Shown one piece after another: positions 1 to 39,704 of a DNA stretch of 39,704 bases. The DNA lies in NCBI GenBank assembly GCA_947168485.1, contig CAMVLZ010000001.1:1-39704 (forward strand). Reading direction: 5' to 3'. Positions within the stretch are counted from its first letter, which is position 1. Each line of letters opens with the position of its first letter. Made by a program: the position numbers and the translations under genes. The stretch comes from an uncultured Bacillota bacterium (GTDB lineage: Bacteria > Bacillota_I > Bacilli_A > RF39 > UBA660). Under the pieces are notes generated by a model. That model did no database searches and had not been told where the DNA came from. It was given only the letters and a program-made list of their open reading frames with translations.

Positions 1-1719
1 ATAGAAAAATTCTATATTTTGAAATGGTAAATTAATTGCTTGAATATGATAATAAGCATTATTTTTTTGTTTAGTATAATGATAATCTCTTAAAGAATTA
101 GTAGTAAAGAATAAATTATTTTGATTAGTATCAGAATAATAATCTTTATATTCTTTTATAAAATTACTTATATCATACTTATAATATCCTCTTTTATCAG
201 ACTTAATATTATCAAGTACTCCTTTATATATTTGAGTATTTGCAATATGACGTTGTTTAGTTCTATTTTCATCTCCATATGTTACTAAGTTACCTGATAA
301 AATCATAATATACATAGAATTATTTTCTGGATAGTCACATACTTCATTTATTAGATTCTTCTTCATATATATTTCTATTTTACTATTAGGAGTAATATAG
401 ATAATATCTCTTACTTTCTTAATAATTTGAGATTCTAATTTATATTCATTATTATCTACTTTTAAAATAAAACTATTAGGATCATATATATACTTTAATT
501 TATCATCACTATTAATTATTTCTTCTAGAGTTGGATAATCATTATTCTTATTCTTAGGAATATATTTATCTTGATCATCTAATCTCATTTTACTAACATA
601 TTCATATACAAATTCATCATTATATTCATCTTTTTGATAATTTCTATCTTTATACATTTTTTGTTGCAACAGACAGGTATAACTCTTATTAGAATTATAA
701 TTATTCTTAACAAATGGGCATCCTGTTTTACATAAATATAAATATCCACAATTTGCACATTCATCATTAAATGGTAATTTATTATGATTTAAAAATATTT
801 TACTTGTAGCAGTATTAAGTATATCTTCTACTGAATCATTATAAATATTTCCATAGTAATAATCTTTATTCTTTTGACCTCTTACACATGAATATATATC
901 ACCATTCTTTTCTAATAAGAAAAACTTTTCTCCACAATTATCACAATTAGGACAATAACCAGGTCCAAATTCATCAAACCAAGGTCCATTTACTCCATAA
1001 TCTAAATCAGTTCCATCAAACTCAGAATGCATTCTATCATATAATATTAATTGTTCTTCTTCAGTTATATGATGAAGTATTCCATTAGAATTATAATCAA
1101 AACCTATCATAAAATTAAAATCATTCATATCTAGACAAGTATTTTTATGTAAATATTTTATATCATTAACTATTTCATCTAAATAAGAAAAATGTTCTTT
1201 AAAGATAGTAGCTGATACTTTCTTTTTATTTGGAATATCTTCTAATAATTTAATATTATCTACTATTTTATTAAGAGTTTTCTTATTACCTTTAGTTACT
1301 CTATATTTATCATGTAATGATAAAGGTAAATCTAGACTACCTGATATAGAGACATTATACTTTTTAATTGTATCTATATGTTTTTCTAAATCATACATAT
1401 TAGTTTTAATATGAGGAGTACCTATTTTAAATCCTCCATCTGTAATAATAGTTTTATTATCATTATAATAATCATAAATAAATTTAATTACATCATGAAA
1501 ATCTTTTTTAGATAAAGTAGTTACTTCTCCTCCATGTAATGAAATATTAAATGGAATAACATTACTTTCTTTAAACTTATTAATAGCATATTCTAATGTC
1601 TCTAATGGTTTATGAGATGTTTTTTCATCTATAGTATTATCTTCTAAATAACAATATTTACATCCCATATTACAGGCCATTGTAGGTACATATAATAAAT
1701 GTATATATTTATAATTCAT
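1..1719 (-). CDS. Radical SAM/SPASM-domain protein (anaerobic sulfatase-maturase-like), C-terminus beyond window edge
   Basis: Not in the ORF track. Minus-strand frame from ATG (1719-1717) stays open to position 1. N-terminus MNYKYIHLLYVPTMACNMGCKYCYLED has CxxxCxxC; C-terminal Cys clusters CPNCDNCGEKF and CANCGYLYLCKTGCPF look like SPASM. AGGGGG ribosome binding site. Confidence 0.85.
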   Translation of the reverse strand, partial: MNYKYIHLLYVPTMACNMGCKYCYLEDNTIDEKTSHKPLETLEYAINKFKESNVIPFNISLHGGEVTTLSKKDFHDVIKFIYDYYNDNKTIITDGGFKIGTPHIKTNMYDLEKHIDTIKKYNVSISGSLDLPLSLHDKYRVTKGNKKTLNKIVDNIKLLEDIPNKKKVSATIFKEHFSYLDEIVNDIKYLHKNTCLDMNDFNFMIGFDYNSNGILHHITEEEQLILYDRMHSEFDGTDLDYGVNGPWFDEFGPGYCPNCDNCGEKFFLLEKNGDIYSCVRGQKNKDYYYGNIYNDSVEDILNTATSKIFLNHNKLPFNDECANCGYLYLCKTGCPFVKNNYNSNKSYTCLLQQKMYKDRNYQKDEYNDEFVYEYVSKMRLDDQDKYIPKNKNNDYPTLEEIINSDDKLKYIYDPNSFILKVDNNEYKLESQIIKKVRDIIYITPNSKIEIYMKKNLINEVCDYPENNSMYIMILSGNLVTYGDENRTKQRHIANTQIYKGVLDNIKSDKRGYYKYDISNFIKEYKDYYSDTNQNNLFFTTNSLRDYHYTKQKNNAYYHIQAINLPFQNIEFFY

Positions 1720-1739
1720 ATAATCCCCCTAAATTAGTA

Positions 1740-3449
1740 TTAATTATAATGATATTCTTGTCTTTCTTCATCATAATAGAAATCTTCTTTATTATCATCA
1801 TAATTATAATTATTATTGTAATCACTTTCTCCATATCTATGTACAGTAGTTGGACTCTCTTTAAATGCTCTTTCATTTACATAAGTATTTCTTGGAATAG
1901 TTATACTAGTTAGACTAGGACATTGTCTAAAAGCAGATGATCCAATTTCACTTAATTGAGAGTTTTCAGAGATTATTACTTCAGATAGAGAAGAATCTCC
2001 ATAGAAAGCATGTCCACCTATTCTAGTAACTGTATCTGGAATAGAAATACTCTTTAAAGATGTACAATATTCAAAACTATCTCCTCTTATTTCACTTAAA
2101 TACTTAGGTAGTTTTACACTTTCTAAAGATTTGGCTCCATAGAATGTTTCTCCTCCCATTGTTGTGATTGAGTCAGGTAATTCAATACTCTTTAAAGATT
2201 TAGCATTGTAGAAAGCTCCTCCACCTAGATATTGTAGATTAGATGGAAGTCTTACTCCTTTTAGACTAGTACAATTCTTAAAAGCTTGTCCTCTTATTTC
2301 AACAATTGAATCTGGTAATTCAACTTTCTCTAAGAAAGGCATGTTAGAGAAAGTATTACCTCTTAGAGTAACTATTGGTTCTCCTTTATAAGTACTAGGT
2401 ATAGTTGCTGTTTTAAAATTAGTTACTCCATATATATAGAATCTTACTCCATAACCACCATTAGCTTGTTCATATATGATTCTTGGATTATAGAAGAATC
2501 CTAATGGTAAAAGGATTGCTACTAAAGTAGAAACTATAAATATAGGTAATGAATTATCAGGAATAAAACTTGATTTTACATTCATTACAATATTAGATAT
2601 TTTCTCTTGAGGTCTTGCTTTTATTTCTTTTGATAAATATTTAATTAAATTATATTTTCTAGTTAATATAAAGAATACTATTAATATTATTAATCCAAGT
2701 ATATATGTTCCTATAGGGAAATGGAAAAATATTAAAGATATATAGATTAATAATAATAAAGCAAATATTAAATTAAGAATCTTTTTTCTTTTTAATATAG
2801 CAGCTGGTATAAGTTTAGAATGTTCATCTATACCTGCTTTAGTCATTTCTTTTTTTAAGAATGTTTCTATCATTAAATTTTCAGATAATGAATACATTGG
2901 ATCATACATAGATGGTAGAACATACTTTGGTTGAACTGGCTCTTCTACTATGATATTCTCTTCTTTTAATTCTACTCCACATTTTGGACAAAATCTTTGT
3001 GTTGTTTTTAATTCAGTTTGACATTTAGCACATTTAGTTATTGGTTGAGTTGCTATGGTTGTTTTGGGTCTTGGTAAATAACTAGGTGTTGTACTATCAG
3101 GTTTTTTCTTAGTTATAGCTGATACTATAGGTACTACTATCATAACTCCTACAAATACAGCAATGAAATCAAAAAATGCTATTGCTGGTGTAACAAAGAA
3201 ATCAAAATATAATAGGAATACTGCTCTTATCGTAAATAGTATCCAGAAATTTCTTTTTCTATTTTCTGGAGCTGAAAGCATACCAGCTATTGGATCTAAT
3301 ACAAATAATGACATGTGAATTGAAACAAAAGCTTCTATAAATATTGCACTAGTTAAATCACTAATTTCCCCATCTGATGCAAAAACTAATACTGGCATTA
3401 ATAATAGTGTTATTATTCCTAATAATATTTTTTTTATTTGTTTTTTCAT
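1740..3449 (-). CDS. Membrane protein with zinc-ribbon and BspA-like LRR_5 leucine-rich repeats
   Basis: Repeats of the type LKSIELPDSITTMGGETFYGAKSLESVKLP; CAKCQ...CPKCG zinc ribbon; N-terminal hydrophobic segment MKKQIKKILLGIITLLLMPVLVFA. Start moved to the internal ATG with a GAGGTAG SD. Confidence 0.8.
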   Translation of the reverse strand: MKKQIKKILLGIITLLLMPVLVFASDGEISDLTSAIFIEAFVSIHMSLFVLDPIAGMLSAPENRKRNFWILFTIRAVFLLYFDFFVTPAIAFFDFIAVFVGVMIVVPIVSAITKKKPDSTTPSYLPRPKTTIATQPITKCAKCQTELKTTQRFCPKCGVELKEENIIVEEPVQPKYVLPSMYDPMYSLSENLMIETFLKKEMTKAGIDEHSKLIPAAILKRKKILNLIFALLLLIYISLIFFHFPIGTYILGLIILIVFFILTRKYNLIKYLSKEIKARPQEKISNIVMNVKSSFIPDNSLPIFIVSTLVAILLPLGFFYNPRIIYEQANGGYGVRFYIYGVTNFKTATIPSTYKGEPIVTLRGNTFSNMPFLEKVELPDSIVEIRGQAFKNCTSLKGVRLPSNLQYLGGGAFYNAKSLKSIELPDSITTMGGETFYGAKSLESVKLPKYLSEIRGDSFEYCTSLKSISIPDTVTRIGGHAFYGDSSLSEVIISENSQLSEIGSSAFRQCPSLTSITIPRNTYVNERAFKESPTTVHRYGESDYNNNYNYDDNKEDFYYDEERQEYHYN

Positions 3450-3510
3450 ACCAACTACCTCTATTCTTATAAAAATTATATCACAAAAAAACACTAGTAA
3501 AAACTAGTAT

Positions 3511-4284
3511 TTATAATAATTCTATTTTTTTTACTAAGACATCTAAATCATTATTACTTATAGTTTCCATTTTATCTTCTAAGATAGATTCATCTATATT
3601 TAATTTAGTAATCTTATCTTTCGCAATATTTTGAGAACAATTTTCATATGATATTATTGCTTCTTTTAATGCATTTTTTATTTTCATGTTTCGATAGAAA
3701 AATAATTGTCTAATAATAAATCTTTTCTTATCAGTAATCTTATCTAATTTTATATGACTAAGTTTTATTATTCCACTCTTAGTTCTAGGTTGTGGTTCAA
3801 ATGAAGATGGTTCTATATCTTCTAGTTTTTCTACATTGAAAAATGAATTAGTAAGAAGAGCTAGTTTATTATTAGATTTATTCATAACTTCATCTATATA
3901 ATTAGATCCCATAATCATAGTTAATGTTTTAAATTTACATTTAATAACTTTGTTAATAAATGGTTCTATTATTGAATATGGAAGAGATGTTATTATCTTG
4001 TCACAATCAGGAATATAAGTATCTAATACAGATGAGTGAATTATTTCTAAATTAGAATATTTTTTCTTTAATTCTAATAGATAAGGTATTAATCTATCAT
4101 CTTTTTCTATTACAGTTACTTTATTAGCTTTATTTAATAAAATCTCAGTAATATTACCTTTACCTGGTCCTATTTCAACAACATGATCATCTTTATCAAT
4201 CATGGCATAATTAACAAAATCATCTATTATTTTTTTGTCTATTAAAAAATGTTGATCTAAAAAATCAGTATCATTTTCAAACAT
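3511..4284 (-). CDS. rRNA adenine N6-methyltransferase family protein (KsgA/Dim1/Erm-like)
   Basis: QHFLID, VVEIGPGKGNIT (SAM motif I) and TSLPYSIIEP in the position of the NLPY motif. Confidence 0.75.
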   Translation of the reverse strand: MFENDTDFLDQHFLIDKKIIDDFVNYAMIDKDDHVVEIGPGKGNITEILLNKANKVTVIEKDDRLIPYLLELKKKYSNLEIIHSSVLDTYIPDCDKIITSLPYSIIEPFINKVIKCKFKTLTMIMGSNYIDEVMNKSNNKLALLTNSFFNVEKLEDIEPSSFEPQPRTKSGIIKLSHIKLDKITDKKRFIIRQLFFYRNMKIKNALKEAIISYENCSQNIAKDKITKLNIDESILEDKMETISNNDLDVLVKKIELL

Positions 4285-4329
4285 ACTTATCACCACTTTT
4301 ATTTTAACATATTTAATTAAAAAGACCGA

Positions 4330-6666
4330 TTATTTTAATCGATCTTTATATTCTTTTACAATGTTTAGTACTTTTAAATATTCATTTGCGAGACGTTCGA
4401 AATTATCATTTACAAAAGTACTATCATTTTCTTTACTCTTAAGTTCATGTTCATAAGCAACATCTGCTAGATCATAGAAACCTAAGTATTTACAATCACT
4501 TTTTAATGAGTGAACATCTATGGCATAATTTTCCATATCATTACTTAGTTTTTCTTGCTCTAGTTTAGACCATTTATTTTCTAATTCATTAGAAAAATCT
4601 TCCATAGTCATATTATACATTTCCATATCACCTAGTAGTTCTAATGCTTTATCCATATCTACTCCATGACTACGTAAGAATTCTTCATCTGACTCAGTAG
4701 TTGGTTCAACTGGAATTGGGATATTGTTATTATCAATAACTGTATTTGTTTCATCAGTTGGTACTTCTGTAGCATTAGTTGGATAAGCATGTTCTACAAC
4801 ATGAGTACTTTCTTCCACAGGAACTGTGGATAGTTTATCTTTTAATAATTTATTAACAGCTTTAATTAAATCTTGTTTTTCTATTGGTTTAGCAAGATAT
4901 TCATCGAAACCAGCAGCTAGATAAGACTCTCTCATTCCAGCAATAGCATTAGCAGTTAAAGCAATAACTGGTGTATTAAAGTTAGGTAATACTTTTAATT
5001 CTTTTAATGTTTCAGTACCACTCTTCTTAGGCATCATATCATCAAGTAAGATTAAGTCATAAGTATTAGCTTTAACTTTATCAATACATTCAAATCCATT
5101 TTTAGCAGTATCAATCTTATCAGCATTAAATTTTTCTAGTAATTTAGAACCTACTTTAATATTTAAGTCATTATCATCAACAAGTAAGATACTAATACCT
5201 GTAAGATTAAGATTATCAGATACTTTTTCTTGTTCAATAACTTCATCTTTTTCTATCTTTTGATCTAACATTACAGTAAACTTAGAACCTTCTCCGTAAA
5301 CAGTATGAACTATTATTTTTCCACCCATCATTTCAACTAATTGCTTTGTGATAGCAAGACCTAGTCCAGTTCCTTCTACTGTAGTATTTCTTTCTACATC
5401 TAATCGATCAAACTTTTCAAATAATTTATTAATACTTTCTTTCTTTATACCTCTACCTGAGTCTTCAACAGATACAATAAGTTTACATATACCATTAGCA
5501 TTAATACAATTAACTTCATATTTAACATAACCATGTTCAGTATATTTAGCTGCATTACTTAAAAAATTAGTAACAATTTTCTTTATATTAGCATGATCTC
5601 CATATAAAGTTCCTGGTATATCAGGTGCGATGAAATATGAGAAATCTAATCCTCTTTCATCCATTCTAGGTTTAATTAATTTAGCTAAATCTTCAAATGT
5701 TTCTCTAGCATTATATGGTGATTCTTTAATCTCTAATTTACCTGCTTCTATCTTAGAAATATCTAAGATACCATTAACTATTTCAAGTAGTGTTTGAGAT
5801 GCATTAACTATATCTCTAGCATTAGTTTTAGCTTCTTCTAATGTTTTAGCCTCACTAACTAAATCAGAAAAACCAACAATTGCATTAAGAGGAGTTCTAA
5901 TCTCATGAGACATACTACTCAAGAAATCAGTCTTAGCAGCATTAGCTTTATCAGCCTCTTCTTTAGCGAGTTCTAGTTGTTGAACCATTTTCAAATCAGG
6001 ATTTTCTATTGTATGATACATTAAAAAAATCAATACTGTTTCTAGTGAAGTAGCTATAGTTATTTCTGGATGTTGTTGTTGAATCACTGTTAATGCTATG
6101 ACTAGTACTAGGAATCCAATAATTGGTATATTTCTTGTTGTTTTAATATTTTTAAAGTTAATTATAACGTAAATAATTACACCAATAGTACATATTGCGC
6201 CCATTAAATATACAAGATTTACACTTGGCCCATATGAATATGTTATTCCATTTTTACAGAATAAATCCATTTTAAGAAACAAAGCACCAATTGTAGAAAA
6301 TATGAATAAAATATATGATAATATTCTTGCATACTTAATAATCTTATAATCTATTTCTTTCTTATCTTGTTTCTCTAATTCTGCAACATTTATAACATAA
6401 TTCATAAATACTAATAAAAAGACTAAAAAATAAACTAAAAAACTTCTATTAACTAGTATTGTAAAAAAATTGTCAGTTCCCAATATATTTAATGTAATTA
6501 TACATAACGATTCTAATATTATTCCAATTAAATTTATTGAAACAATTACTCCAAATATTCTAGTTTCTTTAGTATCAATATGTTTTTTACAGAAAAATAG
6601 AATATTCAAAATAATAGAATAAATAATTGTAATTGTTAGAAAAGCCAACCCTATACTATATTTCAT
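4330..6666 (-). CDS. Hybrid sensor histidine kinase: 7TM region, HisKA, HATPase, receiver and C-terminal Hpt-like domain
   Basis: FLSSMSHEIRTPLNAIVGFSD (H-box), GTGLGLAITKQLVEMMGG (G-box), LLVDDNDLN...LLDDMMPKKSG (receiver), VHSLKSDCKYLGF (Hpt-like). Confidence 0.9.
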   Translation of the reverse strand: MKYSIGLAFLTITIIYSIILNILFFCKKHIDTKETRIFGVIVSINLIGIILESLCIITLNILGTDNFFTILVNRSFLVYFLVFLLVFMNYVINVAELEKQDKKEIDYKIIKYARILSYILFIFSTIGALFLKMDLFCKNGITYSYGPSVNLVYLMGAICTIGVIIYVIINFKNIKTTRNIPIIGFLVLVIALTVIQQQHPEITIATSLETVLIFLMYHTIENPDLKMVQQLELAKEEADKANAAKTDFLSSMSHEIRTPLNAIVGFSDLVSEAKTLEEAKTNARDIVNASQTLLEIVNGILDISKIEAGKLEIKESPYNARETFEDLAKLIKPRMDERGLDFSYFIAPDIPGTLYGDHANIKKIVTNFLSNAAKYTEHGYVKYEVNCINANGICKLIVSVEDSGRGIKKESINKLFEKFDRLDVERNTTVEGTGLGLAITKQLVEMMGGKIIVHTVYGEGSKFTVMLDQKIEKDEVIEQEKVSDNLNLTGISILLVDDNDLNIKVGSKLLEKFNADKIDTAKNGFECIDKVKANTYDLILLDDMMPKKSGTETLKELKVLPNFNTPVIALTANAIAGMRESYLAAGFDEYLAKPIEKQDLIKAVNKLLKDKLSTVPVEESTHVVEHAYPTNATEVPTDETNTVIDNNNIPIPVEPTTESDEEFLRSHGVDMDKALELLGDMEMYNMTMEDFSNELENKWSKLEQEKLSNDMENYAIDVHSLKSDCKYLGFYDLADVAYEHELKSKENDSTFVNDNFERLANEYLKVLNIVKEYKDRLK

Positions 6667-6732
6667 TTATAATCACCTATATTACCTTCTATATTATTAT
6701 AGCATGTTATTAGGGCAATAAAAAAGAGAATT

Positions 6733-8691
6733 TTATTTTCTCTTTTGTTTTATTGATTCTTTTTGTTGATTTTTTTTCTTATACTCTGAGAATTCCATTG
6801 TATAATAATTATCATTTTCTTTAATTGGTACAATACAATCTGATAAATCTAGTGTCTTTAATTTTTTAACATCTCTTTTACCACTTCCTGTTAATGGGAA
6901 AGAATCTTCAATAATTCTAAAACATAAATCATTTCCAGTTTCTTTTATTAATTTTTTTGTTCTTTCATTTGCACCATATAAAGTTTTCTCTTTTCCTTGC
7001 ATTGCCTCTGGTTGAAATTCTATGTTTGCCACAAAAACATTTTCTTCCTTATTTTCTGTTACCTCACATGATAGAATGTTTTTTGTATCCTTTAATATTT
7101 TTTCTCTAAGAACAAATGTTGGTAAAATTTCTTCATCAGTTGGAATTCTACCTTTCATATGTAGTTTATTATAACTATCTAAATAACCATAAACTTTTAA
7201 ATCTGCCCATTCTTTTCCATTAGCATCTGTTATAAAAAAGTCTTTTGTTGCTTTCTCATTATTTTTATAATACTTCATAGTACATGGTGAATTAGCAACA
7301 ATTTTTCCAAATGTATTCTTTCCTAATGGTTTTCCATCTTTGTCTAAAACTGCTATCTCTACAAATGGAAAAGTGCCCATTCCTTCTTTATCTGACTTTT
7401 TGTCAAATTTTGATAATGGATTCTTATATGCTCTAAATAATGTATAAAATATAGAACCATGTTCACAATCTCCACCTGCTTCAGACATTTTAATTAGTGA
7501 TGAAGGTGTATGAGTTACTTTAATTCCTGCTTTTGCTTTTTTTATTGCTTTATTAATAAATTTTTCTTCATTTGCTTCAAAAGGTTCTCCACAAGAAAAA
7601 GCAAATATTAAATTATCTAATTTTAATCCCTTATATTTATCATCATATAATATTTTTTTCGCTGTATTTACCCAAAATGATTTTGTAGCAGCTACATAAT
7701 GTGGATTATGTGTCTTTAGTGATTCTATAAAATAATCTTGATCATAAATTGGTTCTAAAGCCAATTTTGCGCCTTGCATAAGTGAATCTGAAATAATGGA
7801 TAAAATATTACTGTTTGAATATGTTGGTATATGTGCTAAAAATGTTAGTGGTTTAAGTGTAAAACCTCCATTTAAATCTTTGTTGTGATATCTAGCTACT
7901 GTAATATAACATCTAGAATCATGCACAATTCCTTTTGGTCTTTTTTCGTTAGTAGATCCACTTGTGTATGTTATCATAAAATCATCATTTAAAGATACAT
8001 CTTCTAATGTTGATTTTTTATAATTTTTGCCTAGTGAAATAAAATCTTTTTGAGATAGTATTTTAGAATTAGCACTACCATACATTTCTACTTTACTATC
8101 AAAGGACTCATATTTTTCATCTATTGCTTTACTTGGATTGTAACCATTTTTTAAAGAATCTGATAAGGAAATCAAAACTATTTTTTCTATTTGGGTATTA
8201 TTAAATATATTTTTCATTTTCTCATAATGATTGTCTTCTAAAAATATTATTTTACTCTTGCTTTGTTTAATAATCTCTTCTATATAATCATTTGGAAATT
8301 TTGGCCCAAAAATATTAACAGAAGCTCCTATTTTACTTATTGCACCCATTATATATATTATTTCTGGAGTATTTGTTAAACAAACAGGAATTTCGTCTCC
8401 TTTGTTCACACCTAATTCTTTTAATGATCTAGCATACTCATCAATATGTTCAAACATTTCTTTATAAGTAATATTATTTCCTCTATATATTAATGCTATA
8501 TCATCTAAATTATTCTTATTTCTTTCATACAATTCTTGATACCAAGAATGATTATGATTTAATTCAATATCTTTTAATATTTCTTCTGTTGTTGGTTTCC
8601 TTTTAATTGCTGATTTAATGATCTTGCCAGCTTTAGTTTTTAATATATAACCATGTTCTTTTAGTATATTAATATTATTTGTTATATACAT
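6733..8691 (-). CDS. AMP-dependent synthetase/ligase (acyl-CoA synthetase-like)
   Basis: MITYTSGSTNEKRPKGIVHDSRCY matches the AMP-binding signature; ends with an adenylating-enzyme GSGKRDVKKLK motif. SD AGGGGGTG before ATG at 8691. Confidence 0.85.
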   Translation of the reverse strand: MYITNNINILKEHGYILKTKAGKIIKSAIKRKPTTEEILKDIELNHNHSWYQELYERNKNNLDDIALIYRGNNITYKEMFEHIDEYARSLKELGVNKGDEIPVCLTNTPEIIYIMGAISKIGASVNIFGPKFPNDYIEEIIKQSKSKIIFLEDNHYEKMKNIFNNTQIEKIVLISLSDSLKNGYNPSKAIDEKYESFDSKVEMYGSANSKILSQKDFISLGKNYKKSTLEDVSLNDDFMITYTSGSTNEKRPKGIVHDSRCYITVARYHNKDLNGGFTLKPLTFLAHIPTYSNSNILSIISDSLMQGAKLALEPIYDQDYFIESLKTHNPHYVAATKSFWVNTAKKILYDDKYKGLKLDNLIFAFSCGEPFEANEEKFINKAIKKAKAGIKVTHTPSSLIKMSEAGGDCEHGSIFYTLFRAYKNPLSKFDKKSDKEGMGTFPFVEIAVLDKDGKPLGKNTFGKIVANSPCTMKYYKNNEKATKDFFITDANGKEWADLKVYGYLDSYNKLHMKGRIPTDEEILPTFVLREKILKDTKNILSCEVTENKEENVFVANIEFQPEAMQGKEKTLYGANERTKKLIKETGNDLCFRIIEDSFPLTGSGKRDVKKLKTLDLSDCIVPIKENDNYYTMEFSEYKKKNQQKESIKQKRK

Positions 8692-8802
8692 ACTACACCC
8701 CCTAAATTGGTTGTTATTATAACACATTTCTATTTATTTTTCAATCTAATATAATGATAGTATTAAAAATGATATGTGTCAATTAAGTGTACATTTGTTT
8801 AC

Positions 8803-9027
8803 TTAATTTAATATACTACCATGTTTAGTGGTATGTGCAAATTTTGCAACAACCTCTTTTTCTACTAATTCTTCTTTTAAAATATCATTTATATGTCTTG
8901 AAATAGTTGACTTATTTCTTTCAAACAATTTTGATATTTGTTTAAGATTCAGCCATACCATTTCATCCTTCATGTTTACTTCAAGTCTTATTTCTTCATC
9001 TTCAAAAAATATAATTTCATTTTTCAT
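8803..9027 (-). pseudogene. Truncated RhuM-like virulence/DNA-binding protein remnant
   Basis: VNMKDEMVWLNLKQISKLFERNKSTISRHINDILKEELVEKEVVAKFAHTTKHG resembles the RhuM N-terminus, then stops; expected downstream domain absent. Confidence 0.6.
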
Positions 9028-9085
9028 ATTATCTATCCTACTAAATATATACTCGTCTCATAGGAGGTATACTATTAAAAAAGAA

Positions 9086-9967
9086 CTAAGCGTTTCTTAG
9101 TTCTTCTAATTTGTTTTTAAATTCTATTGGTGGTTCTTGTTTGAACTCTAATTTTTCTTTTGTTATTGGATGAATAAATTCTATTGAATATGAATGTAAC
9201 ATTTGACCAAATTCATCACTTTTCTTATTGTTATAAACTGGATCATTTGTTACTGGTTTACCAATATAATTCATATGAACTCTTATTTGATGAGTTCTTC
9301 CTGTTTCTAAAATACATTCAATATATGTATTTTTTTCAAATCTTTCTAAAACTTTAATATTTGTAATTGCTTCTTTAGCATTAACATCAGTTACTTTCAT
9401 CTTTTGTCTATCATTAGTGTCTCTACCTATAGGAGCATTTATAGTAGCTGAATTTTCTGAAATAACTCCATCAACAATAGCAAGGTAATGTCTTTTTACT
9501 TCATGTTTACTCATTAAGTCTGATAATAATTCCATCGTTTTTTCATCTTTTGCGACTACCATGAGTCCTGAAGTGTCTTTATCTAGTCTATGAACTATAC
9601 CAGGTCTTATGTTTTTAGTAGTTCCTTTATTTAAATAAAATAATAAAGCATTAACCATGGTATCATCATAATGCCCTGGAGCTGGATGAACTACCATACC
9701 ACTTTTCTTATTAATAATCATTAAATAATCATCTTCATAAATAATATCTAATGGTATATCTTTTGGTTCTACTGTTATATCAAAGTTTAAATCATCGTCT
9801 ATTTCTATTTCATCATTTAATTTAACTTTGTAATTAGATGATATTACTTTGTTATTTACTAATACTTTTTCATCTTTTATTAATTTTTGTATTTTACTTC
9901 TTGATATATCTAATTCATTAGATAAGTAAGTATCTATTCTTAAGTTTTCATTATCTATTACTTTCAT
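9086..9967 (-). CDS. rluD: RluA/RluD-family 23S rRNA pseudouridine synthase
   Basis: S4 domain followed by GIVHRLDKDTSGLMVVAK and LETGRTHQIRVHM. Confidence 0.9.
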   Translation of the reverse strand: MKVIDNENLRIDTYLSNELDISRSKIQKLIKDEKVLVNNKVISSNYKVKLNDEIEIDDDLNFDITVEPKDIPLDIIYEDDYLMIINKKSGMVVHPAPGHYDDTMVNALLFYLNKGTTKNIRPGIVHRLDKDTSGLMVVAKDEKTMELLSDLMSKHEVKRHYLAIVDGVISENSATINAPIGRDTNDRQKMKVTDVNAKEAITNIKVLERFEKNTYIECILETGRTHQIRVHMNYIGKPVTNDPVYNNKKSDEFGQMLHSYSIEFIHPITKEKLEFKQEPPIEFKNKLEELRNA

Positions 9968-10035
9968 AGTAATCCCCTCACTTAACTTATTTTACTTGAT
10001 AATAATAAGAAAAACAAGTTTTGATAACTTGTTTT

Positions 10036-11250
10036 TTATTCAGTTACAGAACATTTTATACCACTAGGTGTTGTTGGGAATGATGCATTATTAGAGATAT
10101 CATTTTGAGATATATTATCACTTGATACTTCTTGTTTAGTACCATGTGTATTATCACTCATATTTATATAATACTGATAATTATTATTTGTTTTTACTAC
10201 TTTTATATATCCTTTCATATCAGCACTATTCCAAGGAGATTTTCCTCCTTGAGGAACTAATACTTTACTATTTTTTTGAGCAATAGAGTTTCCATCTGAA
10301 GTATCAATCTCTACATAATAATTTCCATCACTTAAATTAATTATATTTTTATTATTACAAGTTACATTCTCTGTAGCTATAGAAATCTTTAAACCATTTG
10401 GATATTGTTTTAAAGTAGAAACCATTGCTGGGGTTCTATTTTGGTCAATTCCACCATTTACAAGTGATGAACCTAATATTGCTACTCCGACGATAAATAT
10501 CATTATAAATAAAGCTATTATTGCAGTTATAACTTCTATTACTACACCGAGTATCGCAAATCCTACACTAGTGCCTCCTTTTTTCTCACACATCATTTTA
10601 AGGTCTCCACCTTGATATTGTTGTTTTAACTTATTAACTTTATTTCTAGCAAAACTTAAATATATTTTGTTTGTTAAAAAACCAAAACCTAAACTAACGA
10701 TTAAACCAATATATACTTTTCCTGTTAACATTAATATTGCTAGTTCAACTGCGTAGATAGCTAAACCATATAAGAACATTTTTCTATAGAAGAAATATAT
10801 TTGTGCTAAAAAGAATGCACCTATATTAAATTGACTTTGAACAAAGTCTTGATAATTTGGACCAACAAATGCTTGGACATATTCATCATCAACTGGATTA
10901 GTATTATCTCCTGGTGGTGTTTGTCCTGGGATTGGTCCTAGTTCTGGATGTGGATTTATTCTTGGTTGTACAGGTTCTTGTTGTGGTTGACTATTTTGAG
11001 TTGGTACTTCTGGTTGTTGCACAGGTTGATTAACTACAGGTTGTTCTTGTACTTGTTGATTTGGTATTTGATTATTAATTTGTTCTTGAGGTTGTATTAC
11101 TGGTTGTTGTTGTACAGGTTGTTGTACTTGATTACCATATAGATCATTAATATTTTGATTTGTGTTTGTAGGAACATTAGGTTGATTATTTTGATTTGGA
11201 ACACTTGGTTGATTTCCATACAAACTATTTAAATCTTGATTATTATTCAT
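10036..11250 (-). CDS. Membrane protein with N/Q/P-rich N-terminal tail
   Basis: N-terminal NQ/QP-rich low complexity followed by hydrophobic helices. Confidence 0.6.
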   Translation of the reverse strand: MNNNQDLNSLYGNQPSVPNQNNQPNVPTNTNQNINDLYGNQVQQPVQQQPVIQPQEQINNQIPNQQVQEQPVVNQPVQQPEVPTQNSQPQQEPVQPRINPHPELGPIPGQTPPGDNTNPVDDEYVQAFVGPNYQDFVQSQFNIGAFFLAQIYFFYRKMFLYGLAIYAVELAILMLTGKVYIGLIVSLGFGFLTNKIYLSFARNKVNKLKQQYQGGDLKMMCEKKGGTSVGFAILGVVIEVITAIIALFIMIFIVGVAILGSSLVNGGIDQNRTPAMVSTLKQYPNGLKISIATENVTCNNKNIINLSDGNYYVEIDTSDGNSIAQKNSKVLVPQGGKSPWNSADMKGYIKVVKTNNNYQYYINMSDNTHGTKQEVSSDNISQNDISNNASFPTTPSGIKCSVTE

Positions 11251-11298
11251 AGTATCACCCATCTTAAGTATACAATTATAATAATAAAAAAAGAAAGA

Positions 11299-11943
11299 CT
11301 ATTGCTTTGTCTTTCTTTTGTTTGACGTTTTTTTACTTGTTTTTTTCTTTGTAGAAGTAGTTTTCTTTTTACTTTTTATTGTTTTTGTATTATCTTCTAT
11401 CTTTTTTATTTCTGCTTCTATATCTATCTTTTTAGCATCTTTTTCACTAATATTATCTATTATAGTTGATAATACAAATAATGTTACACCTACTACTATT
11501 CCTATATCAGCTATATTAAATACTGGAAAGTTATAATTAAATATTCTAAATGATAAGAAATCTATTACTGAATTATATAATAATCTATCTATTAAATTAC
11601 CTAGTATACCTCCTAGTATTAATCCTAAAGATAATTTTTCTAATTTAGATGATTTTGTTAATAAACTTATATAGTTATTTAATATTACTAATATAATTAA
11701 AGATAATATAATTAATACTATAGTTTGATTTTCTAATATAGAGAAAGCAGCTCCTGTATTCTTTATATAATAAAGAGAAAAGAAATTCTTTATAATTATA
11801 TAATCTTTTAATTCTTTTAAATTAGTCATTACTAATATCTTAGTAAATTGATCTAATATAAGTAATATTGTTGCGATTTGAATTATATTAGATTTTATTT
11901 TACTATGATTTAATTTTATTATTTTACTTAGTCTCTTCTTCAT
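11299..11943 (-). CDS. lspA: Lipoprotein signal peptidase II with Lys-rich C-terminal extension
   Basis: NTGAAFS, LGGILGNLIDRL, FPVFNIAD motifs. Confidence 0.9.
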   Translation of the reverse strand: MKKRLSKIIKLNHSKIKSNIIQIATILLILDQFTKILVMTNLKELKDYIIIKNFFSLYYIKNTGAAFSILENQTIVLIILSLIILVILNNYISLLTKSSKLEKLSLGLILGGILGNLIDRLLYNSVIDFLSFRIFNYNFPVFNIADIGIVVGVTLFVLSTIIDNISEKDAKKIDIEAEIKKIEDNTKTIKSKKKTTSTKKKTSKKTSNKRKTKQ

Positions 11944-14878
11944 TTTCTAAATCCTTTATTCTTTCTACTATTATTTGATATTTATTTAGTCTTTTTTCTA
12001 CTCTACCTCTTATTTTTAATAAATTACCTTTCTTTAATTTAGGATAATCATTTAATACTTTAGGAAATAAAGTATATTCCATTGAACCTGTTTCATCTGA
12101 TCCAGTAAGAAAAGCCATTTTATCTCCTTTTTTAGTATTAATAATTTTTATCTTATCTACTAATATTAAAGTATCTACTTGTTTATTAAAATTATTTGGA
12201 ATTTCATTTATATTAATGGCATACTTATTATCTTTTCTATACATATTAGTTGGATGATTAGATAAGTATAATCCAAATATATCTTTTTCTTTTTCTAGTA
12301 AATCTTTTTCATCTAATTCCTGTTGAAATACTATTTCTGGTTTTGATACTAAAGATTCATCTAAGTCTTTTGTTAATTCTCCATAATTAAATAAATTATC
12401 TAAATTAAATATTAGAGTTGCTCTATTGTAAGAGAATTCTCTAAATACATCAGCATATATTAATGTTTCTAATGTCTTTTTACCAATACCTGCTCTTATT
12501 AGTCTTGAGAATGTATCGAATATATCTTTGAAAGGAGCTTTTTCTCTTTCTTCTAAAATAGTATTTGAAGCTACTCCTCCAATAGACTTAATATTTGATA
12601 TTGGATAAATAATCTTATTATTATCTATGATATAATGATTTGATGATTTATTTATACTTGGTTTTTCTATTTCTATTTTATTTGATTTTACTTCTAATAA
12701 ATATTCATTAGTCTTTTCTACACTACCTATTACATTTGATAATAGATTAGAGAAGAATACTTCTTTATAGTGTGCTTTTAGATAAGCCATTTTATAAGCA
12801 ATAATTGAATAAGCTACTGAGTGTGATCTATTAAATCCATATCCTGCGAAGTTTAATACTAAATCAAATATTTCTTTGGCTTGTTTTTCACTATGTCCTT
12901 TTTCAATACTTTTCTTAATAAATTTATCTTCTTCTTGTTGAAGAAGTTCTTTCTTTTTCTTAGACATTGCTCTTCTAAGAATATCTGCTTCTCCTAAAGT
13001 ATATCCTGCATAGACTCTAGCTAATTGCATAATCTGTTCTTGATAGATAAATATTCCATAAGTATTTTCTAATATTGGTTTTAGTGATTCATCTATATAA
13101 GTTATCTTTTCTTCTCCATGTTTTCTTGCGATATATGAATCTATATTTACAGCTGGTCCTGGTCTAAAAAGTGCTATTGCGGCAAAGATATCTTCAAAAG
13201 TATTTGGTTTTAATTTTCTTAAGAAGTTTCTCATACCAGCTGACTCAAATTGGAATATTCCACAAGTATTAGCTTCTTCAAATATCTTTAATGCTTCTTT
13301 ATCATCTAGTGGTATTTTAGAAAAGTCTATTTCTTTATTATAAGTATTTTTAATATCACTTAGTATATTTGAAATTATTGTTAGATTTTTTAATCCTAAA
13401 AAGTCCATTTTTAATAGACCTAGAGGTTCTAAATATTCCATAGTAAAACTAGATAGATACATTCCATCACCTACAGTTAATGGAATTATTTCATCTAAAT
13501 CTATTTTACTCATAATAATACCTGCTGCATGTGAAGAAGTATGTCTAGGATATCCTTCTATATATGTAGCTATTTTATACATTGTTTTTAATGATTCATC
13601 TGAATCTATTTCTCTTTTGAATAGTGAATTATTTTTATAAAAATCAGTTAATTTATCTTTAGTAAAAGTTGGAATATAATGACATAGATTATCTACTTTA
13701 TGTAGAGGTATATTTAATACTCTTGATGTATCTCTTATTACTTGTTTAGCTCCTAATGTACCAAAAGTTACTATACCTGATACACGTTTTTCTCCATATT
13801 TATTTCTTACATAGTTAATTACATCATCTCTCTTATTATCAGGGAAATCTGTATCTATATCAGGCATTGTCTTTCTTTCTGGATTTAAGAAACGTTCAAA
13901 TAACAAATCATATTTTAATGGATCAATATCAGTTATACCTAGAGAATACGCTACTAATGATCCTGCAGCAGAACCTCTTCCTGGTCCAACTAATATATTA
14001 TTCTTTTTAGCATATTTTATAAAATCATAAACAACTAAGAAGTAATTAGGAAATCCCATATCACTTATTATTTTTAATTCATATGATAATCTTTCCTTAT
14101 ACTCAGTAGGAATATTACCATTTAATCTTTTTGATAAACCTTTTTTACTTAATTCAAATAAATATTTAGTAGGATCAGCACAATCATATAATGGTAATAA
14201 TAATTCATACTTAGGAAATTCTATATTACAAGAATCAGCTATTTTAATAGTATTTAGTAATCCTATATTATCAGTTAATTCATTTAAATTAGAAATATTT
14301 AATTCTTTATTAGATGTATCATAAGATATATCATCTGTTATAGTTTTAGAATCTCTTATTCTATAAAGATATGGAAGATAATACTCATCTTCTTTATTTA
14401 GATAAAGATTTTCTCTAAAGAATATAATATTCTTTGTAATTATTGATGCTTCTAACTCCTCTTTTTTAGTAGTATATCCTAGATATAAATCTTTAAATAA
14501 CTTAGATAAATCTTTATACTTATTTTTATATTCATATGGAAGAATTGTATATACATTTTTATTATATTTTTTTAAATCTTCTATAGTAACAGTTCTTTCA
14601 TTTTGAATAGTTGATAACTTTAATAATTCTTTATAACCAATATAATCTTTAGAGATATAAACTATAGTAAAATCATCTAAATTAAGAGTTAATCCTATGA
14701 TTGGTTTTATATTATTAGAGTTACATTTATTAATAAATTCTTGTGTACCATACATATTATTATCAGTAATACACATTTGATTTAAATTATTATTTTTTGC
14801 ATAAGAAAGCAAATCATCTATTTTTAATAGAGATGATAATAATGTATAATTTGTCTTATTAAATAATGGTATATACAT
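11924..14878 (-). CDS. dnaE: DNA polymerase III alpha subunit (DnaE type)
   Basis: GPGRGSAAGSLVAYSLGITDIDP, MPDIDTDFPDNKRD, C-terminal OB-fold; PHP domain lacks the usual HxH ligands. Confidence 0.93.
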   Translation of the reverse strand: MYIPLFNKTNYTLLSSLLKIDDLLSYAKNNNLNQMCITDNNMYGTQEFINKCNSNNIKPIIGLTLNLDDFTIVYISKDYIGYKELLKLSTIQNERTVTIEDLKKYNKNVYTILPYEYKNKYKDLSKLFKDLYLGYTTKKEELEASIITKNIIFFRENLYLNKEDEYYLPYLYRIRDSKTITDDISYDTSNKELNISNLNELTDNIGLLNTIKIADSCNIEFPKYELLLPLYDCADPTKYLFELSKKGLSKRLNGNIPTEYKERLSYELKIISDMGFPNYFLVVYDFIKYAKKNNILVGPGRGSAAGSLVAYSLGITDIDPLKYDLLFERFLNPERKTMPDIDTDFPDNKRDDVINYVRNKYGEKRVSGIVTFGTLGAKQVIRDTSRVLNIPLHKVDNLCHYIPTFTKDKLTDFYKNNSLFKREIDSDESLKTMYKIATYIEGYPRHTSSHAAGIIMSKIDLDEIIPLTVGDGMYLSSFTMEYLEPLGLLKMDFLGLKNLTIISNILSDIKNTYNKEIDFSKIPLDDKEALKIFEEANTCGIFQFESAGMRNFLRKLKPNTFEDIFAAIALFRPGPAVNIDSYIARKHGEEKITYIDESLKPILENTYGIFIYQEQIMQLARVYAGYTLGEADILRRAMSKKKKELLQQEEDKFIKKSIEKGHSEKQAKEIFDLVLNFAGYGFNRSHSVAYSIIAYKMAYLKAHYKEVFFSNLLSNVIGSVEKTNEYLLEVKSNKIEIEKPSINKSSNHYIIDNNKIIYPISNIKSIGGVASNTILEEREKAPFKDIFDTFSRLIRAGIGKKTLETLIYADVFREFSYNRATLIFNLDNLFNYGELTKDLDESLVSKPEIVFQQELDEKDLLEKEKDIFGLYLSNHPTNMYRKDNKYAININEIPNNFNKQVDTLILVDKIKIINTKKGDKMAFLTGSDETGSMEYTLFPKVLNDYPKLKKGNLLKIRGRVEKRLNKYQIIVERIKDLENEEETK

Positions 14879-14906
14879 ATATGCCTCCTATACTTATATT
14901 ATCATA

Positions 14907-16529
14907 TTATTTTTGCTTTGTATTTAGTTTATAAAAATATTCAATTTTCTTACGATCATAATAATCAATTTTACCAGTTGGTAGAGTTAATATTCTAGAA
15001 ATACCTAAATAATCTACAAATTCTGGATTATGTGATACTACTATCATAGTACCTTTATATGTTTTAAAGAACTCTCCTATTACTTTTTGAGTATCTGGAT
15101 CTAAATGGTTAGTTGGTTCATCTAATAATAGTAAATTAGCTTTTTTTAGAGATATTTTAGCTAATGATACACGTGCTTTTTCTCCTGGTGATAATACTTT
15201 TACTTTTTTAAATACATCGTCTCCTTTAAAAAGAAATCTTCCTAGTAAATTTCTTATTTGTTTTGGAGAATAGTTATTATCATTAGATAAGTTATCTAAT
15301 ATTGATAGATTATCATCTAGTAATTCTAATTCTTGAGCATAATAAGCTATGTCTGTTTTTTCAGTTAGTTCTATTTCTCCTTGATCCGGAGTTAATTTAC
15401 CCATAATTAGTTTTAATAAAGTTGATTTACCTATACCATTTTCTCCTACTATTAAGAATTTCTCTCCTCTAGTAATATCAAATGATAATTTTCTTAATAA
15501 ATATCTATTATTTTTATCATATCTAAACCATAAATCTCTTACATGAAGAGGTATTTTAGTAGACTCTTTAGATATTTCCATATCAAGTTTAACTTTCTTA
15601 TATTCATCAGGTAATTCTATTTTATTTTCTAATAACTTTTCTAATTTCTTTTCTCTATCTTGAGCCATCTTTTTACGATTACCTGAAGAATAACGATATT
15701 TTTCTACAATAGCTCTTAGTTTTTTTTCTTCTTTTTCTTGTTTTTTATATTCATTTTGAAGTGATGCGATATGTTCAGCTTTTACTTTAGTAAATTTATC
15801 ATAATCTCCATCATATAAATATATATTTTTACTTGTTTTATCTACAAATAATGTTTTAGTTATTATTTTATTTAGGAATTCTATATCATGAGATATTATT
15901 AGTACTGTTCCTTTATAGTTTTTTAAATAATTAGTTATATAATCTTTAGATTTAGGATCTAAGTGATTAGTAGGTTCATCTAATAATAGAATTTCTGGAT
16001 TAGAATATAGAACTCTTGCGAATAATACTTTAGATTTTTCTCCTCCTGATAAGTCTTTTACTTTTTTATCTAATAAATCATCTAAATCTAGACCACTACA
16101 TAATTTTAATAAAATACCTTCTGCTTTTTCTGCTTCCCAATAAGATAATTTATTATTAACTTTATCTATTTCTTTAAATACTTTATTTTGATCTATTGAA
16201 AGATCTGCGAGAGAGTTATATAAATCTTCTAACTCTTTGTTTAATTTATCTATTGGTCTTGCTTGTAAAAGGAAATCTAATACTAGTTCATTTGAATCTA
16301 ATTGTTCTTCATCTAATACTTGAGGTAACCAATCTATTCTCTTATTATTAGTTATTGTTATTTTTCCTTTATCTGGAGTAATTTGTTTCATTAGTAATCT
16401 AAAGAAAGTTGTTTTACCTGATCCATTTACTCCAACTATACCTATTTTTTCATTATCAGGAATATTAATAGTAACATCTTCAAATATTGGTTGAGTTGCG
16501 AAGTATAAAGTTAAATTATTAATTATCAT
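14907..16529 (-). CDS. ABC-F family ATP-binding protein
   Basis: Two ABC cassettes (GVNGSGKTT / GENGIGKST, LSGGEKSKV / LSPGEKARVSLA, LLLDEPTNHLD twice), no TM region. Confidence 0.92.
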   Translation of the reverse strand: MIINNLTLYFATQPIFEDVTINIPDNEKIGIVGVNGSGKTTFFRLLMKQITPDKGKITITNNKRIDWLPQVLDEEQLDSNELVLDFLLQARPIDKLNKELEDLYNSLADLSIDQNKVFKEIDKVNNKLSYWEAEKAEGILLKLCSGLDLDDLLDKKVKDLSGGEKSKVLFARVLYSNPEILLLDEPTNHLDPKSKDYITNYLKNYKGTVLIISHDIEFLNKIITKTLFVDKTSKNIYLYDGDYDKFTKVKAEHIASLQNEYKKQEKEEKKLRAIVEKYRYSSGNRKKMAQDREKKLEKLLENKIELPDEYKKVKLDMEISKESTKIPLHVRDLWFRYDKNNRYLLRKLSFDITRGEKFLIVGENGIGKSTLLKLIMGKLTPDQGEIELTEKTDIAYYAQELELLDDNLSILDNLSNDNNYSPKQIRNLLGRFLFKGDDVFKKVKVLSPGEKARVSLAKISLKKANLLLLDEPTNHLDPDTQKVIGEFFKTYKGTMIVVSHNPEFVDYLGISRILTLPTGKIDYYDRKKIEYFYKLNTKQK

Positions 16530-16584
16530 CAAATCACTCCTTTCATTAATATTATACAATAAAATAATCCACAAGAAATGTGAA

Positions 16585-17061
16585 TTATTTTTTTAATACT
16601 TTTTTAGTTTTTAATGATTTTTTATATTCATCTATAGTTATATCTCCTATTTGAGGATATGTCTTATATGGATTAAAAGCTCCACATCTATAATCTACTA
16701 TTATTTCTTGTTTATCATTTGTAAACATTTCATTTATAGTTTGTTCTAGATATTTATCTGCACTAGGACAATACATTTTTATTACTTCAAATTCTCTTAC
16801 TAATTCATCAATATTTTTTCTTTGTCCATAATAATAGTTTTTACTATAATTATATGGTTCTTTTTCAGAAGTCATAACTAATCCAAATGCTCTATTGAAT
16901 ATTACTCTATTTCTATCAAAGAATCTTATAGATACTAGGAATGGGTTTTCTTTTATTAATAAGGGATCTCTTTTTTCTACTTTTTCTATTTCTTTTGTAC
17001 CATTATAATATGTTTTTTCTACATAATGATTTACTTTAGTGTTTATTTTATTACTTTCCAT
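16585..17061 (-). CDS. Hypothetical protein
   Basis: ORF with SD (GAGGTG) and ATG. Confidence 0.6.
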   Translation of the reverse strand: MESNKINTKVNHYVEKTYYNGTKEIEKVEKRDPLLIKENPFLVSIRFFDRNRVIFNRAFGLVMTSEKEPYNYSKNYYYGQRKNIDELVREFEVIKMYCPSADKYLEQTINEMFTNDKQEIIVDYRCGAFNPYKTYPQIGDITIDEYKKSLKTKKVLKK

Positions 17062-17127
17062 AGTACACCTCTTCTTTGATTAAGTATTATAATATATAAT
17101 TTTTAAAATGAAAATACCTATATTTGT

Positions 17128-17156
17128 TTGACTTTAAAGGGTTTTTATGGTAAAGT
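17128..17156 (+). promoter_or_regulatory. Sigma-A-like promoter for rpmB
   Basis: TTGACT (17128-17133), 17-nt spacer, TAAAGT (17151-17156), upstream of an AAGGAGG SD. Confidence 0.6.
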
Positions 17157-17189
17157 TATTAAGCGAGACAACGTGAAGGAGGTTTGAAC

Positions 17190-17369
17190 ATGGCTGTAAA
17201 TGTATCAAAAAGAAATGGTAATGTAAAAAATATTAGAAGTCACGCTTTAAATTCTACTAAAAAGAGACAAAAAGTTAATCTTCAAACAACTACATTAGAA
17301 AATGGTAAAAAAGTTAGACTATCAGTAAAAGAAATTAGAACATTAAATAAAGAAAAAAAAGCTGCATAA
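17190..17369 (+). CDS. rpmB: 50S ribosomal protein bL28
   Basis: SHALNSTKKRQKVNLQTTTLENGKKVRLSVKEIRTL; SD AAGGAGG before ATG at 17190. Confidence 0.85.
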   Translation: MAVNVSKRNGNVKNIRSHALNSTKKRQKVNLQTTTLENGKKVRLSVKEIRTLNKEKKAA

Positions 17370-17383
17370 TAATGCAGTTTTTT

Positions 17384-18103
17384 TTATTGACAAGTTGCAC
17401 TCCATAATTCAACAGTCTTTAATACTTGTTCTCTTGTTGTACCTTTAGTAAATTCAACACTAGTTGCTGTATTATCAGTTATTTCTTTTGGTACTTGAGT
17501 ATTATCAAATAAATTTAAATCTACTGTTACTTTAGTCATAAATTCTTTTGTAGAATCATTAGTTGCGGGTTCTCCTAATGTCATTAAATATCCTTGGATT
17601 GGAGCTTTTTGTAAAGTTATAGAAAGATTTTTTAATAAAGTATACTGTTCAGTATATTTTTGTTCACTTTGAACATCTCCTGCTATTGTTGTGAATTTGT
17701 ATGCTTTATTATAATTTGTTAATTGATTATTTTCATCAAATGAAAATACATATGATGAAGTTCTTAATAAGTGGTCTATTCCTTGATCATCTTTCATAGT
17801 ACATGTTAATGGTCCATTAGTATTTGAGTTTATTGCTTTTTCTGTACTATCTTCAGTAGCAGGAGCTGCGACATCTTCAGGCATTAAAGAATAAGCAATA
17901 CCTCCACTTAATAATATTGTACCTATAATAGCTAAGAAAATAGCTATTTTTTTACCAATTGAATTTTTATTTTCAGTTTGTGCTACTGTATTAACATCAT
18001 CATAATTTAATACTTGAGCTTGTGATACCTCTTCTTGGTTCATCATTTCAGGCTCTATTGTTACAGGTGTAGCCTGAGTAGCCTGATTCATATTAGGATC
18101 CAT
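17384..18103 (-). CDS. Membrane-anchored protein of unknown function
   Basis: Single TM segment (KKIAIFLAIIGTILLSGGIAYSLM) and extracytoplasmic domain. Confidence 0.6.
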   Translation of the reverse strand: MDPNMNQATQATPVTIEPEMMNQEEVSQAQVLNYDDVNTVAQTENKNSIGKKIAIFLAIIGTILLSGGIAYSLMPEDVAAPATEDSTEKAINSNTNGPLTCTMKDDQGIDHLLRTSSYVFSFDENNQLTNYNKAYKFTTIAGDVQSEQKYTEQYTLLKNLSITLQKAPIQGYLMTLGEPATNDSTKEFMTKVTVDLNLFDNTQVPKEITDNTATSVEFTKGTTREQVLKTVELWSATCQ

Positions 18104-18176
18104 TTTATCACCCTACCTTATAAATATATTATAGATAAAAATATTGCTTTTTACAAGAAAAAACAACTAATTTGTA

Positions 18177-20000
18177 TTAGTTGTTTTTATCTTTTTTTCT
18201 AGAATCAAATTTCTTTCTTTCTTCTGTATTTAATATTTTTTTACGTAATCTAATATTATGAGGTGTAACTTCTACTAATTCATCTGAGTTTATATAATCT
18301 AAAGCATATTCTAAAGATATAGGTCTTGGTCTTTTTAATACTACTGTATGATCTGATCCAGATGCTCTTGTATTAGTTAATTGTTTTCCTTTAACTACAT
18401 TAACAGCTAAATCATCATCTCTATTACATTCTCCTACTATCATACCTTCATATACTTCAGTTCCTGGTTCTATGAACATAACCCCTCTATCTTCTAAGTT
18501 TCCTATAGAATAAGCTGTTGAATTACCATTTTCTACTGAAACTAATACACCTAGTTTTCTTTCTCCAATATTAACATTTTCCATAGGCATATATTCTTTA
18601 AAAGTATGATTCATAATACCATAACCTTTAGTTAATGTCATAAAGTCTGTAGAGAAACCTATTAATCCACGAGATGGTATTGTATAAACTAATCTTACTT
18701 GATCTTCAAAATTATTCATACTTTCCATCTTAGCTCCACGAACTCCTAATTGTTCAATAACTGCTCCCATAGCATCTTGTGGAACTTCTATTTGTAAATC
18801 TTCATATGGTTCACATTTAACACCATCTATTTCTTTGATAATAACTTGAGGTTTAGATACTTCTAATTCATATCCTTCTCTTCTCATATTTTCAATTAAA
18901 ATACTTAAGTGTAATTCTCCACGTCCAGATACCATAAATGATTCATTAGATATTTGTTCTACTTTTAAACTTACATCTCTTTGAGTTTCTCTATCTAGTC
19001 TTTCTCCAATTTTTCTAGCAGTAACTATTTTTCCATCTCTACCTACTAAAGGTGATGAATTTGTACCAAAAGTCATTTGAAGTGTTGGTTCATCTATATG
19101 TAGAGTTGGTAATGGAAGTATTTCATTATTATTACATACTGTTTCTCCTACTGATATATCAGCAAGTCCTGCGATAGCAATAATATCTCCAGCTTCTGCT
19201 TCTTCTATTTCAATTCTATTATATCCATAATAACCAAATAATTTTTGAATTCTAAATTGTTTTGTTGAACCATCTAATCTTGCACAAGTTACCATTTCAC
19301 CTGTTTTAATTTTACCATTAGTAACTCTACCTATTCCTATTCTTCCTACAAACTCATTATAATCTAATAATGCTGGTTGAAATTGTAATGGTTTAGTATT
19401 ATCTCCTGTTGGAGCTGGTATTTCTTCTAAAATAGTATCTAATACTTTTGTTAATCCTACTTCTTGTGTTGAAATATCTGGATCATATGAACTAGTATTA
19501 TTTAAAGCTGATGCATAAATAGTCTTAAAATCTAATAATTCATCATCTGCTCCTAACTCAATAAATAAATCTAATATTTCATCTAATACTTCTGTAGGTC
19601 TAGCAGCTGGTTTATCTACTTTATTAATAACTACTATTGGTTTTACTTTAGCTTCAAAAGCTTTTTTAAGAACAAATCTAGTTTGTGGCATTGCTCCTTC
19701 ATAAGCATCTACAACTAATATTACTCCATCAACCATATTCATGATTCTTTCAACTTCTCCACCAAAATCAGCATGTCCTGGAGTATCTAAAATATTAATT
19801 CTAGTTCCTTTATAATCTATAGCAGTAGTTTTAGCTAGAATAGTAATTCCACGCTCTCTTTCGATATCATTAGAATCCATTGATAAGTTAGAAGTATCTT
19901 CATTTTCTCTAAACATACCTGAATTCTTTAATATACCATCTACTAATTTAGTTTTTCCATGATCTACATGTGCTATTATAGCAACATTTCTTCTTTCCAT
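18177..20000 (-). CDS. typA: BipA/TypA translational GTPase
   Basis: MERRNVAIIAHVDHGKTKLVDGIL, RERGITILAK, DTPGHADFGGEVERI; typical C-terminus. Confidence 0.95.
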   Translation of the reverse strand: MERRNVAIIAHVDHGKTKLVDGILKNSGMFRENEDTSNLSMDSNDIERERGITILAKTTAIDYKGTRINILDTPGHADFGGEVERIMNMVDGVILVVDAYEGAMPQTRFVLKKAFEAKVKPIVVINKVDKPAARPTEVLDEILDLFIELGADDELLDFKTIYASALNNTSSYDPDISTQEVGLTKVLDTILEEIPAPTGDNTKPLQFQPALLDYNEFVGRIGIGRVTNGKIKTGEMVTCARLDGSTKQFRIQKLFGYYGYNRIEIEEAEAGDIIAIAGLADISVGETVCNNNEILPLPTLHIDEPTLQMTFGTNSSPLVGRDGKIVTARKIGERLDRETQRDVSLKVEQISNESFMVSGRGELHLSILIENMRREGYELEVSKPQVIIKEIDGVKCEPYEDLQIEVPQDAMGAVIEQLGVRGAKMESMNNFEDQVRLVYTIPSRGLIGFSTDFMTLTKGYGIMNHTFKEYMPMENVNIGERKLGVLVSVENGNSTAYSIGNLEDRGVMFIEPGTEVYEGMIVGECNRDDDLAVNVVKGKQLTNTRASGSDHTVVLKRPRPISLEYALDYINSDELVEVTPHNIRLRKKILNTEERKKFDSRKKDKNN

Positions 20001-20060
20001 ATAGTACACCTCTTTTTGAACGCAATTCATTATAACACATAAAAAAAGAAAATAAAAGTT

Positions 20061-20747
20061 TTAATTATTTTCTACATATTTTATAAAATCATATAAAGTA
20101 TCAAATTCTTTTTTATTTAATGAATCTAACTTCTTATTATGTTTAGTCATAACTCCTCCATTAAATTCACTTAACATTTCAAAATCATTAACATCATCAC
20201 CTATTACATATAAATTTTCTTTAGGAAAATCTTTGTAATACATTAAGTATTCTAATGCTACTGACTTAGAAGTAGAAGAATCAGTTATATTTATATGTGT
20301 TCTTGATAAATATGCATATACATCAACTTTTTCATTAATTTCTTTAATTATTTCTTTAGCTATATTTCTATCTGTTATTTTAGAATTTATTTTAATACAA
20401 TCATATTTATTAGGGGTAATATTATATCCATCATCTAAGTAATAATCCATTTTATATTTATCAAGTATTTCAATTACTTTATCTATTTTTTCTACAGGTA
20501 ATAGATAATCTTTAATTGAATAATCAAATTCATTGAATATTTTAGCTCCATCTTGACATATTAGAAATGAATATTTAATATCATGTTTATTTAATAATAA
20601 TTTAATATCTGTATATAATCTTCCTGTAATAATTATAAAGATATTTCCATTATTAATAAAATGTTCTATAGCTTGTAGATTTCTTTTGAATATATCTTTA
20701 TCTTTAACTAAAAGTGTTTCATCAAAATCACTTGCTATAATACGCAT
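20061..20747 (-). CDS. HAD-superfamily (Cof-like) phosphatase
   Basis: MRIIASDFDETLL and VIGDDVNDFEML. Confidence 0.85.
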   Translation of the reverse strand: MRIIASDFDETLLVKDKDIFKRNLQAIEHFINNGNIFIIITGRLYTDIKLLLNKHDIKYSFLICQDGAKIFNEFDYSIKDYLLPVEKIDKVIEILDKYKMDYYLDDGYNITPNKYDCIKINSKITDRNIAKEIIKEINEKVDVYAYLSRTHINITDSSTSKSVALEYLMYYKDFPKENLYVIGDDVNDFEMLSEFNGGVMTKHNKKLDSLNKKEFDTLYDFIKYVENN

Positions 20748-20799
20748 AATATCACCCTTTTTCCATGATTAGTATATTATATAAATGTTTTTTTGTAAA

Positions 20800-21376
20800 A
20801 CAAAAAGAGAGAAAACTCATCAAATCAAGGCTTTGCGCTAACCTCAAAATGATTCGTAATCTCCCCAAACCAGTTTAACGAAGCAGAGATAATACCTACA
20901 TAACTATGTCACTGTTAACAACAAATCAATAATCATGTACATCATTACCAATTAAAGTAAAATTAGCTTTCTTCTACTTTAAGCTTCTTAAGATAGAATC
21001 CTATCCAGATCGTCTTATTTCAAATAGTAATGCATAAGCCTCACCAAACGCCCTAAACGAAACTGAAATAAAACCTTAGTAGCGAAACATAAATCATATA
21101 ATAATTAGATAATAAATCGCAAATTATAACCTTCACGCATCATTACCCACATACCTCAAATTAAACTATTAACATCAGCATGACAAATATAAACCTCGCG
21201 TACCAAAGTAAATATGTCTATTTATATCATTTCTAATAAAATAAACATATTCATATTGATACAATTCATAATTGTTTTAGCCAATATAGAATAATAATCA
21301 ATATATGAGTAGTAATACAGTCATAACTAACTAAGTATTATCGTAATCGATGATTACAATAACGTATCACTACTGT
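20800..21376 (-). ncRNA. Large structured noncoding RNA, ~577 nt (ROOL-like candidate)
   Basis: No ORF. Minus-strand promoter TTTACA-17 nt-TATAAA (21411-21383). Helices 21364-21374/21308-21318 (11 bp), 21352-21362/21338-21348 (11 bp) and 21239-21251/21211-21223 (13 bp) each contain one G-U wobble valid only on the minus strand; further hairpins at 21261-21275, 20992-21005, 20952-20982. U-rich 3' end near 20800 is approximate. Confidence 0.7.
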
Positions 21377-21382
21377 ACTTTA

Positions 21383-21411
21383 TTTATATCATATGGATAT
21401 TTATTTGTAAA
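21383..21411 (-). promoter_or_regulatory. Promoter of the large ncRNA
   Basis: -35 TTTACA (21411-21406), 17-nt spacer, -10 TATAAA (21388-21383); predicted start A at ~21376, the edge of the first helix. Confidence 0.65.
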
Positions 21412-21443
21412 TAGTTTTAATTATAAATTTAATTTTTTATTTA

Positions 21444-21459
21444 CACTTTACGTAAAGTG
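21444..21459. promoter_or_regulatory. 16-bp perfect palindrome CACTTTACGTAAAGTG between divergent promoters
   Basis: Perfect self-complement between the ncRNA promoter and the tRNA-Gly promoter. Confidence 0.5.
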
Positions 21460-21487
21460 ATTATTTTTTAATAAATTATTTTTTATC

Positions 21488-21515
21488 TTGACTTTTTATT
21501 TAAATACTGTATAAT
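21488..21515 (+). promoter_or_regulatory. tRNA-Gly promoter
   Basis: TTGACT, 16-nt spacer, TATAAT. Confidence 0.75.
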
Positions 21516-21574
21516 ATTACTTGTCTACTTGATTTAGTCAACTTGGTTGGAAGGCCAAGATGATTAAAATTTGT

Positions 21575-21648
21575 GCGGATGTAGTTTAATGGTAGAACCT
21601 CAGCCTTCCAAGCTGACTACGGGAGTTCGATTCTCCTCATCCGCTCCA
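21575..21648 (+). tRNA. tRNA-Gly(UCC); probable prophage attachment gene
   Basis: GCGGATG/CATCCGC acceptor, TCAGC-CTTCCAA-GCTGA anticodon arm, TTCGATT T-loop, encoded CCA. Confidence 0.95.
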
Positions 21649-21660
21649 GAAGAATATTAA

Positions 21661-21687
21661 ACTAGGTTATTATACCTAGTTTTTTTG
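21661..21687 (+). terminator. Rho-independent terminator of tRNA-Gly
   Basis: ACTAGGT-TATTAT-ACCTAGT followed by seven T. Confidence 0.85.
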
Positions 21688-21708
21688 CTGAAAAATATAG
21701 ATTACTTT

Positions 21709-21766
21709 ACACGTTAGAGTTTTGCTAGTCATTAGAATTAACTAACGTGTATCACACGTGTATCAC
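21709..21766. repeat. 11-bp tandem direct repeat plus inverted copy, candidate integrase arm sites
   Basis: ACGTGTATCAC at 21745-21755 and 21756-21766; inverted pair ACACGTTAG (21709-21717)/CTAACGTGT (21742-21750). Confidence 0.45.
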
Positions 21767-21924
21767 AAAAGTTGCATTAAAAATCTAAACTCATTATACT
21801 TTAGTTGTACTTATAAAGGTACATTACGGACTTAATTCACTCTCAAAGTGAAAATAAGCAAGAAGGTTAAATGCCTTCTTAATTTGGTAGATTATTCTTT
21901 CATAGAAAGACCCCCTTTCACAAA

Positions 21925-21955
21925 AGACTAGGTTTTTAAATACCTAGTCTATTTT
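21925..21955 (-). terminator. Terminator downstream of the endolysin
   Basis: Inverted repeat GACTAGGT...ACCTAGTC after the endolysin stop, with a T-rich flank. Confidence 0.55.
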
Positions 21956-22711
21956 TTATGCTACAATTAATTTTCCTTTTTTTAATTTATCTAACATTTG
22001 TATATTTTGTTTAGGAGAACCTACATAATTTTTAATACCATTTGCAGCTGCTATTTTCTTTCTATGTGTAAAAGAATTATCTATATTCATTGACTTTAAA
22101 GCGTCTGCTATTGATCCTGATTTACCTGTGTACTTTTTATAATAAGATATCTTTTTCTTTTTAGGTAAGTATTTCCACTTCTTGTTTAATCCTTTTATAA
22201 TTTTAGTATCATTCATATAGCAACTATCTTCTAATGAATATTCTTTAGGGAAACACCATATACCATATTTGTTCTTATGCCAATTACTTATAGTGTATTT
22301 TGCTTGTGCTATTTCTATATGACAATGTACTCCTGTACTTCTTGCTCCTCCACCTGCTTTAGAACCCATATTTCCTAATTGGTGTCCTTGAGGTACTATT
22401 TGTCCTATTCTAGCGTCAAAGGTTTCATCGTGAGCTGTCATAAATGTAGCATAGTCTACTCTACCATTCGCAAAATTAACTTTTGCCATACTTTGCCACA
22501 AACCTTGTCCGTTTGCTCTATCACTCCATATTAACTTGCAAGTACAAGGAGCGTAATAAGGGTATTTAACTCCTTTTTTTGCTCCTCTTATATCATATGC
22601 TTTTGTTCCTTTATGACTTCCTACTCCATAATCTTGTGTTATGTAAACGTCAGTAAAAGGACATAGAAAGTTTTCTCTTCCATTGCTTTTGCTAGTCTGT
22701 TGTTTCTTCTT
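21956..22711 (-). CDS. Endolysin with M23-like peptidase domain; proposed AAG start
   Basis: HKGTKAYDIRG and GVHCHIEIA zinc motifs; C-terminal wall-binding-like domain. The ATG at 22720 abuts the SD (TAGGAG-ATG, zero spacing); in-frame AAG at 22711 is 9 nt from AGGAG. Confidence 0.8.
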   Translation of the reverse strand, partial: KKKQQTSKSNGRENFLCPFTDVYITQDYGVGSHKGTKAYDIRGAKKGVKYPYYAPCTCKLIWSDRANGQGLWQSMAKVNFANGRVDYATFMTAHDETFDARIGQIVPQGHQLGNMGSKAGGGARSTGVHCHIEIAQAKYTISNWHKNKYGIWCFPKEYSLEDSCYMNDTKIIKGLNKKWKYLPKKKKISYYKKYTGKSGSIADALKSMNIDNSFTHRKKIAAANGIKNYVGSPKQNIQMLDKLKKGKLIVA

Positions 22712-22940
22712 CGTTATCATCTCCTACTGTATCAGAGGTGTAATCTACTTTATTGTAATTGATATTTGATATACCTGTAATTGCTCCAATAAATGTTGCG
22801 AAAGTAGATATAGTTAATATGATGACTTCAGTATCAAACTTATATATTTGTCCTAGACTTCCTATTAAAGTTATTAGAGCTGGTATAAATATCATTAATC
22901 CCCATTTGAAAATGTCATATATTATATTATTCATTCTCAT
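22692..22940 (-). CDS. Phage holin (Dp-1-like)
   Basis: IIYDIFKWGLMIFIPALITLIGSLGQIY plus second TM; SD GGAAGTGAGATT-ATG. Confidence 0.75.
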   Translation of the reverse strand: MRMNNIIYDIFKWGLMIFIPALITLIGSLGQIYKFDTEVIILTISTFATFIGAITGISNINYNKVDYTSDTVGDDNEEETTD

Positions 22941-22944
22941 AATC

Positions 22945-23190
22945 TCACTTCCTTTTTATTTCATTGATTTCATTTTGCATATTGTTAATGTTTTCTTCTA
23001 ACTTTGCTAATTTAATTCCAAAATTGTTGTGTACTTGTACTTTTTCATTTAACACTTTTACGTCTTCTTTTAAGTCATTAATCTTGTATTCAAACAATTC
23101 GTTGTTTGCTTTACTTGTTAAAATAGTTGCTACTATTGAAGGTATTGCTACACTTAATCCTGATATCAATGCTGTTATAATTCCGTTCTT
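22945..23190 (-). CDS. XhlA-like small membrane/coiled-coil lysis protein; proposed AAG start
   Basis: In-frame stop TAA just upstream, then AAAGGAGG-TATAAAA-AAG AAC GGA ATT; no ATG/GTG/TTG before a TTG 28 nt after the SD. Confidence 0.65.
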   Translation of the reverse strand, partial: KNGIITALISGLSVAIPSIVATILTSKANNELFEYKINDLKEDVKVLNEKVQVHNNFGIKLAKLEENINNMQNEINEIKRK

Positions 23191-23205
23191 TTTTATACCT
23201 CCTTT

Positions 23206-23790
23206 TTAATCTACCACTTCAACGGTTAGTTTAGTATATTGTCCTCCACCTACTACAACTGTTCCTGTTGCTCCTGAACGTACCGCAAGATCAATATAAT
23301 CTCCACTTGAAACTGGTACTAATATTTCAGTTATTGCTAAATTCATAAAGTTAGTTGCGTTTGTCCAACGGTTTGCTGCGGTTCCCATTATTGCTCCATT
23401 TCTTCTAATGTTTATTTCAATATCATTAGCAATTCCTCTAACTATTCCACAAGCACTAACCTTTACATAACTAACTCCACTTCCAATTGTTATTCTATGT
23501 GTTGAAGAATTAAATGTTAATTTACTTCCTATTGAAGCATTTAAAGTATTCATATTTAAAGTATAATATGTCCATGCTGTTCCTATACTTACGTCAGTGT
23601 TAGCACTTAATCCTACTGTAATTATATTTTTGTCATATACTTCAGTTTCAACATTTTCTAATTCGGTTGCGTTTGCATTTATTATATTTTTTATTTCGTT
23701 TAGATCACTAGCATTGCATTTATTTATATCAGCTACATTGCTATTTGTGTTTATTGCTACTTTATCTGAATATGATATTCTTTGTGCCTT
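23206..23790 (-). CDS. Baseplate/receptor-binding-like protein; proposed AAG start
   Basis: Beta-rich C-terminal domain; ATG at 23799 abuts the SD AGGAG; AAG at 23790 is 9 nt from it. Confidence 0.6.
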   Translation of the reverse strand, partial: KAQRISYSDKVAINTNSNVADINKCNASDLNEIKNIINANATELENVETEVYDKNIITVGLSANTDVSIGTAWTYYTLNMNTLNASIGSKLTFNSSTHRITIGSGVSYVKVSACGIVRGIANDIEINIRRNGAIMGTAANRWTNATNFMNLAITEILVPVSSGDYIDLAVRSGATGTVVVGGGQYTKLTVEVVD

Positions 23791-23802
23791 AATAATCATC
23801 TC

Positions 23803-25767
23803 CTATTCTATTCTTAACTTTTGTGTTAAGGTGTAATAATTTCCAATTGATAAATTAGAAGCGTCTATTGTCATATATGTTTGACTATTATCACTTGAAT
23901 TAATATCTATTGTATCTATTGCTTTTTCAATATAAATTGTATCTGTTATTGTATAGTCAGTTGTATCGTTTTGTATAATATCTAATCCATATAAACTGAT
24001 AGTTCCGTCATTCCAATTTATTTGTATATTTCCTATCTTTTTACTATTCATAGTGCTTTCTCCAAAGTTGTTAGCTGTATTATTTATATTTGTATTTATG
24101 TTTGTTGCAGTTTGTTGATATTGTATATTTGTATCTTCATCTATTACATTTATTGTATTTATGAAGTTTACATAAAGTGTTTCATATATGTTTTTATTAA
24201 TAATATTATTATCTGTGTTCAATATAATATTAGTTAATCCATACAATTCTTTATCTTTTATATTAATGCCGTTCAACATAGTGTTTGGAACTTCAACAGT
24301 TGAGGTAGTAGTATTTTTAAAAGTTGTTAGATTATACAAATTTCTACCAAATACAATGTTATTATCACTATTATATAGAACACTAGAATGTGGAATTAAA
24401 GAATTATAATTGATATAACTAGTTCCATTGTAATTAAGATTATTATATATTTCTTTTATAATTTTTATGTTGAAGAATGTCCTTCTAAAGTTTTGTGATA
24501 TAAGAGAACTAGACACAATATTATAAATATTAAATGAATAAACCATAGTATATTCCATTACATATTTTTGATTACTTGCTATTTGTATTGGTTCCCATAT
24601 ATCATTTTCTAATCTTTGATAATTAATATCAGCAGTATTATTTGAATAATTAAAGTTGTTGCAATACCACAAATATAATTCTCCGTTCAAACTATTAATA
24701 AATATTCCTTCACGGGACGTGTTATAGTCGAAATTGCCTATATTTTTTATATATATTTCTTTTAATTCATTTGTACTATATGTATATTTATATAATCCCA
24801 CATATCTTGGTATAACTTCGGGAGACCACCTTTGATTATTGATAACAAAATATACATTGTCATAATCTATAAAACTAACCTGGTTTCTCATTGCTACACT
24901 ATCAACATAAGGTCTTATTTCTTCCCTTTCTGATAAAATTTCTGTCAATGTGGTTCCGTCCCAGGAATACGCTGTAATTGGATCAACATTTTTTGTTATT
25001 ATTGCCCTAAAACTTGCATTATCGTCATTATCAAAATATACATTTATTCCTCCATATAAGTAAGAAACGTAAGCAGTTGATACTTTTTGCGACCATTCAT
25101 TGCTAGAACCTACATTTATTGTTAAATTAATTATTCTAACCCCTTCATAATATATATTGTTTCTACTTGTAGACGTTTTTCCTGCTATTATATAATGAGA
25201 AGCTGTTGGGTTTTTTACTATATCAATACAAAAAATATTTTTATAAGCGTCTGGAAAATTATATGATTTTCTTAAACTTACACTATAATCATTGTTATAG
25301 TCAGGTGCTGAAACATTATTTAACATTATAATTCTTTTTGGGTTTGTTGTGATATTATCAGTTCCTGTTGGTAGTGCAAATATTGTACTATCTACACCAA
25401 CAAAAGTTCCGTCTTCAATTTGTATCATTTTTTGAATAGGTCTTAACAACGTGCCACTTGAAAACTCATATATTGTTTTTATAGGTTTCATATTTTGATC
25501 TAACACCATTATAAAACCTCTACTATCATTTAATGCTGTTTTCCCTTCAGGAACATATCCTCCATATAAAATAAAATTACCATTTGTAGTTGACTGAATT
25601 ACGTCCATTGGCATAAAATTTGTATAATTTTCTTCTGGTATAAATCCAGCAAATTCAGTTCTTAAAATATTGTTAATTTCATCTAAATTCTGACGTTCAT
25701 CTGGTGCTGTTGTTGATATATTTCCTGTTATATATTCGCCTAACAACTCTTTATAATCATTTGTCTT
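23803..25767 (-). CDS. Tail fiber/tip protein; proposed AAG start
   Basis: Large ORF after the tail-associated gene. TTG at 25746 lacks a spaced SD; frame extends upstream through AAG ACA AAT GAT TAT AAA GAG, with AGGTGG-7 nt-AAG. Confidence 0.6.
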   Translation of the reverse strand, partial: KTNDYKELLGEYITGNISTTAPDERQNLDEINNILRTEFAGFIPEENYTNFMPMDVIQSTTNGNFILYGGYVPEGKTALNDSRGFIMVLDQNMKPIKTIYEFSSGTLLRPIQKMIQIEDGTFVGVDSTIFALPTGTDNITTNPKRIIMLNNVSAPDYNNDYSVSLRKSYNFPDAYKNIFCIDIVKNPTASHYIIAGKTSTSRNNIYYEGVRIINLTINVGSSNEWSQKVSTAYVSYLYGGINVYFDNDDNASFRAIITKNVDPITAYSWDGTTLTEILSEREEIRPYVDSVAMRNQVSFIDYDNVYFVINNQRWSPEVIPRYVGLYKYTYSTNELKEIYIKNIGNFDYNTSREGIFINSLNGELYLWYCNNFNYSNNTADINYQRLENDIWEPIQIASNQKYVMEYTMVYSFNIYNIVSSSLISQNFRRTFFNIKIIKEIYNNLNYNGTSYINYNSLIPHSSVLYNSDNNIVFGRNLYNLTTFKNTTTSTVEVPNTMLNGINIKDKELYGLTNIILNTDNNIINKNIYETLYVNFINTINVIDEDTNIQYQQTATNINTNINNTANNFGESTMNSKKIGNIQINWNDGTISLYGLDIIQNDTTDYTITDTIYIEKAIDTIDINSSDNSQTYMTIDASNLSIGNYYTLTQKLRIE

Positions 25768-25778
25768 ATTACCACCAC

Positions 25779-27254
25779 CTAATTTATAAATGGAGAATTC
25801 AATATAGAGTTCAATGTGTTATCTCCAGTTATTGTTGCTTCTTGTAAATTAGTATCATAGAATATTACATTTGCTATATTTTCTATATCTATATTTCTAT
25901 CTACAAATTCTCCTTCTCCTATATTTCCACCATTTTTTGCTCTTTGGTTATCAAAGTAATTTATAGCATTCTCACAATTGAAGTTAGAACTTAATTCATA
26001 AGTATAGAATATTGTATCAACTGTTGAAATAATGTTGATAGTCTTTTTCTTTACTAAATATGTTGTTGATAGTTCTTGCAATGGTGCTTCAAATTCAACA
26101 ACTTGTCCTATATTCCATGTGTTTTGCGTGCTTTCAATTTTCAATAATATTTCAGGTGTCCCCTTGAATTGAATATATGCTTGTCCTATTCTTTGTAATT
26201 CGCTACTTGTCGTTGCATCATTTCTATTTTCATATCGTGCAACAATACCATTTCTTCCTGTTGCTGTTGCTATTCTATTTGTTTCAATTGTATTTGTTAT
26301 AATTTGTCTTCCTTTTATTATTGGAGTATATCTTATTACTATTATTTGTCCTGCACTTAATATTCCGTCACTATCGAAATGTGTTTCTCCTGGAGTATAA
26401 TAAAAGTCTGCATATTGCCCTAAATTATGTTCTTTTTGTGTTATAAAAGATTTTTCAACACCATTTACTGTTATACTTTCTATTTGCCCTATTTTTTGTT
26501 CGGTGTCGAATTGAGTTTTATAACCGTCAGCAAGTATCGTTTCAGCTTGACTAATACTACCAAAAACTTCATCAGAAGTCATTACTTGCTTATTTCTATA
26601 ATCATTTGTTGAATAACTAAAAGTTAAATCATTTATTCCATAGTTTTCAAAGAATTCATTTGTATATTCTATTTTTGTTCCTTCTGGCATTAATGAAGGA
26701 TCATAGAAGTCTATTGCTACTGTGTTTTCATCTATCATTCTAGTAGTCCATTTTGACTGTGTTATATCAGCTAAATAATTAAATACGTCATAAGCTGTTT
26801 TTTCTAATGTTGAATAAGTCCCTATAATATCATTAGCACCTAATATATTAATATTCCCTAATGTAAAACCATAATTAGAAATTGTATTTACTATTCTATT
26901 TATTGCTTCTTCTACTGTTGTATTTGTTAATACGAAGTCTAGTGTTTCTCCTTGACTTAAGAAGTCTTTAAAATCTAGTATTTGCAAACTACAATAATGA
27001 GGGTATCTAGGATTTAAACTAATTTCTCCTGTATTACGCGCAATTCCACAAAATATTAATGTATCATCATCATAGATTAAACATTTACTATAATCAGGTG
27101 GGTAATAAAATCTTGAAACATAATCTTTATCATTTTCCCAACTTTTAGGAAATACATTATTAAGGATTACAGAGGAAGTATTAAGCATTTCTTCTACTAT
27201 AACAATATTTTTGTCGCATAATACTTCTTCATTGTTTATAAATATTTTTACCAT
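25779..27254 (-). CDS. Tail-associated (Dit/Tal-like) protein
   Basis: Follows tape measure; GGAGG-7 nt-ATG start. Confidence 0.6.
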   Translation of the reverse strand: MVKIFINNEEVLCDKNIVIVEEMLNTSSVILNNVFPKSWENDKDYVSRFYYPPDYSKCLIYDDDTLIFCGIARNTGEISLNPRYPHYCSLQILDFKDFLSQGETLDFVLTNTTVEEAINRIVNTISNYGFTLGNINILGANDIIGTYSTLEKTAYDVFNYLADITQSKWTTRMIDENTVAIDFYDPSLMPEGTKIEYTNEFFENYGINDLTFSYSTNDYRNKQVMTSDEVFGSISQAETILADGYKTQFDTEQKIGQIESITVNGVEKSFITQKEHNLGQYADFYYTPGETHFDSDGILSAGQIIVIRYTPIIKGRQIITNTIETNRIATATGRNGIVARYENRNDATTSSELQRIGQAYIQFKGTPEILLKIESTQNTWNIGQVVEFEAPLQELSTTYLVKKKTINIISTVDTIFYTYELSSNFNCENAINYFDNQRAKNGGNIGEGEFVDRNIDIENIANVIFYDTNLQEATITGDNTLNSILNSPFIN

Positions 27255-27257
27255 ATA

Positions 27258-29072
27258 CTAACCTCCATAACCATAATTGTAATCATTCTTTGCTCCACCA
27301 GAGAATGTTTTTATTTTTGATACTACTTGTCCTAATGGATCAGTTTCAACATTTACGTTATTAACCACATTTACGTTAGGACTTAATGTATTATTCATTG
27401 TTCCTGTCATACTAGGACTTAAATTAAACATACCATTAATTGCTTTATCTAATTCAGGTCGCATTTTTTCTAATCCTTCAGTATAACCTAACATTGAAAA
27501 TCTACCAATAATTGCAAACTCTTTTGACGGAGAATGAATACCTAGAACATTTTTCATACCTTTTAAAATACTTTTTCCTAGTCCTTTGAATTTATTTATT
27601 ACATAATCTTTCATATCTTTTGCACCATTCCAAAGTCCTTTTATAATATTTTTACCCACGTCTTTCATTTTTGAGAATTCCTTTTTCAAAGCACTAACAA
27701 TATTTGTTATAATCTTCGGAACATTTCTAACCAATGTTGGAATACCCTTGATAATTCCACTCCACAATTTCATAGGAATTTGAATTGCAGCAGCTGCCAA
27801 TTTTGGAAATGCCCTGATTAAAGCACCAACCAATTTTATTATTATAATAGGCGCTTTTTGTTGCAATACTGGAATAGTTGCGATTATTCCGTCAATTAAT
27901 GCGAATATAATTTTTATTCCTAAATCGATAACTAAATCAATGTTCTCTAGCAACTTCATTAATGCGTCTAAAAGTGTTGAAATAACCATAGGAATAAGCG
28001 TTGGAATTATCTTGATTAGAGCATTTATTACCTTTATTGTCATACTTATCATCATACTGATTATAGTAGGTAATGACTTGACTAAAATATTCAAAATGCT
28101 TGGCAATGCAGAAATTAAACCTGTCATTAATGCGCTAACTGATGATATTAACGAAGGTAAAAGTCTATTAATAAACGAAGGCAAACTTTTTGTTATTATT
28201 GTAATTAATCTAGGTAATACCTTCGCAACCCCAACCATTGCTTTTTCAATTATAGGTATTAAATTATTTGCGAATGTTCCAGCTGCACCAACAAATTGAT
28301 CTATGAGTTTGTCTAGGTTCGCTCCGTCTTTTGAAAAACCTGCGATTAAGTTTTCCCACGTTGCTTTCATCATATTCATAGAACCTTGTATTGTTTGACT
28401 TGCTTCTTTTTCGGTTCTATTTAATGCTCCTGCTGCTTTAACATAATGTTGAATAACGTCTAGTATTTGATCGTTTGTTAGTTCTGAAGTATCTTTTATA
28501 TTTTTATTCAAAACTCCACTCTTGTTTGCTGCTTCTATGAAACCTTCTTTAGTCCCTTTGATACCTACATTTAAGTTATCTAAATATGAATAAGTTCCTT
28601 TTAACGCCCAATTTATTGCACCTTGATATTGTTCTACTGTTCCACCATAGGTATTATATAAGTCAGAAGACATTTGTATCATTTTGTTTGTATATTCAAT
28701 AGCATTTGCATTTTTACCTATTCCATTATTAATAATAGAATAAGATCCTTCGAATGCTTTTAAATATTCGTTTTGTGATAGTGTTAAGTTCTTATATGCT
28801 TCTTCACTCATTTTTGCTACTTTTTGCATATTTTGTGAACCCTTACCAAATAATGCCTCTAGTCCACCATTTAATTGCTCGAATTCTGAATATGCTTGAA
28901 CTGATTTTTTAACAAGTCCTGTTATCGCAGCAGTTGCTACTACTGTTCCAGCAACAACACTTTTTCCTATTAAAGAACCTATTCCTCCTAACTTACCTTT
29001 TATTTTAGTAAGTTTGCTGTCCATATCTTTGCTTTCGCCTTTAAAGTAAAATACTACTGAACCACCATTCTT
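27258..29072 (-). CDS. Tape measure protein; proposed AAG start
   Basis: Hydrophobic helical repeats, IKGLWNGAKDMKDYV. Frame extends 16 codons upstream of the annotated ATG (KNGGSVVFYFKGESKD) to AAG located GGAGG-7 nt-AAG. Confidence 0.85.
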   Translation of the reverse strand, partial: KNGGSVVFYFKGESKDMDSKLTKIKGKLGGIGSLIGKSVVAGTVVATAAITGLVKKSVQAYSEFEQLNGGLEALFGKGSQNMQKVAKMSEEAYKNLTLSQNEYLKAFEGSYSIINNGIGKNANAIEYTNKMIQMSSDLYNTYGGTVEQYQGAINWALKGTYSYLDNLNVGIKGTKEGFIEAANKSGVLNKNIKDTSELTNDQILDVIQHYVKAAGALNRTEKEASQTIQGSMNMMKATWENLIAGFSKDGANLDKLIDQFVGAAGTFANNLIPIIEKAMVGVAKVLPRLITIITKSLPSFINRLLPSLISSVSALMTGLISALPSILNILVKSLPTIISMMISMTIKVINALIKIIPTLIPMVISTLLDALMKLLENIDLVIDLGIKIIFALIDGIIATIPVLQQKAPIIIIKLVGALIRAFPKLAAAAIQIPMKLWSGIIKGIPTLVRNVPKIITNIVSALKKEFSKMKDVGKNIIKGLWNGAKDMKDYVINKFKGLGKSILKGMKNVLGIHSPSKEFAIIGRFSMLGYTEGLEKMRPELDKAINGMFNLSPSMTGTMNNTLSPNVNVVNNVNVETDPLGQVVSKIKTFSGGAKNDYNYGYGG

Positions 29073-29091
29073 ATGTATTCCTCCTTTCTTT

Positions 29092-29130
29092 AAAAAAATA
29101 AGAGTTAAGAGTTCTACCTCCTAACTCTTT
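29092..29130 (-). terminator. Terminator/attenuator between major tail protein and tape measure
   Basis: Minus: AAGAGTTA...TAACTCTT then ATTTTTTT. Confidence 0.6.
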
Positions 29131-29141
29131 AAGAGTTTCTA

Positions 29142-29609
29142 TTAACCTGCTGTTGCAGTTCCTATTAAAGTCATTTCGAAAGAGAATTCGCTAACGTCTT
29201 CAGCAGCTCCTCCTAAATCGCTTAATGATAGATTTACGTCCGCAGTATAAGTAGTATAAGATAATGCGCTATTTTCTACTGCTGTTAATAAATCAAATTT
29301 AATTTCAACATTGTTGAATTGTTCTATTGTACCTTCACTTAATAAAGTGTGTACTTTTCCTAATAATGCTAAATCTCCTGCGTTATTTGCATCTAGTTTT
29401 AGTGTTCCTGATAATACAACACTAGCACCAGTAATTAAACGTCTTTGAAGTGCGTCACAATAAACGTAGAAGTCTTGTGTTTCTAAATCAGTATCAATTC
29501 CTACTTCTGAAGTAGTACATACTTTACTCCATACAGGAGTTGCAGTTGTACCAGTATTAATTGATAAATCTTTAATTAATTGTCTATTTGATATAAAGAA
29601 ATTTGCCTT
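29142..29609 (-). CDS. Major tail protein; proposed AAG start
   Basis: Position and beta-rich composition. Track start GTG at 29624 lies inside the SD (GTGAGGAGG); GGAGG-AATAGT-AAG GCA AAT TTC. Confidence 0.7.
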   Translation of the reverse strand, partial: KANFFISNRQLIKDLSINTGTTATPVWSKVCTTSEVGIDTDLETQDFYVYCDALQRRLITGASVVLSGTLKLDANNAGDLALLGKVHTLLSEGTIEQFNNVEIKFDLLTAVENSALSYTTYTADVNLSLSDLGGAAEDVSEFSFEMTLIGTATAG

Positions 29610-29610
29610 A

Positions 29611-30030
29611 CTATTCCTCCTCACTTATTTTATTTATTACTGTTTGGAATATCATTGCATAACCTACTCTACGAATATCTTGATATTCAATAGTTTGAGG
29701 ATTACTTAATTGTTTTATTAATATTTGCCATTTGTCGCCTTTGTAATCGATAATAGCATTTTCTCCTATCAATTCTCCAAACAGAATTGATATATTCTTT
29801 TCTTCACGTATAGAACTTCCAAAGATTACTATTTCATAATAGTTATATAAAGGTGTTATATCTCCAAAAAATACCTCTTTTTGTCCGTTTTGTTCTTGCA
29901 CTACTATAACTTTTTTATCGTTATCGTTTGTAGAATATTCAGCTTTGATTTTAAATGAATTATCATTTAACACGCCTTTTAAATAATTAATCAAAACTTC
30001 TTGCTTTAATTCAACTTCTGCTAATGTCAT
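29611..30030 (-). CDS. Tail terminator-like protein
   Basis: Position between head-tail joining genes and the tail tube gene; SD and ATG. Confidence 0.5.
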   Translation of the reverse strand: MTLAEVELKQEVLINYLKGVLNDNSFKIKAEYSTNDNDKKVIVVQEQNGQKEVFFGDITPLYNYYEIVIFGSSIREEKNISILFGELIGENAIIDYKGDKWQILIKQLSNPQTIEYQDIRRVGYAMIFQTVINKISEEE

Positions 30031-30374
30031 AACTTATTCCTTTCTACTGCGTTCTTTGTTATTTTAGTTCCTTTTTCCTTCCATACTCTTTCGAACCACC
30101 TATTGTTTGTTCCTGGTGTAGTCCAATGTGTATTGTCTGGGAAATCCCAAACTCTACTAGCATAAGAAGTATAAGAACCAATGTAATAATTTTTATTACT
30201 ACCTTTGACACCCGCTCGAATAGAACTTTCTCTCATTTTACCAGTATCTTTTGGAATAGTTGTTTCACTTTCTCTTAAAGTATCACTAGCAACTTGAAAT
30301 ATTAATCTATCTTCTCTTTGTGTCAAATTTTCTTGCAAACTAGGATTTAGTTTTACACTTACGTCAACATTCAT
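30027..30374 (-). CDS. HK97 gp10-like neck/tail completion protein
   Basis: RESETTIPKDTGKMRESS and YASRVWDFPDNTHWTTPGTNNRWFERVW. Confidence 0.65.
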   Translation of the reverse strand: MNVDVSVKLNPSLQENLTQREDRLIFQVASDTLRESETTIPKDTGKMRESSIRAGVKGSNKNYYIGSYTSYASRVWDFPDNTHWTTPGTNNRWFERVWKEKGTKITKNAVERNKL

Positions 30375-30676
30375 TTTACTGCTAATACATAGTTCTCTAT
30401 TCTATTGAATTGCCAACCGTCCATAACTCTTAATATTGTATATGTCTTATTTCTAAACTCTAATTGATCTCCTTCTTGCACGTCATATTGACGTTTAGTT
30501 ATAAAATAACCTGTTGCTTCTGGAGTTGTATAAGTTCCAAAATTTATAGTGTTATCTACGTTATAAGGACATACTTTAATAGTTATGTTTCTTTGGTCTT
30601 CGTCATCATAGATACTATCTACATTATTCCTGTTGAATTGAATTAAAGTTGCTTTTATTCCATTAGTTAAAAACAT
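30371..30676 (-). CDS. Head closure/head-tail joining protein
   Basis: Position; YDVQEGDQLEFRNKTYTILRV; GGAG-6 nt-ATG. Confidence 0.55.
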   Translation of the reverse strand: MFLTNGIKATLIQFNRNNVDSIYDDEDQRNITIKVCPYNVDNTINFGTYTTPEATGYFITKRQYDVQEGDQLEFRNKTYTILRVMDGWQFNRIENYVLAVK

Positions 30677-30677
30677 A

Positions 30678-31055
30678 TTAATCTCCAAAAGGTGCTTGAA
30701 CTAACATATTTGCATTTACTGGATTTCCTCTATACATATAACCGGCATTTGATAACATTCTTAATGCTAATGTTGAATAATCACTATGAATGTCTGCTTT
30801 CATATCTCCAGCTTCTACGCTTCCATTGTAATCAATAAAAGGTATGCTGTGTTCTATCATAAATCTTAATTGTTCCATACTTGCATTTTTAATAGCAGAA
30901 GGAACACTTTCGGCATTCCAACTACTATTCCTAAACATTAATCCTATTTGTGAGAATATCATCTCACATACTGCCTCTATCATCCAATCTTCAAAATCAT
31001 TTTCTGATATTTCAGTATATTTTTCTAAAAATTCATCACTTGTGAAAAATGTCAT
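30678..31055 (-). CDS. Head-tail connector (adaptor) protein
   Basis: Position after the major capsid gene; small helical protein; SD and ATG. Confidence 0.55.
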   Translation of the reverse strand: MTFFTSDEFLEKYTEISENDFEDWMIEAVCEMIFSQIGLMFRNSSWNAESVPSAIKNASMEQLRFMIEHSIPFIDYNGSVEAGDMKADIHSDYSTLALRMLSNAGYMYRGNPVNANMLVQAPFGD

Positions 31056-31073
31056 ATTCTCACTTCCTATCTA

Positions 31074-31880
31074 TTAAACTAATTTTATAATTGCTTCGTC
31101 TCTAACGATTTCAGCTCCGAACATTGCTCTACCTTCAATTACGAACATTCCAGGTAATCCAGGGTATTCACTAAATTGGTTGAAGTTAGAGAAATACATA
31201 TCTCCTGCTACTGCTTCTTCGTTAGTAAAGAAACCTTTATCTCCAGTAGTTAATGTTGCTGAAGCAATTGGGAATATATCTACACCGTAAGCACGTGCAA
31301 CAGTTCCTCTATCTACTCCTTCAACTCCTGCTAGAGTTTCGAATTTTAATAATGAAGTCATTCCAGAAACTAGTTTTCCATATTGAGTTGCTTCTAATCC
31401 TAATTTGTATCTATCATAAGCATTGTTATTGAATAATGTTGCTTTTAAGTTATTGATATCTGCAATTGGATCAGCAGTTAATGTATAACTTTGAGTTGCA
31501 GCAGTTAATTTTCCATAACCATATGTATCGATAGCGTTTGCAATTGCTGCGTCTTCTTGTGCTATTTGACTTTCAATTGCTTGTGCAATGTTTTGTACTC
31601 TTGGATCTACTGCTACTGAATAATGTTTGTCTAATTCTGTTAAATCGATTTTAACACTATCATAAGTTGCTAGTGTTGGTGCAATTGGAGTTGCTCCTAC
31701 TGCGTTTGCTATTGCTACTGGTTTTGTTTTGATAACTTCGATCATAGGAGTTCCAGTACTTCTAATTTCTCCTAAATATGAAGGATTTAAAAAGTTCATG
31801 AATGTTGAACGATATAGTAAATCTTCATATACTTTTCTTACTACTCCTTGTAAGTCTAAATTTAATGCTGTGTAATTCAT
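31074..31880 (-). CDS. Major capsid protein
   Basis: Follows scaffold; FMNLFNPSYLGEIRSTGTPMIEV-type N-terminus; strong AAGGAGATGAAATT-ATG. Confidence 0.8.
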   Translation of the reverse strand: MNYTALNLDLQGVVRKVYEDLLYRSTFMNFLNPSYLGEIRSTGTPMIEVIKTKPVAIANAVGATPIAPTLATYDSVKIDLTELDKHYSVAVDPRVQNIAQAIESQIAQEDAAIANAIDTYGYGKLTAATQSYTLTADPIADINNLKATLFNNNAYDRYKLGLEATQYGKLVSGMTSLLKFETLAGVEGVDRGTVARAYGVDIFPIASATLTTGDKGFFTNEEAVAGDMYFSNFNQFSEYPGLPGMFVIEGRAMFGAEIVRDEAIIKLV

Positions 31881-31895
31881 AATTTCATCTCCTTA

Positions 31896-32411
31896 TTATT
31901 TTATAAATAAATCTTGTATTTTTGTGTTCCTAGAATACTTAATAGCAATTGGTTTTTGATTTTCACTATTAATTTTGTTTTCATTAGGAACTACTGGTTG
32001 TTGTTCGACTTTTTCAGGTTCAGGGAAGTATGTATTTTTGAATTTCTCTTTTATGTTTTTAATTGCTGTTTCGTCATCATCTTCAGCATACATTGAAGTG
32101 CGTAATTTAGAAATTTCACTAAATTGATCTTCCTTAAATCCTTCTCTAGTCATAACATTTTGTAAGTGAAGTTCACTATTCTTTGAAGTTAAATCAGCGT
32201 TTCTTTTTTCTAGGTCATTGTACTTTTCTTCCAATTCACTATAATTTTTTGAGTATTCTTTTTCCCACTCTTTTTTTGCTTCCTCAACTCTTTTGTCAGC
32301 TTCACTTTCGTTAATCATTCCTTGTTGTAAGTCCTTAATTAACTTTGCTGTGTCGATATCATCATTCGTCAATGTGATATCTTTGTTTGTAAGATATTTT
32401 TCTATCTTCAT
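31896..32411 (-). CDS. Scaffolding protein
   Basis: Charged coiled coil immediately upstream of the major capsid gene. Confidence 0.7.
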   Translation of the reverse strand: MKIEKYLTNKDITLTNDDIDTAKLIKDLQQGMINESEADKRVEEAKKEWEKEYSKNYSELEEKYNDLEKRNADLTSKNSELHLQNVMTREGFKEDQFSEISKLRTSMYAEDDDETAIKNIKEKFKNTYFPEPEKVEQQPVVPNENKINSENQKPIAIKYSRNTKIQDLFIK

Positions 32412-32489
32412 ATTTCCTCCTATTTCCTAGAAGTGCAAACTCGAGTAGAACGTGCCTTTTGATTGGTGTACCTTCCAACTAACCACATT

Positions 32490-33494
32490 TTACTTATATT
32501 GTTCTATTACGGACTTTTGCTCTTTGATTTTTTGATTAATCTTTCTTATCTTCTGATTAATCTTGTCAATGTCTTCATAACCACCTAATTCTTTATAGAT
32601 TTTTTTATCATTCCTTAATCTACGTTTTTTTAATTCTAGTGCATTTATTTTTTGCAATGAATTATAAACTTCTGGTGGACTTGATACTGAAGGCGTTGTC
32701 TTTATTTCGCTTGAATAGTTTTCAATAGGGTGTTTACAATTTGGGTGCTTTAATCCTCCGTCTAATGCTACTTGTATGTTAGGGTATATTGGATTTACAC
32801 CTGTTAATGAGTAAACTCTATCTTCATAAGGTAAGCAATAAGGACAGCTTCCAAAATGCCCTGGAACATATACTAGATCATTTTCAGTCTTTATTGCGTT
32901 ATCTAATGTTTCATTCCATACACTATTCGTTAAGTTTGTGTTATATACCATACTGTTATAACTTGCTATGTCATGGTACGCTACTATTTGTCCTTTTTTG
33001 TTATAGTAAGGAACTACTTTTTCGACTTTATCGAACTTTGATACTTTTTCCAATAAGTATTGTGCTTTATCTATCTCTTTTGTCTTAATTGTTCCTAAAC
33101 TCTTACCATAATAGTTTGTTATTACGCGTATATACTTATCTCTCGCTTTCTTTTCGTCAAAGTCTGATATTTTATACTTTAATTTCTCAATGTCTTTTAT
33201 TTTAGGTTTTTCGAATACATTATTAACCTCATCTGGATTAATGTCCTTAATCATTTTTTCTACTTTCTCGTAGTTTCTATTTGGTTTTGAAATTATCTTT
33301 TCTATTTCTTTTTTAAAAGTTTCTACTCCAACCATTCCTAGTAAGAACACAAAGTATGTATATTTTGCTTTATCTAATTCTTCGTACTTTTTGTTTTTGT
33401 CTTTATCTACTTCTCGTCTTATGTATTCTTCTATCTCTGCTTCGGTATAACCTTTATCTTGTAAATCTTGAATTACTTTTTCATATTCAAACAT
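32490..33494 (-). CDS. Minor capsid protein (Mu F-like)
   Basis: GSCPYCLPYEDRVYSLTG...GLKHPNCKHPIENY. Confidence 0.75.
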   Translation of the reverse strand: MFEYEKVIQDLQDKGYTEAEIEEYIRREVDKDKNKKYEELDKAKYTYFVFLLGMVGVETFKKEIEKIISKPNRNYEKVEKMIKDINPDEVNNVFEKPKIKDIEKLKYKISDFDEKKARDKYIRVITNYYGKSLGTIKTKEIDKAQYLLEKVSKFDKVEKVVPYYNKKGQIVAYHDIASYNSMVYNTNLTNSVWNETLDNAIKTENDLVYVPGHFGSCPYCLPYEDRVYSLTGVNPIYPNIQVALDGGLKHPNCKHPIENYSSEIKTTPSVSSPPEVYNSLQKINALELKKRRLRNDKKIYKELGGYEDIDKINQKIRKINQKIKEQKSVIEQYK

Positions 33495-34834
33495 TAGATT
33501 TCTCCAAATTCTACATTAATCCTATCTGCTTCCTTTTCGTATTCTTCTACTAAATCGTCAGTTTCTATGTCTTCATCTATTAATTTATTTAATAATGGAG
33601 CAACTATCTTAACTCTTGTCTTATATGGTATTGCCATTGTTCTTTGGATTTTATTTAAAACGTCTATCTTTTTCATATCGTCAAATCTTTCGTTAGAACC
33701 ATAGTCCCACATTAATTCAGTAGGTAATTCATTTATAGTTATGTTTTGACTTTGTTGTAGTCTTACTATGTTTGCAAGTAAGTTATCTATTTGACTTGAT
33801 AATTGTGTTTTAATTGCTTCTATCATCATTTCACTTGCATTTGCTGATAATTCTACGTTTGCTTTATTCATATATGCGTCTTTTTCATAACCGAATGAAG
33901 CTGTACTTAATCCTGCCATTTGAATTATTTGATAGTCATAGAATTTAAAAGACTTTTCGTATTCATCTATTCTTATATTTCCTTGTAAGAATTCAAATAG
34001 TTGTTTATCTTTATCTCCAGGAAGTAATGTAAAGTAGTCATTTAAACTATTAACACTCATTGTTCTTACGTTATAAGTTGTATCTCCTGGAACAAATTTC
34101 AATGGATTACTTGTTGTTTGATAGTGTTCTGTTGCTACTATCTTTGTTTTTGTCTTTTCAATTTCTTCAGCTATTGTATTTACAATTAACATTTCTTCAT
34201 TTAATAGTTTTTCACTATCTTTAAAGAAGTTTTCTCCAATGTCTATATTTACTAATACTTCATAAGGAAGGTTATACACTGGAAGGTATTCATTTCCCGT
34301 TAGATTATTGAAACGTCCTAGTTGTATTCTAGTCCATTCTTTTGCATTCTTTGTCTTTTCGAATGCTTCAAATTCAATTGTACTTGTTCCTTCTTCTATC
34401 TCAATGTGTCTTTTTAACATTAATTGAGTATCTTCTATATCGAAGTCTTGTATAATATCTGCTTCTTTTACTTTGTCAAATTTTTGTACTAGATTATGTA
34501 TATCATTCTTTTTGATACATTCTAGGTATACTTTATCTTCATATTTATGTAAGTAAATGAAACTTTCTTCTTCATATACTGCTAGTTCTAATGCTTCTTT
34601 TAAAGTAGGCATTAACCAACCTATTTCTAGTCCTTCTGTTTGTGTCATTAGTTCACTTCCAAAGACTTGATTAACTATATATGAAGCGATTTTCTTTGCA
34701 GTTGGAGCAACAACATATTTACTTTCGTATTTTATGTTTGGCACTCCATTTGTCATTCCTGGTACTGATACCTTTGTTTTTACTTGTATATAAGGTGCTT
34801 GTAATACATTAAAAGGTCTTAAACTTCCGTTCTT
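33494..34834 (-). CDS. Portal protein; proposed AAG start
   Basis: Portal-like sequence. Frame extends 26 codons upstream of ATG 34756 (KNGSLRPFNVLQAPYIQVKTKVSVPG) to an AAG after AGAGGAG+9 nt; in-frame TAG just before. Confidence 0.8.
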   Translation of the reverse strand, partial: KNGSLRPFNVLQAPYIQVKTKVSVPGMTNGVPNIKYESKYVVAPTAKKIASYIVNQVFGSELMTQTEGLEIGWLMPTLKEALELAVYEEESFIYLHKYEDKVYLECIKKNDIHNLVQKFDKVKEADIIQDFDIEDTQLMLKRHIEIEEGTSTIEFEAFEKTKNAKEWTRIQLGRFNNLTGNEYLPVYNLPYEVLVNIDIGENFFKDSEKLLNEEMLIVNTIAEEIEKTKTKIVATEHYQTTSNPLKFVPGDTTYNVRTMSVNSLNDYFTLLPGDKDKQLFEFLQGNIRIDEYEKSFKFYDYQIIQMAGLSTASFGYEKDAYMNKANVELSANASEMMIEAIKTQLSSQIDNLLANIVRLQQSQNITINELPTELMWDYGSNERFDDMKKIDVLNKIQRTMAIPYKTRVKIVAPLLNKLIDEDIETDDLVEEYEKEADRINVEFGEI

Positions 34835-35063
34835 ATACCTCCACTCCTCTCTCTAATTCTACGTCAACGTGAATTTCTCTCTTTTCTTCTATTGTCTTTT
34901 TTAAGAGTTTAGGTTTTACTACTGCTTTTGTATAGTTTGTATTAAATATGTGTTTCTTGAACCATACGTTGATTACATAACTTGAAGTAAATAATTTATC
35001 AACGTCTCTTATTCTTATTTTTTTTATATATAAGTTGTTTATATACATATATACTTTCCACAT
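34833..35063 (-). CDS. Small phage protein of unknown function
   Basis: ORF with GGAG-8 nt-ATG. Confidence 0.5.
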   Translation of the reverse strand: MWKVYMYINNLYIKKIRIRDVDKLFTSSYVINVWFKKHIFNTNYTKAVVKPKLLKKTIEEKREIHVDVELERGVEV

Positions 35064-35080
35064 AATTCTTTCTCCTAATT

Positions 35081-35116
35081 AAAAAAGACATACCGAGTAT
35101 CTTCACTCAATATGCC
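35081..35116 (-). terminator. Strong intrinsic terminator between terL side and portal side
   Basis: Minus GGCATATTGAGT-gaagat-ACTCGGTATGTC-TTTTTT, 12 bp with three G-U wobbles on the minus strand. Confidence 0.7.
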
Positions 35117-35172
35117 TTCGATAGCGTTATTTTAACCTATCACTTGCACTTCCTAAAGGTATTATATAGACT

Positions 35173-35376
35173 TTAGATTTTTCGTGCAACTTTTCCTATA
35201 AACTTATAATGATTTTTATATATATGATATATTTCTTGCTCTTTGCAACTCTTACATAACACTTTTATTTCTAATGGTATTTCTTGACTTATTCCTAATC
35301 TCTCTAACTTCTCCAAGTATTCTTCTATTTCAACTTCACATAGATAACGCTTACTTTTCTTGCAACGTATTATCAT
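35173..35376 (-). CDS. Small Cys-containing phage protein (putative zinc-binding)
   Basis: MIIRCKKSKRYLCEVEI...KVLCKSCKEQEIYHIYKNHYKFIGKV; overlaps the terL stop. Confidence 0.55.
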   Translation of the reverse strand: MIIRCKKSKRYLCEVEIEEYLEKLERLGISQEIPLEIKVLCKSCKEQEIYHIYKNHYKFIGKVARKI

Positions 35377-36740
35377 ATTTGAGGACACCTTCCTGTATCT
35401 ACGAATACTCTTATTATGTATCTTAATGCGTCTATGCTATGATCTAATTCTTTCTTATATACATTTGTTCCTGTTATCTCACTTTTTATTTTGTCATATT
35501 GATAACTTTCTAATTCTATAAGTCCTTCATCTTTTCCACTAAATACTGGAGTTCCGTCTTCAGTAAAATATCTTATGCTAGGAGTGTCTAATACTTTAAG
35601 GAATTCTTTATAGAATAAACTTTGTAAATGTTCTACTCCTTCTGATACACTTCCTGCGCCTTTTTTAGAAAGACTATGGTGTATTCCGTCAGCTATAAGT
35701 CTATTATCAAAATGACTTGCTTCACTATCTATTACTGTGTCAGTTATTGGAACATTGTCATATTGTTTTCCTAGATATCTTATGAAGTGTACTAATTGCC
35801 TTGAATAGAATTCAGTAGTAGGGTTATCTCCTTCTCTTGAAGGATCATGATAGTATATTCCTAATCTTACTAACTCCCAACAATTTTGTACTTTATCATA
35901 AACAAGCGCTATTGGTACAAAAGTAGTGGGATTTACACTACCATAATCTATTCCTATTCCTATTTCTCTTATTATGTAATTGTCTAATGAGTTAATAGTT
36001 GGAACATTTGGAAACACTCTACCTTCTGCAACAGTCCATTGATTATATATTTTTTGTTTCTTTAATGTATCATCTGGAAACATATCTAATACTTTCTTTA
36101 TTGCTTCTTCAGTATTTAGTAAAGGATTATCATAAGGGAAGAATGTATAATGCTTCGCTTCTGGTTTATTATCTATGTATTTAATTTTATAAGGGTGTCT
36201 ACTACTACCTTCAACATTGAAACTATGTATTGTCTTTAAATATGGATGATTAGCGAATGATACCTCTCTACCAGGTAATTCATCGAAAGACGCTTGTAAT
36301 TGTCTTTGAGTGTATATTCTTGCGCTTTCGTCTACCCATTCTAGTATTAATGGTTTTCCTAGTATCTTGTTGAAACTTGTTATGTTGTTAAATCCAAAGA
36401 AGAATATCTTTAAATTGTATATCTTTAGATACTTTTCTTCTGAACTACTCCAACTCAATTCGTATTCACTTTTATTGCTCCAACCAAACTTATTGAATAT
36501 TTGTAAGAAGTTCTCTACTATATTTGATTTTAGAGTATCAATAGTCCAACCTACTATGCAACCATTGTATTGTTTATCTTTGTCATAGTTATATAGATTT
36601 TTAGCATATTCTAAAATAGAATGACATATTGAGAAAGTCTTTCCACTTTGAGCTGATCCTAATACATATATTTCAGGTATGTTAGGACTAGTTATATCAT
36701 TCTTCAGTTTTAGTTGTTTCTTCGAAAGAGTTAAGTACAT
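35373..36740 (-). CDS. terL: Terminase large subunit
   Basis: VLGSAQSGKTFSICHSI (Walker A), LILEWVDESARI (Walker B), IGIDYGSVNPTTF and DSEASHFDNRL (nuclease). Confidence 0.9.
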   Translation of the reverse strand: MYLTLSKKQLKLKNDITSPNIPEIYVLGSAQSGKTFSICHSILEYAKNLYNYDKDKQYNGCIVGWTIDTLKSNIVENFLQIFNKFGWSNKSEYELSWSSSEEKYLKIYNLKIFFFGFNNITSFNKILGKPLILEWVDESARIYTQRQLQASFDELPGREVSFANHPYLKTIHSFNVEGSSRHPYKIKYIDNKPEAKHYTFFPYDNPLLNTEEAIKKVLDMFPDDTLKKQKIYNQWTVAEGRVFPNVPTINSLDNYIIREIGIGIDYGSVNPTTFVPIALVYDKVQNCWELVRLGIYYHDPSREGDNPTTEFYSRQLVHFIRYLGKQYDNVPITDTVIDSEASHFDNRLIADGIHHSLSKKGAGSVSEGVEHLQSLFYKEFLKVLDTPSIRYFTEDGTPVFSGKDEGLIELESYQYDKIKSEITGTNVYKKELDHSIDALRYIIRVFVDTGRCPQI

Positions 36741-36924
36741 TTTCTACCTCTTTTAATTTCTTGTCTACCTTTTTAAGTTTCTTACTTGCTTCTTTACCAC
36801 ATTCACTTTTAACGTCTTCAATAATAAGTTCTTTCTTTTCTAATTGTAGTTTTTCTTTTTCACTTACTATTCTTCCGTTGCTGTCCTTAATAAGATAGTT
36901 CTTGCCTACTTTGATAAACTCCTT
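36697..36924 (-). CDS. Small coiled-coil phage protein; proposed AAG start
   Basis: Track start GTG at 36933 lies inside the SD (AAAAGGAGTGATT); GGAG-8 nt-AAG GAG TTT ATC. Confidence 0.55.
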   Translation of the reverse strand, partial: KEFIKVGKNYLIKDSNGRIVSEKEKLQLEKKELIIEDVKSECGKEASKKLKKVDKKLKEVENVLNSFEETTKTEE

Positions 36925-36929
36925 AATAA

Positions 36930-37298
36930 TCACTCCTTTTCATACATAACCTTTTCTAGTTCTTCATTATCTACTACGTTTATGTTAATCTCTGGTGTTA
37001 TCTTAACTTCGTTAGATAATTCTCCTATTGCTTCTAATATAGTTTTGTAATTATCTGCTTTACCTTGTATAGATCCTTTAATTAGTCCTAAAGTTGCTAA
37101 TTGTCTATATGTCAATTTATTGTCGTTTCCTTCTATATCAGCTACTTCTTCTAGCATTTGTTTTAATGTTTCTTTCATAGTTGCTTTTTGCTTTCTAACT
37201 ACACCAGAAGCAATTCCACCTTTTCTTGCTATTTCTCTCTGTTCTTCCTTTGTTAGTTCATTCATAGGTATAAGGTTTTTAGTTCCGTTATATGCCAC
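36930..37298 (-). CDS. Terminase small subunit-like protein
   Basis: Adjacent to terL; KEEQREIARKGGIASGVVRKQKATMKETLKQML; GGAG-7 nt-GTG. Confidence 0.65.
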   Translation of the reverse strand: MAYNGTKNLIPMNELTKEEQREIARKGGIASGVVRKQKATMKETLKQMLEEVADIEGNDNKLTYRQLATLGLIKGSIQGKADNYKTILEAIGELSNEVKITPEININVVDNEELEKVMYEKE

Positions 37299-37422
37299 TA
37301 TACCACTCCTTTATTTTATTTATTATTCTTTTGTATAATGGTATTTTTTTATATGTATATACTATATGAGGTGTATTATCACAATATATTGTATGTTCTA
37401 TAACTCCGTATTTGTTTTCCAA
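37288..37422 (-). CDS. Small phage ORF (44 aa)
   Basis: MENKYGVIEHTIYCDNTPHIVYTYKKIPLYKRIINKIKEWYSGI, TTG start; below the ORF-track cutoff. Confidence 0.35.
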   Translation of the reverse strand: MENKYGVIEHTIYCDNTPHIVYTYKKIPLYKRIINKIKEWYSGI

Positions 37423-37512
37423 TATATCACAACCTTATTTTATAGTTTGTATTAATCTCCCCCAATTAACACTTGTAGATACCCTATGTCCGCTGTACCT
37501 ACTTCCCACCTT

Positions 37513-37656
37513 TTATTTAGTCTTCTTTACTCTTTTAGGAAGTTTCTTATTACCTGTTGCTTTCTCCCATTCTTGTACTGCTTTCTTACCACCTAATGCC
37601 TTTGTACCTTCTTTTGTGTACGCCCATTTTCTTTGTGCTTCACTTTTAAATGGCAT
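37513..37656 (-). CDS. Small basic phage protein (47 aa)
   Basis: MPFKSEAQRKWAYTKEGTKALGGKKAVQEWEKATGNKKLPKRVKKTK, AGGAAG SD; below the ORF-track cutoff. Confidence 0.65.
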   Translation of the reverse strand: MPFKSEAQRKWAYTKEGTKALGGKKAVQEWEKATGNKKLPKRVKKTK

Positions 37657-38055
37657 TTATAACACTTCCTTTAATTCGCTTTCTATATCTTCTACAAAGT
37701 CAATAGCTGCGTCTTTATTTCTAAATGAATGACTAAATCCATAAGGATTTGCTACTAACCATATTTGATATACTTCTACTTCTTGCTCTACTATTGTTAA
37801 TTTATCTTCTTCTTTACCTGTTATTGTATTCTTTGGAACTGGTCTTTTTTCTTTTGTTTTTTTATATTCACGTTCTTTAATTGTTCCTTTGAATAATGCT
37901 TGTTGATATTCTTCTTCGTTTAATGATAGATAACTACAAGTAGGAAGTAATGTGTTTGTTGGTATGTATAATATATTTCCTTTATCATCTTTGTATTTAG
38001 ATACTTCTTTTTGTATATCTAAATGTTTCATAAATTCTATTAAATCTTTATTCAT
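37657..38055 (-). CDS. Phage hypothetical protein
   Basis: AGGAGG-5 nt-ATG. Confidence 0.55.
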   Translation of the reverse strand: MNKDLIEFMKHLDIQKEVSKYKDDKGNILYIPTNTLLPTCSYLSLNEEEYQQALFKGTIKEREYKKTKEKRPVPKNTITGKEEDKLTIVEQEVEVYQIWLVANPYGFSHSFRNKDAAIDFVEDIESELKEVL

Positions 38056-38416
38056 TTAATCCTCCTACATTCTTTACCATACTTTCTTTTAGATCTTGTT
38101 CTATTTCTCTATTTGACAAGTATATTTCAGGTATCTTGTTAATACGTTTTTGTTCCCTCCAGTATTTCTTTTCTTCTTTATCTTTTATTTTTGATAAATC
38201 TATTGTTCTTGACTGCAATATTTTGTATAAAGGTTCACTTTCTGGAATACTATTAAATTTCATATTGAATTCGCTTAATGATAAGTCTAGAAATTCTTTA
38301 TAACTTATATCTTTGTACCTGGAGCAATAAAACGCATAAATTTGCTCTAAATCGTTTTCATAAGCAAAACATATTATTGTTTTATTATTTCTTGCTGGGC
38401 GTGTCTGCTTTAGCAC
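38048..38416 (-). CDS. Phage hypothetical protein; start uncertain
   Basis: ORF overlapping its neighbours; no clear SD. Confidence 0.45.
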   Translation of the reverse strand: MLKQTRPARNNKTIICFAYENDLEQIYAFYCSRYKDISYKEFLDLSLSEFNMKFNSIPESEPLYKILQSRTIDLSKIKDKEEKKYWREQKRINKIPEIYLSNREIEQDLKESMVKNVGGLNE

Positions 38417-38816
38417 CTGTTAAAGCTGATACTAATTCAGTACTAAAGTTTTCTATTTCTTCTTCAGTAAGTCCCATTTCTACAACTAATGTTATTATGT
38501 CATAACCTGTTATCTTTTCTACTATGCTTGATAATATAATTTGGTTTTCTTCTTCATAATAACTTTTTTCTAATTCATCCCAACTAGAACTATCATAGAA
38601 AGTTTTTCCTTCTTTTTTAACTTCTTTTACTAAATCACTTTTTGTTAATCCTTCTTTTGCTAAATCTTTTATAAGTCTATTTCTTGATCTATGTGTAGCA
38701 GAAGTTAATTCTTTTAATAGTTCTACTGTTCTTTTAATTTCAAATTCGTGTTTTTCTCCATTGATTTCACATTCTAACTTTGTTGTATCATTATCAATTT
38801 TAATAAATTTATACAT
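38385..38816 (-). CDS. Phage hypothetical protein (tail-assembly-chaperone-like size, position atypical)
   Basis: AGGAGGAAAT-ATG; acidic small protein. Confidence 0.5.
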   Translation of the reverse strand: MYKFIKIDNDTTKLECEINGEKHEFEIKRTVELLKELTSATHRSRNRLIKDLAKEGLTKSDLVKEVKKEGKTFYDSSSWDELEKSYYEEENQIILSSIVEKITGYDIITLVVEMGLTEEEIENFSTELVSALTGAKADTPSKK

Positions 38817-38829
38817 ATTTCCTCCTAAA

Positions 38830-38904
38830 TGGTGGCAGGGAAGGGATTTGCACCCTTGTTCTTCAGCTTAAGAGACTGACGAGATACTACTTCTCCACCC
38901 TGCA
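38830..38904 (-). tRNA. Phage initiator-like tRNA with anticodon CUU (would be auto-called tRNA-Lys(CUU))
   Basis: TGCAGGG TG GAGA AGTAGTA TCTC G TCAGT CTCTTAA GCTGA AGAAC AAGGG TGCAAAT CCCTT CCCTGCC A CCA. Full cloverleaf; U1xC72 mismatch, A11:U24, G26, CTC-anticodon-TAA loop and xxCAAAT T-loop match bacterial tRNA-fMet; anticodon CAU changed to CUU. Confidence 0.88.
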
Positions 38905-38926
38905 ATATAATGTACTTTATAAGCAC

Positions 38927-38985
38927 CATAGAATAGATAGACACAATGTCCTCAAGGGCGTTTGAATTACACTATCTATTCTACG
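38927..38985 (-). ncRNA. Hairpin element upstream of the initiator-like tRNA
   Basis: 12-bp perfect inverted repeat TAGAATAGATAG (38929-38940)/CTATCTATTCTA (38972-38983), extendable to 14 bp with a U-G pair valid on the minus strand; 31-nt loop. Confidence 0.45.
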
Positions 38986-38996
38986 CTATCTACAAA

Positions 38997-39380
38997 TTAC
39001 CACCTTTGTTTGTATTCTCTTTTTATTAATGTTTTGCCTTTAGAGTTTTTATCGTTTCTATGTTGATATTCAAAATCTTGTAATAAGTATTCTACTATTT
39101 CTCTTTGTTCTAATGTAGGTTCATGTAATTGGTTATTTATTATCTTGAATATTTTATTTAATGTTATGTATGTGTTTATGTCTTTATATTCTATTAAATG
39201 TAAATATTGATGAGGTGTAGACATTAATAATGCAATATTATTTTGTTCTAGTTTTCCACCAAATTCTTTTTTTATAATATGATGAGCTGTTAAATCTTTT
39301 TTAACTAATTTGTAATTCATCCAGTCTAAATTGCTTATTGGTTTATATATTTTTAACATTTCTCTAGTTATTTGTTTCAT
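38997..39380 (-). CDS. HNH-type endonuclease-like protein
   Basis: LTAHHIIKKEFGGKLEQNNIALLMSTPHQYLHLIEY. Confidence 0.7.
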   Translation of the reverse strand: MKQITREMLKIYKPISNLDWMNYKLVKKDLTAHHIIKKEFGGKLEQNNIALLMSTPHQYLHLIEYKDINTYITLNKIFKIINNQLHEPTLEQREIVEYLLQDFEYQHRNDKNSKGKTLIKREYKQRW

Positions 39381-39432
39381 ACTACCTCATTTTCTAATCT
39401 AATATGTTAATGAGTTTAGATTTTTCGTGCAA

Positions 39433-39462
39433 CAAAAAAGATAGAATTTATGATCCTATCTT
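39433..39462 (-). terminator. Intrinsic terminator
   Basis: Minus AAGATAG-gatcataaatt-CTATCTT followed by T-run. Confidence 0.6.
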
Positions 39463-39615
39463 ATATATTTTATATTTTGATTTGTTCCTGAATAGAAAAA
39501 ACTTCTTTATTCCTTCTTTAGTAAAATGACAAGCGTCTTTGAACCATTCGCTTTCTTTGTCAAATATTAATGTTGGTTCTGATATATAACCTGTTTTAGT
39601 TTCTATAATATACTT
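39448..39615 (-). CDS. Small phage protein (55 aa); proposed AAG start
   Basis: Not in ORF track. AAAAGGAG-ATGAGTTTT-AAG TAT ATT ATA GAA; ATG abuts the SD, AAG is 9 nt away. Confidence 0.5.
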   Translation of the reverse strand, partial: KYIIETKTGYISEPTLIFDKESEWFKDACHFTKEGIKKFFLFRNKSKYKIYKIGS

Positions 39616-39620
39616 AAAAC

Positions 39621-39704
39621 TCATCTCCTTTTTAATAGGTTTCCTAATAGTACATTCTTTTCTCTGATTAATTTACTTCTTTCTTCTATTTCTTCATTCA
39701 ATTT
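39621..39704 (-). CDS. C-terminal end of a phage ORF entering from the right edge
   Basis: Open frame KLNEEIEERSKLIREKNVLLGNLLKRR then TGA. Confidence 0.4.
   Translation of the reverse strand, partial: KLNEEIEERSKLIREKNVLLGNLLKRR

Follow-up and report, generated by a model that had tools for sequence, protein, structure and literature searches.

Introduction

To our knowledge, initiation of translation with methionine, through an initiator tRNA bearing the anticodon CAU, is close to universal, and the alternative start codons of bacteria are near-cognates read by that same tRNA. Phages bring in tRNAs of other kinds: suppressor tRNAs that recode stop codons, a possible means of controlling late and lysis genes, and elongator tRNAs linked to codon compensation and to evasion of tRNA nucleases. 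In initiator tRNAs, a mismatch at 1:72 together with G2:C71, C3:G70 and A11:U24 are determinants of formylation (PMC7949028). Initiators engineered to carry an altered anticodon, from amber initiators to the 64-codon set of Katoh and Suga (2023) and the work of Furukawa et al. (2026), start translation at the cognate codon. In a survey of 256 combinations of start codon and initiator anticodon, assayed in vitro with E. coli components, Katoh and Suga reported 12 that surpassed AUG with CAU. The best of these was AAG with CUU, at 47.6% full-length product, and virtually no mismatch was accepted at either of the first two codon positions (PMC10158994). These in vitro data imply that AAG should work as a start codon with a CUU initiator and not with the normal one. 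No natural precedent for such an arrangement was found in the openly licensed literature.

We describe here a temperate phage that has, in all likelihood, turned AAG into a start codon for part of its genes through a dedicated initiator-type tRNA, and discuss what this would mean for phage lysis and assembly.

The prophage

The window, that is, the whole stretch of 39,704 nucleotides that was analysed, contains the late half of a prophage of about 29.5 kb, inserted in a tRNA-Gly gene at contig positions 21635-51104 (about 21.6-51.1 kb), with every late gene on the minus strand. The part of the contig beyond the window (L068) gave access to the early genes. The following features frame the prophage:

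21635..21648, plus strand: attachment-site core CCTCATCCGCTCCA, 14 bases, at the 3' end of tRNA-Gly(TCC)
contig 50013-51008: integrase, beside the second attachment core
contig 51091-51104: second copy of the attachment core, marking the far end of the prophage

The sample is one phage, in a draft genome of 45 contigs. Gene functions were called from PHROGs and Pfam, and labels such as "tail tube" and "capsid" are positional or homologue-based. A promoter scan gave no signal above shuffles. Beyond the window, a run of small genes with GTG starts (L068 1294-2744, contig 40293-41743) shows near-identical start contexts (AAGGAAGTGATAAAGAGTG or close), which suggests a tandem duplication.

An initiator-type tRNA with the anticodon CUU

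Two adjoining features lie in the late region:

38830..38904, minus strand: phage initiator-type tRNA with a CUU anticodon, called tRNA-Lys(CTT) by ARAGORN, CCA encoded
38905..39000, minus strand: very stable hairpin just ahead of the tRNA, predicted folding energy -28.7 kcal/mol, z -3.97

The tRNA, whose parts read UGCAGGG-UG-GAGA-AGUAGUA-UCUC-G-UCAGU-CUCUUAA-GCUGA-AGAAC-AAGGG-UGCAAAU-CCCUU-CCCUGCC-ACCA, matches Rfam RF00005 at 55.8 bits, with its first pair flagged as non-standard by Infernal. That pair is U1:C72, unpaired, so that the tRNA has no Watson-Crick pair at 1:72, as in initiators, and G2:C71, C3:G70 and A11:U24, the initiator determinants of formylation, are all present. Its anticodon loop, CU-CUU-AA, is the tRNA-fMet loop with one base changed, and its anticodon stem and loop are the same as those of the tRNA-Met of Synechococcus phage S-CRM01 except for A35 to U. 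Identity to the tRNA-fMet of Caulobacter phage CcrBL9 is 60/77 (78%), and to the host tRNA-Lys(CTT) 43/86 aligned columns (50%); the paired 1:72 and host-like D- and T-arms of an elongator tRNA-Lys are lacking. Other features depart from bacterial initiators, namely a short D-loop without GG, G55 in the T-loop, and an anticodon stem (UCAGU/GCUGA: A29:U41, G30:C40, U31:G39) with one G:C pair instead of three at 29-31:39-41. Since the anticodon is CUU and not CAU, we name the molecule initiator-type and do not file it as a tRNA-fMet.

The 19 tRNAs found in the draft genome do not include the host's own initiator, for which reason the tRNA-fMet of its relatives, with the standard GGG/CCC stem, served as the host comparison. 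A D-arm with A11:U24 is not diagnostic by itself, as several taxa have it in their ordinary tRNA-Glu and tRNA-Asp; the weight is carried by the unpaired 1:72 and the loop. The same initiator-like D-arm (A11:U24) was seen in tRNA-Glu(ctc) genes of Gordonia phages (L023 1479-1625, L024 1480-1555), which are probably elongators because similar arms occur in ordinary bacterial tRNA-Glu and tRNA-Asp. The hairpin upstream of the phage tRNA is possibly a processing or regulatory element.

Genes that start at AAG

When each open frame was read systematically together with its Shine-Dalgarno (SD) sequence, AAG proved to be the sole well-spaced codon after the SD in eight genes of the window and in one further candidate:

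21956..22711, minus strand: endolysin (M23-like; PHROG endolysin/M23), AAG 22711-22709, TAGGAG ATGATAACG AAG, spacer 9 nt
22945..23190, minus strand: XhlA-like lysis-cassette protein, AAG 23190-23188, SD AAAGGAGGT ATAAAA AAG
23206..23790, minus strand: tail-end protein, AAG 23790-23788, SD AGGAG, 9 nt
23803..25767, minus strand: tail-end protein (KTNDYK..), AAG 25767-25765, SD AGGTGG
27258..29072, minus strand: tape measure (phrog_58, E 1.8e-41), AAG 29072-29070, SD AAAGGAGG, 7 nt
29142..29609, minus strand: tail-tube-like protein (by position), AAG 29609-29607, SD AGGAGG, 6 nt
33494..34834, minus strand: portal (phrog_533), AAG 34834-34832, SD AGGAG 9 nt / GGAGGT
36697..36924, minus strand: small gene ahead of the large terminase, AAG 36924-36922, SD AAAGGAG, 8 nt
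39448..39615, minus strand: candidate AAG gene from SD and spacing only, AAG 39615, SD AAAGGAG, 9 nt

The XhlA-like gene, which matches phrog_1863 (unknown function), owes its name to its position and homologues. In the candidate at 39615, for which no homologue was found, an ATG adjoins the SD, as it does in the endolysin. Outside the window, an early-region gene has an AAG at 42827 that matches the annotated ATG of Butyrivibrio phage Ceridwen, and AAG 48009 is the probable start of a gene for a DnaD-like helicase loader, supported only by an AGGAGG 8 nt upstream, as a homologue search gave none useful; both genes lie upstream of the tRNA. The starts are all AAG and never AAA, as expected for a tRNA with C34.

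Canonical starts persist beside them: GTG in one gene (37298) and ATG in about 15 other phage genes, which include the scaffold, the terminase and the following two:

22692..22940, minus strand: holin (phrog_881, E 1.5e-21), ATG with SD
31074..31880, minus strand: major capsid-position gene, ATG with SD; an 89% identical homologue also has ATG

A preliminary description of this DNA had assigned AAG starts to the endolysin, XhlA-like, portal, tape-measure and tail-tube genes and ATG to the holin and capsid, and both assignments were borne out, the former at the positions listed, where homologues are canonical, and the latter at 22940 and 31880.

Start codons in related phages

About 27 related loci came from querying IMG/VR with the terminase, a tail protein, the portal and the endolysin in turn, and their homologues of the eight AAG genes of the window were aligned at the N terminus. 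Every one of the 67 non-redundant comparisons showed a canonical homologous start (66 ATG, one GTG), and none showed AAG. The homologues usually keep the SD too, and their start codons fall 0-3 codons from the window AAG, mostly exactly on it. ATG stands at the position of AAG 22711 in the endolysin homologues L084 (86% identical), L041 and L085, and begins the XhlA-like homologues in L084 and L044 and those of the 23790 gene in L044, L047 and L040. It is also the start of six homologues of the 25767 gene, two of which read MTNDYK against KTNDYK in the window, of eight non-redundant homologues of the tape measure and of 16 of the tail-tube-like gene; the 18 non-redundant portal homologues divide into 17 with ATG and one with GTG, and the 36924 gene reads KEFIKV against MEFIKL/M in 11 homologues. 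In the endolysin, TAGGAG and nine bases are followed by AAG in the window phage and by ATG in L084, and the N termini are KKKQQTSKSNGREN and MKKNQTSKSNGREN, respectively. By our own arithmetic, if ATG changed at random and by single steps, with seven non-canonical codons within reach, the chance that eight genes all arrived at one codon would be about 1 in 800,000, given the first. Judged from sequence, then, many genes carry a new start codon where their homologues have ATG, the pattern that marks a start-codon reassignment.

Three other readings of start sites were considered and rejected. An ATG at 22720 in the endolysin frame, the choice expected of an automatic gene finder, directly abuts the SD and is CTG in L084, and since the position of 22711 is ATG there, AAG 22711 is taken as the start. 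An AAG start for the frame 42060-41737 was dropped, GTG 41961 being adequate and another frame overlapping. The Gp15 frame (38419-38048) was not counted as starting at AAG 38410, one relative also being without a start there; a CCC-AGY in the upstream frame is common to the relatives, as would be expected if the frame were reached by +1 frameshifting out of the tail-chaperone gene ahead of it. Such frameshifting is probable for the tail-chaperone/Gp15 pair at CCC-A (38385-38420), where the window reads ACG CCC AGC AAG AAA TAA, L016 reads ACA CCC AGC AAG TAA, and L017 and L018 read TTT CCC AGT.

The lysis cassette of L084 (7504-8927: XhlA, holin and the 86%-identical endolysin), with ATG throughout, sits in an otherwise different phage, which suggests either a recent exchange or a recent change to AAG. 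A terminase search in 117 related genomes found no convincing relative, and a portal search in genome contigs and INPHARED found none.

Where the tRNA occurs

None of the first 16 related phage loci has a tRNA, and among 10 whole records a single one (L086) has a tRNA above the cut-off, namely a divergent tRNA-Gly in which 1:72 is paired normally. This AT-rich tRNA-Gly(TCC), at 1501-1571, is the isoacceptor that serves the window phage as attachment site, and in its T-loop, too, UGC takes the place of UUC. In IMG/VR, a strict pattern of the phage tRNA gave no matches and a looser one gave one, which lies inside a protein gene and is not a tRNA. Across 60 relatives, 395 genomes of the class and 385 of the order, the matches were the phage's own genome and one with three mismatches, whose loop reads CTC; initiator-like patterns without A35, run on IMG/VR and genome contigs, returned only tRNA-Glu and tRNA-Asp. 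Both AAG starts and a tRNA of this architecture are absent from the relatives examined: those without a CUU tRNA have no AAG starts, and the sole phage with one has many, although many related records are fragments in which absence of the tRNA is not proof for each.

Proposed mechanism of initiation

In the mechanism that we propose, a dedicated phage tRNA of initiator type would have had its anticodon changed from CAU to CUU. Going by that anticodon, it would probably be charged with lysine by the class II LysRS of the host, then formylated by the host transformylase and delivered by IF2 to the ribosomal P site, where it would pair with an AAG placed after a Shine-Dalgarno sequence and initiate in vivo. 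ATG would have turned into AAG in no fewer than eight genes of the window and in one early gene, leaving the endolysin, XhlA, portal, tape measure and others in need of the tRNA and the ATG genes (holin, capsid, terminase) independent of it. The host does encode fmt (methionyl-tRNA formyltransferase) and a class II LysRS, besides its own elongator tRNA-Lys(CTT). E. coli can initiate with formyl-lysine, a lysyl initiator tRNA being a poor substrate for formylation. With moderate confidence, we regard the lysyl (formyl-lysine) initiator as a second, phage-private channel of initiation, through which part of the proteome would be lysine-started and tRNA-dependent.

Lysis and the alternative explanations

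The preliminary description went further, proposing that expression of the tRNA gates lysis and assembly as a checkpoint, which might also limit leaky lysogenic expression and block satellites. Its premise of dependence holds up: given an initiator architecture with CUU, and AAG starts that are absent from relatives without the tRNA, translation of the endolysin, XhlA, portal and tape-measure genes very probably depends on the CUU tRNA, and a phage deleted for it should neither lyse its host nor form virions. The lock itself does not follow. The AAG set is mixed, comprising head, tail, tail-end and early genes (42827 and probably 48009), and the holin, which is the usual lysis clock, starts at ATG. 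The tRNA gene lies on the strand of the structural genes, which it closely precedes, and 13 nt separate it from the following gene start. It probably shares a transcript with most AAG genes, in which case it would add delay or dependence and not act as an independent switch. Early AAG genes, ATG in the holin, capsid, scaffold and terminase, and the position of the tRNA together fit a general partial reassignment across the genome, of which the dependence of lysis is most likely a consequence rather than a lysis-specific checkpoint.

The nature of the tRNA admits two other explanations. The gene is called tRNA-Lys(CTT), and could be an ordinary elongator for codon compensation, with AAG weakly used by the normal host initiator; we hold this to be very improbable, considering that 1:72 is unpaired and the arms are initiator-like, that the host already has a tRNA-Lys(CTT), that relatives show no AAG starts, and that a mismatch at the middle codon position was not tolerated in vitro (PMC10158994). 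It is doubtful, too, that the proposed initiator is charged with methionine instead of lysine, as the initiator-like acceptor stem and an A73 common to Met and Lys tRNAs would permit, since recognition by MetRS hinges largely on the CAU anticodon, and that by LysRS on U35 and U36.

As to why a private channel should exist, an evolved checkpoint, in which selection for AAG made lysis and virion proteins wait for the tRNA and limited lysogenic leak, could explain why the endolysin, XhlA, portal and tape measure all have AAG and why the tRNA, with its strong upstream hairpin, precedes the structural genes on their strand, but seems unlikely given the ATG starts of the holin, capsid, scaffold and terminase, the AAG of the early-region gene at 42827 and probably of the DnaD-like gene, both upstream of the tRNA, and a gate that, if the tRNA is co-transcribed with most of its targets, is not independent of late transcription. 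A neutral ratchet, in which a captured initiator tRNA changed from CAU to CUU, made ATG-to-AAG changes harmless and let drift bring dependence without benefit, is a tentative but real possibility: a single T-to-A substitution is enough for each such change, the AAG set is partial and functionally mixed, and the endolysin change looks recent, its 86%-identical homologue having ATG. Against it, at least nine genes changed with their SD kept, suggesting that AAG works well or is favoured, and some initial advantage would be required for the anticodon to change at all. VapC nucleases that cleave tRNA-fMet exist, and anticodon-loop changes let phages evade nucleases (PMC10264068), so a private channel might shield key proteins when host defences or toxins cut or deplete tRNA-fMet; yet most phage genes, the holin and terminase included, still need ATG initiation, and evasion is a rather improbable motive.

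Comparison with known systems

If true, the partial reassignment to AAG proposed here would be the first natural start-codon reassignment through its own initiator tRNA, within the openly licensed literature. Gene finders would miss or mis-start essential phage genes, orthogonal initiation would gain a natural part, and the role of a private channel (timing, defence evasion or nothing) would become testable. With the tRNA-fMet of bacteria and phages (CcrBL9, S-CRM01), the phage tRNA has in common the unpaired 1:72, G2:C71, C3:G70, A11:U24 and a CU-NNN-AA loop, and differs in its CUU anticodon, in having one of the three anticodon-stem G:C pairs, in G55 and in the short D-loop. It resembles phage elongator tRNAs in being a single phage-encoded tRNA gene, but has initiator architecture and resides in a host already equipped with tRNA-Lys(CTT). 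As in stop-codon recoding by phage suppressor tRNAs, a phage tRNA goes together with matching codons rewritten in phage genes, whereas here a start codon would be reassigned and the meaning of internal AAG left unchanged. Like the engineered initiators, it would start translation at the codon cognate to an altered anticodon; those are synthetic, whereas this one belongs to a natural phage in which many genes have apparently been rewritten to match.

Follow-up and report, generated by a model that had tools for sequence, protein, structure and literature searches.

Probable initiation at AAG codons in a Bacillota prophage that encodes an initiator-like tRNA with anticodon CUU

Introduction

The choice of start codon is taken as fixed by one initiator tRNA that reads AUG, GUG or UUG. 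A tape measure gene in a prophage of an uncultured Bacillota bacterium raises the question of how a protein begins when its reading frame offers none of these codons at the expected place. Upstream of the ATG at 29024 this frame contains no ATG, GTG or TTG and runs open as far as a TAG at 29121-29123. A sequence-only reading of this locus had proposed that the gene starts 16 codons further upstream, at an AAG. Here we ask whether this AAG is a true start codon, whether it stands alone, and what molecule could read it.

The prophage, its host and its relatives

The window, that is the whole stretch of DNA analysed (39,704 nucleotides), is the left third of a 114.5-kb contig, and the host assembly comprises 1.26 Mb in 45 contigs and is 91.5% complete. 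The window carries late genes of an integrated prophage whose insertion site is the 3′ end of a tRNA-Gly gene (21575-21648).

21635-21648, plus strand: left attachment core CCTCATCCGCTCCA, 14 bases within the 3′ end of tRNA-Gly; second copy at contig position 51091-51104

The repeated core sets the size of the prophage at about 29.5 kb, and the integrase gene adjoins the right copy. The late genes occupy the minus strand between about 39 kb and the endolysin gene at 22 kb. The host possesses fmt (Fmt) and lysS (class II LysRS) as well as its own tRNA-Lys(CUU). No fMet tRNA of the host itself turned up in this incomplete assembly; a genome of the same genus (G001) has a normal one.

Relatives were found by capsid, terminase and Dit queries as IMG/VR viral contigs with the same gene order (siphophage contigs L036-L048 and L071-L079), and further ones in one genome of the same host family (G308, prophages L015 and L050) and on one GTDB contig (L080), which likewise share the gene order of the prophage. 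Identity of the capsid protein to that of the prophage is 81-90% in the IMG/VR contigs from the capsid query and about 46-48% in the two genomic relatives. Wherever the prophage has AAG, all these relatives have ATG (or GTG). Searches with the tape measure protein gave no close relative in IMG/VR or GTDB contigs, and an exact-pattern search of IMG/VR found no near-identical phage with either ATG or AAG at the tape measure start.

The start of the tape measure gene

27258-29072, minus strand: tape measure protein gene, 604 codons from AAG at 29072-29070, with AGGAGG 7 nt upstream

The identity of the gene is supported both by family similarity (PHROG tape measure families, 1e-41) and by its position after the major tail protein gene. 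On the minus strand TTTAAAGAAAGGAGGAATACAT stands directly before the AAG at 29072, the upstream region reads AAAGGAGG-AATACAT-AAG, and the frame continues as AAG AAT GGT GGT TCA GTA GTA TTT TAC TTT AAA GGC GAA AGC AAA GAT before ATG 29024. The coordinates and claims of the sequence-only reading on this start were right, though it overlooked the like replacements in further genes of the prophage and the CUU tRNA. It had suggested asking whether the peptide GGSVVFYFKG is conserved in related phages with M just before it, and this is the case: the relatives begin with MNNANGGNVIYHFLGDTKE, MANGGDVIYHFKGD, MATGGTVTFNFKGD and MQGAEVLTRFKADTKDFDSK, each after a Shine-Dalgarno (SD) sequence of the same type, and the refuting outcome, relatives starting at MDSKLTKIKG, was not seen. 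Among 13 relatives, the first Met coincides with the AAG column (offset 0) in eight; in the remaining five, which carry a short N-terminal extension, it lies 1-3 residues further upstream. At the DNA level, the relatives show the major tail stop followed by an inverted repeat, the SD and an ATG opening MNNANGGNVIYHFLGDTKE, MNSANGGDILYHFKGDT, MQGAEVLTTFKADTKEMD and similar sequences. The AAG start is thus supported as more than chance, because the relatives conserve the extra N-terminus with ATG at this very place and because the prophage has at least five further genes in which AAG likewise replaces ATG.

Two other starts were considered. Initiation at the internal ATG 29024 is rejected, since the 16 residues upstream of it are conserved in the relatives. 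A minus-one frameshift from ATG 29068 finds no slippery motif by eye and would leave the other genes unexplained.

The out-of-frame ATG at 29066-29068 (minus strand) lies 4 nt past the initial base of the AAG. The ORF that begins there has only 4 codons (MVVQ-stop) and overlaps the tape measure start, and this ATG might be a decoy that diverts the normal initiator. As a separate observation on the region between the major tail and tape measure genes (29060-29141, minus strand), the relatives carry there an inverted repeat and then T-rich DNA, at the usual place of tail-chaperone genes; no tail-chaperone frameshift pair is seen.

Other genes of the prophage and the host control

All frames of the prophage were scanned for SD-supported codons. 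Every AAG start has a good SD at 6-9 nt.

33494-34834, minus strand: portal gene, AAG start; all 11 aligned relatives have ATG at offset 0
29142-29609, minus strand: probable major tail protein gene, AAG start with SD AGGAGG at spacing 6
23803-25767, minus strand: tail protein gene downstream of Dit, with an AAG start; all 8 relatives have ATG at offset 0
36697-36924, minus strand: small gene between the small and large terminase genes, AAG start
23206-23790, minus strand: late gene of unknown function, AAG start; relatives begin MAKITYANKVA (2 of 2, offset 0)
22945-23190, minus strand: small late holin-like gene, AAG after AGGAGG at spacing 7
21956-22711, minus strand: endolysin (M23-like peptidase) gene, likely AAG start at 22711; no confirming relative
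39448-39615, minus strand: short gene, likely AAG start, AAGGAG-ATGAGTTTT-AAG; no confirming relative

In at least six genes AAG stands at the place of the homologous ATG. The correspondence is plain in the portal protein, which begins MNGKLRASEIL in relatives and KNGSLRPFNVL in the prophage (no match was found among annotated phages), and in the tail protein starting at 25767, with MTNDYKKN in relatives against KTNDYKEL; the role of the latter is given from its position. For the small gene starting at 36924 the relatives read MEFIKMGDKYLIKNSNG against KEFIKVGKNYLIKDSNG in the prophage. The script placed their Met at the AAG column in 7 of 10, and in the other three it chose an upstream ATG although an M stands at the column. 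The major tail protein, named from its position without a PHROG or Pfam match, has relatives that start MNEFYVTNR or MNWFISNR, with ATG at offset 0 in 5 of 15 and at +1 in 7 of 15. In the gene starting at 23790 an ATG at 23799 abuts the SD, so that this SD cannot serve it, and in the endolysin gene ATG 22720 likewise abuts AGGAG. The gene starting at 23190 is holin-like by position and hydrophobic N-terminus, and its single distant relative starts 3 residues later.

An early gene outside the window (L051, contig position 48009, minus strand) shows AGGAGG-GATGACTT-AAG with an ATG 9 nt further on. For this gene, the endolysin gene and the short gene at 39615, AAG starts are likely, judged from the position of the SD alone. 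If the early gene does use AAG, the AAG set would not be purely late.

As a whole, the set covers the portal, tail tube, tape measure, tail, holin-like and probably endolysin genes, and the head genes have ATG (capsid, scaffold). The capsid gene served as a control.

31074-31880, minus strand: probable capsid gene, keeps ATG (offset 0 in 10 of 10 relatives); named by its position and size, without a PHROG match

ATG is kept, in the prophage and its relatives, in the capsid, scaffold, large terminase, Dit and several connector genes. An SD-supported AAG without a nearby SD-supported canonical start was counted in 9 of 56 prophage ORFs. Among 390 host ORFs there were 2 when only the first 20 codons were considered (Fisher p = 2e-7) and 6 at any depth (p = 1e-5). 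The host control consisted of about 400 kb of host DNA, and the gene-finding and SD rules were our own and rough. One of the nine prophage ORFs is the scaffold gene, where an AAG directly follows an ATG aligned with that of the relatives, and is probably a false count. AAG starts are not used by the host genes.

An initiator-like tRNA with anticodon CUU

38830-38904, minus strand: initiator-like tRNA, anticodon CUU, encoded CCA; found by ARAGORN and Rfam (tRNA, 55.8 bits)

This tRNA gene is flanked by an HNH gene and by the first genes of the late block, 10 kb upstream of the tape measure gene, and its anticodon CUU is cognate to AAG. Positions 1 and 72 form a U1xC72 mismatch, and the remaining pairs of the acceptor, D, anticodon and T stems all form. 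The molecule thus meets the initiator criterion of no Watson-Crick pair at 1:72, and also that of purine 11 with pyrimidine 24 (A11:U24, as against C11:G24 in the host tRNA-Lys). G2:C71, C3:G70, A73 and A57 are further features of the initiator type. The closest overall sequence is likewise an initiator, with identity at 56 of 77 positions to the fMet tRNA of a host-family genome (L115), 51 of 77 to that of the genus (L125) and only 33 of 77 to the host tRNA-Lys(CUU). Among tRNAs of related genomes the best alignments are almost all to initiators, with scores up to 34, whereas elongators reach at most 18.5, and the full-length BLAST matches in the phage collection are annotated tRNA-Met. An ordinary elongator tRNA-Lys(CUU) would have a paired 1:72 and a Y11:R24 body, and this criterion is not met. 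Also unmet is the initiator criterion of three G-C pairs in the anticodon stem (29-41, 30-40, 31-39), for which the molecule has A29-U41, G30-C40 and U31-G39, so that only 30-40 is kept, and that of CAU/methionine. Since the anticodon is CUU and not CAU, we call it initiator-like and not tRNA-fMet.

The loops of the CUU tRNA are unusual, with G55 in the T-loop (TGCAAAT) and a D-loop without GG (AGTAGTA) (38885-38891 and 38846-38852, minus strand), as if the 18-55 contact had been changed on both sides. Just upstream of the tRNA, between it and the HNH gene, 38905-38997 (minus strand) folds into a strong hairpin (-25.7 kcal/mol, z -3.3) without a U-tract, and this hairpin may serve in processing or regulating the tRNA transcript.

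We looked for a second case in several collections. No tRNA was found in 131 kb of ten relatives that use ATG, although not all of these contigs cover the homologous locus. Strict patterns found no second initiator-like tRNA with CUU or another anticodon changed at the middle base in IMG/VR, and none was found in 326 genomes of the class and 337 of the order, where the prophage's own tRNA was recovered as a positive control. The only other pattern match in these genomes (G748) was not a tRNA, and another candidate (L102) was a chance match in GC-rich coding DNA. No second phage combining an AAG start with a matching tRNA was found in collections that were validly covered only in part.

Proposed mechanism

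We hold it highly probable that AAG is the true start codon of a set of prophage genes and that it is read by the initiator tRNA which the phage encodes. The case comes from one genome, without RNA or protein data, but from many separate codons within that genome.

The CUU tRNA would have been derived from a bacterial initiator tRNA(fMet) by a change of anticodon from CAU to CUU. Its expression is inferred: on induction it would be transcribed and then charged. Lysine is the most likely amino acid, since its identity elements are the anticodon and A73, and a human UUU anticodon moved into an initiator confers lysine identity (PMC9976931). The charging, too, is an inference, as is the next step, in which the tRNA would be formylated because its positions 1 and 72 are unpaired. 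In E. coli the unpaired 1:72 is the main determinant of formylation, with A73, G2-C71 and C3-G70 helping, and formylation is independent of the amino-acid side chain (PMC9976931). Laboratory-made initiators whose anticodon is CUA start proteins from UAG (PMC8576571). Taking this literature together with the Fmt and LysRS of the host, the simplest reading is therefore a lysylated and formylated AAG initiator.

The inferred final step would set this tRNA in the P site over AAG, and here lies the weak point of the AAG-initiator reading, namely the anticodon stem. A1339 and G1338 of 16S rRNA contact pairs 30-40 and 29-41 (PMC11497404), and an E. coli initiator with a UA/CG/AU anticodon stem, where the middle pair is lost too, is inactive (PMC10486304). 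The 30-40 pair is kept in the CUU tRNA.

The portal, tail tube, tape measure, tail, holin-like and probably endolysin proteins would be made from AAG, and the capsid, scaffold and large terminase from normal ATG, so that completion of the virion and lysis would depend on the phage tRNA. The system would probably amount to a natural, phage-encoded orthogonal initiation, in which a CUU initiator and a private AAG start (formyl-lysine or lysine) serve the portal, tail and lysis genes, none of which would be made without the phage tRNA.

Purpose and alternative explanations

The mechanism is well supported, and the purpose is open; any regulatory purpose is inferred. It is possible that a neutral ratchet was at work, the starts drifting to AAG once the tRNA existed. 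A different purpose for the same mechanism would be escape from anticodon cleavage by VapC-type toxins, the AAG starts having followed the altered initiator. VapC toxins do cleave initiator tRNA, and anticodon-loop changes in phage tRNAs avoid such nucleases (PMC10264068). Against this, no PIN/VapC domain was found in the host (genome about 92% complete), and most phage genes still need ATG initiation. We regard escape as unlikely, though it stays in view.

Initiators can pair with non-AUG codons at a low level. AAG could be a true start that is mispaired by the fMet-tRNA of the host with the help of a strong SD, the phage tRNA being an ordinary elongator tRNA-Lys(CUU), and the good SD before every AAG start agrees with this. 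Against it, the host genes lack AAG starts. The CUU tRNA has the 1:72 mismatch and A11:U24 typical of initiators and is like fMet, not Lys, a tRNA-Lys(CUU) is already present in the host, and nothing would explain why anticodon and start codon match. We consider this account improbable.

Decay of the prophage has still less support and appears very improbable. Prophages do decay, and in the tape measure gene an in-frame ATG lies 16 codons further on, from which translation might begin if the start codon had been mutated away, other genes being dead or starting at internal ATGs too. However, every loss gives AAG, in long intact frames with intact SDs; no other type of broken start was seen, and the integrase and structural genes are intact, as are the attachment repeats. 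Sequencing or assembly error, for which only the fragmented and incomplete assembly speaks, can practically be dismissed, as it would have to make the same substitution exactly at the start codon of at least six genes and a matching tRNA besides, leaving the capsid, scaffold and other genes of the same contig unaffected.

Relation to known systems

In the open-access literature we found no bacterial AAG start codon, no natural initiator tRNA with a changed anticodon and a matching start codon, and no earlier description of a private phage start signal. If the AAG-initiator reading is true, it would represent a natural recoding of initiation, with proteins that probably begin with lysine, and a new gating of phage lysis. 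It would also explain missed 5′ ends in phage annotation, AAG starts being invisible to gene finders, and would offer synthetic biology a ready-made orthogonal initiator pair.

There is a likeness to code 15 crAss-like and other gut phages with recoded stop codons, in which a phage-encoded suppressor tRNA also changes the reading of phage genes. Their recoding is concentrated in structural and lysis genes, and a role in the timing of lysis has been suggested for it (PMC10879173). There, however, a stop codon is read in elongation, whereas the prophage described here has a sense codon read in initiation by a tRNA with an initiator-type body; its frames are open under table 11 and CUU reads a sense codon, so that it does not meet the criterion of stop-codon reassignment. 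The engineered metY-CUA (UAG start) and Mj-itRNA likewise combine an initiator of altered anticodon with a matching non-AUG start and another amino acid (PMC8576571, PMC10486304), but these are laboratory constructs, and the CUU/AAG pair is apparently natural.

Among phage tRNAs, the best BLAST relative in the phage collection is the initiator-type tRNA-fMet of Caulobacter phage CcrBL9 (79% over 93%), which is annotated as tRNA-Met, whereas the tRNA described here has CUU and is paired with AAG starts. The odd peer among the best alignments is a Gordonia phage tRNA-Glu(ctc). In Gordonia phage Mareelih (L101, 1479-1625) there are two annotated tRNA-Glu(ctc), whose D and anticodon arms (A11:U24) resemble those of initiators and of the CUU tRNA.

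Follow-up and report, generated by a model that had tools for sequence, protein, structure and literature searches.

At positions 38830-38904 on the minus strand of the window, by which we mean the whole 39,704-nucleotide stretch that was analyzed, lies the gene for a tRNA with anticodon CUU and an encoded CCA end; it is located in that part of the window which belongs to a phage of a gut bacterium, where it precedes the terminase genes and is on the strand shared with the late genes. ARAGORN calls a tRNA at exactly these positions, naming it tRNA-Lys(ctt) from its anticodon, and the Rfam model RF00005 matches it with a score of 55.8 bits (E=1.6e-9), flagging the terminal pair of the acceptor stem as non-standard. 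Both results confirm the complete minus-strand tRNA with a CUU anticodon that an earlier, sequence-only reading of this DNA had described, and inspection of the sequence (TGCAGGG TG GAGA AGTAGTA TCTC G TCAGT CTCTTAA GCTGA AGAAC AAGGG TGCAAAT CCCTT CCCTGCC ACCA) bears out the structural details given there, i.e. an unpaired U1xC72, an A11:U24 pair and an anticodon stem (A29:U41, G30:C40, U31.G39) in which G30:C40 is the only one remaining of three G:C pairs. Two further features, the replacement of G19 by U and the presence of G at position 55 of the T-loop, had not been mentioned. The upstream neighbor of the tRNA is an HNH endonuclease gene (38997..39380, minus strand) and a 143-aa gene lies directly downstream (38385..38816, minus strand); both have ATG starts, that of the latter following AGGAGG, as does the gene for the terminase large subunit (35373..36740, minus strand), which is not recoded.

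Between the HNH gene and the tRNA there is a conserved hairpin element (38905..38996, minus strand), consisting of a stem, GTAGAATAGATA...TATCTATTCTATGG, and then a small hairpin, GTGCTTATAAAGTAC. The element was located in 49 pattern-matched viral stretches, many of which are phages with terminase and HNH genes like those of the window; across phages it takes the form of a stem xATAGAGTAGATA...TATCTATTCTATGG and a small hairpin GTGCTT-ATAA-AAGCAC, with compensatory changes, and it is often present in tandem with variable loops (seen in the window, L011, L012, L013, L020, L021 and L024). No Rfam match was obtained for the element in the window; it may be a structured RNA or a packaging site. 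A tRNA-Gly(TCC) gene is present at the boundary between host genes and phage lysis genes (window 21575-21956), a likely integration site; the other phage end lies beyond the contig.

The ARAGORN names, Lys for the window tRNA and Arg for those of related phages, are assigned by anticodon and fit an ordinary elongator, tRNA-Lys here and tRNA-Arg in the relatives, that has an unusual acceptor end and serves a codon used by the phage. The window tRNA indeed has the U35, U36 and discriminator A73 of an elongator tRNA-Lys, but neither the paired 1:72 nor the body with pyrimidine 11 and purine 24. When it was compared by BLAST with 50,697 phage records, tRNA-Met genes came out best; the top match, in Caulobacter phage CcrBL9, is annotated tRNA-fMet and the next is a tRNA-Met of Synechococcus phage S-CRM01. 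In a tree of 32 tRNAs, the recoded tRNAs and the phage fMet tRNAs (that of CcrBL9 and the phage CAU tRNAs) form one group with support of 100/97, outside of which fall the host tRNA-Lys(CUU) (GTCTCCTTAGCTC..., the host-body reference for the Lys comparison), the host tRNA-Arg(CCU) and 11 further host tRNAs. Of the 19 tRNAs identified in the draft genome, none is the host's own initiator, which is probably absent from the assembly. Judged by its sequence, the window tRNA thus belongs among the initiator tRNAs and not with host tRNA-Lys(CUU). It shares ancestry with the fMet tRNAs, has no Watson-Crick 1:72 pair and has purine 11 and pyrimidine 24 (A11:U24). Two defining features of tRNA-fMet, the three G:C pairs at 29-31:39-41 and the CAU anticodon (replaced by CUU in the window and by CCU in most of its relatives), are missing, because of which we regard it as a new kind of initiator and not as a member of tRNA-fMet.

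Relatives were discovered by searching viral contigs for the HNH gene, which yielded phages carrying a tRNA at the corresponding position, and by scanning around the hairpin element in the 49 viral stretches, which yielded initiator-bodied tRNAs with anticodon CAU (L021, L022) or CCU (L012/L031, L040, L042, L068 and L075, the last from a Clostridia genome bin). Two pattern scans added further CCU phages of the main family (L102, L108, L118, L162, L205, L206, L207) and others outside it (L121 and L204, CCU; L139, CUU). Twelve related phages have an initiator-bodied CCU tRNA at the same locus as the CUU tRNA of the window, and this recurrence implies that the window tRNA is not a chance occurrence. 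In the main family, which, judging by the contig sources, we take to be rumen phages, the habitat not being given by the tools, the tRNA lies just upstream of the large terminase gene. The first scan pattern misses the window's own tRNA by one base and is therefore a test for the CCU kind; part of the anticodon loop was fixed in the pattern that gave the largest tRNA set, and the loop conservation of that set arises partly through this selection, a bias from which the hairpin-derived set is free. Pattern scans of host genomes (395 relatives at class level, plus 396 genomes from the order to which the L075 bacterium belongs) gave no copy except L075's own, a result that, for the first pattern, bears on the CCU kind. 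Two matches were rejected, L096 as a chance match within a coding gene and L203 for a body that is not of initiator type despite its CCU anticodon. A CCU initiator-like tRNA without encoded CCA was also observed at 1335-1410 of a human faecal phage scaffold (L227, MT838485.1), the 5.2 kb of which contain no clear AGG starts.

Position 1:72 is unpaired in 15 of the 16 recoded tRNAs, through four different combinations (C-A, A-A, G-A and U-C), and A11:U24 is kept in all 16, so that the paired 1:72 and elongator body in relatives, which had been named as grounds for refutation, did not occur; together with the tree group, this supports the proposed initiator origin. The sole exception is the CCU tRNA of L204 (3010-3085), which has an initiator body and a paired U1:A72. 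The tree, the 1:72 mismatch and A11:U24 lead us to reject the elongator Lys/Arg reading, to which we leave only a very small residual probability and which, moreover, does not predict the AAG and AGG starts described below.

A tRNA of initiator descent might also be decaying, its anticodon having drifted, with the AAG and AGG starts being mis-called genes or coincidence. The D-loop and T-loop are off the canonical pattern and two of the anticodon-stem G:C pairs are lost, as decay would have it, but the remaining stem pairs are intact in 319 of 320 cells across the 16 recoded tRNAs, with compensatory changes, and the mismatch is kept through different bases (U31.G39, present in 16/16, was partly fixed by the search pattern). 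On sequence grounds, this combination of 1:72 mismatch and stem upkeep is the pattern to be expected where selection keeps an initiator end and prevents decay into a pseudogene. The loop anomalies are themselves correlated: among 798 tRNAs from all fetched loci, GG at the D-loop site occurs with U55 in 693 cases and with G55 in 1, and its absence occurs with G55 in 57 cases and with U55 in 14. This base 19/base 55 covariation (p=2e-71, uncorrected for kinship) also speaks against decay and suggests an alternative D-loop/T-loop contact (Y19-G55), apparently common in phage tRNAs.

The evidence that decides the matter comes from beyond the coordinates of the tRNA itself, namely from the start codons of the phage genes, which were analyzed by counting in-frame codons located 3-10 nt after a strong Shine-Dalgarno sequence within the first 45 codons of open frames. 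In the window phage, AAG is found at this spacing 9 times versus 1.1 expected (p=1.9e-6), the highest enrichment of any codon, ATG included, although at one of the nine sites (AAG 32408) the codon directly follows the ATG start of a gene, and we do not include it among the AAG starts; in the host part of the window there are no AAG and no AGG codons at this spacing. Support from homology comes from the portal gene (33494..34834, minus strand, phrog_533), the AAG start of which (34834-34832) has the Shine-Dalgarno sequence AGGAGTGGAGG upstream and reads AGAGGAGTGGAGGTAT-AAG-AACGGAAGT; in a gap-free alignment this AAG stands opposite ATG in 7/7 homologous portals. That alignment takes the place of the pooled homology run, which for the window gave mostly gapped, offset matches. 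The use of AAG as a start codon, a consequence of a CUU initiator, is borne out in the same phage by both enrichment and portal homology.

Further AAG starts are assigned to other minus-strand genes, among them those for tail proteins and lysis. The tail tape measure gene (27258..29072) starts with AAG at 29072-29070, with AAGGAGG upstream and its first ATG 16 codons in; the probable major tail protein gene (29142..29609) starts at 29609-29607, with GAGGAGG upstream, its sole upstream canonical codon, a GTG, lying against the Shine-Dalgarno sequence, and its homologues in L050 and L006 have an ATG start within one residue of the window AAG. The endolysin gene (21956..22711, phrog_9066) has AAG at 22711-22709, 9 nt after AGGAG, an ATG there touching the Shine-Dalgarno sequence; in the endolysin of the CCU phage L207 the codon that stands opposite this AAG, at residue 1, is an AGG start, a switch of start codon between orthologs. 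A late-operon gene of unknown function (23206..23790) likewise has AAG 9 nt after AGGAG and an ATG touching the Shine-Dalgarno sequence, and a short gene upstream of a holin-like gene (22945..23190) has AAG with AAGGAGG upstream and no canonical start upstream of the AAG. In a 75-aa gene (36697..36924), the AAG, 8 nt after AGGAG, aligns with a Met codon of the homologues, the own starts of which are further upstream. A 55-aa ORF (39448..39615) has a probable AAG start 9 nt after AAGGAG, with no homologue checked, and, from reading of the sequence, a long ORF (23803..25767) has a possible but uncertain AAG start (25767) with a weak Shine-Dalgarno-like AGGTGGTG.

In the 12 CCU phages it is AGG that is enriched at Shine-Dalgarno spacing (19 versus 1.4 expected, p=2e-15), AAG not being enriched (6 versus 6.9 expected); in phages without such a tRNA, the values are 3 versus 1.4 for AGG and 8 versus 7.7 for AAG. 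In counts of this kind over whole contigs, AGG occurs 7 times versus 0.5 expected in L207 (p=1.6e-6) and not at all in the CAU phage L021. Counts made by homology, which are independent of Shine-Dalgarno sequences, give the same picture: of 86 starts in CCU phages homologous to ATG-started genes, 52 are ATG and 19 AGG, the next codon being ATA with 3, and among 183 homologous starts in control phages 139 are ATG and none AGG. The portal start reads AAAGGAGTGATTTAA-ATG-GCAGAAGTAACAAAAGATTGG in the CAU phages L021 and L022 and AAAGGAGTGATTTAA-AGG-GCAGAAGTAACAAAAGATTGG in the near-identical portal DNA of the CCU phage L075. It is AGG in 10 of the 12 CCU phages; in all ten of these portals an in-frame stop immediately precedes the AGG, the next ATG is about 18-81 codons away, and the stretch from the AGG to that ATG is conserved as protein. 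AGG-started genes in CCU phages also include that of the probable major capsid protein (RALGINLAQKYEKKV versus MALGINLAQKYEKKV). Nevertheless, more genes of the CCU phages start with ATG than with any other codon, and in L031 and L162 the portal keeps ATG while other genes have AGG, implying that recoding proceeds gene by gene. AGG makes up about 0.45% of codons in CCU phages and controls alike.

In 7 of the 12 CCU phages (L031, L102, L108, L118, L162, L205 and L206), the gene for the large terminase subunit, which follows the tRNA, is interrupted: insertions of 5-8 nt at its ATP-binding motif (e.g. GGC TAA CT GGC) introduce a stop codon in frame and shift the frame; no such breaks were present in those related tRNA-less phages that were read. 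The breaks look like programmed frameshifting, ribosome hopping or homing-endonuclease resistance. Re-initiation at AGG within these interrupted genes was considered and rejected, AGG not being consistently in the needed frame.

The match between codon and anticodon is reciprocal, CUU going with AAG and CCU with AGG, and neither pattern appears in phages with a CAU tRNA or with none. Outside the main family, L139 (CUU) has an AAG start on a capsid-like gene, L121 (CCU) an AGG start on a portal-like gene and L204 (CCU) an AGG start on a terminase-like gene (L204:6758). The support in these three phages comes from one or two genes per phage, and AAG over the whole L139 contig (2 versus 0.67 expected, p=0.15) is not significant. 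As most recoded phages share ancestry, the codon counts are not fully independent; the independent lines are the window, L139, L121 and L204. The agreement of codon with anticodon in each group (p=2e-6 and 2e-15), at homologous ATG positions, is not what a decaying tRNA with mis-called or coincidental starts would produce, and we consider that reading extremely improbable.

We give equally little credence to the proposal that the AAG and AGG starts are read weakly by the host fMet tRNA, keeping expression low, and that the phage tRNA is unrelated to them. Weak non-AUG initiation by endogenous components is known in cell-free systems (PMC13232202), but capsid and portal proteins are needed in bulk, and such reading would not account for a start codon that tracks the anticodon across phages and is absent where the tRNA is absent. 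Pairing of the anticodon with a downstream Shine-Dalgarno sequence as a regulatory loop was also rejected; CCU and CUU do pair in this manner, but the starts of distant genes are left unexplained.

What can be read from the DNA is the tRNA, its initiator features and the reciprocal anticodon/start-codon match; there are no expression, charging or protein data. From these we consider it highly probable that a naturally recoded initiator tRNA starts translation at its cognate AAG on a set of the phage's own genes. The changed anticodon would direct initiation to AAG. The genes on which AAG stands in place of ATG lie downstream of the tRNA on the same strand and are for the most part late ones, for structural proteins and lysis; the related phages have the same arrangement with CCU and AGG. 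Charging is inferred to follow the anticodon, with Lys for CUU and Arg for CCU. Bacterial Lys identity rests on the anticodon (triplet UUU) and A73, and Arg identity on C35, U/G36 and A20 (PMC9976931). The window tRNA has U35, U36 and A73 together with C34, which is shared by the host's own tRNA-Lys(CUU), and its charging by LysRS is an inference; the CCU tRNAs have C35 and U36 but lack A20, making Arg charging less sure. Formylation may be expected from the unpaired 1:72 end and A11:U24 (PMC8576571), and the start-codon usage lends indirect support to formylation and to direct use in the P site. The mismatch, which bars initiators from elongation, would also exclude this tRNA from it, so that host tRNA-Lys and tRNA-Arg should go on reading internal AAG and AGG codons in the usual way. 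Counting against this mechanism are the loss of two of the three anticodon-stem G:C pairs, which matter for P-site selection in E. coli, the paired 1:72 of L204 and the fact that some genes are not recoded. Engineered AAG/CUU pairs do initiate in vitro (PMC13232202).

Somewhat less firmly, though still with good confidence, we propose that several phage lineages have thereby acquired a private second start, with (formyl-)Lys or Arg as the first residue of the proteins and with late synthesis that is gated by the tRNA and independent of the host initiator. The likely use would be as a private start signal, AAG or AGG genes being translated only after the phage tRNA is made, and we put the chance that the benefit is such a gate for late genes at about even. 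VapC toxins cleave tRNA-fMet (PMC10264068), and an alternative gain would be that late proteins are still made if a toxin of this kind cuts the host initiator tRNA, an inference that we hold only tentatively. A related but slightly more doubtful possibility is that the tRNA mainly protects against host nucleases with initiator or lysine tRNAs as their targets, acting as a decoy or as a substitute, and that the start codons followed its change. Phage tRNAs with anticodon-loop changes have been proposed to evade host nucleases, and VapC toxins have the relevant target (PMC10264068), but a decoy would not need cognate start codons. The two ideas are compatible, as a nuclease-proof initiator would need cognate starts.

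Comparison with known systems places the recoded tRNAs closest to bacterial tRNA-fMet, including the phage CAU copies of CcrBL9 and S-CRM01, with which they share the body, the unpaired 1:72, A11:U24, G2:C71 and C3:G70, and from which they differ in having CUU or CCU for CAU, one of three anticodon-stem G:C pairs, and cognate AAG or AGG starts. Phages that reassign stop codons with suppressor tRNAs also couple an altered-anticodon tRNA to a codon change, often in late genes; in the present case, however, initiation is recoded instead of termination, and codon meaning inside genes is unchanged. Phage tRNAs that evade host anticodon nucleases likewise have an altered anticodon loop but keep their decoding role (PMC10264068), whereas that of the recoded initiator changes. 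Engineered initiators, such as the amber initiator (CUA) and the AAG/CUU and other pairs used in vitro, operate on the same principle of a new anticodon directing a cognate start (PMC8576571, PMC13232202); the phage case differs in being natural, in using sense codons and in having many target genes. In the open-access literature we came across no natural case of an initiator tRNA with an altered anticodon.

Gene finders limited to ATG, GTG and TTG will truncate or miss portal, capsid and tail genes of such phages, and protein engineering could take over the phage tRNA/start pairs as they are for orthogonal initiation. Such pairs also open to direct test the long-standing question of which features an initiator tRNA must have and which amino acid can begin cellular proteins. 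To our knowledge, start decoding by tRNA-fMet(CAU) has been regarded as fixed in bacteria and their viruses, natural reassignment being known only for stop and internal sense codons; a natural recoded initiator with cognate starts would mean that initiation, too, can be recoded, on a subset of genes.
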